From positions 17,651-81,650 of the forward strand of contig NZ_BLZO01000013.1 of NCBI RefSeq assembly GCF_014132355.1: a stretch of 64,000 nt of DNA, read 5' to 3'. Origin of the DNA: Okeania sp. KiyG1 (GTDB lineage Bacteria; Cyanobacteriota; Cyanobacteriia; Cyanobacteriales; Microcoleaceae). How positions within the stretch are numbered: the stretch's first letter is position 1; the number at the start of each line of letters is the position of its first letter. This document shows positions 1 through 64,000 of this stretch, in pieces. The notes below the pieces were generated by a model. It saw only the letters and a list, made by a program, of their open reading frames with translations. It searched no databases and was not told the DNA's origin. A program made the translations under genes and the position numbers.

Positions 1-315
1 TTCTAATTTTTCTTCTTCTTTAACTTCTGAAGTAGCTACTTTTTGAGATTCAGATTTAGGCTTTGATTCTGTCTGTTTTTTAGTTTCAGTTTTTGACTGC
101 TGAATTGATTGAAATGTTGTGTCTTTATCTGAAGGTTTATCTACTTTAAAATCCTCAGCTTTAGTCGGATTTAATTTAGATTTTTCTGACTCTAATTGCT
201 TAGTTAAATTATCAATAATATCTTGGAAAGTTTTCTTTTGTACTTCATTTTGTGCAGCATTAAGGAGCTGCTGCATTTTTTCTAAATTTTTTTCTAGGTC
301 TGGAATAGACACCAT
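1..315 (-). CDS. Partial hypothetical protein, charged coiled-coil-like N-terminus
   Basis: An open frame starts with ATG at 315 and runs without a stop off the left edge, giving 105 visible codons. AAGGAGAG sits 6-13 bases upstream, a good ribosome binding site that fixes this start. The protein opens MVSIPDLEKNLEKMQQLL and is dominated by Lys, Glu, Gln and Ser. Its first 50 residues look like an amphipathic helix or coiled coil; residues 55-105 are a low-complexity KP/SE/TK-rich tail. No family is recognised. It may be a plasmid-borne structural or partition-type protein, but that is only a guess from composition. The product is cut by the window edge. Confidence 0.6.
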   Translation of the reverse strand, partial: MVSIPDLEKNLEKMQQLLNAAQNEVQKKTFQDIIDNLTKQLESEKSKLNPTKAEDFKVDKPSDKDTTFQSIQQSKTETKKQTESKPKSESQKVATSEVKEEEKLE

Positions 316-398
316 ACTCAAGCTCTCCTTTTTTGATTTTTCCTCGCATTATCAAACTCGAACAAAAGCTAGGATAAACTACCGCTAATTGATTTCCA

Positions 399-524
399 TC
401 AAAAGGCAAAAAAGTATTTTCGATATTTCTGAAATATATCTAAAGTAATTTGCTGCTCTTTAATACAATCATCAAATAATTTATGGCCAGCTTTGACTCC
501 ACCTTGATTAGTTCTTAGATTTTT
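399..524 (-). pseudogene. Possible gene fragment upstream of the partial gene
   Basis: On the minus strand an open frame of about 40 codons, without an ATG, ends in TGA at 401-399. It reads like protein (...GGVKAGHKLFDDCIKEQQ...). A +1 shift near the T-rich stretch around 405-412 would extend it into another open frame (PFDGNQLAVVYPSF...) that overlaps the start of the next gene. This could be a frame-disrupted small gene, but there is no homologue I recognise. Confidence 0.25.
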
Positions 525-558
525 TTGTTATACTTTTTATATAGTATAATTATAACAA
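525..558. promoter_or_regulatory. AT-rich inverted repeat upstream of the 621 gene
   Basis: The outer arms TTGTTATA and TATAACAA enclose an inner TATACT/AGTATA pair, giving a 34-bp dyad about 60 bp before the next start codon. It contains TATAAT-like hexamers (for example TATAAT at 545-550), so it could be a promoter-operator or a terminator for the opposite strand. Its role is inferred from position only. Confidence 0.35.
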
Positions 559-620
559 TTCCTATTAAAAATATCAGGTTTTGTGGAGAGCGTTCGCAAT
601 ACATTTAGGAGGAATTTTGT

Positions 621-1031
621 ATGGGTGAAGCAAAACGTAGAAAACAGTTAGATCCTAATTTTGGTATAATACCGAAACAAAGAAATACAGGGTATGAGCA
701 AATTACTGATAGTGTGTTTATGTCGAAGGATATAGACAACAATAAAGATTTTGTGACCGCTCTTGTTATGGGAGGCAGCATTGAATATATACAGACACAA
801 TTAGAAGTAATTATTAACAATAATAATCAAGCAAAACAATGGATGTTAGGATGTGATCAACCAGTTTTTGATAATTTAGTTGCTGCTGCTAAAAATATAT
901 GTCAGGAGAAAGATTTTAAGTATACTGCAAATAAAGATACACCTGAAGATTTAGCAGGTGTAGTCATATTTTCCCCCGCTGGTATACCTAAAGATGCTAT
1001 TTGCAAAGGTGGCTATGAGATTAAAATTTAG
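621..1031 (+). CDS. Conserved cyanobacterial hypothetical protein, MGEAKRRK type
   Basis: A 136-residue protein. Its start is fixed by TTTAGGAGGA directly upstream (AGGAGG at 608-613). The opening MGEAKRRKQLDPNFG is a signature I associate with small cyanobacterial proteins of unknown function. The rest is soluble, with no membrane segment or signal peptide. The middle contains an Asn-rich stretch (IINNNNQAKQW). The gene stands alone on the plus strand, preceded by an AT-rich dyad and followed by a mobile-type repeat. Function unknown. Confidence 0.7.
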   Translation: MGEAKRRKQLDPNFGIIPKQRNTGYEQITDSVFMSKDIDNNKDFVTALVMGGSIEYIQTQLEVIINNNNQAKQWMLGCDQPVFDNLVAAAKNICQEKDFKYTANKDTPEDLAGVVIFSPAGIPKDAICKGGYEIKI

Positions 1032-1096
1032 CAATATTACTCTGGGAGTTTTCTGATTTTCAAGATATTTTTCAAAATCGACAAATTTTCAGCAAT

Positions 1097-1280
1097 TAAC
1101 AATGAATAATTAATAATTAATAATTACCCCTTATTAAAAGAAGGGGATTGAATAAAAGGAAAATTTTTGATTTATCCCCTTAAAAGGGGAGGCTTTGAAC
1201 CTGAATTGTTGAATTAATAATTAATTTACTATCAACTCTTAATTATTAATTATTAACTATTAATTATTAATTATTCGGTA
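1097..1280. repeat. Dispersed TAATTA / CCCCTT repeat, copy 1
   Basis: AT-rich flanks (runs of TAATTATTAAT) surround a core with CCCCTTATTAAAAGAAGGGG, then TTGAATAAAAGGAAAA, then CCCCTTAAAAGGGGAGGC, ending near ATTCGGTA. Two further copies lie at 37406-37534 and 39106-39230, and a fragment ending TTATTCGGTAAAAA at about 40388-40412. Copies share the order of blocks but differ in the length of the AT flanks. It contains no gene and explains most of the 1032-1319 gap. Confidence 0.6.
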
Positions 1281-1361
1281 ACTCTAAAATACTATTATAT
1301 TAGTTTATTAGCATAATTTATGTTGATTTTTAACAGTGAAAAATTAATTATTAAAAATATT

Positions 1362-1943
1362 ATGGGAAGAAAAAGAAATCATAAAAAGAAAACTACTTTT
1401 GGCTATAACAAAATTTTTGCTAGTCTTGAAAAGTATCTTCAAGTTTTTTTTGAAGCTAAACAATTAAGAGGGAATATTGGGTATACCTTACCACTATTTT
1501 CTCTTAACAAAACAGAAAACGAAATAAATAATGTCGGATTTAAAATTGATGTATTACTAAGTAATGGAGTGAGTATCACACCTTGTGGTCATAGTGGTTC
1601 AGTCTGGATAACTCCCGTATTTATAGTAGAGATATTAGCTTCAACCATAGATAATAATGAATTAGAAATTTTCTATGAATTCTTGTTTGAGATAGTAAAA
1701 AGTATTGATTCGGAATTCTTTGTTTATCCACAGACGCAAAGTAATGCTGAAATAAATTTGACTTGTAATGGTGGATATTACGCCGACGATAAAAATGCTC
1801 AAACTTTTGGCTATATTGTTTTCAAAAAAAGACTGAGTAAAGTTGAAATGATTAAGATAGGAGAATTTGTTGATGCTGATTTTCGAGATTATCTATCTGT
1901 CAAATCAACAAATTTAATCAAAAATATTTTTGAAACGCCATAG
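1362..1943 (+). CDS. Hypothetical protein
   Basis: The frame is open from 1320. I prefer the ATG at 1362 because the protein then begins MGRKRNHKKK, a basic leader like other small cyanobacterial proteins; the 14 codons before it read like AT-rich spacer. Neither start has a clear Shine-Dalgarno. The 193-residue product is soluble, with one hydrophobic patch (VWITPVFIVEILA). No motif is recognised. A strong hairpin terminator follows the stop within 15 bases. Confidence 0.5.
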   Translation: MGRKRNHKKKTTFGYNKIFASLEKYLQVFFEAKQLRGNIGYTLPLFSLNKTENEINNVGFKIDVLLSNGVSITPCGHSGSVWITPVFIVEILASTIDNNELEIFYEFLFEIVKSIDSEFFVYPQTQSNAEINLTCNGGYYADDKNAQTFGYIVFKKRLSKVEMIKIGEFVDADFRDYLSVKSTNLIKNIFETP

Positions 1944-1953
1944 CTCCACCCTG

Positions 1954-1981
1954 CCTACTTGGGGAGTAGGTTAATTTTTTT
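1954..1981 (+). terminator. Rho-independent terminator
   Basis: The stem CCTACT/AGTAGG around a GC-rich loop is followed by TTAATTTTTTTT. It lies between the convergent ends of the 1362-1943 gene and the large replication gene. The poly-T orientation serves the plus-strand gene. Confidence 0.7.
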
Positions 1982-2009
1982 ATAAAATCTCAATCAAACC
2001 CAACACCAA

Positions 2010-5000
2010 CTATTCAGGTGGCCCCAAAGCCAACTGCAGCCTCTCAAAAAACTCCAAAGGCATCACCCCCAACAACCCACTCAACAAACCAACAAGCGTA
2101 TCAACAGACACAAAATCCAGGATTTTTCGGCCAAAAATCTTAACTACCTCAGCCACTTCATGAGCTAATTCCTCCGCTGTCATGGCTTGATCTCTCAAAT
2201 CCTGCAACAGAGCAGGTATCCAAATTTCCAAAAAAGTAAAAGATTCCTCAAACTCAGTATCCACAACAGTTTCACAGATGTGCATTTTGTTATTATCTAT
2301 TAGAGAATATATAACTGTTTTGCACATTTTCTCAATCCGCTTAAACCCTCCAGGAGTAAGCATTTTACCCTTTCGCCCCACACCAGTTCTTTCAATACCA
2401 ATTATTTCCCCCACCTTAGCTTGAGTTACCTTTTCACCATCTTTGACTAGACTAAAAACAGCCTCCACCAACCTACGCTTAACCTGCTCACCTTTAGGAG
2501 CCGCCTGTGGACAAACATCAAAACTACTCACAACATTAACCGTTGCCCCCGGATAATTCCTCTGAATTTCAGCAATTTCCATCTCATTAAAAGGAGCAAC
2601 ATGATAAATAGTTAATCCCTCATTCTGACGACGGTTCGCCCTTAGACGAGCATAAGTCTGAATAGTCTCATTCATATTCTGGCGAACCACCCACTCCCCA
2701 TACCTACCTGTCAACCTATTAGGCACAACAGCTTGACCAGTAGTAGCTTGCCATTGAGCCGCCATAGCAGACAAATTCCGAGTCTGCTTACCCACGCAAA
2801 TTAATAAATCATCCTTTTGAGATTGATTACTAGCACGATTATCCCGGAAATGATACCCCAAGCGTCCAATATTTTCTATATCCTGATATTGCTCAATATG
2901 TCCCTGGAAATCAAACAAAGTAGACGAATTAGGTTTATTCTCTTGATCAGCGATCGCCTGCACCAAAAACTTAATTCGATTACCATTAGCATACCGAGAA
3001 TCATAACGACGCTGAGTACCACAAGCACCCATATCCGTAATTAAGTTAATAGTAAGATTACTATAGTCAGGCAATTCCATCTCCACCACCAAAATATACT
3101 TACCCGCTTCCTCAAACTTAGCCTGTTCCAACTCTTCACGAATTACCTCAACATTTTTGGATAAATCTTGATACCCTTCATCCTCAACAGTTCCTGGCCA
3201 ATGAATAAGTAAACCCTCAGCAATAGCCAACTCTTCAGTTAGTAATGAAACTTTTTCAGGTGATGGTTTACCCAAACCAGTAAGTCGCTGTAAGTCCTTC
3301 TCATCAGCAGTAGCATCAATAAAGATATTAAAAGCTGAATTCTTAACTAACTGTTGTGGATGACGACTTGGACGAGTAAATGTCAACTCCTTATGTGGTG
3401 TAATTCCCAAACTAATTTTTTTGTTACCACAAAATACATCAAGCAGAGGGGAAAGCCAATTGAGATGGACTTTTTGTTGAATCAGCATTTGTTTCTCTGC
3501 TGGAGTTTGAGTTGCAGAGAGCATGGATAAACTTTTTTCTAACCATGAATAGACTTCATCTCTGATATTCTCTAAGCTAGGGATAACCCATTGATTTTTA
3601 CATCCAACAACTATGGGGTCTCCATCTTCATCAAACTCATTAGTATAAAGCCATTCATTTTTCCCCCAAATATCACTTCCAGAGCGCTTGGCATTTGTAG
3701 TTGTATTTGTATTTTTAGGCCGTGAGATTTTTTCTATTTTCTGGGAAAGAATTTTCTGATAATTCACCTGGCTTGTTGTATCCCAATAAGAATAATGGGA
3801 AACTGAACCTGTGATTAAATCGAATGATTCTAGTAGTAAGTTATTTGGTTTTTGTAGTAGAAATTGTTTGTGTAAAGAAAATTGACCATCTATGATTGGA
3901 GATGTAGCTAAACAGTCCTTAGAATATTTTTTGAGAATTTTTTTGTCTAGTTTGTCTCTGTCTGAATTTTTCAATGGGAGAGAGAGTGTCAACCACATTT
4001 GAGAATAAGCTTCAAATATTGCCCGGTCTAATTCGGAGCGAGTAGGTAATTTGGCCATCACATCAATATGAGAATCACCATATTTTTTATTCTCTGCATT
4101 AATAGAAGAAATAGCCTTCTGGAAAGGAACTAATATGGCCTTTAATGCCAATTTCAACTCATCAGGCAAACTAGCACCATCAACTTTATCTGCGACAAAC
4201 TTCTGAATTTCAGTCAAACTTACCTTCAGAGTCTCAAACGGAACAATATTAGCCTCAGCTTCTTCAATCACCAAAATATCTGAACGCCGAGATTTACCAA
4301 AACCAGGCACAGATGAACTGATATAATTTTCCTCTTCTTGAATGCGTTGCCTTTCTAAAATTAGAGGACAGCCAATATCACCATTCTTATCATACAGCAA
4401 AGGGCAAGTTTTACAAATAGGTGAATCTTTGCCTGAAAAGACTTGTATACCTTTTTTCTTGGTTTCCAGAAAAGTATATGTTTCAGGGCAATTTGGTGGT
4501 ATGTCAGGTATTTCATCTTTTTTGACTCGGATTAAATGAGGATTTCCTAATGCTGTGAGTCTATTCCCATCTTTTTTCAATCCTAAATGTTTACCAGGAA
4601 GAGGTATGAATTTACGTTCAATACCAGCGACAGAGGGGTTTCGATAATTAGCATCTAAGTAAATAATTCTTGGGTATTTTTCATCAATGACATTACCCAT
4701 TTCATCAAATTCGATATCGGGTTCAATGCCAAACAAGGATAAGTCTAATTTATCTACACTCCAAGACTTACCACCTCCAGCGTAGATATTCCACAGAATA
4801 TTTCTGAACCCGTTCAAATAAGCTTCAGCAGTGAGAAGTGGTAAATCTGCACTACTGCTGATAATTATTTGAGGACAACCCATCTCTACCCATTTCTGAA
4901 ATTCTGGTAAATTTCCTGGTTCATATTTTATTGTGTTCTTCTCCAGATTGCCTTTTTTGTCAGTGCTTACCGTTACCGATTTTAGTTTAGACTGTTTGAG

Positions 5001-6179
5001 TGGACCAAATAACTTCCTGGTTTTACCTGCAACCCAGTCAGCAAAACTTTTGCCCGCTTTAGTTTCTCCGATTTTATCCCACCATTGCTTTTTTGTTATT
5101 GGCTTTGATTTATGTTGTGGTTTCCACTCAGGTAGTTCTACACCAGCATCACTAGCTAACTCTTCAACTATCTCCACAAAATCCTTGCCTGTAGGTGTGC
5201 CATGCTCACCTTTCAAAAACCAACGATATTGAACAGGATGACCGCCTTCTTGACAACCATGACAATACCAGGAATTATCTTTTGTATTTACTTGAAATGC
5301 CGTACCGCTAGACCCGTTGTGTTGTGGGCAGTAACCAACTAATTTATTGGGCCCATGCTTTTTAAATTGATGCTCGCTCCAATTATATATATCTTCTGTA
5401 TTTAGCCTGGGGAGGATGTCCAGCTCTAGGATATCGGCTAAGGAGTCAGCAGTGCTGAGAGTAGGTAAGGCTTGTCTTTCTAGTTTACGTTGCTCTAAGT
5501 ACCGCGCGCGTTCTGCCTTTTTCACCTCAGCTTCAGTGGTGGCCTTAGCTTCCTTGTCGGCTAGTTCTAGGAGTACATCTAGGATAGGTTGTGGGGCAAT
5601 CGCTACTTCTGTATCTGCTGGGGAATTTACCCAGCTATATCTACCAGTTGTTGGATGGTAGGAGGGCGGCAGAACGGACTGGCAATAATTATAACGAAAT
5701 TCTAAAAGTTCGTCTGTGTCAGTTTTTAAGCCCTTCCACTCTCGGACTACAGCTCGGGTAAAGTTGGCTAATTTTTCCCTATACTCCGGCGGGATTTGAA
5801 ATGCTATTTGATACCGTCCTGGTTTTCCTGATGTCCAACTTACAGATTTAGGTAAATCTGGACAAATAGCCTTGAGAATAGGTTCGGCACTAGCGCCATC
5901 TACATCTATGGCCAGCAGTCCATCGGATATCTCACCTAGTCTTACCCCATATCCAGAATCAAAAGCTGTATATGGTTTACCTTTTTTACTGACTAAATCT
6001 TGCCCTTGGGTTATGGCAGTAGTGATCGCTTCCCTACTAACTGGCTCTTCATGTTGCCAGTTACTTCTATAGGGGCGTTTTTCTCTTACTGGTGTTAATG
6101 CCAAGTTAGGAGGGATAATTCCTAAACCTTCTGCTATTTCTGAGGCTCTGGGGTGGCGATTAAATATTTTCCAATCCAT
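2010..6179 (-). CDS. Large plasmid replication protein (CyRepA-like primase/helicase)
   Basis: A 1389-residue protein. ATG at 6179 is preceded by AGGAGG at a proper distance, which rejects a longer overlapping frame upstream. N-terminal residues about 60-200 resemble a bifunctional primase/polymerase domain (LLAIDVDG, SWTSGKPGRYQIAF). Residues about 283-310 hold a CHC2-like zinc finger (CPQH...CHGCQEGGH). Residue ~470 lies in a Gly-rich phosphate-loop-like GGGKS. A second Cys cluster (CKTC...GCP) is near residue 590. The C-terminal half contains conserved Arg-rich blocks. Size and domain order fit the very large cyanobacterial plasmid initiator proteins annotated as CyRepA1; I assign this from memory of the family, without an alignment. 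It implies that this region is, or was, a plasmid. The helicase upstream on the same strand may cooperate in replication. Confidence 0.65.
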   Translation of the reverse strand: MDWKIFNRHPRASEIAEGLGIIPPNLALTPVREKRPYRSNWQHEEPVSREAITTAITQGQDLVSKKGKPYTAFDSGYGVRLGEISDGLLAIDVDGASAEPILKAICPDLPKSVSWTSGKPGRYQIAFQIPPEYREKLANFTRAVVREWKGLKTDTDELLEFRYNYCQSVLPPSYHPTTGRYSWVNSPADTEVAIAPQPILDVLLELADKEAKATTEAEVKKAERARYLEQRKLERQALPTLSTADSLADILELDILPRLNTEDIYNWSEHQFKKHGPNKLVGYCPQHNGSSGTAFQVNTKDNSWYCHGCQEGGHPVQYRWFLKGEHGTPTGKDFVEIVEELASDAGVELPEWKPQHKSKPITKKQWWDKIGETKAGKSFADWVAGKTRKLFGPLKQSKLKSVTVSTDKKGNLEKNTIKYEPGNLPEFQKWVEMGCPQIIISSSADLPLLTAEAYLNGFRNILWNIYAGGGKSWSVDKLDLSLFGIEPDIEFDEMGNVIDEKYPRIIYLDANYRNPSVAGIERKFIPLPGKHLGLKKDGNRLTALGNPHLIRVKKDEIPDIPPNCPETYTFLETKKKGIQVFSGKDSPICKTCPLLYDKNGDIGCPLILERQRIQEEENYISSSVPGFGKSRRSDILVIEEAEANIVPFETLKVSLTEIQKFVADKVDGASLPDELKLALKAILVPFQKAISSINAENKKYGDSHIDVMAKLPTRSELDRAIFEAYSQMWLTLSLPLKNSDRDKLDKKILKKYSKDCLATSPIIDGQFSLHKQFLLQKPNNLLLESFDLITGSVSHYSYWDTTSQVNYQKILSQKIEKISRPKNTNTTTNAKRSGSDIWGKNEWLYTNEFDEDGDPIVVGCKNQWVIPSLENIRDEVYSWLEKSLSMLSATQTPAEKQMLIQQKVHLNWLSPLLDVFCGNKKISLGITPHKELTFTRPSRHPQQLVKNSAFNIFIDATADEKDLQRLTGLGKPSPEKVSLLTEELAIAEGLLIHWPGTVEDEGYQDLSKNVEVIREELEQAKFEEAGKYILVVEMELPDYSNLTINLITDMGACGTQRRYDSRYANGNRIKFLVQAIADQENKPNSSTLFDFQGHIEQYQDIENIGRLGYHFRDNRASNQSQKDDLLICVGKQTRNLSAMAAQWQATTGQAVVPNRLTGRYGEWVVRQNMNETIQTYARLRANRRQNEGLTIYHVAPFNEMEIAEIQRNYPGATVNVVSSFDVCPQAAPKGEQVKRRLVEAVFSLVKDGEKVTQAKVGEIIGIERTGVGRKGKMLTPGGFKRIEKMCKTVIYSLIDNNKMHICETVVDTEFEESFTFLEIWIPALLQDLRDQAMTAEELAHEVAEVVKIFGRKILDFVSVDTLVGLLSGLLGVMPLEFFERLQLALGPPE

Positions 6180-6360
6180 TTTACACTTCCTCCTGTAAAG
6201 AAGTTTTGACAGCGGAGATTAGGGTAGTAGTTGCAGAATTTTGATGTTTGTGCAATAATTTGTTCATAAGTTTTTTCATTTTTGTTTGTTTTCTCTACGG
6301 GGGTGTTAGTCCCGTAGTTTTTTTTCTTTTCAAGCCTTATCTTCACACGCGATAGCGTAG

Positions 6361-8031
6361 CTAAACATAGTTATCGCGGAGCGGAACGGATGTTTGATCG
6401 CCAAAAATCATCTTCATGTGGTGTTCAACCCAACCTATGCACTGACCGTCGGCTTTCATCAGGCGGAGTAAATATTTTTGATACGCAACTTTGTCAGCCA
6501 CAGTAGGTTGCGAACCAAATATGGCACCGTGCATCCATTTGTAGGGAGGCCAGTATCCATAATGAATTTGGTATTGTTTATCTGCCCAATTAGATTTTAG
6601 TCCTCGATGGTAAGCTTCTGTGAGCAGTTCATGGTAATGGCGATATTGCTTGACCTTATCTGCCGTGCAGCGTAATAGTTTGAACTCTTGAGTAGGTAAA
6701 AGTTTAGGTAATGGTGCTGCTGGATATTGATAGCCACAACAGCTACACACCTTGTCGAAATTGCGATTTATGGCGTTACAACTCGGACAAATTTTTGTGG
6801 GAGCTACACCAGTGGGGGTGTTGTCGGATTTCCCCAGGGTAAATATTGTGGTATCCTCAATGAAACCAAATCGTGCGATTATCCCTGCTTGGTCTAGAAT
6901 TAAGAAGTCATGTTTACCCTTAAAGCGTCTTGCTGCACGGCCTATCTGTTGCCATGCCTTAGCCTTAGATTTAGTGGGACGACATAATAAAACGCAAGAA
7001 ATGGCAGGGACATCAAAACCTTCTCCCAATGCCTCACAACTTGCTAAGACTTTGATGAGTCCTGATTGTAATTGTGAATAAATTACTTCTCGCATTTTTG
7101 TGGGCATGGTGCCGTCTACACTTGCTGCGGGGATGCCAGCTTGATTGAAGGCAGTGGCGATCGCTTTTGCGTGTGCTACATTTACAGCAAAGCCAATGGT
7201 TAATCTACCGTTGGCTAATCGCTTCCATTCGGAGACTAGAGTTTCGACGACCTTTGGCACATTGCAACGTACTACTAACTCAGAGTTATCATAATCACCT
7301 GCTACAGTCCGCACTCCTTTGAGGTCAGCACCATCAACACTGTAGTAAATTGGGGGTGTCAAGTATCCTTTGAGGATAAGTTCGCCTGGAGTTGGAGCTG
7401 CAATGAGGGTATCGAATAGGTCTGACATTGCTTCTCGTTTTGAAAGTCTCCAGGGAGTAGCGGTGAGACCTATAAAGGTGGTATTGCCAAATTCACCTTG
7501 GTAATTTTCTAATTGTCTCTTTACTACTTTGTTCCAGGCGGTTTGATGTGCTTCATCTATTAATACAATGTCAGGAGCAAACCAATTGATTTTCCTTCGA
7601 CTGAGAGTTTGTGCGCTGGCTATCTGAACTTTGGCAGAGCGAGTTTCTTTGTAGCCTCCAGCAATGACTCCACATTCAATGCCGAAGTTAGCAAATTTAT
7701 TTAGTGTTTGCTTGATAAGCACATCACGATGAACGATGAACAATATAGTTTTACCACTGGAATATTCTTGATGTATGAAGGAAGCAGCAATTATAGTTTT
7801 CCCTGCTCCAGTAGGGGCGACAATTAATATTCGGCGGTGGTTGTGCTTGATGAACTTGTATAGATCGTCAATAACTTGGAGCTGGTAATCTCTGAGTTGG
7901 GGAATTTGTGATGATGCTATAATGAGGTTTAGAGATAATTGTTGATCTTCTTCCAGGTTTTTTTGAGTATGCTGCTGTAACAATGAGGGTTGCAGCAGTT
8001 TTGTTTGAGATGCTACTGATGGTAAATTCAT
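6361..8031 (-). CDS. DEAH-box superfamily II DNA helicase with zinc ribbon
   Basis: A 556-residue helicase. Motif I is APTGAGKT (residues 72-79), motif II is DEAH (159-162), motif III is LTATPWR, and motif VI is QQIGRAAR in the second RecA lobe. A four-cysteine zinc ribbon (CPSCN...CSCCGY) lies near residues 413-435, and about 120 residues of uncharacterised tail follow. The architecture matches SSL2/RecG-like or restriction-type DEAD/DEAH helicases common on cyanobacterial plasmids. No ribosome binding site is obvious before ATG 8031. The gene lies 180 bp upstream of the replication gene on the same strand, so a role in plasmid replication or repair is plausible but unproven. Confidence 0.85.
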   Translation of the reverse strand: MNLPSVASQTKLLQPSLLQQHTQKNLEEDQQLSLNLIIASSQIPQLRDYQLQVIDDLYKFIKHNHRRILIVAPTGAGKTIIAASFIHQEYSSGKTILFIVHRDVLIKQTLNKFANFGIECGVIAGGYKETRSAKVQIASAQTLSRRKINWFAPDIVLIDEAHQTAWNKVVKRQLENYQGEFGNTTFIGLTATPWRLSKREAMSDLFDTLIAAPTPGELILKGYLTPPIYYSVDGADLKGVRTVAGDYDNSELVVRCNVPKVVETLVSEWKRLANGRLTIGFAVNVAHAKAIATAFNQAGIPAASVDGTMPTKMREVIYSQLQSGLIKVLASCEALGEGFDVPAISCVLLCRPTKSKAKAWQQIGRAARRFKGKHDFLILDQAGIIARFGFIEDTTIFTLGKSDNTPTGVAPTKICPSCNAINRNFDKVCSCCGYQYPAAPLPKLLPTQEFKLLRCTADKVKQYRHYHELLTEAYHRGLKSNWADKQYQIHYGYWPPYKWMHGAIFGSQPTVADKVAYQKYLLRLMKADGQCIGWVEHHMKMIFGDQTSVPLRDNYV

Positions 8032-8100
8032 AAGTTTTCAGTGATTAAAAAATTTTCAGAAGTGATGGGTTGTTGTATTAAGATGTATAATGGTGAAAGT

Positions 8101-9042
8101 CTATGTGGGTGGGGAGTTGTCGCCTTTGATTATTTCTAAAATTTGGCGATGTGGTAGTTTGGCAGCGATCGCACTACTAGCTGCTCTTACCTTTTTGATC
8201 GGACATCCGACTGAGGAGACTACTGCTTTGCCTTTTTTGTACAAAGGTTTACCGTTTTTCCCTTTCTTATGCCAGCAGTAGTCCCAATACCAGTGTTTAG
8301 GATTGTATTGAGAACGTTGACCTTCTTTGACGCGGGGGTATTCAACTAGCCCAGTCTTGGTTTCTTTTAAACTTGTGTATTTGTGTAGCCATCCGCTGCC
8401 CCCTACTGGTTTTGCAGGTGATTTTCCTACTGAGTACTCAGTAGGAAAGCTAGAATTCTTTAGTGGTATACTTATTGGCGTTTCAAATCCTGGTTGGCCT
8501 CCGGATTTACTTTCTCCTGCTAACTGAATTGAATTTTTTCCCACTGAGTAGTCAGTAGGAAAGCTAGAATTCTTTAGTGGTGTATTTTTGGGCGTTCCAA
8601 GTTTGGTTTGGCCACCAGGTTTACTATCTTCTGCTAACTGAATTGAATTTTTTCCCACTGAGTAGTCAGTAGGAAAGCTAGAATTCTTTAGTGGTGTATT
8701 TTTGGGCGTTCCAAGTTTGGTTTGGCCACCAGGTTTACTATCTTCTGCTAACTGAATTGAATTTTTTCCCACTGAGTAGTCAGTAGGAAAGCTAGAATCC
8801 TTACTAGAAAAAGCTTGCATCGCTTGAATATTTTGGTGTTTTTCTTGGCCATAGTTGATGAGGCCAGATAATTCCTCTAGACTCAGGCTAAATGGATGAG
8901 CTGTTATTTGGCCTTTTGGTAAATATTCATCACCAAGCTCAAGGCAAGATGTTTCTATAACGCTATCACTCATACATTGCTGTAATTCTGTGTCTGTAGA
9001 GTCAAGGGAAAAGTTGTTTGTGGTAGTATTTTTCTGGTTCAT
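8101..9042 (-). CDS. Repeat-containing protein with C-terminal Trp/Tyr-rich domain
   Basis: A 313-residue protein; AGGAG seven bases before ATG 9042 supports the start. Residues about 75-215 consist of 38-residue repeats (FPTDYSVGKNSIQLAEDSKP...) encoded by a 114-bp DNA repeat. The C-terminal domain (about 215-305) reads KPVGGSGWLHKYTS ... KHWYWDYCW ... GCPIKKVRAASSAIAAK and is shared with the protein at 9477-9956. The WYW/YYW block plus a C-terminal basic helix resembles, more weakly, the accessory proteins of the two insertion sequences further right. A nucleic-acid-binding role is an inference from the Lys/Trp-rich composition. Function unknown. Confidence 0.65.
   Translation of the reverse strand: MNQKNTTTNNFSLDSTDTELQQCMSDSVIETSCLELGDEYLPKGQITAHPFSLSLEELSGLINYGQEKHQNIQAMQAFSSKDSSFPTDYSVGKNSIQLAEDSKPGGQTKLGTPKNTPLKNSSFPTDYSVGKNSIQLAEDSKPGGQTKLGTPKNTPLKNSSFPTDYSVGKNSIQLAGESKSGGQPGFETPISIPLKNSSFPTEYSVGKSPAKPVGGSGWLHKYTSLKETKTGLVEYPRVKEGQRSQYNPKHWYWDYCWHKKGKNGKPLYKKGKAVVSSVGCPIKKVRAASSAIAAKLPHRQILEIIKGDNSPPT
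8423..8800. repeat. Four 114-bp coding repeats, each with a 20-bp palindrome
   Basis: The palindromes start at 8426, 8540, 8654 and 8768, spaced exactly 114 bp. The first is perfect (CCTACTGAGTACTCAGTAGG, extending to 26 bp with flanking TTT/AAA); the other three are CCCACTGAGTAGTCAGTAGG. The intervening DNA is nearly identical in the two middle copies. The repeats stay in frame and add blocks of 38 residues to the protein. Confidence 0.85.
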
Positions 9043-9082
9043 TTAGCACTCCTGTTAATAATTAATAATTAATAATTAATAA

Positions 9083-9437
9083 TTAATAATTGTTTGTTGA
9101 ATTGATGATTGCAGTCCAAATTTTTATGAGTTCAATACAGTCTTGATTAATTGATTCAAATCCTTTTTTATCAATGTAATTAGCATGATGTAATAGCTCT
9201 AACCCCTATTGAGTTTCATTGGCTTCTTTGAGAGCAATCCGTAGTTTATGCACAAATTCAGCACGGCTTTCTGCATATTCAGATTCACGAATTAATGCAC
9301 CAATTGCAGTGCCACTCCGAAGCAATTGCTTTGATAAAACATACTCTTGTTTGTCTTGACTCAGATATGCGTGATAACTTAATAATCCGCAGTGCAAAAG
9401 CAAAAAATTTGTCCTTAATGACGTTGTGTTTTTCCAT
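9083..9437 (-). pseudogene. Four-helix-bundle (S23-type) protein, inactivated
   Basis: The start MEKHNVIKDK at 9437 and the segments LRIIKLS, SKQLLRSGTAIGALIRE and FVHKLRIALKEANET are typical of the ~118-residue four-helix-bundle proteins often found as 23S rRNA intervening or stand-alone genes. One extra base near 9366-9370 (CGCATATCTG) breaks the frame after LS. An in-frame TAG at about 9208-9206 stops it after ANETQ. Removing the extra base gives 354 nt, exactly 118 codons including the last stop. Two independent lesions make this a genuine pseudogene. Confidence 0.7.
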
Positions 9438-9476
9438 AATTATTAATTATTAATTATTAATTGTTAATTGAAAAAC

Positions 9477-9956
9477 TTATGTAGGAGGAGGTGCAGATTT
9501 ATCTTCTACTATGTACTTGTAAATCTCTTTGTATGGGCTCTTTGCAGCGATCGCTCTTTCTACTGCACGGACTTTCTTGATCGGACATCCAATAGACTCA
9601 ATCTTCTTAGAGCCTTTAGAGCGCCAGCAATATTTCCAATACCAATGCTTGAGTTCGTTCGTCCCCCGCGTTTCTTCTTTAATTCGGGGATACTCTACAT
9701 AACCATTTTGGGTGGATTTCCAGCTTGTATATTTATTAAGCCATCCACTGCCCCCCACTGGCTTATACTGAATTTTTCCGGTAGCATTTGCTATCGGAAG
9801 CCTAGACTCTTTTTTGGGCAGGTCTCCTGGGATTTGAGTATTGTTGTTTCTTTGATGACGTTTGTTTGGTGGTAAGTTACCACTACTGTTACCAGTTGCA
9901 CATTGATGTGGTGTGGTGTGGGCAGTTCGGGGTATAGCTCTCTGTTGTAGTTTCAT
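9477..9956 (-). CDS. Paralogue of the repeat protein (Trp/Tyr-rich domain)
   Basis: A 159-residue protein. Residues about 65-155 match the C-terminal domain of the 8101-9042 protein (KPVGGSGWLNKYTS, KHWYWKYCW, GCPIKKVRAVERAIAAK, ending in a Pro-rich tail). The N-terminal 60 residues are unrelated, polar and probably disordered. The DNA just before the shared domain holds another palindrome (CCGGTAGC-ATTT-GCTATCGG, 9778-9797) at the position equivalent to the palindromes in the paralogue. No Shine-Dalgarno is seen before ATG 9956. Function unknown; a duplicated plasmid gene is likely. Confidence 0.6.
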   Translation of the reverse strand: MKLQQRAIPRTAHTTPHQCATGNSSGNLPPNKRHQRNNNTQIPGDLPKKESRLPIANATGKIQYKPVGGSGWLNKYTSWKSTQNGYVEYPRIKEETRGTNELKHWYWKYCWRSKGSKKIESIGCPIKKVRAVERAIAAKSPYKEIYKYIVEDKSAPPPT

Positions 9957-10014
9957 GATTTAGAAAAGGATGTAATTTATTAGCTGAATTGAGAAGTTTG
10001 AGTTGAGATCTAAC

Positions 10015-10692
10015 TCAAAATACGTTTTCTTCGTTGTCGTTTGATTTGGGAGAGTCTGGTTTTTTTCCAGTCTCTAAACCAGCCTGGGGCTTTTTTACCT
10101 CCAACTCTCCTTGCTCTGAGCTAGAAGATTGAGTACGATCACCGGATGATTTTGGTCTGAGGTGATAGAACTTATAAGGGATTTCAGCGCTGACTAAAAA
10201 TGCTTCTAAGTAAAAGTCGTATTTTGCCAGTTCACCAATTAATTTTTGTTCTATTTCTAGTTCGTATTCTTCACCGTGGTGAATACTTCCTACGACTGTA
10301 CCGTAGTGAGTTACGGTGAGGTCTACATCATCATGTGTCACTTTGAAGCCTTCAAGTTTTTCGACTTGAGCTTTGATGACATCCATCCAGGTAGGATCGT
10401 CGTCATCTGCTTCACTGAAGAAGTTAAAGTCGTCTTCTTCCTCAACTGTAGGTTCATTTGCTACAAGTGTATTGCTATCAACAAACTTCTCTTCACTTGG
10501 TTTCAGAAATTGTTGATTTTTCACATCATTCAGTTTGTTCCAAGCAGGAGAGCAATAGAAAAGTTCACTGAGTAGTCGTTCGGCAATTTCAAACTCTTTA
10601 TCGTCCCAATTTTCTTTGGTAATTGTAGCGACCAGCAATCTTATTGCCCTCGACCAGCAATAACGAACTTTTTGAGCCAAGATTAACTGCAA
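10015..10692 (-). CDS. Hypothetical protein, 5' end replaced by transposon end
   Basis: The frame is open from TTG at 10692, but its first ~23 codons are translated from the terminal repeats of the mobile element at 10624-11143. Only the part from about 10623 downward (TKENWDDKEFEIAERLLSE...) looks native, about 200 residues. It is strongly acidic in the middle (EEEDDFNFFSEADDDDPTW) and has a Lys/Ser/Gln-rich tail. No ATG with a ribosome binding site is left near the start, so the original 5' end was probably lost when the element inserted. Function unknown. Confidence 0.5.
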   Translation of the reverse strand: MQLILAQKVRYCWSRAIRLLVATITKENWDDKEFEIAERLLSELFYCSPAWNKLNDVKNQQFLKPSEEKFVDSNTLVANEPTVEEEDDFNFFSEADDDDPTWMDVIKAQVEKLEGFKVTHDDVDLTVTHYGTVVGSIHHGEEYELEIEQKLIGELAKYDFYLEAFLVSAEIPYKFYHLRPKSSGDRTQSSSSEQGELEVKKPQAGLETGKKPDSPKSNDNEENVF

Positions 10693-11143
10693 CTATATTT
10701 GTGTTTGAGCCAGAATTAACTGCAACTAGCCAGCAATAACTTTTTTAGGCCAGAGTTAATTGCAAATAGTCTAAAACTTTTGTAGCATCTACATTTCCCA
10801 ACAAAGGAATTGTTGGTGTGGTAAATTAACTCGTCATTAATCACAATACTTTTACTTTGAAAGATTTACGGCTTTCTTAACTTGAAAAAGCCGATTTTCT
10901 CGTTGACTCAGGTATATGAACCAGGAGTAAAAAAACGTTCGTTTTCTTTACACGTCTAGTTGCAGTTAATTCTGGCTCAAAAAAGTTATTGCTGTCTGGT
11001 TGCATTTAATTCTGGCTCAGTTGCAGTTAATTCTGGCTCAGTTGCAGTTAATTCTGGCTCAAACGTTAATCTAGTTGCAATTAATCCTGGCTCAAAAAGT
11101 TCGTTATTGCTGGTCCGGGGCTTTCTTATTGCTGGTCGCTACA
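10624..11143. mobile_element. Gene-less mini-element with Tn7-like ends (TGT...ACA)
   Basis: The two ends are about 70-bp near-perfect inverted repeats starting TGTAGCGACCAGCAAT. Inside each, two short sites (GACCAGCAAT) are followed by long sites close to GAGCCAGAATTAACTGCAAC: three on the left (10674, 10707, 10747) and five on the right (10959, 10999, 11020, 11041, 11074, inverted). TGT...ACA termini plus asymmetric arrays of ~20-bp sites are the hallmark of Tn7/Tn5053/Mu-type transposons, where TnsB-like transposases bind. The 190-bp centre has no gene, so this is a non-autonomous (MITE-like) derivative. I see no clear 5-bp target duplication. Confidence 0.7.
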
Positions 11144-11461
11144 ATTAAATACCCAGGTACGAATAATAGTTAGGTTATCTCCCCAACCAGCTTTAGAGCC
11201 ATTAATACTAAAAAGACAGCGATTTGCTCCTTGGTAAGTAGCTTTATAATAGGGCTCGCCTCCACCAGATTTGTGAATAGTAAAATTGGTTAGCTGAAAA
11301 CTTTGGGGAGTATATGAGGGCATGATGACAGGAACTCCCGCCTCTCTTAATTGACTAATTTCATCAGATGTTCGAGCAAATACTTTTTGTGTTACAGCAA
11401 AATTAACCAATACGCTAATAAAACCAAATATTAACGTAGTTAGTACAGACTTAATTTTCAT
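11126..11461 (-). CDS. Small secreted protein, 3' end overlapping the mini-element
   Basis: A 111-residue protein with a signal peptide (Lys at residues 2 and 4, hydrophobic core LTTLIFGFISVLVNFAV, cleavage likely after VFA). The mature part is about 80 residues with two Cys, YKATYQ and GGGEPYY. The last five to six codons and the stop come from the terminal repeat of the 10624-11143 element, so the native C-terminus may be missing. No Shine-Dalgarno is seen. Function unknown; export to the periplasm is predicted. Confidence 0.5.
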   Translation of the reverse strand: MKIKSVLTTLIFGFISVLVNFAVTQKVFARTSDEISQLREAGVPVIMPSYTPQSFQLTNFTIHKSGGGEPYYKATYQGANRCLFSINGSKAGWGDNLTIIRTWVFNCSDQQ

Positions 11462-11721
11462 GGTAGTGGGTTAAATAAGTGTGGAATAAATAGATAATGG
11501 GCGTTACCGAAATCATAATTGTTTTTCAAAAAATAATGCTTTTTTAATTCTAGCAAAACTCTGTAGAGGACACATACATAGTACCTAGCTATATGCTGGA
11601 TAACCTGTTACGATAAAACTTTTTATTATAACATTTTTTTGAATATATACTCACATCTTGCACCAACAAAAGTTGATATGAAGAACAATAACTGAAATAC
11701 TTATCTGATCGGAGGTGGGAG

Positions 11722-11750
11722 TTAGTTATCTCTTCTCAATAGAGAACTAT
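11722..11750. promoter_or_regulatory. IS-B palindrome near left end
   Basis: The half-site TTAGTTATCT, a 9-bp spacer, then AGAGAACTAT. The right half is identical to that of the 12223-12251 palindrome; the left half matches 8 of 10 bases at the same spacing. It lies about 75 bp inside the left terminus, beyond the 3' end of the accessory gene. A protein-binding site is inferred. Confidence 0.55.
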
Positions 11751-11787
11751 AATGAAGAAGTAATAAAAACCAGAGGGTAAATTAATC

Positions 11788-12189
11788 TTACTCTACCCGA
11801 TGACCTGCTTTTTCTTCATCGGGATATAAATCTAACCAACTTTCATAAAGTGCTTCGATAGCTGAAGTTAATTGCTCAATTTTACCTCTTCTAATCACAG
11901 CATTCACTCCATCTATATGTGCTTGACTTCCTGCTTTTCCTAAATGTTTAAAACGCGAAAATTCCCCTTTTTTATTACTTTTTGGGAAAACAGATCTAGA
12001 CCCTTTGAGTTGATAATACCAATAATGATATTTTTGCCCTTTGGCTTGATACCGTGCTACATAACAATCAGCAGGAGCAACCCATCCTGAAGCTTCAATT
12101 TCTGATTTTTCACGTTTTAAAGCAGCTATAGCTTCTCTAATACGGTCTGCTCGCTCTGCTATTTCTAGATTACTGTTGATTTTAGCCAT
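11788..12189 (-). CDS. IS-B accessory protein
   Basis: I start at ATG 12189 (MAKINSNLEIAERADRIREAI), giving 133 residues; a further upstream frame to 12261 overlaps the transposase start and reads as spacer. The protein has an N-terminal helix, then PADCYVARYQAKGQKYHYWYYQLKG, then FKHLGKAGSQAHIDGVNAVIRR and an acidic end. The same order (a Tyr/Trp-rich strand, LGKAGS-AHID-V, a helical tail) occurs in the accessory protein of IS-A, so they are homologues on two different transposons. A DNA-binding or regulatory role is inferred from the basic helix, the divergent arrangement and the palindrome between the genes. Confidence 0.65.
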   Translation of the reverse strand: MAKINSNLEIAERADRIREAIAALKREKSEIEASGWVAPADCYVARYQAKGQKYHYWYYQLKGSRSVFPKSNKKGEFSRFKHLGKAGSQAHIDGVNAVIRRGKIEQLTSAIEALYESWLDLYPDEEKAGHRVE

Positions 12190-12222
12190 TTTTTGAGCTT
12201 TTTGATTATGGAATATGTTATT

Positions 12223-12251
12223 ATAGTTCTCTATTTTAAACAGAGAACTAT
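12223..12251. promoter_or_regulatory. IS-B operator-like palindrome over the transposase start
   Basis: Perfect 10-bp arms ATAGTTCTCT / AGAGAACTAT are separated by 9 bp. The right arm ends on the ATG (12250-12252) of the transposase, and the left arm lies about 34 bp from the accessory start. Binding here could shut off both promoters; an mRNA hairpin hiding the start codon is an alternative. Confidence 0.6.
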
Positions 12252-13373
12252 GTTGCCTCACCCCATTTTATCCCAAGTTGACGAATTACTCTGCTCTTTA
12301 AAAGAATTAATGCCCACAATTTATCAAAAGAAACTCTAGAATCTGTTTTAGGCTTGTTTCTACATAGTCAAGGAAATGCTGTTCCTCATCATTGTCAAAC
12401 CAAATCAGAAAGTGCTATTAGTCGCTTCTTAAATCATTATAATTGGTCAACTCGTTCTCTGATACGCACTGTTCGTTCTTTCATTCTCAACTTAGTTTTA
12501 TCTGAAAGAATAAAAGGACGAAAACTCATTTTACAAGTTATTCTAGATTTAACAACTCTTGAAAAAGTAGGGAAGTTTGTTCATCTAAAAGAATTAGTTA
12601 GAGTTTATAATCATAAAAAAGGTTTACACATCGTTGTTCTTTACTTAGTTATAGGTAATTGGCGATTTCCTTGGAGTTTTCGTGTATATAGAGGCAAAGG
12701 AACCTCATCACCTTCTCAACTGGCTTTAAAATTACTGAATACATTGCCTTCTATTTTGACAAAATCTTTCCCAATTTATGTTTTAGGAGATACAGCCTTT
12801 GGGACAATTAAATTCATTGAAAAACTCCGTGACAGTTCTTTTAATCATCATGGAATTCTTGGCATCCCTAATACCAGAAAATTAACTGATGGACGTAAAG
12901 TGTCTGAACTAAAAACTCGTGGACAACAAGTTTATCTAAACGGCTTAAATTTTCCTGTCTTCTTATCATGGGTTTGGCTAAAACGAGATGGAAAAAGAGT
13001 TAAGCGATTTGTTATTTCAACTAAACCTATGAAGGGAAAAACTATCGTCCGTTGGGGAAAACGTAGATGGCAGATTGAAGGTTTCTTTAAAACGGCCAAA
13101 CATCAATTTAGTCTCCATCGTTTTGGACAAAAAACTTTATTAGGGGTTTATCGTTGGTTAATTCTTTCTCTCGTCTCTTATTTATTAGCTTATTGGATTT
13201 ATTTACATAATGGTTATTTTGATGATTTAGATTGGTATGATTCAGCCGAAAAAGCCTTAGTTTTGCTCTTACCTCAGATTTTACTCCTTTCCCTTATCAA
13301 AAAATTAAAGTTACTAAATCCTTGGTTTTATAAACACGGTTTGGAACTTTGTCTTGTCAGGTGCAAGATGTGA
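12250..13373 (+). CDS. IS-B DDE transposase (IS4-like), one frame break
   Basis: Translation from ATG 12250 gives about 29 codons (MLPHPILSQVDELLCSLKEL...) before a stop; the second frame carries on from there, open to 13373 (ESVLGLFLHSQGNAVPHHC...). One missing A near 12335 (AAGAAACTC) joins them, and 1124+1 nt is then exactly 375 codons. Catalytic features: VILDLTTL (first Asp), VLGDTAFG (second Asp), and WGKRRWQIEGFFKTAK with the YREK-like Glu. This fits the IS4-type DDE fold. The C-terminus is hydrophobic and ends inside the right terminal repeat. Confidence 0.7.
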
Positions 13374-13460
13374 GTATATCTAAATTAGTCATTAAAAGCC
13401 ATTTTGTGGCCTTGATAAAATGTGTTAAATGTTTAATTGGACTTTGGACAAAAAGAAAAC

Positions 13461-13485
13461 AGTTAGCGTAATATTTACGCTAACT
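13461..13485. promoter_or_regulatory. IS-A palindrome, left end
   Basis: The arms AGTTAGCGTAA / TTACGCTAACT (11 bp, perfect) surround TAT, 24 bp inside the element. A second perfect palindrome AGAGAAATATTTCTCT follows at 13491-13506. Relatives of the first lie at the divergent promoter (15034) and the right end (15568). Confidence 0.6.
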
Positions 13486-13563
13486 ATATTAGAGAAATAT
13501 TTCTCTGTCTCCAGTGAATTTAATCACTGAAAAATGGCAATAATTAAGAGTTGTCGCCCACTA

Positions 13564-15009
13564 CTAAGAAACTTTTCGTTGTTTTTTGGATTTTTTTTTG
13601 CCTTTGATGATAACTTGATGACGAGTTCGTGGTGTTGTTTTATATCCTTTAATCCGTCCGGTAGAATAACCTCGACGTTTAGGAGATGTCGTCATTGTAC
13701 CCAAAGTCGAAATTATTCGATAAAAATCTCTTTGAACTAAACTGGGAGTGATTTTAACTGATTTATTAGTCTTCAAATAATGTTCCCAAGGACGGGGTAA
13801 AACAATGGCTAAATTCCTAGCAGCCCATAAATTAACATAAGCAATTAATGTTAATTTGAACCAATTTTCTTCATGTTCAACATCAGGGGTTGAATAAGCT
13901 GTCATTAATAATCTTTGTTTACCAAATCGGAACAGATGTTCTATGTCATAACGTTGCCGATAAGATTCATAGCAATCAATCAAACTTAACTCTTGACGTC
14001 GAGAACCAATAACAATTAACCACATCGGTTTCCCAATCTGATTACCTACTTCATCAGTAATATTAATTTGTAGTAAAGTAAAAGGATAACGATTCATTTT
14101 ATAGTTCTGAGTTCCTTTCATTAACATCTGGTTCCAACCCGAAATTGTTACTGTCAATTGACGACCTTTTCTAGTAGTAAAAATGGATTGACTAACCTCC
14201 GTAGGTTCATGCCAAGTATTCTCATCTTTCAGGTCAAATTTATCTCCATACCAACGGGGATGTCCTGAAGTAATTGCTTGGTGTTCTTTCCTGATAAATT
14301 GACGGTAAAAGACTCGATTGCTTCTCACTCGTGTCACGGTAATTAAGTTTTTATGCTTGACTTGTTCTCCAATAAAATTTCTTTGGCTGTAGAAACTGTC
14401 AGCAACTAAAACTGATAACTTCTCTCCAGAGAAAGAAGCAGTTTTAAAGATTTTTTCCAGTTGTTTATTACCAATGTTAGTAGCCTTTTCTGACGAGGGA
14501 ACCCTTTCTCCTAATAAGGGAACAGCCCAAGGTACATTACCTGTTGCTATTCTCTCTGGTAAAGCGCATATAACTGAATAATAATGGCCAATACTAATGG
14601 GTTTATTTCCTTTAATTGGATTGGGATAATTGATAAAAGTTTTGTCGGCCAATGTAGCTGAAAAAGGACGTGGACAAGGAGTTGTATCAATTCCAAATAA
14701 ATGAAAATGTCGGGAAACTGGAGTAGGAATTGTTTGAGACGCAGCCTCTAATAAGTAATTAACTTGTTGTGAGTAATTATCATCATTTTTATCAGGTAAA
14801 AATTCTTGAATTCCTTTATATAAACTGTTATAATTTCGTCGAAATAAAGGATGTTCAGACAATTCTACTACCGAACTTGCGATGGAGTTTGATGAAAGGG
14901 CATCTACTAATTCTATAATAGTTTCAATTCTTGCATTAACTCCATGATAAAGGTTTTGCCTCCAGGATAAGAACTCCTTGATTGATTGACTGTTTTCTTG
15001 ATTTTCCAT
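13564..15009 (-). CDS. IS-A transposase (DDE, NF041680-like)
   Basis: A 481-residue protein starting MENQENSQSIKEFLSWRQNL. Motifs: FGIDTTPCPR (Asp), VLVADSFYSQR (Asp), YRQRYDIEHLFRFGKQRLL (Glu region), and a very basic tail (KGKKKSKKQRKVS). I recognise the type as a large cyanobacterial IS4/IS701-like transposase. It is intact, unlike most other transposases here, and an identical copy lies at 61953-63398. Its start faces the accessory gene across 76 bp that include an operator-like palindrome. Confidence 0.85.
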   Translation of the reverse strand: MENQENSQSIKEFLSWRQNLYHGVNARIETIIELVDALSSNSIASSVVELSEHPLFRRNYNSLYKGIQEFLPDKNDDNYSQQVNYLLEAASQTIPTPVSRHFHLFGIDTTPCPRPFSATLADKTFINYPNPIKGNKPISIGHYYSVICALPERIATGNVPWAVPLLGERVPSSEKATNIGNKQLEKIFKTASFSGEKLSVLVADSFYSQRNFIGEQVKHKNLITVTRVRSNRVFYRQFIRKEHQAITSGHPRWYGDKFDLKDENTWHEPTEVSQSIFTTRKGRQLTVTISGWNQMLMKGTQNYKMNRYPFTLLQINITDEVGNQIGKPMWLIVIGSRRQELSLIDCYESYRQRYDIEHLFRFGKQRLLMTAYSTPDVEHEENWFKLTLIAYVNLWAARNLAIVLPRPWEHYLKTNKSVKITPSLVQRDFYRIISTLGTMTTSPKRRGYSTGRIKGYKTTPRTRHQVIIKGKKKSKKQRKVS

Positions 15010-15033
15010 GGTTGTGAATAATACACCTCTGAA

Positions 15034-15058
15034 TGTTAGTGTATATTTTACGCCAACA
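15034..15058. promoter_or_regulatory. IS-A palindrome in divergent promoter
   Basis: TGTTAGTGTA / TACGCCAACA form an imperfect dyad (8 of 10 matches) sharing the TTAGTGTA/TACGC core with the palindromes at both ends of IS-A. It lies between the transposase start (15009) and the accessory start (15086). Confidence 0.5.
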
Positions 15059-15085
15059 TAAATCCTTTCTTAACTATTCAGTCTC

Positions 15086-15513
15086 ATGTCTACACCGAAA
15101 TCCAAGCAAACCACTCAACCTGCAGCCATTAGAGGGAAACAAATTCAGGGTTTAATCCGTCAGATGAAGCAGAAAATTAAGAAAATTGAACGAGAAGGAG
15201 AGGTGATTCCTCGTGAAGTTCATATCATCCGTTATCAAGTCAATAGAAATCAGAAACTTTACTATTATTATAAATTACAATCTGCTTCACCGATTTTTCC
15301 TATGGCTACTGATAGTCAGAAAAAACTAAATATAAATATTTAGGCAAAGCGGGTAGTGAAGCTCATATTGATGCAGTTGAAAAAATGAGTCGAAGGAATC
15401 TTATTGATGAGTTGGAGAGAGTTGTTCATTCCCTTCAAGAAAGTTATTTAGATATTTGTTTTGGTGGAGAAATTGAACCAGACCCATCCTATGATCTTCG
15501 GGATGATAAATAA
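15086..15513 (+). CDS. IS-A accessory protein, frame broken at an A6 tract
   Basis: The first frame gives 85 residues (MSTPKSKQTTQPAAIRGKQ ... YYYYKLQSASPIFP) and stops at 15343. Adding one A to the A6 tract at about 15320-15325 restores YLGKAGSEAHIDAVEKM and runs to TAA 15513; 428+1 nt is then exactly 143 codons. The restored protein is homologous to the IS-B accessory protein (LGKAGS-AHID-V and the Tyr-rich strand). Both IS-A copies have the same A6, so the break is a property of the element rather than one random error. Whether the full-length form is made by slippage is unknown. Confidence 0.65.
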
Positions 15514-15567
15514 TGTCAAAAACAAAGATAATTCCAGTATGAATTCGGTCTTTAAACCTTAATTTTG

Positions 15568-15596
15568 GTAGTTAGTGTAACTATTACGCTAACTAC
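15568..15596. promoter_or_regulatory. IS-A palindrome, right end
   Basis: The arms GTAGTTAGTGTAA / TTACGCTAACTAC have 13 positions with one mismatch around CTA, 21 bp inside the right terminus. It mirrors the left-end palindrome. Confidence 0.6.
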
Positions 15597-15663
15597 TTTT
15601 TTTTGTCCAAAGTCCAAGTTTAATTTTTGTTGTTCTAATTGAGTAAATGGAAAACTTTTTAAT

Positions 15664-15819
15664 GTGATCAATTTATCTGAAATAATGGTGATGGTTTTGG
15701 GTGTGAGGGTTCTGGAGAGTAGCGATCGCTGTGGAAATTGCAATCTACCTGTTATGTCTCTCACATTTCGCTTCTGTCCTTATTGCGGTCAGCCTTATCA
15801 GACTACATCTAAAGAATAA
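15664..15819 (+). pseudogene. C-terminal zinc-ribbon fragment next to IS-A
   Basis: A 51-codon frame from GTG 15664 contains CGNC and, 16 residues on, CPYCGQPY, a four-cysteine zinc-ribbon arrangement at the extreme C-terminus. The frame is closed by TGA just upstream, near the right target duplication of IS-A. It is probably the tail of an older gene; a tiny intact zinc-finger protein is the alternative. Confidence 0.35.
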
Positions 15820-16921
15820 GAAAACCTTATCCAACAAGCCAAAATCTTAGATTTTTCAAGCTCTGAAACCTTTGTATAGATAGGGTTTCATTTCGCTTAT
15901 TGCCGTATAGTGACAGCTTCGCTATATTTACCCCTAGTTGGTGTACCTAGATTATTTTTTGATTCTTTGTTTAAACCGAAACACCGCAACCAACACCTCA
16001 AGAACTCCATCTAACCAAAACTAACTAACCTCCACTAAGCAATCTAAGCAAACTTTGACTAAATTCCTAGAAGTTCGCAAGTTCATCTTCTAGAAATCAA
16101 GTCTACAGTAAGCTTGCGTCTAGGAATAGCCGCCGATTGCAAGTGTCGCTAAGGCTTCGTTTCCTCCTGTCGTCGGAACCAACCGTTTTGGTAAGATTCC
16201 GTAGTCTTTCGGCTTTTGGTAGCTATAGTAGTCGGCGAATGATATTTTGAAAAAGTTTGAGTCGAAATCAACGATCCAATCGTGCCGAAGTCGGCTTTTC
16301 TTTCCTGCCAATACCCGCCCACCACCCAGGCACATTTTCAGTTCGCTCCGCACCCACTTCGACACAGAACTCCGCAAGCTCCGCTCTGTGTAACGAAGTG
16401 GGTCTAAAAATGTGCTTCAAATGAAGCTCTGAAATCTTTATGTCACAAAGTTTTTGGAGGTCGTGTCAATATCTTAGCGTACAAAGAACCCGTTTTGGCA
16501 CAGTCTCCCGTATTTCGACTCAAGTTAGCTACGCTCTGTGTATCACAGGCGAGTTGGCACGCTTTTTGCAGCTTCTCTAGTTTTAGCTCATCCACCGACT
16601 TGTTATCTTTACAGAACTTTACAACGCTGCACTTGATGACACGAACCTTCTATTTACCTAAATATAGCTACAAAGCTTGTGGGGCATAGCTTACAACCTT
16701 AGCGTACATTTTCGTACCATTACTACTGAATCACTGAATCCCTTACCTCTAGGACATTTTAGCCGTAGACAAGATATGTATAATTTAGGACACTTTGGTA
16801 AAGTTTTGTTACGGTGATAGCGTAAATAGCGATGTCTGAGATGCCCACAGACCAAAGCTTCTATCCCCAGATGGCCCCTGGTTGCACGAACCTTCGATCT
16901 ACGCCATCAAGAAGCTTACAG
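15820..16921. other. Gene-poor stretch
   Basis: About 1.1 kb without a convincing gene. The only 85-codon frame (16377-16120, minus) has no ribosome binding site or family resemblance. The stretch holds a small dyad GAAACC/GGTTTC near 15865-15891 and a long nested inverted repeat at 16329-16424, and it ends at the Tn7-like terminus. It may be degraded cargo or non-coding RNA territory. Confidence 0.4.
16329..16424. repeat. Nested inverted repeat, possible structured RNA
   Basis: Three arm pairs nest in order: GCACATTTT/AAAATGTGC, then ACCCACTTCG/CGAAGTGGGT, then ACAGA/CTGTGT, with a GC-rich loop CTCCGCAAGCTCCG. A folded RNA or cruciform of about 95 nt is predicted by eye. No gene overlaps it convincingly. 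Confidence 0.45.
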
Positions 16922-17089
16922 CCTATTTGCAGTTAATGTGAGCTGAAAATCTTGTTTGCGAGCTATTTGCAAATAATTTGAGCCTGTTTGCAGATAATGT
17001 GAGCTGAAAGGTGTTTTTATTTGCAGTTAATGTGAGCTGAAAATTGCCTTGTTTGCGAGCTGAAGCGTTTTTGTTTGCGAGCCGTTACA
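16922..17089. mobile_element. Tn7-like transposon end (right-hand terminus ...ACA)
   Basis: Read from 17089 backward, the sequence starts TGTAACGGCTCGCAAAC, then another short site (CAGCTCGCAAACA), then long sites close to CAGCTCACATTAACTGCAAA at about 17020-17043, 16990-17009 and 16922-16948, with a variant GGCTCAAATTATTTGCAAA and another short site between. Two short sites at the tip followed by long ones is the same layout as in the mini-element at 10624-11143, but with a different site sequence. The ACA orientation puts the element to the left of 17089; I find no partner end in the window. Confidence 0.6.
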
Positions 17090-17140
17090 GTTAGCAATGC
17101 TTTTGAGGCCATTGTCACCCCGTGAGATTACTTTCTTTCA

Positions 17141-20100
17141 TTAGCTGTTATTTCCTCCCAGAGATTCTAGTTGTTGAGCCAGTAGGTCGGCCATTTCATC
17201 TTCGGACATTTCTTCAAAACGCAATGTGTTCTCTATTTCTTCTTGTTCTACATTTTCAGTTTTATCTAGTTCAGAAGAAAATTCTACCTCTATGATATCA
17301 GTCGCTAGATACTCTACGAGTACTTCTAGTGTCGGATAATCAAATAACAATGTTGAACTTAAGCTTGTCCCTAAGCTGGACTCCAAGCGATTTTTTAATT
17401 CCACTGCCATCAGAGAATCCAATCCTAAGTCAAACAAACGTTGGCGCATCCCTATCTTTTGTTTATCTGTCCAGCCTAATGTCTTGGCAATTATCGATCG
17501 CAGGTGAGTTGTTAATAACTCCTGGCGTTCGGAAACTGCTGCTACTTCTAGTTGTTCTCTAAATGCCGATTTTTGGGTTAATAATGGCTCAGTTGAAATC
17601 AAATTAGACAAAAATGGGGTCTTTTGCTTACCTGGTAGTTGCTTGGCAAACTTTGACCAATTAATGGGCAAAACTCCAATCTGGCTGGGAGAGTTGGATA
17701 ACAATGACTCTAATGCCTGCATTCCCATTTCTGGTTCTATGGCACTCACGCCAAGAGCATCGAACCGCTGCTGATGATGAGTATCTAAACTAGCTGCCAT
17801 ACCTGCTGATGCCCAAGCTCCCCAATTAATACTTAACCCTGGCAACCCCACACCTCGACGATAGCGAACGAGTGTATCCATAAATCCATTCGCTGCAGCA
17901 TAATTTCCTTGACCTCGGGAGCCTAGCATGGAGGCTATAGAAGAAAAACAGACAAAGAAGTCTAAGGGTAAATCTTTGGTAAATTGATGCAAATACCAAG
18001 TTCCTTGCACTTTTGGAGCCATGACTTTGCTAAACTGCTGCCAACTTAGATTTTGTAGTAATCCATCATCCAACACTCCCGCAGCATGGATAACTCCTTT
18101 CAGTGGGGGCAATGATGCCTTTATCTGTTGAAAGATTTTAGCTACATCCTCTTGATGAGAAATGTCGCCTAATAGAACGCTTACATTTGCTCCGGCTGTT
18201 TCTAACTCCTGTATGGTTTTTTGTGCTGTTTGAGTGGGAGTACTACGCCCCATTAAAATTAAATGCTCGGCTCCCTGTTTGACCATCCATTGGGCTACCT
18301 CCAAACCTAATGCTCCTAATCCTCCTGTAATCAAATAACAGGCTTCTGGTTGGATGGACTTTAGCCCATCTTTAAATTGGGACATTTCTACCACTACCTT
18401 GCCTATATGCTTGGCTTGCTGCATATACCGAAAGGCTGCTGTGATTTCTTTACTGGGAAATACTCGATCGTGTAAGGCTTTAAGTTTTCGTTGATTCCAT
18501 TGCTGGGTCAATTCCTCTGACATTTGAGCTATGACACCTGGTTTTTGTTGGGCTACTTCTCTCAAGTCAAAGGGAAAATAGCTGACATCTGGTCGTTTTT
18601 CTTTCACTTGCTCTTTGTCCCAAATCCCGATTTTACCGATTTCTACAAATCTTCCTGTTGGGGCTAATATTTCCAAGCTCTGGGGAATGTAGTCTCCATT
18701 GAGGCTATTGAGAACTACATCCACTCCTACTCCTGCGGTTAGCTCTCTGATTTCGGAGGTAAAATCTAGGGTGCGGGAGTTCATGATGTGTTTAATGCCC
18801 AGGGATTTGAGAAAGTCCCATTTACTAGGACTTGCAGTGGCAAAGATTTCTGCCCCTACAAGTTGGGCGATTTGTACTGCTGCTTGTCCTACTCCCCCTG
18901 CTGCTGCGTGAATTAATACTCGCTCTCCCGGTAGAATTTTAGCTAAGTTTTGCAACCCGTGGTAGGCAGTAAGGAATGCCAGGGGTAGGGTCGCCGCTTC
19001 GCTGAAACTCATTTCTTTGGGCTTGGCTACCACATACTCTACCGGAGCAGTTATGAAACTGCTGAAGCCATCGTGCAGCAGTATTCCTATTACTTCATCT
19101 CCTATTTTCCACTGTGAAACTTGCTCTCCTACTGCGGAGATTTTACCTGCACATTCAAACCCAAAGGTGAGTTGGTCTGCGCTGGTAATACCTAGGTGTT
19201 CGGCATAGTATTCTTTGAGTAATCCTAGGGCGTTGAGAACATCTCGGAAGTTTAGTCCTACTGCTCTGACTTCGATTTCTACTTCGTAATCCTTGGGTGT
19301 TTGGCGCTGCATTGGTTGCCAGTGGAGGTTGTCTATCACTCCGTATTCTGTGAGTTTTAACTGCACTGGTTGGTCTGCCGAGATAGTGTGGTTTTGCTGT
19401 GGTTGTTGTATTAGTCTGGCTACATAACGGCTTCCCAGACGCAGGGCTATTTGGTCTTCTACATCTTCTGATAAGAGTTCGGCGACTAGAGCATCCAGAT
19501 TTTGAGTTATCTTGGATTCTGAATCTAGATCTAAGCGTTTACATCTCAATTCAGGGTGTTCTTGGGTTATGACTTGTCCTAGTCCCCATAAGCTTCCATA
19601 CTCTGGGTTGGTTACTTCCGATTCTGAGTTGACACTTTGAGTCCCTTGGGTTACTAACCACAGTTGAGGGAATTTCTCGGGTTTGCTGTTGAAAATTACT
19701 TGCACCAAATGCAGTACTGTCGCACAACTTTGCTCTTGAATTGTTTCTAATTCTAGCTTTTCTTTGGTTTCCGTTTCTAGGAAGCTCCACAGATGCACAA
19801 TACCTTTAATTCCTGGGTTTTCTTCTAGCAGTTGTTGAAATTGTTCACTACTGGTGGGGTTGATTTGATAGTGTTGTGGACTTAGTTGCTCATAGGTGTC
19901 TCCTACTGATACGGTGATGCACTCGTGACCTTGATTTTTTAGTGCTTCTACGAGTTGAGTATCTTGTGCGAAGACTAACCATTTGCTGGTTGCTGCTAGT
20001 GATGAAGTTGTTGAGGGCAGGGGTTGGGGTTGCCAGTTAATTTGATAAAACCAATGACTAATATCGGGTTGCAGACTTCTGAAAAGAGTCGATGTTGTGG

Positions 20101-23100
20101 TTGCTTTTAACCTTAATCCTTCCAGCTCTGCTAGGACAATTCCTTGACGTTCTACCAGAGTGATGTTTCCGGTTAAGCTAGTTTCTGGTATTTCTGCGAT
20201 CGCCCATACTTGACTTATTGTTTGACGATACAGTTTCAATTTTTCTACCCCAACTGGCAGATAGGTTTTGTCCTCTGCTCCTTCTATGGCATGAGCCATA
20301 ATTTGTAGCGCTGCATCTAAGAGAGCTGGATGGAGTTGATAGTCAGTTAATTGTGGTGTTAATTCCTCCGGTAAGACAATTTCAGCGATGACTTTTCCCT
20401 GACCTTTCCACAACTGTTTGATTCCCTGAAAACTGCTTCCGTAGTCTATACCTCGTGATTTAATTTTTTGATAATGGTGTTTAATTTCAATAGCTTGACT
20501 ACACTCTTGCTTGTATTGCTCTAGGTCTATTTTGGCTCTTTCGCTGGTCGTCGAACCAGGGGCTATTTTCCCTTCGGCGTGCAACATCCATTGTGCTGTC
20601 TCTTGATTGCCTCCTTCTAATGTACTAAATATCTCGAATTTGTAGCTACTCCTTTCTAAAGAGCTGATTACTGTTTGTACCGTTTTAAGTTCTGCTTCTG
20701 GTAGGATTAAACCTCGTGCTATCACTATATCCGTTATTTCTACTACGGGGAGTTTGAGGCGAATTTTAGCAACTGCCAGAGACATTTCTAAGTAGCCTGT
20801 GGCTGGAAATAGAACCTTTTCAAATACTTGGTGGTGATTCAAGTAGGCTGGAGTTTCGGCACTTATATAGGATTGAAAACGATATTGATTCTCTATTCCC
20901 GCTAGATTGATTTGTTCTCCTAGTAGTGGGTGCAAATAGTTTTCTTTGGGTCTAATTTGTGGGTAGCCATTTTGAGTTTCCACCCAATATCTTTCTCGTT
21001 GGAACGGATAGGTTGGCAAAACAACTTTCTGATGGCGATAATCTCTCTCAAAACCTAACCAATCTACGTTGACTCCCTGCACATATAACTGTCCCAAACT
21101 AGAGAGCATTTGTTGCCATTCATCCACTCCCGGACGCAAGGATGGCAACCAAACACCAATTCCAGGTGGTAGACATTGCCTTCCCATTCCCAATAATACT
21201 GGTTTTGCCCCAATTTCTAGAAATAATTCATATCCTTGCTGATGCAGAGCGATCGTACTCTCAGCAAACCGCACTGGTTGCCGGATATGGTTTACCCAAT
21301 ATTTAGCTGTAGTAATTTGGTGATTTACCTGTTTGCCTGTGACATTTGATATCAGTGGTATCTTGGGTTGATGGTAGGTAATTTGATTTGCTACGGCTTC
21401 AAAATCTGCCAACATTGGTTCCATCAATGGGGAATGGAAAGCATGGGAGACTTGGAGTTGTTTGGTTTTTATCCCGGTTGATTCGAGGTTAGTAGCGATC
21501 GCTCTTACTGCTTCTTCTTTACCAGATATTACCATACTTTCAGGTCCATTAATCGCAGCAATAGCTATGTTTTCGTCCAGCGCCATCTCCTGCAACGTCT
21601 CTCTTATTTTTGACTCGGAAGCCATTACCGAAACCATCTCACCACCAGAGGGCAATTGTTGCATCAAACTTCCCCTAGCAGCAATAAGTTTCAAGCCATC
21701 TTCTAAACTGAATACTCCAGCTACATTAGCAGCTACATATTCACCTACACTGTGACCCATGACTGCATCCGGTTTAATCCCCCAAGACTGCCAGAGTTTG
21801 AATAGAGCATATTCTATGGTAAATAGAGCTGGTTGAGTGTAAGCTGTTTGGTCTAGTCTGGATGAATCTGATGAGTCGTCTGCTTGATAGAGAATTTCTC
21901 GTAAGGACTCAATTTGGAAAGTTTCTAAACTCCTGATAATTTCCTCACATCGATCGATCGCTTCCCGGAAAATGGGTGCTTGCTGATACAACTGCCTGCC
22001 CATATTGATGTATTGGGAACCTTGTCCTGTGAACAATAACGCAATTTTTGGTACTGCGGTGTTATTTGGCAGTTCTCCTGAGTAGATTCCGGCTACATCT
22101 TCTCCCTGTTGGTACTCTCGGAGTTTGTCAACTAAGTCTTGTTCGTTAGAGGCGACAACTGCTAGTCTATGGTTGAAGTGGGCACGTCCTATATTAGCAG
22201 TGTAACAGATATCGGCCACCCCTAATTCTGGGTGAGCTTTGAGATAATTTTCATAACTACTCACCAACTCACCAAGAGCTGTTTCAGTTTTACCCGAAAG
22301 AGTTAATATCTGGAGTGAACGTTCTAAGTCATCTTCACTGTTGCCTATTGCCTGTTGCCTGTTGCCTTCTCTTGGTGCTTCCTCCACAATAACATGAGCA
22401 TTAGTTCCACTGAGACCAAAGGAACTAACTCCAGCTAGTCTCGTCTTACCCCCCTGCAACCATGACATTGCCTCTGTCGGAACAACTACGGGGATCTCTT
22501 CCCAGGGAATTCGTCTATTGGGCTGTTTGAGATGAAGATGCGGAGGAATCTTCTCATTTTGTAAACACAAAATAGTCTTGATTAATCCAGCAATTCCTGC
22601 TGCCCCCTCCGTATGACCAATATTGGTTTTGACAGAACTAATAATAATAGGTAAATTCTGAGGACGATTTTTACCATATACATTCACCAAAGCTTCCACC
22701 TCAATTGGATCTCCGAGGGGAGTACCAGTTCCATGACATTCTACATAGTCCACCTGAGAAGCCTCAACCTTGCCATTAGCCAAAGCTTGTTTGATCAAAG
22801 CTTCCTGAGCTAACCCATTGGGAACCGTCAACCCACTACTTGGGCCATCGTGATTTACCGCAGAACCTCGTATCAGAGCAATAATTTGGTCTCCATCTGC
22901 TTGTGCATCCGATAATCGCTTCAGAACAACAACTCCACATCCCTCGCCTCGTCCATAGCCATCGGCGCTCTCGTCAAATGTTTTACAACGGCCATCGGGT
23001 GAATTCATCTTGGAGCGAGATTCAATTACGCTCACCTCTGGAGTGAGCATCAGAGTTACCCCACCCACTATAGCAATTTTGCACTCTTGATTCCGCAGAC

Positions 23101-23742
23101 TCTGGCAAGCCAGATGACACGCTACCAGAGAAGAAGAGCAAGCGGTTTCCACACTTAAAGCTGGCCCTTGCAACCCCAAGGTATAGGCAATCCTGCCAGC
23201 TCCAAAAAAAGAGCGATTACCAGAAGCTGTATGCAAGTCTGCTGGATTGGCTGCCAACTGCCCGTAGTCATGAGTCATCATGCCGATGAAGACTCCTGTT
23301 TGGCTGCCTCTAAGAGTCAGGGGTGATAAACCTGCATATTCCAGGCTTTCCCAACAGACTTCCAAGAGTAATCGGTGCTGAGGGTCGAGTTTTTTTAGCT
23401 TCACGAGGAGAAATCTTGAAAAACTCGGGATCGAATTTATCCACATCCGCGATGAAATTGGCAAAGCGAGTATACATTTTGCCCGTAGCATCAGGATTTG
23501 GATCGTAATATTGCTCAATATCCCAACGCTCTTTCGGCACCTCAGTGGCTGCGTCCATCCCTTGCTCGAGGAGCTGCCAAAAAGCTTCCGGATTGGGGGA
23601 TTTTGGGAAGCGACACCCTACGCCAATAATGGCAATAGGTTCTGTATTAGCTTGTTCCAAAGCTTTTAGTTTAGCTTTCTTATCCCGTAGCTCGAGCAAA
23701 GCATCTCTAAGTAGTTGGGATTGATCTAATTTTTTTAGTCAT
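17141..23742 (-). CDS. PKS-B: KS-AT-DH-ER-KR-ACP, broken by two A7 tracts
   Basis: A fully reducing type I PKS module. I place the start at ATG 23742, 8 bp after the PKS-A stop. Two A7 tracts (23731 region and 23390-23396) each carry one base too many; dropping one A from each gives 6600 nt, exactly 2200 codons. KS Cys is in ETACSSSL (codon 23138-23140). AT has [10 protein letters not shown] (Ser codon 21749) and HAFH, so malonyl-CoA is expected. DH has NHHQVF..FPATG and HPALLDAALQ. ER has HAAAGGVGQAA near 18880. KR has GGLGALG, an LDD motif (B-type) and catalytic Tyr in GNYAAANGF (17899). ACP Ser is in GLDSLMAVEL (17414). The C-terminal acidic tail (MSEDEMADLLAQQLESLGG) is probably a docking segment. 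There is no thioesterase. Without slippage the cell would make only fragments. Confidence 0.85.
22341..22368. repeat. Heptamer STRR inside PKS-B KS-AT linker
   Basis: Four tandem heptamers TTGCCTA/TTGCCTG/TTGCCTG/TTGCCTT encode GNRQQAIGN on the minus strand, between EEAP (KS end) and LTLS (AT linker). The length (28 bp) plus flanks keeps the frame. Confidence 0.8.
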
Positions 23743-23750
23743 AATTTGTG

Positions 23751-26700
23751 TTAACCCTCATATAATTCATCTGCTAGTAATGCCGCTAGTTCATCTGTAG
23801 AAAGTTCTGTTAGATCCTCAGTAGAATTTAGTTCTACAGTGGAAGCATCTTCCAATTCCTCTTCCTCAAAGCTAATAGTGTCCAAAACCTCACAAGCCAG
23901 ATAATCAACTAAATCATAAATATTGGAGTAATTGAACAGAGCGGTTACTGACAAGGAACACCCTAAACTCAATTGTAAGCGATTCCTGAGTTCTGCCAAC
24001 ATCAATGAATCTATGCCCAGATCGAACAAGCCACCCTGAAAATCTATCCGCTCTGGATCTGCAACCTCAAGCACTTGAGCCACCAACCTCCGAACTTCCT
24101 GAACCAGAAGTTGGCGACGTTGTTCGGGGGAGACAGCTTCTAACTGCTGAATCAACCATCCATCCTGAGATTGTTTTGACTGCTTTTGAGCCAAGTTCCC
24201 AAGCATTGGCACGGTTATTCCTGTCTGTACTTGGAACCACTGCGACCAATTAATAGGCATCACGCCCACTTGGGCAACCCCAAGTTTTAGAACCTCTTCC
24301 AATGCTTGTATCCCTTCCCGAACATCAATGGGTTGTAACCCTAAATTATGCCAGCGAGTTAGGTGTTCATCTCCTAACCGAGCAGCCATACCTACTGATG
24401 CCCATGGTCCCCAATTGATGCTTAATCCAGGTAATCCTTGACCTTGACGATAATAAGCTAATGCATCCATAAAAGCATTGGCAGCAGCATAGTTCCCTTG
24501 ACCAGAATTCCCCAATATCGAAGCCATAGAGGAGAAACAGACAAAGAAATCTAGAGGTAAATCTTTAGTGCGTTGATGCAAATGCCAAGTTCCTGCTACT
24601 TTTGGTGCCATAACTTTCGTAAACTTCTGCCAACTTAGATTTTGCACTAAGCCATCATCCAACACCCCGGCTGCATGAATTACCCCTTTGAGTGGTGGCA
24701 ATGAGTCCTGAATGTGGTTGATAATCCTCACGGCATCTGGTTGTTCGGATATATCTCCTGACAAAACAGAGACTTGGCTGCCAGCTTGTTCTAATTTCTC
24801 AATGGTTTCCCTCGCCATTTGATTAGGAGAACTACGTCCTATTAAAATCAGATGTTTAGCACCTTGAGCAACTAACCATTGGGCTACCTCTAACCCTAAT
24901 GCTCCCAAACCACCAGTAATCAGATAACAGGCTTCTGATTGAATCGAGAGTTGTTGTGAGGTGACTTTCTGCTTTGGTTGTCGGACTAATCGGGCGACAT
25001 AACGGATTCCCTGACGAATGGCAATCTGGTCTTCATCATTATTAGACAACAGTTCATCTACTAAGCTGGGAATGGCTTCAGTAATCGGGGAGTTGGGATC
25101 TAAATCAACTCGGAAACAACTGATTTCTGGTTGTTCCAGACGAATAACTCGTCCTAGTCCCCAAATAGAGCCTTGCTGTGGTTGCACCACGTCTGCTTCA
25201 TCGAATACACTCTGAGTTCCTTGGGTAACTAACCACATCGGCACGACATGAGTTAATCCAGCTTGAGTTAGGGCTTGTACTAAATGGAGTACCGCTGCAC
25301 AACCTAGTTCTTGGGCTGTTTGTAACTCTTGGATACCAATAGGAACGGAAGTTTCATTAACCCCCCATAAATGCAAAATACCTTTGATGTCAGTATTGTC
25401 TTGCAGCAGTTGTCGGAACTGTTGGACAATAGTAGGATTGATTTGATAATGTCGATCACCTAATTTTTGGTATTCTGAACCTGGAGATACCCAAATACAG
25501 TTATATCCCTTTTTGCTTAACTGCTGACTCATCAGCTCTACCCATTCATTAGTGAGGGCAAATATTAACCAATTCCCTGTTTCATTTTGATTAGATCGGG
25601 CGGTTGAGGGTAGGGGTAGGGCTTGCCAGTTGATTTGATAAAACCAATGACTTAAATCAGAACCCAGAGTCATTAGCAAGGTTTCTGGATTAGCTTTTCT
25701 ACATTCAAAACCAGTGACTTGAGCAACTAGCTGTCCATCTTGGTCAAATAATTGTATATCAGCTTTTAATTGTTCTTCTGCTTGTTTATCTTGCAAGACA
25801 CGGGTAGAACACCAAAGTAACCCAGACTGAGGACGATTATAGAAAATAAATTTCTCTACACTGAACGGCACAAACGTTTCATTATTGTCATCAAATTGAC
25901 TTAAATCAAGTGCAATTATTGATTGAAAACATGAATCAATTAAAGCCGGATGTAGTTGATACTTGGTTACATCCAGAATGGTTTTAGGTACTCTCATTTG
26001 ACAGAGAACTTCTCCCTCTCCCAACCAAATTTTATCAATCCAGCGGAAACTCTCTCCTAATTGAATTTGTCTATTCCAGAGATGCTCATAAACTTCTGTA
26101 TTCTCTATTTGTTTAGGACATCGAGCTTGAATCTCTTCTAGAGGTATTAGTGATGGTTCAGCCTTGACAGTCACTAATTTCCCGGTAGCATGAACAGAGC
26201 AAGAACTGCCTTGATTACCATTATTTGACAGTTCATGAGTCGGTAAATCTAAAGAGTTTTCACAGCTAATCACTTGAAATGCATAGGAATTATCCTGTGG
26301 AGTCAAAGCTACCTGCACTGTTTTTGTTCCTTGCTCTGGAATTGCTAGAGCTTGGGGGAAAAGAATATTCTCTAGTTGATATTCGTTTGTAGGTAGGGTG
26401 AAAGATGCTGCTGCTAACAATAAGGAGATGTGACTTGCACCAGGAACTACAACTTGCTCATATATACAGTGATCTGATAAAAATGGAAGATTTTGGGTGC
26501 TAAAGTGAGACTCAAAAAAGATTTCTTTGGCTAAGGGGGATTGAAACTTTTGATCGATCAGAGGATGAAGTTTAGTTGTAGAGGTTGCTTTTCTATGCCA
26601 ATCTCTAGCTGTTTCTACCCAATACCGCTGTCGTTGGAAGGGATAAGTTGGTAAGATAACTTTCTCATGGCTATAATCTTGGTAAAATCCTGACCAATCT

Positions 26701-29700
26701 ACTTGCGCTCCCTGTACATACAACTGTCCTAAACTAGAGAGCATTTGTTGCCATTCACCCCTCAAAAGCGAAGCATCCTTTGGCTTCCCATCCTTAAAAA
26801 GCGAAGCATCCTCTGGCTTCCCCCTTGGAAAGGGGGACGGGAGGAGGATTTTACCGGGACGTAACGATGGTAACCATACACCGATATCTTCTGGTAGACA
26901 TTGACGACCCATCCCTAATAATATTGGTTTTGGCCCTATTTCCAGGAATACTTCCGAACCTTGTTGGTGGAGAGTTTCCATACTCGCAGCAAACTTTACA
27001 GGTTGCCGTATATGATTGACCCAATAGTTGGCTGTGGCGATACTATTGTCTGCTTTTGTGCCGGTAACATTGGAAATCAGTTGTATTTTTGGTTGATAGT
27101 AGGTAATTTGCTTGGCTAGTACTTCAAATTCTGCCAACATCGGTTCCATCAAGGGTGAATGGAAGGCGTGGGAGACTTGTAGTTGTTTAGTTTTGACTCC
27201 ATCTGACTCTACAGCACTGACAATAGCAGCGATCGCTTCACCTTCACCAGAAATTACCACACTTGATGGTCCATTAACTGCAGCGATTGCTACTTTTTCT
27301 GCATAGGGTGCAATCAGCTCGCGGACTTTAGACTCTGATGCCATTAGTGAAACCATCTCGCCACCAGAGGGCAATTGTTGCATTAATTTGCCCCTAGATG
27401 CAATTAGTTTCAGACCATCTTCTAAAGAGAATACTCCGGCTACGGTTGCTGCCACATATTCTCCTACACTGTGACCCATCACCACATTGGGTTTAATCCC
27501 CCAAGATTCCCATAACTTGAACAAAGCATATTTTATGGCAAACAGAGCGGGTTGGGTATAAGCTGTTTGATCGAATAGAGAAGAGCTTGATAGTTGTTCA
27601 TCTTGAGGATATAGAACTTTTAAGAGTGGGTATTCCAGATAAGACTGTAAGATTTGGTCGCATTGCTCTAAAGTTTTACGAAAAGTCGGCTGGGTTTCAT
27701 ACAGTTCCCTTCCCATATTCACATACTGGGAACCTTGGCCGGTAAACAGGAATGCTATTTTCGGTGGATTTTGGCTAGTCTGTCCAGATAAGAGTCCAAT
27801 GACTTCCTCCCCAGTTTTCACAGAAAGTAGTTTTTCTGCTAATTCCTGGCTCTCAGAAGCAATAACCGCTAGTCGGTGTTTGAAATCAGCTCTTCCTGTA
27901 TTAGCAGTGTAACAAACATCTTCTAGCTTCAATTCTGGATAATTTTCCAAATAATGGAGATAACTACTTACTAACTCCGCCAGCGCTATTTCTGTTTTTG
28001 CTGAGAGAGTTAAGAGATGAACCGGACGTTCTGGAACATCTTTAATTTTGACTTTTGAATTTTGACTTTTGAATTTTACTGGCGCTTCTTCAAGCACCAC
28101 ATGAGCATTCGTGCCACTAATAGCAAAGGAACTCACTCCTCCGACTCGTTTACTATCAGATGAAGACCAAGGTATCAGTTGAGTAGGAACTTCTAGAGAG
28201 AGATTTTCCCAATCAATATAAGGGTTAGGATTGACAAAGTTTAGATGAGGTGCAAATTTTTGATGTTGCAGTTGCAAAACTACCTTAATCAAACCAGCAA
28301 TTCCCGCTGCTGCTTCTAGATGTCCTATATTAGTCTTCACTGAACCAATCCTCAAGGGATTTTCCTGGTTACGTCCCTGTTCAAACACACTGGCTAAAGC
28401 TCGCACTTCCATCGGATCGCCTAAAGAAGTTCCTGTACCATGAGCCTCCACATAACTCACCTGGGATGGTTCTACTTTCGCTGCTTTGAGCGCTTGCTGA
28501 ATCAGCTTTTCTTGAGCCAGTTTATTAGGTACTGTCAATCCGCTACTCGGTCCATCATGATTAACCGCTGAACCACGAATTACTGCCCAGATTCGGTCAC
28601 CATCTTTAACCGCATCAGACAGACGTTTGAGTACCACCATACCACATCCTTCTCCTCTGCCATAACCATCAGCCGCAGCATCAAAAGTCTTACACTTGCC
28701 ATCCGGTGATAGAGCTTTCAATTTTGATAGTGCGGTAGTAATTTGAGGAGAGAGAATAAGCTGTACCCCTCCAGCTAAAGCCAGATTGGACTCATGCTGA
28801 CGCAGACTCTGACAAGCCTGATGTACAGCTACCAGAGAGGCTGAACAAGCTGTATCTATGACTAGAGAGGGACCTTGTAATCCTAAAAAGTAAGATAGCC
28901 GACCAGGGGCAAAGCAAAAGGGATTTCCTGTACCATCATAAGAGCTGATATTTTCGAGATGATTGAGGCTCAAATTAGCATAATCGTTTTGACCCATGCC
29001 CAGAAATACTCCTGTCTGAGTGTTTTCTAGTTTTTGGGGGTTAATTCCAGCTCGTTCGAGAGCTTCCCAAGTCACTTCCAAAAGAAAACGTTGCTGTGGA
29101 TCGAGGCTATTTGCTTCTCTGGGAGAAATGCCAAAAAACTCCGTATCAAACTGGTCTACTTCCTCAACTAATGAAGCATGGCGGATATACATTTTCCCTG
29201 GAGTATCAGGGTCAGGATGATAGAAATAATCTATATCCCAGCGTTGGGGTGGGATTTCTATAACAGCATCTTCGCCATTAGCTAACAGTTGCCAAAATTT
29301 TTCTGGTGTATTGACATTTCCAGGAAATCTACAGCCGATGCCAATAATGGCAATAGCTTCGTTTCTGGCAAGATCCATCATCTCCAACTTAGCTTCTGCC
29401 AAGGCTTCAGATTCCTCTTCTAAAACATCTTCTACATCAGATAGATTCCGAGAGGAATTCTCTATTGATTGCCATTCCATTACTTCCTCAAATATATATT
29501 GAGATAGTTTTGCAATGGTGGGATATTCAATAGCTACTGTCGTCGGCAAGGTAATCTCTAGTTGAGCTTGCAGTCGATTCTTTAATTCTACGGTCGTCAG
29601 AGAGTCCATTCCCATTTCCATCAAGCCAAAATTCACTTCCGGTAATTGAGATGAACTTAAACCTAAGACCCGAGCGACTTGATCCCGAATGTATTCCGTT

Positions 29701-32700
29701 AAAATTTCCTGACGTTCACCTGGTAATGCCTTCTCTAATTGTTCTAAAATTTCTTGGTTTAGCTTCTGTTGGAGCACATTTTGTTGCTGTTTTTTTTCCT
29801 GTGGCAATAGTTCCCGCAGTAATGAACTTTTATTGAAATTACTCCACTTTTTGGCCAATAGCGACCAGTCTACAGATACAAAACCCACTTGTCCAGTTAG
29901 AGCTTGATTTCTTAATAGTTGCTCTAAGGCATACATTCCTTGTTTTGGAGTAATATTACTTATTCCACTGGTACGAATTCGATTCTGATGCTCAACTGCT
30001 AAACGAGTTGCCATGCCTCCAGATTTCCAAGCTCCCCAGTTGATACTTAATCCTGATAATCCCAGGCTTTGACGATAGCGAACTAAGGCATCCATAAAGG
30101 CATTGGCTGCGGCATAGTTTCCTTGACCTGATAAACCAATTAAGGCAGCCATTGAAGAGAAACAAACAAAGAAATCTAAGGGTATATTTTGAGTAAGCTG
30201 ATGTAAATTCCAAGTTCCTCTTACCTTTGATGCCATCACCTCAGTAAAATGCGACCAACTCATCTGTTCCAGAGTAGCGTCATCAAGCACTCCGGCTGCA
30301 TGAATAATGCCTTTGAGTGGAGGTAAAGATGTCTGGATTTGTTCGATAATTTTGGTTACAGCTTGTTCAACAGCAATATCTCCTAATAAAACTTTGACTT
30401 GAACTCCTGCTTGTTCTAATTTCTGTATGCTTTCTTGAGCTGCTTCTGTTGGAGCACGTCGCCCAGTTAAGACCAGATTTCTAGCTCCTTTTTCTACTAG
30501 CCATTGAGCTGTATGTAACCCTAAAGCTCCCATCCCTCCAGTAATCAAGTAAGTGGCATCAGATGCTAATGATAGGGGTTCAAAAGATGCTTGGGGAGAT
30601 TGCCGAACTAGAACTAAACGAGCTACATAGGTTTGTTCTCCCCGTAAGGCTAGATGGTCTTCTTCTGGCTTGGTTACTAGTAGCTGCAGTAGCGCTTCTA
30701 CTTCATTTTCTGGTGTTTGTGGATCTAAATCTACCAGTCCTCCCCACAGTTGTGGATGTTCTAAAGATATTACTCGACCGAATCCCCATAAGGGTGAGGT
30801 AGCTACTGTTAGTTTCTCTGAGTGAGATATGACTGCCTGAGTGCCTCTGGTGACTAGCCATAGTTGGGGAATATTGGTAGTTTTGAGCAAAGTCTGTAGT
30901 AGATACAAAATGCTGCCACATCCCCATTCTTGAGTTTCTTCTAGACTCTGAAGGCTTAAACATTCTGTAGTTGGAGCATCTAAACTCCACAAATGAATTA
31001 CTGTTGACAACGGCAATTGATTGGCTTCCTCAATAGCCTTATGGAGTTCTTCAAATTCTTCAGAAGCAGAAGGATTGAGTTGATATGTTCCTACTGCTCG
31101 TTTTTGATAGCTATCTGATCGATAAACTAGGCTGCATTCATGTCCTTGCTCTTGCAATTTTGGGGCTAATTTTTCTGCCAATCCGGTATTATCTGCAAAA
31201 ATCAACCAATGACTCAGTTTGATGCTGGTTTGAGCCTGAGTTTGAGGTAAAGATTGCCACTGTAGTTGATAGAACCAATCTTTAATTGTTGCGGTTGCTA
31301 ATTGTTGTTGATGTTGTTTAGCTAGTACTTCCAATATTTCGGGTAAAAGTTTAAGCTGTTCTGGTGAAAAGCTAGCAGATTTTTCCAGTTGTTGTGCTAG
31401 GGTTCGCGTTTCTCCTTGACTGAGCAGATTAACGATCGCCGTATTACTATGTTCTGATATCTGAGGACTCTGCTGGGAGTGTCCGTTTTCTTTGGTTTCT
31501 AGCCAATACCGTTCTCGTTGGAAGGGATATGTCGGCAAGGCTACTTTCTGACGAGTATAATCTCGGTCAAATCCAAGCCAATTAATTTTAGCCCCCTGTA
31601 CATATAACTGTCCTAAACTTGAGAGCATCTGCTGCCATTCTTCTACTCCAGGACGCAATGATGGCAACCAAATTCCTACCTCTTCTGGTAAACATTGAGA
31701 CCCCATGCCGAGTAATATTGGCTTGGGTCCAAGTTCCAGGAATAACTCACATCCTTCCTGATGCAGAGCGATCATACTCTGGGCAAACCGCACGGGTTGG
31801 CGCACATGATTGACCCAATATGTGGCCGAGGTAATCTCAGCATCTACCAGTTGGCCAGTGACATTGGATATCAGTGGTATCTTAGGCTTATGGTAGTTGA
31901 TTTCTTGTGCTACAGTTTCAAACTCTGCCAACATCGGTTCCATCAAATGGGAATGGAACCCATGAGATACTTGTAGTTGTTTAGTTTTGATTCCCGTAGA
32001 TTCGAGGTGTGTTGCGATCGCTCTTACTGCTTTAGACTCACCAGAAATTACTATACTTTGGGGACCATTGATGGCTGCTATGGCTACTTTTTCTTCCAGG
32101 GACATCTCCTTCAATGTTTCTTGGACTTTTAACTCTGAGGCCATGACGGAAACCATCTCACCACCAGCAGGTAATCCTTGCATTAACCTTCCTCTGGCAG
32201 CAATGAGTTTCAAGCCATCTTCTAAACTGAATACTCCTGCTACAGTAGCAGCTACATATTCGCCCACACTATGACCCATAACTACATCTGGTTTAATGCC
32301 CCAGGATTGCCAGAGTTGGCATAAGGCATATTCGATGGCAAATAGGCAGGGTTGGGTATAGGCTGTTTGGCTTAGTAGGGAGGAACCTGATGAGCCGTCT
32401 GCTGGATAGAGTACTTCTCCTAATGAGCTTTTCTGGAAGGTTTCTACAGTCTTGAGAAGCTCCTCACATTGGTTAATCGCTTCACGGAAAATTGGTGCTT
32501 GTTGATACAACTCCCTTCCCATGTTCACATATTGGGAACCTTGGCCTGTAAATAGGAAGGCAATTTTAGCTGCTGTAGTGTTATGGTCGTGTTTTCCTGA
32601 GTAAATTCCAGCTACTTCTTCTCTCTGTTGGTGCTGTTGGAGTTTTTCAACTAATTCTTGCTGGTTAGAGGCGACAACTGCTAGTCTGTGGTTGAAGTGA

Positions 32701-34253
32701 GTTCTTCCGGTATTAGCTGTATAGCAGATATCAGCTAACCCTAATGCTGGATGAGTAGTTAGATAATCTTGATAACTCCTGACTAACTCACCAAGAACCC
32801 TTTCTGTTTTCGCTGACAGTGTTAGCAGATGAACTGGACATTCTAGAACATCTTGACTTTTGACTTTTGACTTTTGAATTTTGAATTTTACTGGAGCCTC
32901 TTCCAAAACAACATGAGCATTAACCCCACCAAAACCAAAAGCACTCACTCCAGCACGTCTGGGAATTGTCTCTCCTAATTCTGTCTTTAATTGTTGCCAA
33001 TCTTGGGTTTCACGAACGATGTAAAATGGACTATTCTCTAGCTTAATGCGGGGATTTAATTGTTCAAAGTTAACCATTTTGGGCAATTTCCGATGCCTCA
33101 TTGCCAAAAGAACTTTGATAACCCCAGCAATTCCAGCCGCAGCTTCTAAATGTCCAATATTGGTCTTAACTGCTCCTAGACCACAATAGGGTTTTTCTGG
33201 TAAAGGTAACTCATACTGTTGATGCAGTTGTCTAAAGCTTCGTTTGAGACCATTAATTTCAATTGGGTCTCCCAATGGTGTACCTGTACCATGGGTTTCG
33301 ATATAAGATACAGTATTTGGGGGAACACCCGCTTTTGTATAGGCGGCTCCAATTGCTTTAGCTTGGGCATAAATATTGGGAGAAGTTAGAGTTCGTGCCT
33401 TCCCGCCATGATTAACCGCACTACCTTTGATTACACCATAAATATAATTCTTATCCTTTATTGCTTGCGCTAGAGGTTTTAGTAAGATCAGCCCTGCTCC
33501 TTCTCCCCTGACATAACCATCTGCTTCACTGTCAAATGTTTTACATTGACCATTAGGAGATAACATTCCTAGTTGACTGAAGGAGATATAACTGGTGGGG
33601 GAACACAATACACTAACTCCACCGACTAATGCCATCTCACATTCTTTTCCTTGGATGGCATTAACTGCTTGATGAAGTGCTACCAACGAACTAGAACAAG
33701 CTGTATCTATGGGAACACTTGGACCATGAAAATTGAAGAAGTAAGATATTCGATTGGGAATTATACAGGTGTAGGTTCCTGTTGCCGTATGTCCTTCAAT
33801 CAGGTTTTCATCCTGGTGTTGTAGTTGAGTGTAGTCATAGTTACAAGAACCTATAAATACTCCAACTTGGCTTCCAGACAGTTCCAATGGTGAATAGCCA
33901 GCATCCTCTAGACAAGACCAACTCAACTCTAGCATAATTCTTTGTTGAGGGTCCATCCTTTGTGCCTCTCTTGGGGAGATGCCGAAGAACTGAGCATCAA
34001 ATTGATCTACTGATTCCATCAGTCCTCCCCATTTACTAATAGTTGTCAGGGGGACTTCTGAATTGGGAGAATAATACTTTTCTACTTCCCACCTCTGTTG
34101 AGGAATTTCGGTGATACTATTGACTCCTTGTTCAAGGTTTTCCCAGAATTGGTTGTAGTTATTAGCTTCTGGAAAACGACAAGCAATACCAATAATTGCA
34201 ATGCTATTTTCTAATTGAGTTGCCGAAAAATCGGAATCAGTTTTTCTTAACAT
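23751..34253 (-). CDS. PKS-A: bimodular polyketide synthase, KS-AT-KR-ACP-KS-AT-DH-KR-ACP
   Basis: A 3500-residue protein. Module 1: KS (about 15-450, Cys186 in [23 protein letters not shown]), AT (about 560-880, Ser662 in GHSVGEY, HGFH, so malonyl), a Gln-rich linker, KR (about 1225-1420, LDD, Tyr1380), ACP (Ser1551 in GMDSL). Module 2: KS (about 1630-2055, Cys1803), AT (Ser2262, HAFH), DH (His2595 in [23 protein letters not shown]), KR (about 3105-3300, LDD, Tyr3255), ACP (Ser3416 in [10 protein letters not shown]). The acidic C-terminal tail ([19 protein letters not shown]) is a likely docking helix for PKS-B, whose start is 8 bp on. KS1 differs from the other KS domains and has no loading domain before it. 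This gene diverges from the plus-strand arm. Confidence 0.92.
26757..26856. repeat. Repeat-derived insert after AT2 of PKS-A
   Basis: Direct repeats (AAAAGCGAAGCATCC...TGGCTTCCC twice) and the hairpin CCCCCTTGGAAAGGGGG are inserted between SLRPG and EWQQ. AT domains of PKS-A module 1 and PKS-B have no insert there, so it is an in-frame gain of about 30 residues. Related inserts lie in PKS-C and PKS-D. Confidence 0.75.
28044..28078. repeat. Heptamer STRR in second KS-AT linker of PKS-A
   Basis: Five heptamers of the AATTTTG/ACTTTTG type encode a Lys/Ser/Gln-rich peptide just after EEAP. Same location as the repeats in all other modules. Confidence 0.75.
32853..32887. repeat. Heptamer STRR in first KS-AT linker of PKS-A
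   Basis: Five heptamers (TTGACTT x3, TTGAATT x2) encode [12 protein letters not shown] on the minus strand between EEAP and the AT linker. Confidence 0.75.
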
Positions 34254-34337
34254 CTTTGATTTTATATTGATAGCTATAGTTACTAATGGGCCATGAACAG
34301 CAGTCTCTGATTCAAGTCAAGCAATAGACATCTCCAG

Positions 34338-34487
34338 AAAAGAGGCAACAGGCAATGTGGAAAATCTTCTGGCTGTAAAAAAGGTCAAGTTCGTAGCAAA
34401 AGAAAAGGATACCCAATAGCGAAAAAAGGAAAAGGTAAATTTGAAAGCAAAAAAAAAACACAAAAAAGGCGTAATCAGCTTAATTAA
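34338..34487 (+). pseudogene. Lysine-rich open fragment, possible transposase tail
   Basis: An open frame without ATG gives about 50 residues, over a third Lys/Arg (CKKGQVRSKRKG, KKGKGKF, KKKTQKRRNQLN) with two Cys. It resembles the basic tail of a nucleic-acid-binding or transposase protein. It lies in the divergent region between the two PKS arms, among other mobile relics. Function not assignable. Confidence 0.25.
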
Positions 34488-34634
34488 TCTCAATATTTGT
34501 TTTTCATATCTGTTGTATAGTCTAAGTTTTTTTCCCTCCTTTGCTTGATTTTATTTTCAACTATTTAATCTAAACTCCAGATATAAAAATTGTACCCGAA
34601 CTTCTCACAAAAAAATAATCCCTAACCTCAAAAG

Positions 34635-34770
34635 CTTACAGCAGTTTTCATGTGGGTAGACCACAGTAGGGGCGTTAGCGGCCGTTTGCTGACGCATAGC
34701 TGACGAATGGTGCCCCTACAGGGTTTTCGTTATGACGATGTGGTTCATCAATCAGCAAAAGCGCTGTAAG
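34635..34770. repeat. MITE-like inverted repeat in divergent region
   Basis: CTTACAGCAGTTTT at 34635 pairs with AAAAGCGCTGTAAG ending at 34770 (one internal mismatch). The 136-bp interval contains no gene and has a second dyad (AGTAGGGGC ... GCCCCTACAG). It is likely a small non-autonomous element. Confidence 0.5.
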
Positions 34771-34846
34771 CAGGACTTACGCAAAAGACATAGGTATAGA
34801 AGGCGTTGCATATTTGTAGGATGAATGATAGGTTGAGAGAGAGAAA

Positions 34847-34936
34847 ATGAAAGAGAAAAGCATGAAATGTCCAGAGTGCCAATCTAATGTTATTGGCTTT
34901 CGAGGTATAGAGAGGGCTAGTAACTGTTGCTCATAA
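34847..34936 (+). pseudogene. IS1-type InsA N-terminal fragment
   Basis: A 29-codon frame includes MKCPECQSNVIGF, which matches the zinc-finger start of IS1 InsA-type proteins, then degenerates and stops. Only the first ~12 residues are recognisable. It is a relic in the promoter region of the dehydrogenase-like gene. Confidence 0.4.
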
Positions 34937-34975
34937 TCTGGTATAATCTCCAATCATCTATTCTATGCTACTTGG

Positions 34976-35200
34976 ATTCAAATTGGATGGGTTAAAACTT
35001 ATGAAATCTTGCCAGATAATGTCAATCTGTCGTCTGTAACTATTAGTCGAAAAGCAAGCCGTTGGTTTTGAGCTTTAAAGTAGAAAGAGAATCTCAAATT
35101 ACTGAGAAGTCATATAGATGTAGTTGGTGTAGATTGTAGATTTAGGTGTAAAATCACTGGCCACACTATCTACTGGTATAATATCGTTGGCAACATTAAC
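34976..35200 (+). pseudogene. IS200/IS605-family TnpB fragment
   Basis: GWVKTYEILP, SSVTISRKASRWF and, in a shifted frame, DVVGVD correspond to the central region and RuvC-I motif of TnpB. In-frame TGA and TAG after RWF, plus frame changes, show that it is dead. It explains the untranslated stretch before the dehydrogenase-like gene. Confidence 0.55.
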
Positions 35201-35353
35201 TGTTTTTTCCTTGCTTATGGGCAATGCACACAATCACAGAGAGGTTCCATAGTCGTTTCAACTATGTTAGAGACAATATTCATATTATCATTCCCACACT
35301 TTCTTGATAAACTACTAAAAGTTTTTACTCAATATTCACTCAAGGAGAATTTG

Positions 35354-37059
35354 ATGAAATCACTTACAAGTTTATTACTCAATTCAGCTAATAAAACAAG
35401 TTTCTTAGGAAACTTATTAACAGGTACAGTACGAGGAGACTTGGTTTTCCCTTTCCCAGCTCAAGAAAAAGAAGATGAAATTATTGGCACCGAAATCACG
35501 GCTAAACTCGAAGCTTTACTCAAAGATAAAGTCGATCGTACTCAAGTAGATACAACCCAAAGCTTGCCGGATGGTTTATTCGACGAACTCCGGGATGGAG
35601 GGTTTATGAACCTGCGAGACCCAGTTGATTATAGTGGACTCGGATTATCTAGTTTCAATACTTTCCGTCTGATTAAACAAGCAGCAGAATACTCAACTAC
35701 GGTTGCCCTCGCTATGGCAGTTCAAACCTCAATTGGTATTGGAGGTTATCTGAAATATATACCCGAGGGGTCTCTTCGTGATTTTGTACTCAAACACACT
35801 AAGAAGCGATCGATTTCCGGTAATGCCGATGCTGAACCAGTAGGGGCGTCCCATCCAAAACGTTTTACAACAGCCACTCTGACTGAAGATAGTACAGCCT
35901 ATATACTCAACGGAAAGAAACTGTATATTTCTAATGCGTCTATAGCTGATATTCTTATTGTTTCTGCAAGGGTTTGCGAACAGGAACAAGAAATTACTCG
36001 TCTGTTTTTTATCGAAACTTCATCCCCAGGTTTTCAAGTGACAGCAAAGCACGAGTACATGGGTTTAAAAGGATTTCCCTCTGTAGAGATTCAACTTAAT
36101 AATGTCCGCGTGCCCAAAGAGCAAGTATTAGTTGAACCGCCATTGGAAGGTTTAACACTCTCTAGTCACCTAACCCTAATGTTGGGGCGTATATATATGC
36201 AAGTCGCTCCCAGTGTAGCTATTGGTGAGCTTTGTACTAAATGGATGCGTGATTATCTCAAGAGACGTTCGAGTATTGACTTACCTCTAGAGAAATATGA
36301 GGCACTCCAAAATATAGTGGCATTGTCTTTAGCAGAAGTTTTTGCCATGCAAACTGTTGCCGAGTGGTCAGTGCTAACAGAGGATCAAAGGAATGATTTG
36401 GAACCTAAGTTAGAGCAAGTTGTTGCCAGAAATATATGTGCTAATACCTGTTGGCGTATTCTAGATCGAACCATGTCTCTGATGGCAACAGAAGGATATG
36501 AGACTGCTCAAAGTAAGAAAGCGCGTGGAGTTACAGCCATTCCTGTTGAGTGTTGTTTGAGAGACGCAAGGGCTTTGCGGACTCAGTGTGGATCTGACTT
36601 TTGTTAGATTGTTTGTTTGCACAAATGATTATTTTTCCGATTTTTTACCAAAAAAATAATGATTTGAATGTCAATCCAGTAAGTGAGAGTCAAGATGCCA
36701 TTCTTGATAGCTTATCAGATAGAAATAAAGCACACTGGCATTTTCTAGTTGAAGAAAGTGTTTCCTTGGCAAATATTTGTCAAAATTTGGTCAAAAAATA
36801 TCCTAATCCGGGAGATTTATATCCAAAAGAAGAGAAGATGATCCTCACAACACAGATGGCCAGTGAATTAATGACAATATCTCTTGTCCTGTCTAAGGCA
36901 GCATCCCTTGAAGCAACTCTTCAACCTAATCCACAAGATATGGCGGACATTTATTGCACGGCGGCAAAATACCGTATCTCTGACTTGAAAAACAAACTCC
37001 TAGCAGAAGAACATCCAAATTACCAAGGTGTCTTTCAGGATTGGCTAAGTATTGATTAA
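35354..37059 (+). CDS. Acyl-CoA dehydrogenase-like enzyme with C-terminal helical extension, one frame break
   Basis: The start at 35354 (MKSLTSLLLNSANK) has AAGGAG six bases upstream; a longer frame from 35264 lacks this. The first frame runs to 36607 and contains FDELRDGGFMNLRDPVDYSGLGLS, SGNADAEPVGASHPKR, LNGKKLYISNA and HEYMGLKGFPSVEIQLNNVRVP, typical of FAD-dependent acyl-CoA dehydrogenases. At 36595-36601 the tract GACTTTTG needs one more T; then DFLLD joins to a helical C-terminal part (DRNKAHWHFLVEES, MASELMTISLVLSKAASLEAT). The restored length is exactly 569 codons. A role in oxidising an acyl thioester (starter or extender unit) is inferred from its position at the head of the plus-strand arm. 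It may be inactive if the break is real. Confidence 0.75.
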
Positions 37060-37077
37060 ACCGATAATCAATTATTG

Positions 37078-37118
37078 ATGGGGTAGAAAAGCTGTGTTCA
37101 GAAAACTTTTCACCCCAT
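37078..37118. terminator. Imperfect hairpin after the dehydrogenase-like gene
   Basis: ATGGGGTAGAAAAG pairs with CTTTTCACCCCAT, with one bulge and a 14-nt loop, 20 bp after the stop at 37059. No strong T-run follows, so termination is uncertain; it could also be a relic of a small element. Confidence 0.4.
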
Positions 37119-37324
37119 TGGTTTGGACAAAGATGAGCACTTATTGACCACGTAAGTAACTAAGCGTTTCTCCCCTGGAGTATCTTCCCAATTTTCCATA
37201 ACCTCTCTTCAACCTAAGTACAGGACAAAAACTGTAAGGAGTAAGGCAATCTCAGCATTGGGGAAAAGACGATGAAATGCTTCGATAAATCTAATCCTCT
37301 CATTGCTGCTGCTATTTCCTTGCC

Positions 37325-37567
37325 AATTATGAACTAGTTCTAGTTGATAATCAATCGGTCAAACCCCATATCCGAAGTTTTGGTCTCCTCTCTCCTAGCG
37401 GTGGGTTCAATAATGGATAATGGATAATTGATAATTACTTCTCCCTAAAAGGAAGAGGATTGAATAAAAGGAAAAAATTTATTTTTCCCCTTAAAAGAGG
37501 AGGCTTTAAACCTGAATTATTTAATTCTTCGGTAAAAATGGTATTGAAGGCCATGCGACAAACTTAA
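37325..37567 (+). pseudogene. CYP110-like P450 C-terminal relic, split by a repeat
   Basis: 37325-37405 encodes NYELVLVDNQSVKPH..SFG.LSPSGG, matching the last part of the P450s at 37637 and 40567. 37535-37567 encodes KMVLKAMRQT and a stop, the exact C-terminus. Between them 129 bp of the dispersed TAATTA/CCCCTT repeat is inserted. The rest of the gene is gone. This shows that a further P450 once stood here. Confidence 0.75.
37406..37534. repeat. Dispersed TAATTA / CCCCTT repeat, copy 2 (inside P450 relic)
   Basis: Same block order as 1097-1280 (TAATTGATAATTA, CTCCCTAAAAGGAAGAGG, TTGAATAAAAGGAAAA, CCCCTTAAAAGAGGAGGC, AATTCTTCGGTA). It lies exactly between codons that are adjacent in the intact P450s, so its boundaries are known to within a few bases. 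Confidence 0.75.
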
Positions 37568-37636
37568 CGAATTTTTGAGACCTTTAGTATTAGTATTAAA
37601 ATAAAATAGACAAAACTCAAGTAACCTCCATTCAAC

Positions 37637-39013
37637 ATGATGAAACTACCTGATATTCCCAAGGCTCCCCATTGGTTACAGAAATTTCAGTATTTTACTG
37701 ACCCCATCGGCTATCTGGAAAGTAATCGCGAACTCTATGGTGATATTTTTTATACACCAATCTCCGATGATTTCAAGCGGCTATTGTTAGTTAGCCATCC
37801 AGAGGCATTAAAACAACTATTTACTGGAGAGGGCAAAGGATTTGAGGGTAAGCCTTTTGTACAACTGCAATTTCTATTAGGAGATCGATCGGTAGTATGT
37901 CTGGAAGGTGATGCTCACAGACGAGAACGGAAATTATTAATGCCTTGTTTTCAGGAAAAGAGGATAGGAGCTTATGGACAAATTATCTGCGATCTGACAG
38001 AGCAAGTATTTAGTCAGTTAACCCCTGGTACAACTTTTTCTGCCTGTAGTGTTGTCGGGGAAATTACTCTAGATATAAACTTAAATATTGTCTTTGGTCT
38101 CAACGAGGGAAAATCTTTTCAGAAACTTAAACAACTGATTACTGATTTATTTAATTCCTTCACCTCTCCGTTAATTTCCAGTGTGATTTTGTTCCCTTCC
38201 TTGAGAAAGGATTTGGGTGCTTGGAGTCCCTGGGGATACATTCGTCGCTTAATAGATCAAATTGACGAATTGCTCTACACTGAAATCCGCAATCTCCGTG
38301 AACAAGACAATCCAGGCCGTACTGATATATTGGGCTTACTCCTGTCAGCAAAAGATGAAGAAGGTCAAGGCATGAGTGATCGACAATTACGTGATGAGTT
38401 ACTTACCCTAATTTTTGCTGGATATGACTCAACAAGAAATGCTGTATGTTGGGCTTTATACTGGATTCACCTGCATCCTGAAGTCCGCGAAAAGTTGCTC
38501 CATGAATTGGATACCCTGGATGGGTGTCCAGAGGCAATGACTATTTTTAAGCTACCATATCTCACTGCTGCGTGCAATGAAAGTTTGCGGATTTGTCCAG
38601 TTGCATTTATTAACGTCACACGGGAAGTAAAAGAGCCAGTAGAACTCATGGGTTATCAATTAGAACCGGGTACAGGGGTGTATGCTTCTATATATTTAAC
38701 TCATCACCGTGAAGATTTATACCCAGACTCGAGGAAATTTAAACCCGAAAGATTTTTAGAAAGGCAATATACCCCCTATGAGTTTATACCTTTTGGGGGT
38801 GGTTCCCGTCGTTGTATTGGGGATAATTTAGCGCTCTTGGAGATGAAGTTGATACTGGCAACCGTCCTCGAGAATTATCAACTCGCTCTAGTTAATAATC
38901 AACAGGTCAAAGTCCAGGGACGAAATCAATGGGTCAAATTCGATAGACGAGCTTCTAGTACTTCTCCTAGTGGTGGACTAAAAATGGTATTGAAGAGTAA
39001 GCGACAAACTTAA
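37637..39013 (+). CDS. Cytochrome P450, CYP110-like (P450-a)
   Basis: A 458-residue soluble P450 starting MMKLPDIPKAPHWLQKFQYF. The I-helix AGYDST has the acid-alcohol pair for O2 activation; the K-helix motif is ESLR; the heme loop is FIPFGGGSRRCIG with Cys393 as the iron ligand. The N-terminal region (TDPIGYLESNRELYGDIF, LLGDRSVVCLEGDAHRRERKLLMPCF) matches cyanobacterial CYP110 enzymes. It presumably hydroxylates or otherwise oxidises the polyketide or its acyl precursor; the substrate is unknown. The tail (KMVLKSKRQT) is the same as in the relic upstream, pointing to local duplication. There is no strong ribosome binding site before the ATG. Confidence 0.92.
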   Translation: MMKLPDIPKAPHWLQKFQYFTDPIGYLESNRELYGDIFYTPISDDFKRLLLVSHPEALKQLFTGEGKGFEGKPFVQLQFLLGDRSVVCLEGDAHRRERKLLMPCFQEKRIGAYGQIICDLTEQVFSQLTPGTTFSACSVVGEITLDINLNIVFGLNEGKSFQKLKQLITDLFNSFTSPLISSVILFPSLRKDLGAWSPWGYIRRLIDQIDELLYTEIRNLREQDNPGRTDILGLLLSAKDEEGQGMSDRQLRDELLTLIFAGYDSTRNAVCWALYWIHLHPEVREKLLHELDTLDGCPEAMTIFKLPYLTAACNESLRICPVAFINVTREVKEPVELMGYQLEPGTGVYASIYLTHHREDLYPDSRKFKPERFLERQYTPYEFIPFGGGSRRCIGDNLALLEMKLILATVLENYQLALVNNQQVKVQGRNQWVKFDRRASSTSPSGGLKMVLKSKRQT

Positions 39014-39105
39014 TCAGTTTTTGAGACCTCTAATACCAATTTGATAGATAAATGTTTGCTACATTTTCTTGAGCGGGAGAGTAGGGGAGTGGGGAGTAGG
39101 GGAGA

Positions 39106-39230
39106 ATTCAATAATTGATAATTGATAATTATCTCTCCCTAAAAGTAAGAGGATTGAATAAAAGGAAAAAATTTATTTTTTCCCCTTTAAAGGGGAGGCT
39201 TTAAACCTGAATTATGTAATTATTTAATTA
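39106..39230. repeat. Dispersed TAATTA / CCCCTT repeat, copy 3
   Basis: TTCAATAATTGATAATTG, CTCCCTAAAAGTAAGAGG, TTGAATAAAAGGAAAA, then CCCCTTTAAAGGGGAGGC and AATTATGTAATTATTTAATTA. Third copy, in the spacer after P450-a. No gene between 39014 and the IS5-type element. Confidence 0.65.
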
Positions 39231-39346
39231 GGGTTTGCGCTCAAAAGTCTTTTGCTAGGGGTAGGAGACAGGAGAAATGGAAATTATAGAGGAGGTAGTC
39301 GTAAAAATTGTCCCAAGATTTTTCTGCCATAATCATCCCAAAATAC

Positions 39347-40287
39347 TAGGGCGTGTCATCAATTAAATAGGTTGACACTAAATGTATAGTATGCTTATGA
39401 AAAATAACATCCATAGGACTGCTCTAAATGACTAGACGTTATGCCTTGCGCATAGGATCAATGGGAAAGGATTCAAAATTTATTACCAGGGCGTGAAGGA
39501 ACTGTCGGAAGGAAAGCATTGGACAACCGCCTCTTTGTGGAAGCTGTTTTATACAGATATAGAGCCGGAATTCCGAACCAGAGACTTACCAGAAAGATTC
39601 GGGGACTTCCGCGTTGTCCATACCCGTTTTAGTCGTTGGAGGCACTCAGGGGTATGGGAAAGAGTATTTCAAGCTAAGGCTGAAGATGCAGATAATGAGT
39701 ATGCCCGGAATTGATGCCACTATTGTTCGTGCTCATCAACATAGTGCCGGAGCGAAAGACAGTAGTGCAGAACAGGAAGACATTGGCCTAAGCATTGGGG
39801 GATTGAGTACGAAAATACATAGTGTAGTAGATGCCTTGGGTAATCCCACACACTTTTTTTAACTCCAGGTCAGGCTTCTGACGAATGATGGAGCAGATGT
39901 TTTATTACCGATAGTAGAAGCGGAAGCAGTTTGGGCTGAATTACGCTTATGATGCTCAAGAGAGGGTAATTGAGCCTTTAACCAACAGAGGAATAGAGGT
40001 AGTAATTCCCTCCAAAAAAAACCGCGCGTGAACTCCGTAACTACGATGAGAGTTTGTACAAAGCGCGTCATCTCATCGAAAATTTCTTCGCTAAACTCAA
40101 AAAGTACCCTCGCGTTGGCGGAGCCTAGCGGCAGCTATATCGTCACAAGATATGACAAGCATTCAGTAAACTTTCTGGAAGGAATTCCTACAGGTAGCCT
40201 CAATCATTTTATTGGCATAGCGATCGCTATCGTTCTAGAGCATACAATACCAATTTTGTCAATCCCTTTAATTGATGACACACCCTA
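39347..40287. mobile_element. Decayed IS5-family insertion sequence
   Basis: The ends TAGGGCGTGTCATCAATTAAA and TTTAATTGATGACACACCCTA form inverted repeats (one mismatch); the outer TA on each side may be the target duplication. The 941-bp element contains only a broken transposase. Confidence 0.75.
39428..40250 (+). pseudogene. IS5-family transposase, several frameshifts
   Basis: Pieces in different frames can be ordered: MTRRYALR, then DQWERIQNLLPGREG, LFVEAVLYRYRAGIP, LPERFGDFRVVHTRFSRW, HSGVWERVFQ, IDATIVRAHQHSAGAK (catalytic Asp), GGLSTKIHSVVDALGNP, and the Glu-region relic LIENFFAKLK. At least four frame changes are needed. The element cannot make its own transposase. Confidence 0.75.
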
Positions 40288-40428
40288 GGTTTATGCAGCT
40301 CTTTAGGCCGAAAAGCTTGCACTTTTTTCGACCAAAAAAGGCTGAAACCAATATAAGTCAATACTCTGATATTTAATCAGCAAGCTCTAATTATTAATTA
40401 TTCGGTAAAAATAAGAATAATTAACAAT

Positions 40429-40452
40429 ATGATGAAACTACCTGATAATCCA
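40429..40452 (+). pseudogene. P450 N-terminal fragment
   Basis: ATGATGAAACTACCTGATAA repeats the first eight codons (MMKLPDNP) of the CYP110-like genes, 138 bp before the real start of P450-b, and then diverges. It is a duplication or deletion scar. Confidence 0.5.
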
Positions 40453-40566
40453 ATATTGTTCAGATAAGATCAAAACTCATAAGGTATAGAACCATTAGAT
40501 AAACTTTTGAGATTACAGAACTGCCAAAAAAAATCTTTAACTAAACCGTATTGCCTAATAATCCTA

Positions 40567-41910
40567 ATGATGAAACTACCTGATAGTCCCAAAAATCCCC
40601 ATTTGCTCCAGAAAATCCAGTATTTTACCGACCCCATCAGTTATCTGGAAAGTAATCAAGAACAATATGGCGACATTTTTAACGCTCCCATTCTTGATAA
40701 TTCCAAGCGACAATTGTTAGTTAGCCATCCAGAGGGATTAAAACAACTATTTACTAAAGATGGCCAAAAATTTTATGCAGAGACTGTTGAATTTTTGCGA
40801 TTCATTGTAGGGGATGAATCAATATTCTGTTTAGAGGGGAATTCTCACAAACGGGCACGGAAATTATTAATGCCTCTTTTTCATCAAGAAGGAATAAGTG
40901 TTTATGGGCAAACTATTTGCAATCGGACAGAGCAAGTATTTAGCCGGTTAACCCCTGGTACAAATTTCTCTGCTTATAGGGTTGCCCAGGAAATTTCCAC
41001 AGCAATAATGTCAAGTATTATTTTGGGTATTTATGAAGAAAAACGCGTTCAGCAACTCACACAACTGATGATTGAGTTTTGGAATTCTGTGTCATCTCCG
41101 TTAATTGCCAGCGTACTTTATTTCCCTTCCTTGAGAAAGGATTTGGGTGCTTGGAGTCCTTGGGGATACTTTCGTCATTTAATGGAGCAAATTGACCAAT
41201 TCCTCTACACCGAAATTAGAGATCGTCGTGTACAATATGACCCCGCCCGTACTAATATCCTGGACTCACTCATGTCAGCTGAAGATGAAGAAGGTCAACG
41301 ACTGAACGATCAACAATTACGTGATGAGCTAATCAGCATAATAATTGGACATCCAGGAGTTGTAAGTACTATCTCTTGGGCTTTGTACTGGATTCACCAA
41401 CATCCTGAAGTCGGAGAAAAATTACTTAAGGAATTGGATACCCTGGATGAGTGTCCAGAAGCAATGACTATTTTTAACCTGCCATATCTCACTGCTGTAT
41501 GCCAGGAAACCTTGCGGATTTATCCCCCTGCAATTTTGACTGTCCCACGGGTAGTAAAAGAGCCAGTAGAACTAATGGGTTATGAATTAGAACCTGGGAC
41601 AAAGGTGTGTGCTTGTATCTATTTAACTCATCACCGTGAATATTTATACCCGGAATCAAAAAAATTCCAACCAGAAAGATTTTTAGAAAAGCAATACACC
41701 CCCTATGAGTTTTTACCTTTTGGTGGTAGTTCGCGTCGCTGTATTGGAGATACTTTAGCACTCTTTGATATAAAGTTGGTACTAGCAACTATCCTTGACA
41801 ATTATCAACTAGCTCTCGTGAATAATCAATCGGTAAAACCACATCTCCAAGGTTTTGGCACTCTTGTACCTTCGAGTGGGGTAAAAATGGTATTTAAGGG
41901 GAAGCGATAA
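40567..41910 (+). CDS. Cytochrome P450, CYP110-like, with altered I-helix (P450-b)
   Basis: I choose ATG 40567 (MMKLPDSPKNPHLLQKIQYF), which aligns with the start of P450-a; the frame is open 20 codons further upstream without support. 447 residues. The heme loop FLPFGGSSRRCIG (Cys392) and K-helix ETLR are intact. The I-helix reads IGHPGVVSTISW where P450-a has AGYDSTRNAVCW: the conserved acid is Pro and the conserved Thr is Val. P450s lacking this pair often do not perform normal O2 activation and may isomerise, dehydrate or use peroxides; loss of function is the simpler alternative. It lies 50 bp before PKS-C on the same strand. Confidence 0.9.
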   Translation: MMKLPDSPKNPHLLQKIQYFTDPISYLESNQEQYGDIFNAPILDNSKRQLLVSHPEGLKQLFTKDGQKFYAETVEFLRFIVGDESIFCLEGNSHKRARKLLMPLFHQEGISVYGQTICNRTEQVFSRLTPGTNFSAYRVAQEISTAIMSSIILGIYEEKRVQQLTQLMIEFWNSVSSPLIASVLYFPSLRKDLGAWSPWGYFRHLMEQIDQFLYTEIRDRRVQYDPARTNILDSLMSAEDEEGQRLNDQQLRDELISIIIGHPGVVSTISWALYWIHQHPEVGEKLLKELDTLDECPEAMTIFNLPYLTAVCQETLRIYPPAILTVPRVVKEPVELMGYELEPGTKVCACIYLTHHREYLYPESKKFQPERFLEKQYTPYEFLPFGGSSRRCIGDTLALFDIKLVLATILDNYQLALVNNQSVKPHLQGFGTLVPSSGVKMVFKGKR

Positions 41911-41960
41911 AGTTAACGAGTTTTTTGAGACCTTAGTTTGATACATAAGACTTTAAAAAT

Positions 41961-44900
41961 ATGGAAAATCCTTCAGAATATCGAAATACGACCAACTCTT
42001 TGTCAGCAACCAAACGGGCACTAATTGCATTAAAGGAAATGCAGTCTGAATTGCAAGCTCTCAAGTCTGCCCAGACTGAGCCGATCGCTATCATCGGCAT
42101 GAGTTGTCGCTTACCTGGTGAGGCAGACTCTCCGGAAGCCTTCTGGGATCTACTCCAGAATGGAATAGATGCGATTGCAGAAGTTCCATTAGCACGCTGG
42201 AACATTAATGACTACTATGATCCAGACCCAGATACCCCCGGCAAAATGGTTACCCGCAACGGTGGTTTCCTTTCACAAGTCGATCGCTTCGATGCAGCCT
42301 TTTTCGGGATATCTCCCCGAGAAGCACAAAGCATAGACCCCCAACAACGCCTCTTACTAGAAGTCAGTTGGGAAGCTCTAGAAAGGTCACACATCGTCCC
42401 AGATGATTTGTGTGATAGTTTCAGTGGGGTGTTTATTGGCACTGCCAGTGGCGATTATCTACACGAACTGGCAACCAACGAGATACCACAAGGCTACTGG
42501 GGTACAGGGAATTCCCGCAGTGCTGTAGCAGGACGTTTATCCTATCTATTAGGATTGACAGGCCCCAGTCTGGCAGTAGACACAGCCTGCTCTTCATCCT
42601 TGGTATCCGTGCATCTGGCTTGTCAGAGTTTGCGAAAACAAGAATGCAATCTCGCTTTGGCTGGTGGCGTGGATCTCATACTCTCTCCTGAGATTAGTAT
42701 TATCTTCTCTAAAGCAAAAATGTTATCTCCTGATGGTCGCTGCAAGACCTTTGATGCTTCTGCCAATGGTTTCGCCCGTGGGGAAGGATGTGGAATCATT
42801 GTCTTGAAACGACTCTCTGATGCACTAGCAAATGGAGATAATATCTTGGCAGTAATTCGTGGAAGTGCTGTCAATCAAAACGGAGCTAGTGGTGGCTTGA
42901 CCGTACCTAGTGGTCCTTCTCAAGTCGTGGCGATCCGTACAGCATTGAAAAATGGAGGAGTAGACCCAGCAGATGTCAGTTATGTTGAAGCTCACGGCAC
43001 CGGAACTTCCTTGGGAGACCCCATTGAAGTCGGAGCCATAGGAACAGTATTTGGAAAAACTCACTCTCAAGAGGAACCTTTAATCATCGGTTCGGCTAAG
43101 ACTAATATTGGTCACTTAGAAGGAGCAGCAGGAATCGCTGGTTTGATCAAGATAGTCCTGCAACTGCAACATCAACAAATCGCCCCATCACTACATTTTA
43201 ATCAACCTAATCCTTTGATTAATTGGTCTCAATTACCTCTACAAGTCTCGACTCAACTCACCCCTTGGCCAACGAATGGTAAAAGTCGCATCGCTGGAGT
43301 GAGTTCCTTTGGGTTTAGTGGTATCAATTCTCATGTCATTTTAGAAGAAGCACCAGTAAAATTCAAAAGTCAAAATTCAAAAGTCAAAATTAAAGATGTT
43401 CTAGAACGTCCGGTTCATCTCTTGACGCTCTCAGCTAAAACTGAAAAAGCTCTTACCGATCTAGTCAGCAACTATCAAAATCATCTCAAAAAGTATCCAC
43501 AATTAAAGTTAGCTGATATTTGCCATACCGCCAATACAGGACGCACTCATTTTCAGCACAGATTAGCAGTCGTTGCTTCCAACCAAGCAGAATTACTCAC
43601 CAAGCTCCAAAAGTACCAGGAGCAAGAAGAATTAGTCGGAATATACTCGGGCAAACAGGCTGATAACACAACAGTACCAAAAATCGCCTTTTTATTCACA
43701 GGACAAGGCTCCCAGTATCTCAACATGGGAAGGCAATTGTACGAGCGAGCGCCAATTTTTCGGGAAGCAATTCACCAATGCGAGCAAATTCTTAGTAGTG
43801 TCGAAACGTTCCAAAACCAGTCATTAGGAGAACTTCTTTATCCAACCGAACAAGACGAGTCCAACTTATCTCTACTCGATCAAACAGCCTATACCCAACC
43901 AGCTCTATTTGCTATAGAATACGCCCTATTTAAACTCTGGGAATCCTGGGGCATTAAACCCGATGCAGTCATGGGTCATAGTGTAGGTGAATATGTAGCG
44001 GCTACTGTAGCTGGAGTATTCAGTTTAGAAGATGGCTTGAAACTTATTGCTGCTCGCGGAAAGTTGATGCAACAGTTGCCCTCTGGTGGAGAAATGGTTT
44101 CAGTCATGGCATCAGCATCGAAAATCCAAGAAACATTGAGAGAAATGGCTCTAGAAGAAAAGGTAGCCATAGCAGCTATTAACGGACCGCAAAGTACGGT
44201 TATTTCTGGTGAATCAGAAGGGATAAGAGTAATTGTCACTCACCTAGAATCAGAGGGAATCAAAACCAAAGCACTACAGGTATCCCACGCCTTCCATTCC
44301 CCCTTAATGGAACCGATGCTGGCGGAGTTTGAAGCCGTTGCCAAACAACTCACCTATAATCAGCCTTACATACCCCTGATTTCCAATCTCAGCGGTCTAC
44401 AGGTGGACTCACAGATAACCACTGCCGAATATTGGGTCAATCATATCCGACAACCAGTACAATTTGACCGGAGCATGAGAACTCTGCATGAACAAGGATA
44501 TGAGGTATTTCTGGAAATTGGAGCCAAACCCATCTTGTTAGGGATGGGAAGACAATGTTTACCAGAAGAAATTGGCGTTTGGTTGCCATCGTTACGTCCT
44601 GGTAAAATTCCCCTCCCGTCCCCCTTGGAATCCCCCTCCCGTCCCCCTTGGAAAGGGGAAAAGCCAGAGGATACTTCGCTTTTGAAGGATGGGAAGCCAG
44701 AGGATACTTCGCTTTTGAGGGGTGAATGGCAGCAGATGCTGTCGAGTTTAGGACAGTTGTATGTACAAGGAGCCAATGTAAATTGGTCGGGATTGGATCG
44801 AGATTATACTCGTCAAAAGGTATTATTGCCCAACTATCCCTTTCAACGAGAACGGTATTGGGTGGAGAACAAACAGAAGTTCCAGAAACAACAACGAGTT

Positions 44901-47699
44901 GATGGGAAAAACGTTTTACATCCCCTGTTAGGTAGAAAACTACACATAGCCGCTTTAAAAAATCAATATTGTTTTGAATCTTTCGTTGCAGGAGAGCAGC
45001 CAGCCTACCTTAAGCACCATGAAGTGTTTAGCCAAGTTGTGTTTCCAGGCACAGGATACCTAGAAATAGCGGCTTCAGCAGGAGTGAATTTGTTCAACTC
45101 TCAGGATGTACTAATAGAAGATGTGGTCTTCTGTCAGGGGTTAATCATACCAAAATCGGAATTTAAAACCGTCCAAACCGTTCTACAACCCCTGGATAAC
45201 GACAGCTACAAGTTTGAGATTTTTTCATTGGACAATCAGGAAAATCCCGATACGCCATTATGGGTACTTCATACAGAAGGGAAAATCCGACTTTACTCAA
45301 GTCAAACCTCTCAGACAAAAATAGACATAGAACAATATAAAGCTGAGTGTAATCAACCAATAGAAGCGAAAGAACATTATCAAAAAAATCGGCAACTTGG
45401 TCTTAATCACGGCATCAGTTTCCAAGGTGTTCAAGAATTGTGGTCTGGTTCAAACCAAGCTTTAGGTCTGATTAAGTTGCCGGAAAGACTGACAGGAGAA
45501 ACAAAAGACTATCATTTCCATCCCGCATTATTAGATGCAGCCGTGCAAGTCATTTATTCCGCACTATCCAAAACCAATAACAATCTTTATTTACCAGTAG
45601 AACTAGAAGAGTTCAAAATGTATGCTCGTCCGGGAATTGATTTATGGGCTTATGCTTCGGCAACAGACCTGTTCGCAGAAAACAAAACTACGATTACGAC
45701 TGAAGTTACCATAACCAATTTAGCAGGAGAACTAATTGCCACTGTTAAAGGCTTAAAACTCCAACTTGCTACTCAACAAGCACTGAAGGAAGGAGCGGGA
45801 GAATTAATTGCGAATTGGTTCTATGAAGTAAAATGGAGAAAACAAAAGATTTCAAATGGTTTGCTGTCTCCTGATTCCTCGCCAACCCCACTAAACGTTG
45901 AGCAAAAGCGCTGGTTAATTTTAGCAGACAAACAAGGAATTGCCCAACATCTAGCGACCAAACTGCGATCGCTAGGAGATGTTTGTACTTTAGTCTTTGT
46001 CGGAGATAGCGATCGACAAATTTCGCGGGACGAATTTACGGTTAACCCCCAGAACTCAACAGAACTCGAGCAACTCGTCGCAACAGTAGCAGCCCAATCA
46101 CCCTCTTTATATGGAGTAGTGCAATGTTGGACGGCCGAAGCTGGTTTAGGTGAAAATATCAGCTCTGATGAATTAGGAAACTTATCTAAGCTAGGGTGCG
46201 GTACTACCTTATCTCTGGTACAAGCCTTAGCAAAAGCAGAGTTCTATGAGGCACCTCGGTTATGGTTAGTCACTTTGGGTTCTCAACCTGTACCTTCAAG
46301 TCATCCTGTAATCCCAGGAGTTGCTCAATCTTCCTTGTGGGCCATGGGGAAAGTGATTATTTTAGAGCACCCAGAACTGAACTGCGCGCGCATAGATTTA
46401 GATCCGCGCGAGACAATCCAGAATCAAGTTAATACATTATTTCATGAAATTTCATCAGAAGATCGAGAAGACCAGGTCGCATGGCGAGGAGAGTCCCGTT
46501 ATGTACCTCGATTGAACGCTAGTCCTCATCGGCAAGCTGATGCAAAATCTTTGAACTTCCGCCAGGATGCTACCTACTTGATTACAGGAGGTTTAGGTGC
46601 TTTGGGATTACTGATAGCCCCTTGGATGATGGATAAGGGAGCCAAGCATTTAGTCTTAGTCGGACGGCGATCGCCAGATGAGGCAGTTAGGAAAAAACTC
46701 ACCGAGTTAGAACTGGCTGGAGCAGAAGTGGTAGTGGAACAAGCAGATGTGTCAGTTCTGGAATCAATGACCAAAGTGCTGCGTAACATCGAGCATTCAA
46801 AGCGACCATTAGCAGGAATTATTCATTTGGCAGGCAGCATATCTGATGGCTTCCTTCTGAATCAAAATTGGTCTAATTTTGAGCGAGTGATGGCTCCTAA
46901 AGTTCAAGGATCTTGGTATCTACATGAATTAACTCAAAACCAGCCACTAGACTTTTTTGTGCTGTTTTCTTCCGTTGCCTCTCTGTTAGGTACACCTGGC
47001 CAGGGAAATTATGCTGCGGCTAATGGGTTTCTTGATGGTTTAGTCCATTATCGTCGCGCTATGGGATTGCCGGCATTAAGCATTCATTGGGGACCCATTT
47101 CTCAAGTGGGAATGGCCGCCGAATCAGGTGCAGATGTTAGGGCACAAAAGTATGGTGTGGGTTCGATTACACCGACTCAGGTTTTAGAATATTTAGAACT
47201 CCTAATGAGTAGTACTGATGATACAGAAATAGGAGTAGTGCCGATTGAGTGGTTAGCATGGGCAGAAAGAGTAGCTGAATGGTCGTTCTTGGCAGATTGG
47301 CAGGAATTAGTTGCTTCAATAGCTGCAACAAAAAGGGAAGATGATAGCATATTACAAGAGCTAAAAGTCGCTTCATCAGAGCAGCGATATGGTATATTGA
47401 CGGATTATATCGTCAGCAAAATAGCCAATATTTTGGCGATGAGTGCTTCTCAAATAGACGTAGATCAGCCTATTATAGATATGGGACTAGATTCTTTGAT
47501 GGCAGGTGAATTACGGAATTTGTTAAAAAGACAACTTGGAGAGGATATACCCTTTCAAGAAATATTTGGAGGGGCGAGTACTGCACAAATCGCGGATGTT
47601 GTCAACGAGAAAATAACTCAGCAACTTTTGTTAGAAGAAATTACTGATTCTGGGCATTCAGATACTCAAGATGAAGATATGGAGGAAATTATCTTATAA
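41961..47699 (+). CDS. PKS-C: KS-AT-DH-KR-ACP
   Basis: A 1912-residue module. An N-terminal coiled-coil docking segment (residues 10-35, ATKRALIALKEMQSELQALK) precedes KS (Cys210 in [23 protein letters not shown]). AT has Ser674 in GHSVGEY and HAFH (malonyl). DH has KHHEVFSQVVFPGTGY (His1020) and HPALLDAAVQ. KR has GGLGALG and Tyr1684 in GNYAAANGF; the usual LDD reads ISD, keeping the diagnostic last Asp of B-type KRs. ACP Ser1845 is in GLDSLMAGEL. The acidic tail (DSGHSDTQDEDMEEIIL) may dock to a partner. The gene is intact and collinear with the P450 and PKS-D genes that follow. Confidence 0.92.
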   Translation: MENPSEYRNTTNSLSATKRALIALKEMQSELQALKSAQTEPIAIIGMSCRLPGEADSPEAFWDLLQNGIDAIAEVPLARWNINDYYDPDPDTPGKMVTRNGGFLSQVDRFDAAFFGISPREAQSIDPQQRLLLEVSWEALERSHIVPDDLCDSFSGVFIGTASGDYLHELATNEIPQGYWGTGNSRSAVAGRLSYLLGLTGPSLAVDTACSSSLVSVHLACQSLRKQECNLALAGGVDLILSPEISIIFSKAKMLSPDGRCKTFDASANGFARGEGCGIIVLKRLSDALANGDNILAVIRGSAVNQNGASGGLTVPSGPSQVVAIRTALKNGGVDPADVSYVEAHGTGTSLGDPIEVGAIGTVFGKTHSQEEPLIIGSAKTNIGHLEGAAGIAGLIKIVLQLQHQQIAPSLHFNQPNPLINWSQLPLQVSTQLTPWPTNGKSRIAGVSSFGFSGINSHVILEEAPVKFKSQNSKVKIKDVLERPVHLLTLSAKTEKALTDLVSNYQNHLKKYPQLKLADICHTANTGRTHFQHRLAVVASNQAELLTKLQKYQEQEELVGIYSGKQADNTTVPKIAFLFTGQGSQYLNMGRQLYERAPIFREAIHQCEQILSSVETFQNQSLGELLYPTEQDESNLSLLDQTAYTQPALFAIEYALFKLWESWGIKPDAVMGHSVGEYVAATVAGVFSLEDGLKLIAARGKLMQQLPSGGEMVSVMASASKIQETLREMALEEKVAIAAINGPQSTVISGESEGIRVIVTHLESEGIKTKALQVSHAFHSPLMEPMLAEFEAVAKQLTYNQPYIPLISNLSGLQVDSQITTAEYWVNHIRQPVQFDRSMRTLHEQGYEVFLEIGAKPILLGMGRQCLPEEIGVWLPSLRPGKIPLPSPLESPSRPPWKGEKPEDTSLLKDGKPEDTSLLRGEWQQMLSSLGQLYVQGANVNWSGLDRDYTRQKVLLPNYPFQRERYWVENKQKFQKQQRVDGKNVLHPLLGRKLHIAALKNQYCFESFVAGEQPAYLKHHEVFSQVVFPGTGYLEIAASAGVNLFNSQDVLIEDVVFCQGLIIPKSEFKTVQTVLQPLDNDSYKFEIFSLDNQENPDTPLWVLHTEGKIRLYSSQTSQTKIDIEQYKAECNQPIEAKEHYQKNRQLGLNHGISFQGVQELWSGSNQALGLIKLPERLTGETKDYHFHPALLDAAVQVIYSALSKTNNNLYLPVELEEFKMYARPGIDLWAYASATDLFAENKTTITTEVTITNLAGELIATVKGLKLQLATQQALKEGAGELIANWFYEVKWRKQKISNGLLSPDSSPTPLNVEQKRWLILADKQGIAQHLATKLRSLGDVCTLVFVGDSDRQISRDEFTVNPQNSTELEQLVATVAAQSPSLYGVVQCWTAEAGLGENISSDELGNLSKLGCGTTLSLVQALAKAEFYEAPRLWLVTLGSQPVPSSHPVIPGVAQSSLWAMGKVIILEHPELNCARIDLDPRETIQNQVNTLFHEISSEDREDQVAWRGESRYVPRLNASPHRQADAKSLNFRQDATYLITGGLGALGLLIAPWMMDKGAKHLVLVGRRSPDEAVRKKLTELELAGAEVVVEQADVSVLESMTKVLRNIEHSKRPLAGIIHLAGSISDGFLLNQNWSNFERVMAPKVQGSWYLHELTQNQPLDFFVLFSSVASLLGTPGQGNYAAANGFLDGLVHYRRAMGLPALSIHWGPISQVGMAAESGADVRAQKYGVGSITPTQVLEYLELLMSSTDDTEIGVVPIEWLAWAERVAEWSFLADWQELVASIAATKREDDSILQELKVASSEQRYGILTDYIVSKIANILAMSASQIDVDQPIIDMGLDSLMAGELRNLLKRQLGEDIPFQEIFGGASTAQIADVVNEKITQQLLLEEITDSGHSDTQDEDMEEIIL
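43358..43392. repeat. Heptamer STRR in PKS-C KS-AT linker
   Basis: Five heptamers AAATTCA/AAAGTCA encode [12 protein letters not shown] after EEAP. In frame. Confidence 0.75.
44601..44723. repeat. Repeat-derived insert after AT of PKS-C
   Basis: Tandem CCCCTCCCGTCCCCCTTGGA units and two AAGCCAGAGGATACTTCGCT units lie between LRPG and EWQQ, adding about 41 residues in frame. It is homologous to the inserts in PKS-A module 2 and PKS-D. Confidence 0.75.
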
Positions 47700-47738
47700 A
47701 CTTGAATCAAGTTATCACAATTGGGAGTATTAAAAAAT

Positions 47739-49094
47739 ATGTCTTTGCTATTGAAAAATACTATGTCTAAGCCATTACCACCGGGTAGCTTTGGATTACC
47801 GATCATTGGTGAAACCCTTAGTTTCTTAAACGACCCTGACTTTGTTGAGAAACGGCAAGAAAAATATGGCCTCATCTTCAAAACCCATATCCTAGGTCGT
47901 CCCACGGTAGGAATGGTGGGTCCAGAGGCAAATCGTTTCATTCTCTCCAGCCACATGCACCATTTTTCCTGGCGAGATGAAATGCCAGCACACTGGAGAG
48001 AACTGTGGGGAGAATCTCTATCCTTCCAAGAAGAGGAAAAGAACAAGCGTAATCGCAGACTGTTAAAACCTGCCTTCCACGGTAAGGCCCTGGAAGGTTA
48101 CTTGGAAACTATGGAGTGCATCACCCAATCCTACCTGACAAAGTGGGAAGCAATGGGAACCTTCACCTGGTTTGGAGAAATGAAGCAACTCACCTTTGAG
48201 ATTGCTAGCGTCTTACTTCTAGGCAGTGAGCCAGGAGCAATGAAAACTCGCCTATCCCAGTGGTACAGTGAACTCTCGGCCGGAGATCTTACCATTCCCT
48301 TGGGATTACCTTGGACTCCCTACGGTAGGGCACTTCAGGCTCGAGATCGGCTGCTTGCTCACATTGAGGGAGTGGTGCGCGATCGCCAACAACACCCCAC
48401 CAAAGATGCCTTGAGTATTTTGGTGCAAACCCGAGACGAAGAGGGCAACAGTCTGAGTATGGAGGAAATCAAACCTAATGCTCTACAGATACTATTTGCC
48501 GGACACGAAACCACCACCTCCATGCTGACTTCACTGGTTATGTCCCTAGCTCAACATCCAACAGTATGGAAACAAGCCCAAAACGAACAAGACACGCTGG
48601 CAACTGAAGGACCATTGAATCTAGAGCAGCTCAGGCGTATGCCTTACTTGGAGCAAGTTTTGAAGGAAGTAGAACGGCTGTATCCTCCGGTTGCAGTGGA
48701 ATTTCGGGGTGTAATTGAGTCTTTTAAGTTCAATGGCTACCAAGTACCCAAGGGGTGGCAGGTGTTTTTCTCGATCAAGGCTACCCATAAAGATCGCCGC
48801 TGCTATTCAGACATCGAGCAATTCGACCCTGATCGCTTTAGCCCTGAAAGAGCCGAACATAAGAAGTACGACTTCAGTTTAGTAGGCTTTGGTGGCGGTC
48901 CCCGTAGCTGTTTAGGACAAGCTTTCGCCCAAATGGAAATGAAGATTGTCGTTGCTCATCTGCTGCGAAACTATACCTGGGAACTGCTACCCCATCAAAA
49001 TCTGACCATGAAGCATATACCAATCCTGCACCCTCGTTCGGGCCTGAAGGTGCAGTTTAGAAAACGCTCGGGGGGTGACAAGCAAGGAAGCTAA
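47739..49094 (+). CDS. Cytochrome P450, CYP120-like (P450-c)
   Basis: The start is uncertain: TTG 47721, ATG 47739 (MSLLLKNTMSK) or ATG 47763 (MSKPLPPGSF). I use 47739, which gives 451 residues. PPGSFGLPIIGETLSFLND is the typical CYP120 opening (CYP120A1 of Synechocystis is a retinoid hydroxylase). The I-helix is FAGHETTTS with the acid-alcohol pair; the K-helix motif is EVERLYPPV; the heme loop is FGGGPRSCLG. It is one of three tandem paralogues. Compared with P450-d and -e it has substitutions near the substrate loops (HWRELWGESLSFQEEE, VAVEFRG). It probably oxidises the polyketide. Confidence 0.92.
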   Translation: MSLLLKNTMSKPLPPGSFGLPIIGETLSFLNDPDFVEKRQEKYGLIFKTHILGRPTVGMVGPEANRFILSSHMHHFSWRDEMPAHWRELWGESLSFQEEEKNKRNRRLLKPAFHGKALEGYLETMECITQSYLTKWEAMGTFTWFGEMKQLTFEIASVLLLGSEPGAMKTRLSQWYSELSAGDLTIPLGLPWTPYGRALQARDRLLAHIEGVVRDRQQHPTKDALSILVQTRDEEGNSLSMEEIKPNALQILFAGHETTTSMLTSLVMSLAQHPTVWKQAQNEQDTLATEGPLNLEQLRRMPYLEQVLKEVERLYPPVAVEFRGVIESFKFNGYQVPKGWQVFFSIKATHKDRRCYSDIEQFDPDRFSPERAEHKKYDFSLVGFGGGPRSCLGQAFAQMEMKIVVAHLLRNYTWELLPHQNLTMKHIPILHPRSGLKVQFRKRSGGDKQGS

Positions 49095-49096
49095 AG

Positions 49097-49214
49097 CTTG
49101 GCTCGCTGAAAAAATAGCATCTCTAGGAGGTAATCAAAGCTAATGAAAGAAAGTAAAAGTAACCGATATGTAAACTACAAAGCATTAATGGAAAATGCGT
49201 TTCTCCAGATATAG
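49097..49214 (+). pseudogene. Relic of a PKS-tail / PKS-D-start junction
   Basis: 49097-49143 reads WLAEKIASLGGNQS and a stop, like the C-terminal tail of PKS-B (LAQQLESLGGNNS). It overlaps (TAATG) with 49143-49214, which reads MKESKSNRYVNYKALMENAFLQI and a stop, matching the first 23 residues of PKS-D. It is a duplicated copy of the junction seen intact at 52083-52200, left after P450-c. Confidence 0.8.
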
Positions 49215-49260
49215 CGTTCCTAGAGTATGAAAAACCTTATCTTTGCCATTGAAAAATACT

Positions 49261-50592
49261 ATGTCTAAGCAATTACCACCTGGTAGCTTTGGATTGCCGA
49301 TTGTTGGTGAAACCCTTAGTTTCTTAAACGACCCTGCCTTTGCTGATAAACGGCAGGAAAAATATGGGCCGATCTTCAAAACCCATCTCCTAGGTCATCC
49401 CACGGTAGTCATGGTCGGTCCAGAGGCAAATCGTTTTATTCTCTCCAGCCACATGCACCATTTTTCCTGGGAAGATAGTGTGCCGGATACAATAAAGGAA
49501 CTGTTTGGAAGATCTTTATTCTTTCAAGACGGGGAAGAACACCAGCGTAACCGCAGAGTGTTAAAGCCTGCCTTCCACGGTAAGGCGCTGGCAGGTTACT
49601 TAGAGACGATGGAGCGCATTACCCAATCTTACCTGACCAAGTGGGAAGCCATGGGAACCTTCACCTGGTTGGGAGAAATGAAGCAACTCACGTTTGAAAT
49701 TGCCAGCGTTTTACTTCTAGGCAGCGAGCCGGGAGCAATGACAGTTCGCCTATGCCAGTGGTTCAGTGAATTCTCTGCCGGAAGATTTACTATTCCCTGG
49801 CGATTCCCCTGGTTCCCCTATGGTAGAGCACTTCAGGCTCGCGATCAGCTACTTGCTCACATTGAAGGAGTGGTGCGCGATCGCCAACAGCAAATCACCC
49901 AAGATGTCTTGGGTCTTTTGGTGCAAAGCCGAGATGAAGAGGGCAACTGTCTGAGTATGGAGGAAATCAAAGTTCAAGCTCTACAGATGTTATCTGCCGG
50001 ACACGAAACCTCCTCCTCCATCCTGACTTCACTGGTTATGTCCCTAGCTCAGAATCCAACAGTATGGAAACAAGCCCAAAACGAACAAGATGCGCTGGCA
50101 GTTGAAGGACCATTGAATCTAGAGCAGCTTAGGCGTATGCCGTACTTGGAGCAAGTGTTGAAAGAAGTAGAGCGAATGTATCCTCCAGTCGCAGGAGGGT
50201 TTCGGGGTGTAATTGAGTCCTTTGAGTTCAATGGCTACCAAGTACCCAAGGGGTGGCGGGTGTTCTATACGAGCCACACTACCCATAAAGACCCCCGCTG
50301 CTATTCAGATATCGAGCAATTCGATCCCGATCGCTTTAGTCCTGAGAGAGCCGAACATAAGAAGTATGACTTCAGTTTAGTTGGCTTTGGTGGCGGTCCC
50401 CGCACCTGTTTAGGACAAGCCTTCGCACAAATGGAAATGAAGATTGTTGCTGCTAATATGTTGCGAAACTATACCTGGGAACTGCTACCCGATCAAGACC
50501 TGACGATGAAGCTTATACCAATGCTGCATCCTCATTCGGGTCTGAAGGTGCAATTTAGAAAACGCTCGGTAACTGACAAGACAAGAAGCTAA
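49261..50592 (+). CDS. Cytochrome P450, CYP120-like (P450-d)
   Basis: 443 residues from ATG 49261 (MSKQLPPGSFGLPIVGETLS); an in-frame TTG at 49243 could add six residues. No ribosome binding site is visible, so expression may depend on the upstream gene. The I-helix is SAGHETSSS, the K-helix EVERMYPPV, the heme loop FGGGPRTCLG. By eye it is closest to P450-e; differences cluster in the F-G region (FSAGRFTIPWRFPWFPY) and SRS-5 (TSHTTHKDP). A duplicate with possible substrate shift. Confidence 0.92.
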   Translation: MSKQLPPGSFGLPIVGETLSFLNDPAFADKRQEKYGPIFKTHLLGHPTVVMVGPEANRFILSSHMHHFSWEDSVPDTIKELFGRSLFFQDGEEHQRNRRVLKPAFHGKALAGYLETMERITQSYLTKWEAMGTFTWLGEMKQLTFEIASVLLLGSEPGAMTVRLCQWFSEFSAGRFTIPWRFPWFPYGRALQARDQLLAHIEGVVRDRQQQITQDVLGLLVQSRDEEGNCLSMEEIKVQALQMLSAGHETSSSILTSLVMSLAQNPTVWKQAQNEQDALAVEGPLNLEQLRRMPYLEQVLKEVERMYPPVAGGFRGVIESFEFNGYQVPKGWRVFYTSHTTHKDPRCYSDIEQFDPDRFSPERAEHKKYDFSLVGFGGGPRTCLGQAFAQMEMKIVAANMLRNYTWELLPDQDLTMKLIPMLHPHSGLKVQFRKRSVTDKTRS

Positions 50593-50663
50593 AGACTTTG
50601 TCCACCAGGCTTTTCACCTTATTTTCATTCCCGAAGAAGAACTCTTATTGACAGGTTTAAGAA

Positions 50664-50732
50664 ATGTCTGAAGATGAAATGACAAACCTACTCGCTGAAA
50701 AAATAACATCTCTAGCAGGAAATCAAAGCTAA
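50664..50732 (+). pseudogene. PKS C-terminal tail relic
   Basis: MSEDEMTNLLAEKITSLAGN... and a stop closely match the last residues of PKS-B (MSEDEMADLLAQQLESLGGN). The stop overlaps the ATG of P450-e (TAATG). Upstream, 50593-50663 is out of frame. It may still be translated as a 22-residue leader that couples to P450-e. Confidence 0.7.
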
Positions 50733-52075
50733 TGAACAATACTATGTCTAAGCAATTACCACCGGGTAGCTTTGGATTGCCGATTGTTGGTGAAACCCTT
50801 AGTTTCTTAAACGACCCTGCCTTTGCTGATAAACGGCAGGAAAAATATGGGCCGATCTTCAAAACCCATCTCCTAGGTCATCCCACGGTAGTCATGGTAG
50901 GTCCAGAAGCAAATCGTTTTATTCTCTCCAGCCACATGCATCATTTTTCCTGGGAAGATAGTATGCCGGATACAATAAAGGAACTGTTTGGAAGATCTTT
51001 ATTATTTCAAGACGGGGAAGAACACCAGCGTAACCGCAGAGTGTTAAAGCCTGCCTTCCACGGTAAGGCGCTGGAAGGTTACTTAGAGACGATGGAGCGC
51101 ATTACCCAATCTTACCTGACCAAGTGGGAAGCCATGGGAACCTTCACCTGGTTGGGAGAAATGAAGCAACTCACGTTTGAAATTGCCAGCCTTTTACTTC
51201 TAGGCAGTGAGCCAGGAGCAAAGACAGTTCGCCTATGCCAGTGGTTCAGTGAAATCCTTGCCGGAAGATTTACCATTCCCTTGCGATTCCGCTGGGCACC
51301 CTATGGTAGGGCACTTCAGGCTCGAGATCGGCTACTGGCTCACATTGAAGGAGTGGTTCGCGATCGCCAACAGCACCCTAACCAAGATGCTTTAGGTCTT
51401 TTGGTGCAAAGCCGAGACGAAGAGGGCAATAGTCTGAGTATGGAAGAAATCAAAGTTCAGGCTCTGCTGATGCTATTTGCCGGATACGAAACCACCTCCT
51501 CCATGCTGACTTCACTAGTTATGTCCCTAGCTCAGAATCCAACAGTATGGAAACAAGCCCAAAACGAACAAGATGTCCTGGCAGTTGAAGGACCATTGAA
51601 TCTAGAGCAGCTCAGGGGTATGCCTTACTTGGAGCAAGTGTTGAAGGAAGTAGAGCGACTGTATCCTCCGGTCGCAGGAGGGTTCCGGGGTGTAATTGAG
51701 TCCTTTGAGTTCAATGGCTACCAAGTACCCAAGGGGTGGCGGGTGTTCTACACGATCGGCACGACCCATAAAGACCCCCGCTGCTATTCAGACATCAAGC
51801 AATTCGACCCCGATCGCTTTAGCCCTGAGAGAGCCGAACATAAGAAGTATGACTTCAGTTTAGTCGGCTTTGGTGGTGGTCCTCGCACCTGTTTAGGACA
51901 AGCCTTCGCCAAAATGGAAATGAAGATTGTTGTGGCTCATCTGTTGCGAAACTATACCTGGGAACTGCTACCCGATCAAGACCTGACGATGAAGCTTATG
52001 CCAACGCTGCATCCTCGTTCGGGTCTGAAGGTGCAATTTAGAAAACGCTCAGGGGGTGACAAGCAAGGAAGTTAA
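50732..52075 (+). CDS. Cytochrome P450, CYP120-like (P450-e)
   Basis: 447 residues from ATG 50732, which overlaps the stop of the tail relic. The I-helix is FAGYETTSS (His of P450-c/d replaced by Tyr), the K-helix EVERLYPPV, the heme loop FGGGPRTCLG. F-G region EILAGRFTIPLRFRWAPY and SRS-5 TIGTTHKDP differ from P450-d, while the remainder is almost the same. Third of the tandem set, directly before PKS-D. Confidence 0.92.
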   Translation: MNNTMSKQLPPGSFGLPIVGETLSFLNDPAFADKRQEKYGPIFKTHLLGHPTVVMVGPEANRFILSSHMHHFSWEDSMPDTIKELFGRSLLFQDGEEHQRNRRVLKPAFHGKALEGYLETMERITQSYLTKWEAMGTFTWLGEMKQLTFEIASLLLLGSEPGAKTVRLCQWFSEILAGRFTIPLRFRWAPYGRALQARDRLLAHIEGVVRDRQQHPNQDALGLLVQSRDEEGNSLSMEEIKVQALLMLFAGYETTSSMLTSLVMSLAQNPTVWKQAQNEQDVLAVEGPLNLEQLRGMPYLEQVLKEVERLYPPVAGGFRGVIESFEFNGYQVPKGWRVFYTIGTTHKDPRCYSDIKQFDPDRFSPERAEHKKYDFSLVGFGGGPRTCLGQAFAKMEMKIVVAHLLRNYTWELLPDQDLTMKLMPTLHPRSGLKVQFRKRSGGDKQGS

Positions 52076-52082
52076 AGCTTGG

Positions 52083-52124
52083 CTCGCTGAAAAAAATAGC
52101 ATCTCTAGGAGGTAATCAAAACTA
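52083..52124 (+). pseudogene. PKS-tail relic carrying the PKS-D ribosome binding site
   Basis: Same tail as at 49097 (L-A-E-K...SLGGN) but with A7 instead of A6, so out of frame. Its GGA GGT AAT codons form AGGAGGTAAT, the Shine-Dalgarno for PKS-D at 52125. That probably explains why this scrap survived. Confidence 0.65.
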
Positions 52125-54842
52125 ATGAAAGAAAGTAAAAGTAGTCGGTCTGTAAACTATAAAACATTAATGGAAAATGCGTTTCTCCAGATAGAAGCCT
52201 TAAAGTCCAAATTACAAACCATTGAAAACCAAGACAAAGAAGCGATCGCGATAGTTGGTATGAGTTGTCGCTTCCCAGGTGGAGTCGATTCTCCGGAAGC
52301 CTTCTGGGAACTGCTCAATCATGGAGTCGATGCGATCACACCAGTCCCTTCAGCACGATGGAATATCAAGAAATACTATGACCCAGACCCAGATACTCCA
52401 GGCAAAATTGCTACCCGCGATGGGGGGTTTATCTCGCAAATTGAAGGCTTCGATGCCGATTTTTTTGGAATTGCTCCTCGAGAAGCTCAAAGCTTAGACC
52501 CTCAACAACGGTTATTGCTGGAAGTCAGTTGGGAAGCTCTCGAAAGATCGCACATCGTTCCCGACCAATTGTTTAAGAGCCTCACGGGAGTCTTTATTGG
52601 TATTGGTGGCAGCGATTACTTAAATCAACTGGCTACCTTTGAGATACCTCATGCTTACTGGGGTACGGGTAATGTACCGAGTGCTTCGACCGGACGTTTG
52701 TCATACACCTTGGGATTAACCGGACCGAATATGGCAGTTGAAACGGCTTGCTCTTCGTCTTTGGTATCGGTGCATTTGGCTTGTCAGAGTCTGAGACAGG
52801 GAGAATGCAATCTGGCTTTAGCTGGAGGTGTAAATTTACTCTTATCTCCCAAATTTAGTATTGTTTTCTCTCAAGCAAAAATGTTATCTCCTGATGGTCG
52901 ATGTAAGACTTTTGATGCCTCTGCAAACGGTTATGTACGAGGAGAAGGGTGCGGCATAATTGTTTTGAAGCGTCTCAGTGATGCCATGGCTAATGGGGAT
53001 AATATTCTGGCAGTACTTCGTGGAACTGCTGTTAATCAAGATGGGCCAAGTGGTGGTTTGACAGTACCGAATGGGCCTTCTCAAGTCGCTGTTATCCGTA
53101 AAGCATTGGAAAATGGAGGAGTAGATCCAGCAAGTGTTAGTTATGTTGAAGCTCATGGTACAGGAACTTCCTTGGGAGACCCCATTGAAGTGAGAGCTTT
53201 AGGAACAGTATTTGGAGAAACTCACTCGCAAAAGCAACCCTTAATTATTGGTACAGCTAAAACCAACATAGGTCACTTAGAGGTAGCGGCAGGAATTGCT
53301 GGTTTGATGAAGGTAGTCCTGCAACTGCAACATCAACAAATAGCACCATCACTGCATTTTAAACAGCCGAATCCTTATATTAATTGGTCACAATTACCAT
53401 TACAAGTCTCCACTCAGCTCACTCCTTGGCAAACCAATGGTAAAACTCGCATTGCGGGAGTGAGTTCCTTTGGCTTTAGTGGTACCAATGCTCATGTTAT
53501 CTTAGAAGAAGCACCAGTAAAAGTCAAAAGTCAAAAGTCAAAAGTTAAAAGTCAAGATGAGCTAGAACGTTTAGTTCATGTGCTAACTCTTTCAGCGAAA
53601 ACCGAAACGGCTCTTAGAGATTTAGTCAATAGTTATCAAAATTATCTCAAAACTCATCCCGAATTAGGGGTAGATGATATCTGCTATACAGCCAATACAG
53701 GACGTGCTCAGTTCAACCACAGACTAGCAATTGTCACCTCACAACAACAAGAGTTAGTTGAAAAACTCCGACAGTACCAACAGGGAGAAGAGGGAGTTGG
53801 AATCTACTCGGGAGAATTTACCGATGATACTACAGTACCGAAAATCGCTTTCTTATTCACAGGTCAAGGTTCTCAATATATCAATATGGGTCGGCAATTG
53901 TACGATCGAGCCACCACGTTTCGGGAAGCGATTAACCAATGCGAGGAAATTCTCAGTCGTTTAGACAGGCTCCAGGAAACGTCTTTACGAGAAATTCTCT
54001 ATCCAGCGGACGGTTCATCAAATTCATCCCGACTAGACCAAACTGCTTATACGCAACCAGTGTTATTTGCTATAGAATATGCTTTATTTAAACTCTGGCA
54101 GTCCTGGGGGATTAAACCCGATGTGCTGATGGGTCATAGTGTGGGGGAATATGTGGCCGCAACGGTAGCTGGAGTATGGAGCTTAGAAGAGGGTTTGCAA
54201 CTGATTGCCGCTCGGGGTAATTTGATGCAAAAATTACCAGCGGGTGGAGCAATGGTTTCTGCGATCGCTTCTGAGTCGAAGGTACGAGAGACGTTACAGG
54301 AGATGGCCCTGGAGGAAGCAGTAGCAATTGCAGCAATCAATGGGCCGGAAAGTACGGTAATATCCGGTGAAGTCGAAGCCGTAGGAGTGATCGCTACTCG
54401 CCTGGAATCTATTGGCATTAAAACCAAACAACTCCAAGTATCCCATGCTTTCCATTCCCCACTAATGGAACCCATGTTGGCAGAGTTTGAAGCCGTAGCC
54501 AGTCAAATTACCTACCATCAGCCCAAAATTCCCATCATCTCTAATGTTACCGGAGTCCAAGCAGACCAGAGCATTGCTACAGCAAAATATTGGGTTCGTC
54601 ACGTGCGCCAACCGGTCAGGTTTGCTCGAGGAATGAAAGAATTACACCAACAAGGCTATGACACTTTCCTGGAAATTGGACCTAAACCAATTTTAGTCGG
54701 TATGGGGCGTCAATGCTTGCCAGAAGAGATCGGTTTGTGGTTGCCATCGTTGCGCCCCGGTAAAATCCCCTCCCGTCCCCCTTGGAATCCCCCTCCCGTC
54801 CCCCTTGGAAAGGGGGAAAGCCAGAGGATGCTGCGCTTTTGA
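52125..54842 (+). CDS. PKS-D part 1: KS-AT
   Basis: 905 residues before a stop caused by a frameshift. AGGAGGT 14 bases before ATG 52125 supports the start. Docking helix (residues 12-40), KS (Cys209 in [23 protein letters not shown]), AT (Ser672 in GHSVGEY, HAFH, malonyl). Close by eye to PKS-C in KS and AT. The frame is lost at 54766/54767, in the repeat insert after LRPG: PKS-C has AAAATTCCCC there, PKS-D AAAATCCCC. Adding one base gives one protein of 1910 residues (5733 nt), nearly the length of PKS-C (1912). Confidence 0.88.
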   Translation: MKESKSSRSVNYKTLMENAFLQIEALKSKLQTIENQDKEAIAIVGMSCRFPGGVDSPEAFWELLNHGVDAITPVPSARWNIKKYYDPDPDTPGKIATRDGGFISQIEGFDADFFGIAPREAQSLDPQQRLLLEVSWEALERSHIVPDQLFKSLTGVFIGIGGSDYLNQLATFEIPHAYWGTGNVPSASTGRLSYTLGLTGPNMAVETACSSSLVSVHLACQSLRQGECNLALAGGVNLLLSPKFSIVFSQAKMLSPDGRCKTFDASANGYVRGEGCGIIVLKRLSDAMANGDNILAVLRGTAVNQDGPSGGLTVPNGPSQVAVIRKALENGGVDPASVSYVEAHGTGTSLGDPIEVRALGTVFGETHSQKQPLIIGTAKTNIGHLEVAAGIAGLMKVVLQLQHQQIAPSLHFKQPNPYINWSQLPLQVSTQLTPWQTNGKTRIAGVSSFGFSGTNAHVILEEAPVKVKSQKSKVKSQDELERLVHVLTLSAKTETALRDLVNSYQNYLKTHPELGVDDICYTANTGRAQFNHRLAIVTSQQQELVEKLRQYQQGEEGVGIYSGEFTDDTTVPKIAFLFTGQGSQYINMGRQLYDRATTFREAINQCEEILSRLDRLQETSLREILYPADGSSNSSRLDQTAYTQPVLFAIEYALFKLWQSWGIKPDVLMGHSVGEYVAATVAGVWSLEEGLQLIAARGNLMQKLPAGGAMVSAIASESKVRETLQEMALEEAVAIAAINGPESTVISGEVEAVGVIATRLESIGIKTKQLQVSHAFHSPLMEPMLAEFEAVASQITYHQPKIPIISNVTGVQADQSIATAKYWVRHVRQPVRFARGMKELHQQGYDTFLEIGPKPILVGMGRQCLPEEIGLWLPSLRPGKIPSRPPWNPPPVPLGKGESQRMLRF
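53519..53554. repeat. Heptamer STRR in PKS-D KS-AT linker
   Basis: Five heptamers of the AAAAGTC type encode [11 protein letters not shown] just after EEAP. Confidence 0.75.
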
Positions 54843-54849
54843 GGGGTGA
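54759..54849. repeat. Repeat-derived insert after AT of PKS-D (site of frameshift)
   Basis: Two CCCCTCCCGTCCCCCTTGGA units and one AAGCCAGAGGATGCTGCGCT unit lie between LRPG and EWQQ. A one-base deletion relative to PKS-C near 54766 puts the rest out of frame. Confidence 0.8.
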
Positions 54850-57800
54850 ATGGCAACAAATGCTCTCTAGTTTGGGACAGTTATATGTACGGGGATATGG
54901 AGTAGATTGGTCGGGATTTGACCGAGATTATACTCGGAAGAAAGTCTCCTTACCTACCTATCCCTTCCAACGAGAACGGTATTGGGTAGAAACGTCTGAA
55001 GATTGGGATGCAAAAGCTATCTCGACAGTAAAACTTCATCCCCTGATTAATCAAAAATTCCAATCTCCCTTATCGCAGGAAATCTTTTTCGAGTCTGATT
55101 TTAGTAGCGAAAACTATCCATTTTTACCAGACCATCGTATCTATGAAAAAGTAATTGTTCCGGGTGCCAGCCATATTTCCTTTTTGTTAGGAGCTGCCTC
55201 TTTAACATTGCCCGGAACAGTATGTCAACTGGAGAATATTCTCTTTCCCCAAGCTCTCGCAATTCCGGAGCAAGGAATGCGCAAGGTTCAAGTTGCTTTG
55301 ACTCCAAGTGATAGCTCTTATACCTTTCAATTCATTAGCTTTGACGACTCTTTAGACTCGCCAACGAATGGGGGAGCAAACCACGGTCTAGCCTCCGGTT
55401 CTTGGGCGGTTCATGCGACTGGGAAATTGTCGGCAGCAAAGATTGAGCGATTGCAATTATCCCTGGAAGAGATTCAAGCTCGTTGTCCTCAAAACATCGA
55501 AGGAACGGAGATTTACCAGCATCTTGGGGAGAGACAAGTTCAATTAGGACCGAGTTTCCGTTGGCTCGAACAGCTATGGATCGGAGAAGACGAAGTTCTC
55601 GCGCAACTGAAAGTCCCCCAGACTATTCAGGATGCAGATAAATATCAACTCCATCCCGCTTTAATTGACTCGTGTTTTTATTCGGTTGTCGCACTGGTTT
55701 TAAATCAGTCCGACGACAAGAATGAGACTTTGGTACCATTTAGTGTAGAAAAATTTACATTCTACAATCTTCCTCAACCTGGATTGCTGTGGTGCTATAC
55801 TCGTCGCTCGAAAGACACGCAATCGGAAGATCAACTCAAAGCCGATATAGAACTATTTGACCAACATAGGCAGCTCGTGGCTCGAGTGACTGGTTTTGAA
55901 ACTAGGAAAGCTAATCCAAAAATCTTGCTGATGACTCTGCGTGCGGATTTAAGTCATTGGTTTTATCAAATCAACTGGCAAGCTCAACCCTTAGCTCCAA
56001 CAAACTCATCTGAGCAAAATAAAACAGGTAATTGGTTGGTATTTTGCTCCCATAGTGAATTGGCAGAACTGATGGGCAATGAATTACGCAAAAAGGGAGA
56101 TAACTGTATTTGGGTATCTCCAGGTTCGGAGTACAAAAAATTAGAGGCACAACATTATCACATCAACCCTACTGTTGCCGAACAATTCCCCCAACTGCTG
56201 CAAGAAAATAGTGAAATTAAGGGGATTGTGCATTTCTGGGGGGTTAATGAAAGCATCGAATCTGTGGATGAGTTAGAAACTGCCCAAGAACTCGGTTGTG
56301 CTGCCCTACTACATTTAGTGCAAGGTTTACTGCAAGCGGGATTAACTGTGCCGATATGGTTAGTTACTCAAGGCACTCAGAGTGTCTTAGCGGATACCGA
56401 AGTGGTGCAACCTCAACAAGGTTCTCTCTGGGGACTGGGACGAGTCCTTCGCCTGGAACATCCGGAATTCAGGTGTTACCAAGTCGATTTAGACCCAGAA
56501 TTCCCTGTTAATGAAGCTATTCCTAGCTTAGTCGATGAAATGTTGTTGGGCGATCGCGAAGACCAAATTGCCATTCGTCAAGAAGTCCGTTATGTGGCCC
56601 GGTTAGTGCGACAACAACAGAAACTCGGCTCACAACAACCATCGGAGTTAATACAACCCGAAGCCAGTTATTTGATTACTGGAGGACTAGGAGCATTAGG
56701 CTTGGAAGTTGCCCAATGGATGGTTAAAGAGGGAGCCAAGCACATTGTCTTAACTGGACGTAGTGATCCTAATGAAACAGCACAACAAATCATACAGGAG
56801 TTAGAAACAGCCGGAGCTTCAGTCAGTGTTTTGTTAGGAGATATCTCGATCGCAGAAGATGTGGATCGGGTTTTCCAGCAGCTTGAGGCATCATTGCCTC
56901 CACTCAAAGGCATCATTCATGCTGCGGGAGTGTTAGATGATGGAGTGCTACAAAACCTAAGCTGGCAGCAGTTTAAAAAAGTGATAGCCCCCAAGGTACA
57001 AGGAACTTGGCATTTGCATCAACTGACCAAGGATTTACCCCTAGATTTCTTTGTCTGTTTCTCCTCAATGACTTCGATGCTCGGCAACCTGGGTCAAGGA
57101 AACTATGCTGCTGCCAATGGCTTTATGGATGCGATCATTCGCTACCGTCGCGGCATGGGATTACCGGGATTGAGTATCAATTGGGGAGTCTGGGCAACAT
57201 CAGGTATGGCAGCTCGTCTCAATAGTCTCAATCAAAAGCGGCTAGAGAGTAGTGGAATTAGTGCTATTAAGCCAGAACAGGGAATGCAGGCATTGGAATC
57301 GTTGCTATCTGACGCTCCCAGCCAAGTTGGGGTATTTCCCGTGAATTGGTTAACGTTTTTAAGGGAGCTACCCGGCGGGCAAACAATGCCATTTTTGTCG
57401 GCTTTCCTTGCAACTGAGCCGTCGTTAACCCAAAAGTCAGCATTTAGAGAACAACTCGAAGCAACACCAGTTTCCGAACGTCAGGAGTTCTTAAACACTC
57501 ACGTTCGCTCGGCAATCGCTAAAACTTTAGGTTTGCAAGATATACAAAAAATTGGAATGCGGCAACCTTTGTTTGATTTTGGCTTAGATTCTCTGATGGC
57601 GGTGCAATTGACCAATAGCCTAGAGTCCAGTTTACAGACTAAATTAGGTTCAACCCTGTTGTTTGATTATCCAACTGTGGAAAAATTATTAAGTTATATT
57701 TCCTCGGAGGTATTATCTGTAGAGTTAGCAGGTACAATAAATGAGCCAAAAATTATGGAAAGAAAAACATATAACTTCCGAGAAGAAATAGAACAATTAT

Positions 57801-57856
57801 CAGAAGCAGAAGCTCAAAATCTTCTACTTCTTGAATTAGATAAAATGAATATATAG
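54782..57856 (+). CDS. PKS-D part 2: DH-KR-ACP
   Basis: The earliest in-frame start is TTG 54782; ATG 54860, 18 bases after the part 1 stop and preceded by GAGGGG, would allow re-initiation. DH has PDHRIYEKVIVPGASH (His codon 55133) and [10 protein letters not shown], where the usual Gln of the second motif is Tyr. KR has [10 protein letters not shown] (B-type) and Tyr in GNYAAANGF near 57104. ACP has GLDSLMAVQL. The tail (FREEIEQLSEAEAQNLLLLELDKMNI) is a possible docking segment. The DH resembles that of PKS-A module 2 more than that of PKS-C. No thioesterase follows. Confidence 0.88.
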   Translation: MESPSRPPWKGGKPEDAALLRGEWQQMLSSLGQLYVRGYGVDWSGFDRDYTRKKVSLPTYPFQRERYWVETSEDWDAKAISTVKLHPLINQKFQSPLSQEIFFESDFSSENYPFLPDHRIYEKVIVPGASHISFLLGAASLTLPGTVCQLENILFPQALAIPEQGMRKVQVALTPSDSSYTFQFISFDDSLDSPTNGGANHGLASGSWAVHATGKLSAAKIERLQLSLEEIQARCPQNIEGTEIYQHLGERQVQLGPSFRWLEQLWIGEDEVLAQLKVPQTIQDADKYQLHPALIDSCFYSVVALVLNQSDDKNETLVPFSVEKFTFYNLPQPGLLWCYTRRSKDTQSEDQLKADIELFDQHRQLVARVTGFETRKANPKILLMTLRADLSHWFYQINWQAQPLAPTNSSEQNKTGNWLVFCSHSELAELMGNELRKKGDNCIWVSPGSEYKKLEAQHYHINPTVAEQFPQLLQENSEIKGIVHFWGVNESIESVDELETAQELGCAALLHLVQGLLQAGLTVPIWLVTQGTQSVLADTEVVQPQQGSLWGLGRVLRLEHPEFRCYQVDLDPEFPVNEAIPSLVDEMLLGDREDQIAIRQEVRYVARLVRQQQKLGSQQPSELIQPEASYLITGGLGALGLEVAQWMVKEGAKHIVLTGRSDPNETAQQIIQELETAGASVSVLLGDISIAEDVDRVFQQLEASLPPLKGIIHAAGVLDDGVLQNLSWQQFKKVIAPKVQGTWHLHQLTKDLPLDFFVCFSSMTSMLGNLGQGNYAAANGFMDAIIRYRRGMGLPGLSINWGVWATSGMAARLNSLNQKRLESSGISAIKPEQGMQALESLLSDAPSQVGVFPVNWLTFLRELPGGQTMPFLSAFLATEPSLTQKSAFREQLEATPVSERQEFLNTHVRSAIAKTLGLQDIQKIGMRQPLFDFGLDSLMAVQLTNSLESSLQTKLGSTLLFDYPTVEKLLSYISSEVLSVELAGTINEPKIMERKTYNFREEIEQLSEAEAQNLLLLELDKMNI

Positions 57857-57967
57857 TTGTAATTAATGCTAATTCTTTGAGTCTATATCAAACACGACAA
57901 AATTGGGTTCAGACAAAAACTGTATCCTCATCCTTCTTCATTGATAGTGCAAACCAATTCAAAGGAC

Positions 57968-59554
57968 ATGATCTATCTTCTACAACAGCTCTTAGAAACC
58001 AGTTCTCAGTTCTACCCCGATCGAGAAGCTGTAATTTATAAAGACCGCAGCATTACTTATCGAGAACTAGACCAGCTCTCTAATAGTTTAGCTAGAGTTT
58101 TAAATGACTGTGGAATATCAAAAGGCGATCGCGTCGGTATCTACCTGAACAAATCCATTGAAGCAGTAATTGCCATTTTTGGCATCTTGAAAGCTGGAGC
58201 TGCCTATGTTCCTCTCGATCCCTTAGCTCCGATTAAGCGAGTAGCCTTGATTATTGACAATTGCCAGATTAAGGGTTTAGTGACTACTCAAAAAAAGGCA
58301 GTAAGTCTTAAGTTGCCAGACTCTTCTTCTGTCCAATGTCTAGTACTTGTTGATGATGAGGTAGTTCAAGAGATAGAAAACGCACCAACTGTTAGGGTTG
58401 TATCTTGGCTGGATGTACTGAAAACAGCAACCAATTTATTACCGACCGCTACTGGGATGATTGAAGAGGATTTAGCCTATATTCTCTACACATCCGGTTC
58501 TACTGGTACACCTAAAGGAGTAATGATTAGCCATCGTGCCTCTCTAACCTTTGTCAACTGGTCTTATGAATGTTTTCAGGTACAGGCTAGAGATCGCGTT
58601 TCTAACCACGCGCCACTTCATTTCGATCTGTCTATATTTGATATCTTCACGACTATAAAAGCAGGAGCAACGGTCATTTTGGTTCCCCCAGAACTCTCTG
58701 TATTTCCTAGGAACCTAGCCAAGTTTATTGAACAACAACAGATTACTATCTGGTATTCCGTTCCTTTTGTGTTGAGACAGCTTGTTGTCTACGGTAACTT
58801 GCAGCAAACTCAATTGCCTCATCTGCACACAGTTTTATTTGCAGGGGAAGTGTTCCCCATTAAGTACCTTCGTCAGTTAATGGAATTGATACCACAGGCA
58901 AAGTACTATAACCTCTACGGTCCTACGGAAACGAATGTCTGTACTTATTATCCGGTTCAGGAAATACCAGGGGAACTCGTACAGTCCCTTCCTCTGGGTA
59001 AAGCTTGTGCCAACACTGAGATATTTGCTGTTAACGAGAACCAAGAAATAACTCAACCAGGGGAGATTGGAGAACTTTATGTGCGTGGATCTTCTCTAAT
59101 GAAGGGCTATTGGGGAATGCCAGAAAAAACGCGAGGGAGTCTTATTCTGTTCCCCATACCGGGTTACAACCGGGAGGAAAGGGTTTTTGGAACTGGCGAT
59201 TTAGTGAAACGTGATTTTGATGGCAATTATATCTATTTAGGGCGTTACGACAACCAAATCAAGAGTCGAGGATACCGGATTGAACTTGAGGAAATCGAAA
59301 CAACACTCTACACTCATTCTGCGATAGAAGAGGCAGCAGTCATTGCCATCCCTGACGAAGAAATCGGCAACAGGATTAAGGCGATAGTCGCTGTCCATGA
59401 GGGAAATACCCTTACCAAGAGCGATTTGGAATACTTTTGTGCGGAGCGCCTGCCCAAGTATATGATTCCTGAATTTATCGAGTTTCGTTCTGAGCTGCCC
59501 AAAACGACTACAGGTAAGATTGAGAAAATCTCACTGTGTTCTGAAGTGAAATAG
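57968..59554 (+). CDS. Stand-alone adenylation / AMP-dependent ligase
   Basis: Start at ATG 57968 (MIYLLQQLLETSSQF); the frame is open from TTG 57941. 528 residues. A3 core YTSGSTGTPKGVMISH, A4 FDLSIFDIF, A5 NLYGPTETNVCTYY, A8 GRYDNQIKSRGYRIELEEIE, A10 PKTTTGKIEKI. The Asp in FDLS is the residue that binds the alpha-amino group in amino-acid adenylation domains, so an amino acid is somewhat more likely than a fatty acid. No carrier protein is fused or adjacent; it would have to load a PKS ACP or a CoA. It may supply the starter or the partner for the acyltransferase that follows 8 bp later. Confidence 0.85.
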   Translation: MIYLLQQLLETSSQFYPDREAVIYKDRSITYRELDQLSNSLARVLNDCGISKGDRVGIYLNKSIEAVIAIFGILKAGAAYVPLDPLAPIKRVALIIDNCQIKGLVTTQKKAVSLKLPDSSSVQCLVLVDDEVVQEIENAPTVRVVSWLDVLKTATNLLPTATGMIEEDLAYILYTSGSTGTPKGVMISHRASLTFVNWSYECFQVQARDRVSNHAPLHFDLSIFDIFTTIKAGATVILVPPELSVFPRNLAKFIEQQQITIWYSVPFVLRQLVVYGNLQQTQLPHLHTVLFAGEVFPIKYLRQLMELIPQAKYYNLYGPTETNVCTYYPVQEIPGELVQSLPLGKACANTEIFAVNENQEITQPGEIGELYVRGSSLMKGYWGMPEKTRGSLILFPIPGYNREERVFGTGDLVKRDFDGNYIYLGRYDNQIKSRGYRIELEEIETTLYTHSAIEEAAVIAIPDEEIGNRIKAIVAVHEGNTLTKSDLEYFCAERLPKYMIPEFIEFRSELPKTTTGKIEKISLCSEVK

Positions 59555-59562
59555 GTCTATTT

Positions 59563-60924
59563 ATGATTGAAACAAGAAAACTAAGTGCAACTGAGCAAGT
59601 AGTGGAAATACTAAATCGCTTAACTAGCTCATCAAATTCATTAGTTATCGGGCGCATTTTAGGCCCCCTGAGTGAAGAGATTGTTAGACAGGCCCTCGCA
59701 CTTGTCCAAACTCATCATTCTCGGCTTAATTCTCGGATCGTCGGAGACCTGGATAATCTCCGTTTTGAAACGGGGGCTAAAAAGATTCCTTTGCGGGTTG
59801 TGGATATGCAGCACCCTAGAAAATGGCAAGAAACTGTTCTGGAAGAACTAAACACCAAAATTGAGAGTAGTGAAGTGCTGTTGCGAGCTGTACTTGTGCA
59901 AGGACGGGAGCAAAGTGAAAACAGTGCTAGTTACCTGATTGTCACAATAAACCATGCCATCACAGATGGCAGATCGATAATTCAATTATATTCAGAAATC
60001 TTGACCTGCTGCTCGAAAATTGCCTCTGGTGAACCAGTTGCACCAGTACCCAGCTTACCAGCGCTACCCCCTATAGATGAGTTATTACCTCCATCAACAA
60101 AAGGTTTCAGGGGTAATATCAACAAGCTATCATTTGTGCTGCGACTTCTGTTCAAAGCCATGTGGTATCGACCAAAAAGCTTGAGTTTTGAGAAGACTGT
60201 ACCTCTTGAATTACGCCGTACTGGCAATGTTTATAGACAGTTAGATACTCAGGTGACTCAACAGCTGATTACACGTTGCTTTCAAGAAAGGACAACAGTA
60301 CAATGTGCCTTATGTGCAGCAATGATATTCGCCACAGCCCGAAAAATCAGAGCAGAGCAAAAAACTTGTGTGTGCTGCATGAATGCTGTCGATCTGCGTA
60401 GGCGCTTGAAAGCAATGATCGGCAATGAACACATGGCAGCACTGGCTTGCAGCATAGCATCATATCACACTCTCGGCACAAATACTTCCTTCTGGGAATT
60501 AGCACGGGAGGTGACACAAGAGGTGGAAGTTGCCTTAAGACGGGGCGATATCTTCAATATAGTGTTGATGTATAGGAAGATGATCGATTTGACTCTCACG
60601 CGCCCCGATCTAGCCCCTTATACAGTGGGTATGTCCTATGTGGGTCGAGTCAATATTCCGAGGGTTTACGGTCAATTTAAACTGTCAGAAATCAGTACGA
60701 CTGCGGGACAGGCCACATTTGGGGGTTTTTTACTCGGTATTGTTACAACTTTTGAGGAAAAAATGTTTTTTAATTTCTCCTTTTCTCAGCCTGCAATCAG
60801 TCAGAAGACGGCGGAGACTTTGGTTGATAGTTTCTTGTCCTGTCTGGTTGATGTAGCCACAAACTTAAAGGACTTGCCCATTAATAACTTCGTCGGTTCT
60901 ATAGCGCTTCCAAATGATTTGTAA
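59563..60924 (+). CDS. PapA/condensation-type acyltransferase
   Basis: 453 residues. The catalytic HxxxDG motif reads NHAITDG; later NAVDLRRRL and FNFSFSQP match the PapA5 / phthiocerol diacyltransferase and condensation-domain superfamily. Such stand-alone enzymes take an acyl chain from a carrier protein and pass it to an alcohol or amine. With no thioesterase in the cluster, chain release by ester or amide formation is the likely role (inference). The gene is coupled to the adenylation gene (8-bp gap). There are many Cys residues in the middle (CALCAAM, CVCCM). Confidence 0.85.
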   Translation: MIETRKLSATEQVVEILNRLTSSSNSLVIGRILGPLSEEIVRQALALVQTHHSRLNSRIVGDLDNLRFETGAKKIPLRVVDMQHPRKWQETVLEELNTKIESSEVLLRAVLVQGREQSENSASYLIVTINHAITDGRSIIQLYSEILTCCSKIASGEPVAPVPSLPALPPIDELLPPSTKGFRGNINKLSFVLRLLFKAMWYRPKSLSFEKTVPLELRRTGNVYRQLDTQVTQQLITRCFQERTTVQCALCAAMIFATARKIRAEQKTCVCCMNAVDLRRRLKAMIGNEHMAALACSIASYHTLGTNTSFWELAREVTQEVEVALRRGDIFNIVLMYRKMIDLTLTRPDLAPYTVGMSYVGRVNIPRVYGQFKLSEISTTAGQATFGGFLLGIVTTFEEKMFFNFSFSQPAISQKTAETLVDSFLSCLVDVATNLKDLPINNFVGSIALPNDL

Positions 60925-60928
60925 ACCC

Positions 60929-60962
60929 AGATTGTAGTTTTTTTCTAAAAAAAATACAATCT
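60929..60962 (+). terminator. Hairpin at the end of the biosynthetic cluster
   Basis: AGATTGTA plus a T7 run pairs with an A8 run plus TACAATCT, starting 5 bp after the acyltransferase stop. Long AT-rich stem. It marks the likely end of the plus-strand transcript. Confidence 0.6.
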
Positions 60963-61313
60963 CTTTCCCCTGTTACCTTTTCCTAAATAACTCTGTTTAT
61001 ATTTGAAATAGAAACGCTATATAGCCATAAGATTTTAGTTGTGAGATATTGAATATTTTTGTTATAGGGAATAGGGGATAAATGAATAAATAAGAATAAT
61101 AAAAGCTATAAAATATAGCTTTAAAGGAATACATTAATTATCAGTATCCACTCAATATGATGGGGTAGGGAATGATTATAACTGCCAAGGCCAATCAAAT
61201 GGATTGATAAAATAGGGAGCGATCGTATCGGCTCAATCAATCAGGGTAGCCAAAAAAGAATAAAGGATAAAGAATAACAACAGACGAACACAGAAGGTTA
61301 TAAAATATGAAAC
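60963..61313. other. Intergenic region before IS66
   Basis: AT-rich, about 350 bp. I see no gene; it contains one GCGATCG motif near 61220 and is probably the left end of the IS66-family element. Confidence 0.4.
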
Positions 61314-61825
61314 ATGAGACAAAATAATGACAACCAAAAATTAGTAGAGCAGGTTCTGCAAACGATAGACCCTACTGAAATTGCAGACAAGTCCTTGTCT
61401 CAAAAAGTAGAAAGCCTACTGAACCTGATAGAAAAATTACACGTACAACTCAAAGACCTGCAACAAGAAAACCAACGCTTAAGAGACGAAAACAACCGCC
61501 TCAAAGGAGAACAGGGTAAGCCAAATATCAAAGCTAAAAAACCAAGAGGGTTCTCAAACAATTACTCATCAGAAAAAGAACGAAAGCTACCTCAAAACCA
61601 TTCTAAGGGTAGTAAAAAATCTAAGGTCAAAATAGATAGAGAAGAAATATTAGAGTATCCGATAGAATTACTGCCCATGGATGCACAGTTTAAAGGTTAC
61701 GAAGAAGTAATTATTCAAGACATCACCTTGGGAACTGATAACGTATTATTCCTGAAAGAGAAATACTACTCGCCTCAAAAGCGAAAAACCCCCAAGGCAG
61801 AATTACCAACAGGTTACGAAGGAGA
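61314..61825 (+). pseudogene. IS66-family transposase N-terminus, interrupted by IS-A
   Basis: About 170 codons: coiled coil (LLNLIEKLHVQLKDLQQENQRLRDENNRLK), KKPRGFSNNYSSEKERK, LPMDAQFKGYEEVIIQDI, EKYYSPQKRKTPKAELPTGYEGD. This is the N-terminal part of IS66-type transposases before the DDE domain. IS-A begins at 61826, in the middle of the gene; the catalytic half, if present, lies beyond the window. Confidence 0.8.
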
Positions 61826-61952
61826 TTGGACTTTGGACAAAAAGAAAACAGTTAGCGTAATATTTACGCTAACTATATTAGAGAAATATTTCTCTGTCTC
61901 CAGTGAATTTAATCACTGAAAAATGGCAATAATTAAGAGTTGTCGCCCACTA

Positions 61953-63398
61953 CTAAGAAACTTTTCGTTGTTTTTTGGATTTTTTTTTGCCTTTGATGAT
62001 AACTTGATGACGAGTTCGTGGTGTTGTTTTATATCCTTTAATCCGTCCGGTAGAATAACCTCGACGTTTAGGAGATGTCGTCATTGTACCCAAAGTCGAA
62101 ATTATTCGATAAAAATCTCTTTGAACTAAACTGGGAGTGATTTTAACTGATTTATTAGTCTTCAAATAATGTTCCCAAGGACGGGGTAAAACAATGGCTA
62201 AATTCCTAGCAGCCCATAAATTAACATAAGCAATTAATGTTAATTTGAACCAATTTTCTTCATGTTCAACATCAGGGGTTGAATAAGCTGTCATTAATAA
62301 TCTTTGTTTACCAAATCGGAACAGATGTTCTATGTCATAACGTTGCCGATAAGATTCATAGCAATCAATCAAACTTAACTCTTGACGTCGAGAACCAATA
62401 ACAATTAACCACATCGGTTTCCCAATCTGATTACCTACTTCATCAGTAATATTAATTTGTAGTAAAGTAAAAGGATAACGATTCATTTTATAGTTCTGAG
62501 TTCCTTTCATTAACATCTGGTTCCAACCCGAAATTGTTACTGTCAATTGACGACCTTTTCTAGTAGTAAAAATGGATTGACTAACCTCCGTAGGTTCATG
62601 CCAAGTATTCTCATCTTTCAGGTCAAATTTATCTCCATACCAACGGGGATGTCCTGAAGTAATTGCTTGGTGTTCTTTCCTGATAAATTGACGGTAAAAG
62701 ACTCGATTGCTTCTCACTCGTGTCACGGTAATTAAGTTTTTATGCTTGACTTGTTCTCCAATAAAATTTCTTTGGCTGTAGAAACTGTCAGCAACTAAAA
62801 CTGATAACTTCTCTCCAGAGAAAGAAGCAGTTTTAAAGATTTTTTCCAGTTGTTTATTACCAATGTTAGTAGCCTTTTCTGACGAGGGAACCCTTTCTCC
62901 TAATAAGGGAACAGCCCAAGGTACATTACCTGTTGCTATTCTCTCTGGTAAAGCGCATATAACTGAATAATAATGGCCAATACTAATGGGTTTATTTCCT
63001 TTAATTGGATTGGGATAATTGATAAAAGTTTTGTCGGCCAATGTAGCTGAAAAAGGACGTGGACAAGGAGTTGTATCAATTCCAAATAAATGAAAATGTC
63101 GGGAAACTGGAGTAGGAATTGTTTGAGACGCAGCCTCTAATAAGTAATTAACTTGTTGTGAGTAATTATCATCATTTTTATCAGGTAAAAATTCTTGAAT
63201 TCCTTTATATAAACTGTTATAATTTCGTCGAAATAAAGGATGTTCAGACAATTCTACTACCGAACTTGCGATGGAGTTTGATGAAAGGGCATCTACTAAT
63301 TCTATAATAGTTTCAATTCTTGCATTAACTCCATGATAAAGGTTTTGCCTCCAGGATAAGAACTCCTTGATTGATTGACTGTTTTCTTGATTTTCCAT
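61953..63398 (-). CDS. IS-A transposase, copy 2
   Basis: 481 residues, identical to the protein at 13564-15009, including VLVADSFYSQR and YDIEHLFRFGKQ. Intact. The identity suggests recent transposition or gene conversion. Confidence 0.85.
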   Translation of the reverse strand: MENQENSQSIKEFLSWRQNLYHGVNARIETIIELVDALSSNSIASSVVELSEHPLFRRNYNSLYKGIQEFLPDKNDDNYSQQVNYLLEAASQTIPTPVSRHFHLFGIDTTPCPRPFSATLADKTFINYPNPIKGNKPISIGHYYSVICALPERIATGNVPWAVPLLGERVPSSEKATNIGNKQLEKIFKTASFSGEKLSVLVADSFYSQRNFIGEQVKHKNLITVTRVRSNRVFYRQFIRKEHQAITSGHPRWYGDKFDLKDENTWHEPTEVSQSIFTTRKGRQLTVTISGWNQMLMKGTQNYKMNRYPFTLLQINITDEVGNQIGKPMWLIVIGSRRQELSLIDCYESYRQRYDIEHLFRFGKQRLLMTAYSTPDVEHEENWFKLTLIAYVNLWAARNLAIVLPRPWEHYLKTNKSVKITPSLVQRDFYRIISTLGTMTTSPKRRGYSTGRIKGYKTTPRTRHQVIIKGKKKSKKQRKVS

Positions 63399-63474
63399 GG
63401 TTGTGAATAATACACCTCTGAATGTTAGTGTATATTTTACGCCAACATAAATCCTTTCTTAACTATTCAGTCTC

Positions 63475-63902
63475 ATGTCTACACCGAAATCCAAGCAAAC
63501 CACTCAACCTGCAGCCATTAGAGGGAAACAAATTCAGGGTTTAATCCGTCAGATGAAGCAGAAAATTAAGAAAATTGAACGAGAAGGAGAGGTGATTCCT
63601 CGTGAAGTTCATATCATCCGTTATCAAGTCAATAGAAATCAGAAACTTTACTATTATTATAAATTACAATCTGCTTCACCGATTTTTCCTATGGCTACTG
63701 ATAGTCAGAAAAAACTAAATATAAATATTTAGGCAAAGCGGGTAGTGAAGCTCATATTGATGCAGTTGAAAAAATGAGTCGAAGGAATCTTATTGATGAG
63801 TTGGAGAGAGTTGTTCATTCCCTTCAAGAAAGTTATTTAGATATTTGTTTTGGTGGAGAAATTGAACCAGACCCATCCTATGATCTTCGGGATGATAAAT
63901 AA
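63475..63902 (+). CDS. IS-A accessory protein, copy 2, same frame break
   Basis: Same as 15086-15513: 85 residues, then a stop at 63732 because of an A6 tract; the second frame (YLGKAGSEAHIDAVEKM...) continues to TAA at 63902. The break is shared by both copies. Confidence 0.65.
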
Positions 63903-64000
63903 TGTCAAAAACAAAGATAATTCCAGTATGAATTCGGTCTTTAAACCTTAATTTTGGTAGTTAGTGTAACTATTACGCTAACTACTTTTTTGTCCAAAGT

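Follow-up and report, generated by a model that had tools for sequence, protein, structure and literature searches.

A small accessory gene with a putative palindromic operator, shared by eight transposon families of cyanobacteria

Introduction

The InsA protein binds the terminal repeats of IS1. Its gene, insA, overlaps insB and forms part of the system by which the transposase is read. P-IS1 and InsA have been termed an autorepression system (PMC12428005). The accessory gene described in this paper resembles insA of E. coli, because it encodes a small protein of the element and has a site in the element's own promoter, to which binding is putative. Unlike InsA, it is a separate gene with an operator of its own that is distinct from the terminal inverted repeats (TIRs), and it is found with transposases of eight families.

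Tn3-family transposons recruit toxin-antitoxin modules, which are thought to co-regulate the transposase. The accessory gene is portable like these modules, but it gives a single protein with no sign of a toxin partner, and its operators lie at the transposon ends too. IstB of IS21 and TnpB of IS66 are element-encoded accessory proteins. Like them, the present protein is a second protein encoded by the element; unlike them, it has no Pfam match above any cutoff.

Insertion sequences (IS) with passenger genes are termed tIS. The accessory gene is likewise an extra gene inside its element, namely a non-transposase gene within multicopy elements bounded by TIRs. Passenger genes in IS, among them the gene for a pRiA4_Orf3-like protein in transposons of the ISAzba1 group, are described in the part of PMC3942029 considered, and that part reports neither cognate palindromes at ends and promoter nor sharing among unrelated families. 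Host transcriptional regulators are frequent neighbours of IS according to the part of PMC9208149 considered, which is a different relation from that of an element-encoded accessory gene. In the open-licence literature we recognised no description of a regulator with cognate sites common to unrelated IS families.

Results and Discussion

Genomic features of IS-B and IS-A

The window, which is the whole stretch of 64,000 nt analysed from Okeania sp. KiyG1, contains IS-B and IS-A as neighbours with 57 bp between them (Table 1). A preliminary description had considered their termini unrelated, and the terminal repeats are indeed so. The core of the IS-B terminal repeat, ACTCACATCTTGCACC, is common to other copies. 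The GTTTAA on either side of IS-A is an apparent target duplication. The transposases are also clearly different, as had been described: that of IS-A matched NF041680 of NCBIfam above cutoff (E 1e-152), and for that of IS-B the IS701 models were nearest, below cutoff (E 6.5e-17). Yet both matched DDE_Tnp_1 of Pfam.

Table 1. Positions of the two elements, their genes and their putative operators in the window
Feature	Position	Strand	Remarks
IS-B, IS701-like element	11645..13379		20-bp perfect terminal inverted repeats (arms 11645-11664 and 13360-13379)
Putative operator O2 of IS-B	11723..11749		TTCTCT-type palindrome; 3' of accessory stop, 91 nt from left end
Accessory gene of IS-B	11788..12189	-	about 133 aa; His at specificity position
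Putative operator O1 of IS-B	12224..12250		divergent promoter; extends to transposase ATG (12250)
IS-B transposase	12250..13373	+	DDE_Tnp_1, nearest IS701; frame-broken in window
IS-A, NF041680-family element	13437..15617		TIR TTGGACTTTGGACAAAA (arms 13437-13457 and 15597-15617, one mismatch); GTTTAA at both flanks
Putative operator O3 of IS-A	13460..13486		36 nt inside transposase-side end
IS-A transposase	13564..15009	-	NF041680 family
Putative operator O1 of IS-A	15033..15059		divergent promoter; centre 40 nt 5' of accessory ATG
Accessory gene of IS-A	15086..15513	+	142 aa in intact copies; Tyr at specificity position; frame-broken in window
Putative operator O2 of IS-A	15569..15595		35 nt inside accessory-side end; T-run next

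The 11-Mb genome had nine full copies of IS-A, with uninterrupted and 100% identical transposases. The accessory gene was intact in three of them and frame-broken in six (the window copy and five others), which score alike; in the window the break falls at an A-run. In all six copies of IS-B the accessory gene was uninterrupted. The IS-B transposase was broken in five of the six copies including that of the window, where the break is close to the gene start, and the sole intact one is in G000:C152 (L005). The view that both elements carry one accessory family was borne out with an intact IS-A copy: the two proteins have 31% identity and the motif LGKAGS-AHID-V in common.

Accessory protein

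The accessory family has no convincing match in Pfam, NCBIfam or PHROGs. Four full-length accessory proteins gave best Pfam E values of 0.048-0.15, all below the cutoffs, and the two pieces of the IS-A accessory protein gave no Pfam match. NCBIfam, scanned with the IS-B protein and the IS-A pieces only, gave E 0.0011 and 17.8 bits against a cutoff of 754, and PHROGs, scanned with three accessory proteins, gave E 0.12 or worse. No relatives were found among viral contigs. A sequence search of solved structures had a best E of 0.006, followed by 0.49 and worse, mostly on helical stretches.

Structure prediction had been proposed as a check, and the AlphaFold model (mean pLDDT 90.3) has the order helix, three strands, helix, with the specificity residue placed on a beta-strand of this helix-sheet-helix fold. 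Fold searches returned no confident PDB match or DNA-binding relative, and the fold may still be a known DNA-binding one. REP/RAYT or Y1 transposases are defined by an HUH motif and a catalytic Tyr. Inspection by eye for the HUH signature found one invariant His in seven aligned sequences and none in the 23 sequences of another alignment, which does not fit a REP/RAYT or Y1 transposase cassette. No catalytic motif was seen in the accessory protein.

Transposon families and distribution

In total 112 loci were read (34 from named records), of which 98 had a near-full accessory ORF; a limit of about 90% identity left 65 non-redundant loci, 13 of them from named records. The preliminary description had asked how often the gene neighbours transposases of different families. 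At 54 of the 65 loci a transposase lies within about 2 kb, and it belongs to one of eight families: ISKra4 (18 loci), IS701-like (9), DUF6399 (9), NF041680 (6), Tn5-like IS4 (4), IS1182 (3), ISH3 (3) and IS4 (2). Homologues mostly apart from transposases, which had been named as a refutation, are not what these loci show. The rest are one locus with an IS630 match and ten without transposase. These labels were given by tblastn (E <= 1e-4) over a stretch that reached from 2.4 kb upstream of the gene to 1.7 kb downstream of it; some match fragments, and L196, L085, L214, L220 and L168 were corrected by hand. Family names came from NCBIfam and Pfam searches with representatives; the IS701-like label is below the NCBIfam cutoff, and DUF6399 is without a transposase model.

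Three assignments were given up. L196 had been taken as IS1182, and its divergent ORF is IS701-like. L220 had been taken as IS630, and it is an ISKra4 element with GGGAGCATCCC ends in which an IS630 is nested, while L168 shows no bracketing repeats around its IS630. Therefore IS630 was not counted as a ninth carrier. Multi-copy units with both genes were found for IS4, IS-A, IS-B, DUF6399, ISKra4 and Tn5-like elements, and the DUF6399 units in G472 had 8-bp flanking duplications at four of four copies.

The accessory tree had 66 rows (the 65 loci and L130), and 37 of its 63 inner branches were starred. It needs nine changes to place the eight families on 55 labelled rows. This shows the proposed spread of the module between transposon families, and it means that partnerships are stable and swaps are rare. 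NF041680 (not starred), IS701-like, IS1182 and ISH3 each make up one side of a branch, and ISKra4, DUF6399 and Tn5-like do not; this grouping treated rows that lack a transposase as a group of their own and was made before two of the label corrections, neither of which applies to the count of nine changes.

The accessory family was detected in 10 of 62 genomes of the host's family, 83 of 389 genomes of the order (E <= 1e-12), 48 of 388 genomes of the class, with distant stand-alone homologues counted in, and 21 of 386 genomes drawn from the phylum, a sample that has genomes in common with the others. When contigs of 84,980 prokaryote species were scanned, 34 loci were obtained, all titled cyanobacterial; only two peptide patterns were used, which restricts the finds to close relatives. 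In PLSDB 36 plasmid records matched, and among the matches listed all organisms were cyanobacteria. For the stand-alone distant homologues, linkage to a transposase was not found as far as we looked. At 22 distant homologues (L057-L077, L126) and the stand-alone L086 and L178, the best site scores were 13-17, not clearly above chance.

According to the part of PMC9679502 considered, Tolypothrix PCC 7712 and 7601 differ by a 1,393-base IS701 with a "hypothetical protein" and by a chromosomal 1,917-base ISKra4 with a hypothetical protein. The 1,393-base difference was rejected as an accessory element, since no accessory-sized gene is annotated there in the gene table, which is incomplete.

Shared operator

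The palindrome that had been noted over the transposase start of IS-B, and again near its left end, is present at both places, and so is the dyad noted at both ends and in the divergent promoter of IS-A (Table 1). That each element has a palindrome of its own has to be corrected: register and spacing are common to IS-A, IS-B and six further transposon families. The palindrome scan and the register scan gave for all eight families a 27-bp palindrome with an odd centre and fixed geometry. Its half-site is TTCGCG at -10 to -5 from the centre (TTAGCG in IS-A, TTCTCT in IS-B), with the consensus T-10 T-9 C/A-8 G/T-7 C-6 G/T-5. The operator is not the same as the TIRs, and these vary from one family to another. 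In median position, it lies downstream 27 nt after the accessory stop, and upstream its centre is 39 nt before the predicted ATG, where autorepression would fit.

At a threshold of 18, the site was found downstream at 54 of 65 loci, upstream at 42 and on both sides at 38, against 1 of 279 control windows taken from the same loci at 1.9-2.7 kb past the accessory stop. At a threshold of 16, both sites were found at 46 loci and neither at four (L086, L185, L211, L213). Conservation of the palindrome, another check that had been proposed, was also seen with a matrix built from the other families only: sites above the 99th percentile of dinucleotide shuffles (about 1% by chance) were present upstream at 49/64 and downstream at 55/65 loci. 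Such an upstream site in the promoter is a putative counterpart of that of InsA, and in IS-A and IS-B it is between divergent genes. The IS701-like group with its variant TTCTCT was weakest in this comparison (7/9 upstream, 5/9 downstream); Tn5-like elements gave 3/4 and 2/4, and the rows without transposase gave 5/10 upstream.

A downstream and a far site occurred together in 45 loci. Inverted repeats were found outside both in 34 of these (copies included), from six families, and the 11 loci with no inverted repeat found were excluded. The distances from site to end on the two sides were within 5 bp of each other in 29 of the 34 and 11-14 bp apart in five; the equality partly follows from terminal similarity that reaches the site, and one of the 34 rows, L116, was paired with an adjacent end. 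IS-B and ISH3 had no clear transposase-side end site, and their clear sites are only around the gene.

The IS-A operator pattern TTAGYGTA-N5-TACRCTAA, which misses the IS-A promoter site by one mismatch, occurred at 23 places in the 11-Mb genome, and the reversed control at none. Eighteen of these places, with coordinates read by hand, are both ends of the nine IS-A copies, three are at remnants (C27, C59, C134), and at two (C64, C82) an IS-B copy is inserted into an IS-A end. The exact IS-B operator occurred six times, one per copy (reversed control 0). Because all matches of both patterns are in or at IS-A or IS-B copies or remnants, there is no sign of host targets for them in this genome.

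Some NF041680 relatives in which no accessory gene was detected have retained the palindromes at both ends, 35-38 nt to the inside. They are L277 and L284 (two copies in G251), L276 (G608) and L279 (G534), the last with weaker end sites (scores 17 and 15), and none has a clear promoter site. Presence of the end sites hence does not depend on a gene in the same element, which suggests that the protein acts in trans or that the sites have another user. Elsewhere in each of the three genomes there are intact accessory genes, with a specificity that matches the end sites in G251 (His/C) and G534 (Tyr/A), and not clearly in G608.

Residue-base covariation

Residue 82, on the third strand and just before LGK, goes with base -8 of the operator. 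A site could be called in 61 of the 66 rows, and among these C was found with His in 49 of 49 and A with Tyr in 12 of 12, and of 128 alignment columns residue 82 alone separates the two kinds of row. The Tyr rows fall in two clades, that of IS-A and one of ISKra4/Tn5-like elements, and therefore count as two events and not as twelve; a tree-aware sign test had only two pairs, which puts significance out of reach. From 38 further loci, 24 were left after removal of nine near-copies and five repeats. A clear site (best score >= 17) was present at 14 of them and absent at 10. All 14 agree, 12 with His and C in both halves and two with Tyr and A in both halves; L247 also has a second site of equal score that reads G/A. 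These loci were held out from the 65, though not blind, as several were known before as partial loci.

In the IS701-like group, T at -7 and -5 goes with Lys60Gln, Gln62Lys (or Arg) and Tyr80Phe, which is one event. A covariation at -11 (G/A) was rejected as imperfect, with a best column overlap of 0.14. On two strands predicted by AlphaFold, residues 60/62 and 80/82 are in alternating positions (the model is without Met and its numbers are one lower), as expected if one sheet face reads the DNA, and from the model we infer such a face. By the covariation of residue 82 with base -8, DNA binding by the accessory protein is strongly suggested.

Mechanism

One protein family, one operator geometry, the positions of the sites, the residue-base covariation and the spread are seen directly in the loci compared. 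Actual binding, dimerisation, the sign of regulation and action on the ends, be it repression, end assembly or both, we infer. We consider it probable, at about 0.6, that the protein is a small DNA-binding autorepressor which also sits on the transposon ends and limits transposition. The accessory gene would encode a small DNA-binding protein whose beta-sheet, between two long helices, reads the 27-bp palindrome, probably as a homodimer. On the promoter palindrome it would repress its own gene, and the transposase as well where the genes are divergent; in ISH3, Tn5-like and most ISKra4 elements the two genes have the same direction, so there the transposase may be outside the control of the promoter site. 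On the palindromes inside the ends it would occlude or organise the ends. Transposition would then be held down with build-up of the protein, also in trans for relatives that have end sites only. As a reader of its own operator rather than of the terminal repeats, such a protein could work with any transposase, and gene and operators have been re-used by at least eight transposon families.

The main competitor has an anatomy identical to that of the autorepressor. It is a positive cofactor, an architectural protein that pairs the ends via the subterminal palindromes and is required for transposition, with the promoter site setting its own level. In six families the sites lie about equally far inside the two ends, with a difference of 11-14 bp, close to one helical turn, in five rows; this would suit a cofactor, and so would the accessory-less relatives, which retain end sites without a clear promoter site in genomes that all have intact accessory genes elsewhere. 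However, IS-B and ISH3 are without a clear transposase-side end site, and six IS-A copies have an intact transposase with a broken accessory gene, so supply of the protein in cis is not needed; supply in trans by the three intact copies is possible. On this evidence a required cofactor is rather unlikely.

The palindromes might also be intrinsic terminators or insulators against read-through, while the protein does something else. Sites follow gene ends, T-runs come after the IS-A end sites, and T5 lies within 16 nt of the downstream site on the gene strand in 14/58 cases against 4/58 on the other strand. But 44 of the 58 downstream sites have no such T-run, at the far-end site T5 occurs in no more than 1/34 cases on one strand and 5/34 on the other, promoter sites keep the same register, and hairpin function does not predict that base -8 covaries with a protein residue. 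As the whole explanation this is improbable. In IS-A, where a T-run follows operator O2, a terminator function is also possible and may be an addition to the repressor role.

It is equally improbable that the transposases read the end palindromes and that accessory proteins took up the same sites secondarily. Accessory-less elements do retain their end sites, but several unrelated transposase families would then need one recognition sequence, and the motif follows the accessory clade: within NF041680, elements whose protein has His carry TTCGCG (L191, L103), and those with Tyr carry TTAGCG. Least credible is a mobile cassette of gene and flanking operators that inserts into transposons, for although both gene sides often have operators (46/65 loci, threshold 16) and L123 and L124 are copies without intact transposase, these two end at an IS4 inverted repeat on the operator-2 side (L124 at both ends) and so look like IS4 remnants, and no catalytic motif was seen.

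Conclusions

Element-encoded control of transposition is a known kind of regulation; here it would lie with a protein family that has no convincing database match. We tentatively consider, at less than even chances, a transposase-agnostic private network among unrelated transposons of a cell: one protein family with an operator code of one residue and one base would act on the promoter and both ends, and in trans on accessory-less elements that have only end sites, and by a common operator specificity the transposon families of one genome would restrain or help each other.

In most known cases, the self-regulation of IS is a property of the transposase gene itself. In the loci compared here, control seems to reside in a detachable module, re-used by eight families, with a simple recognition code and a protein of unassigned fold. 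This opens a testable question about the self-limitation of transposons and cross-talk of unrelated elements in one genome. The accessory gene is unannotated or a "hypothetical protein" in the annotated PLSDB plasmid records, so it would serve IS annotation as a possible marker. The family may also offer a compact orthogonal set of repressors and operators for cyanobacteria.

Elements with a DUF6399 protein

The large neighbour of the accessory gene, the putative DNA-binding regulator, is a DUF6399 protein (PF19936) at the DUF6399 loci of the table. Elements carrying this pair have inverted repeats and a length of about 2.5 kb, and 8-bp flanking duplications were found at four copies in genome G472. 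NCBIfam has no transposase model for DUF6399 proteins. Because the motifs ADETFF, SDRA and EGRNG are conserved in them, the sequences suggest that DUF6399 is a DDE transposase family that does not carry that label.

IS-A and IS-B copies

The IS-A accessory gene is frame-broken in six of nine copies and the IS-B transposase in 5/6, at or near A-runs in both genes; slippage, decay and assembly error are all possible causes. An identical IS-B insertion lies in the transposase-side end of an IS-A at two contig ends, while in the window the two elements are separate, 57 bp apart. Left of IS-B there are four near-identical 21-nt units of TTGCAGTTAATTCTGGCTCAG type.

Coordinates of the features
Feature	Location	Remark
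Frame break, IS-A accessory gene	window 15086-15513	
Frame break, IS-B transposase	window 12250-13373	
Frame breaks	L002; L006	
21-nt units	window 11000-11095	
IS-B-in-IS-A junction	G000:C64:1722-1790	L003
IS-B-in-IS-A junction	G000:C82:154400-154480	L004
DUF6399 element	L198:3753-6257	G472; inverted repeats
DUF6399 elements	L265, L266, L267	G472, as L198
DUF6399 elements	L173, L165, L176, L194	DUF6399 gene adjoins accessory gene
IS4 derivative	L124:2734-3782	both inverted repeats

Distant homologues and reduced elements

Distant accessory homologues (L057-L077, L126) are ORFs of about 120-240 aa or larger, some adjoining tyrosine-recombinase-like ORFs (L058, L059). Clear operator sites were not found at these loci. 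They possibly represent the branch from which the family arose, or one that belongs to the host.

The IS4 derivative (about 1.05 kb) contains the accessory gene and, of the transposase, only the start, and it might be a non-autonomous carrier of the control gene. In NF041680 elements without accessory gene (L276, L277/L284, L279) the operator palindrome is still present within each of the two ends, and these elements may use the control protein in trans.
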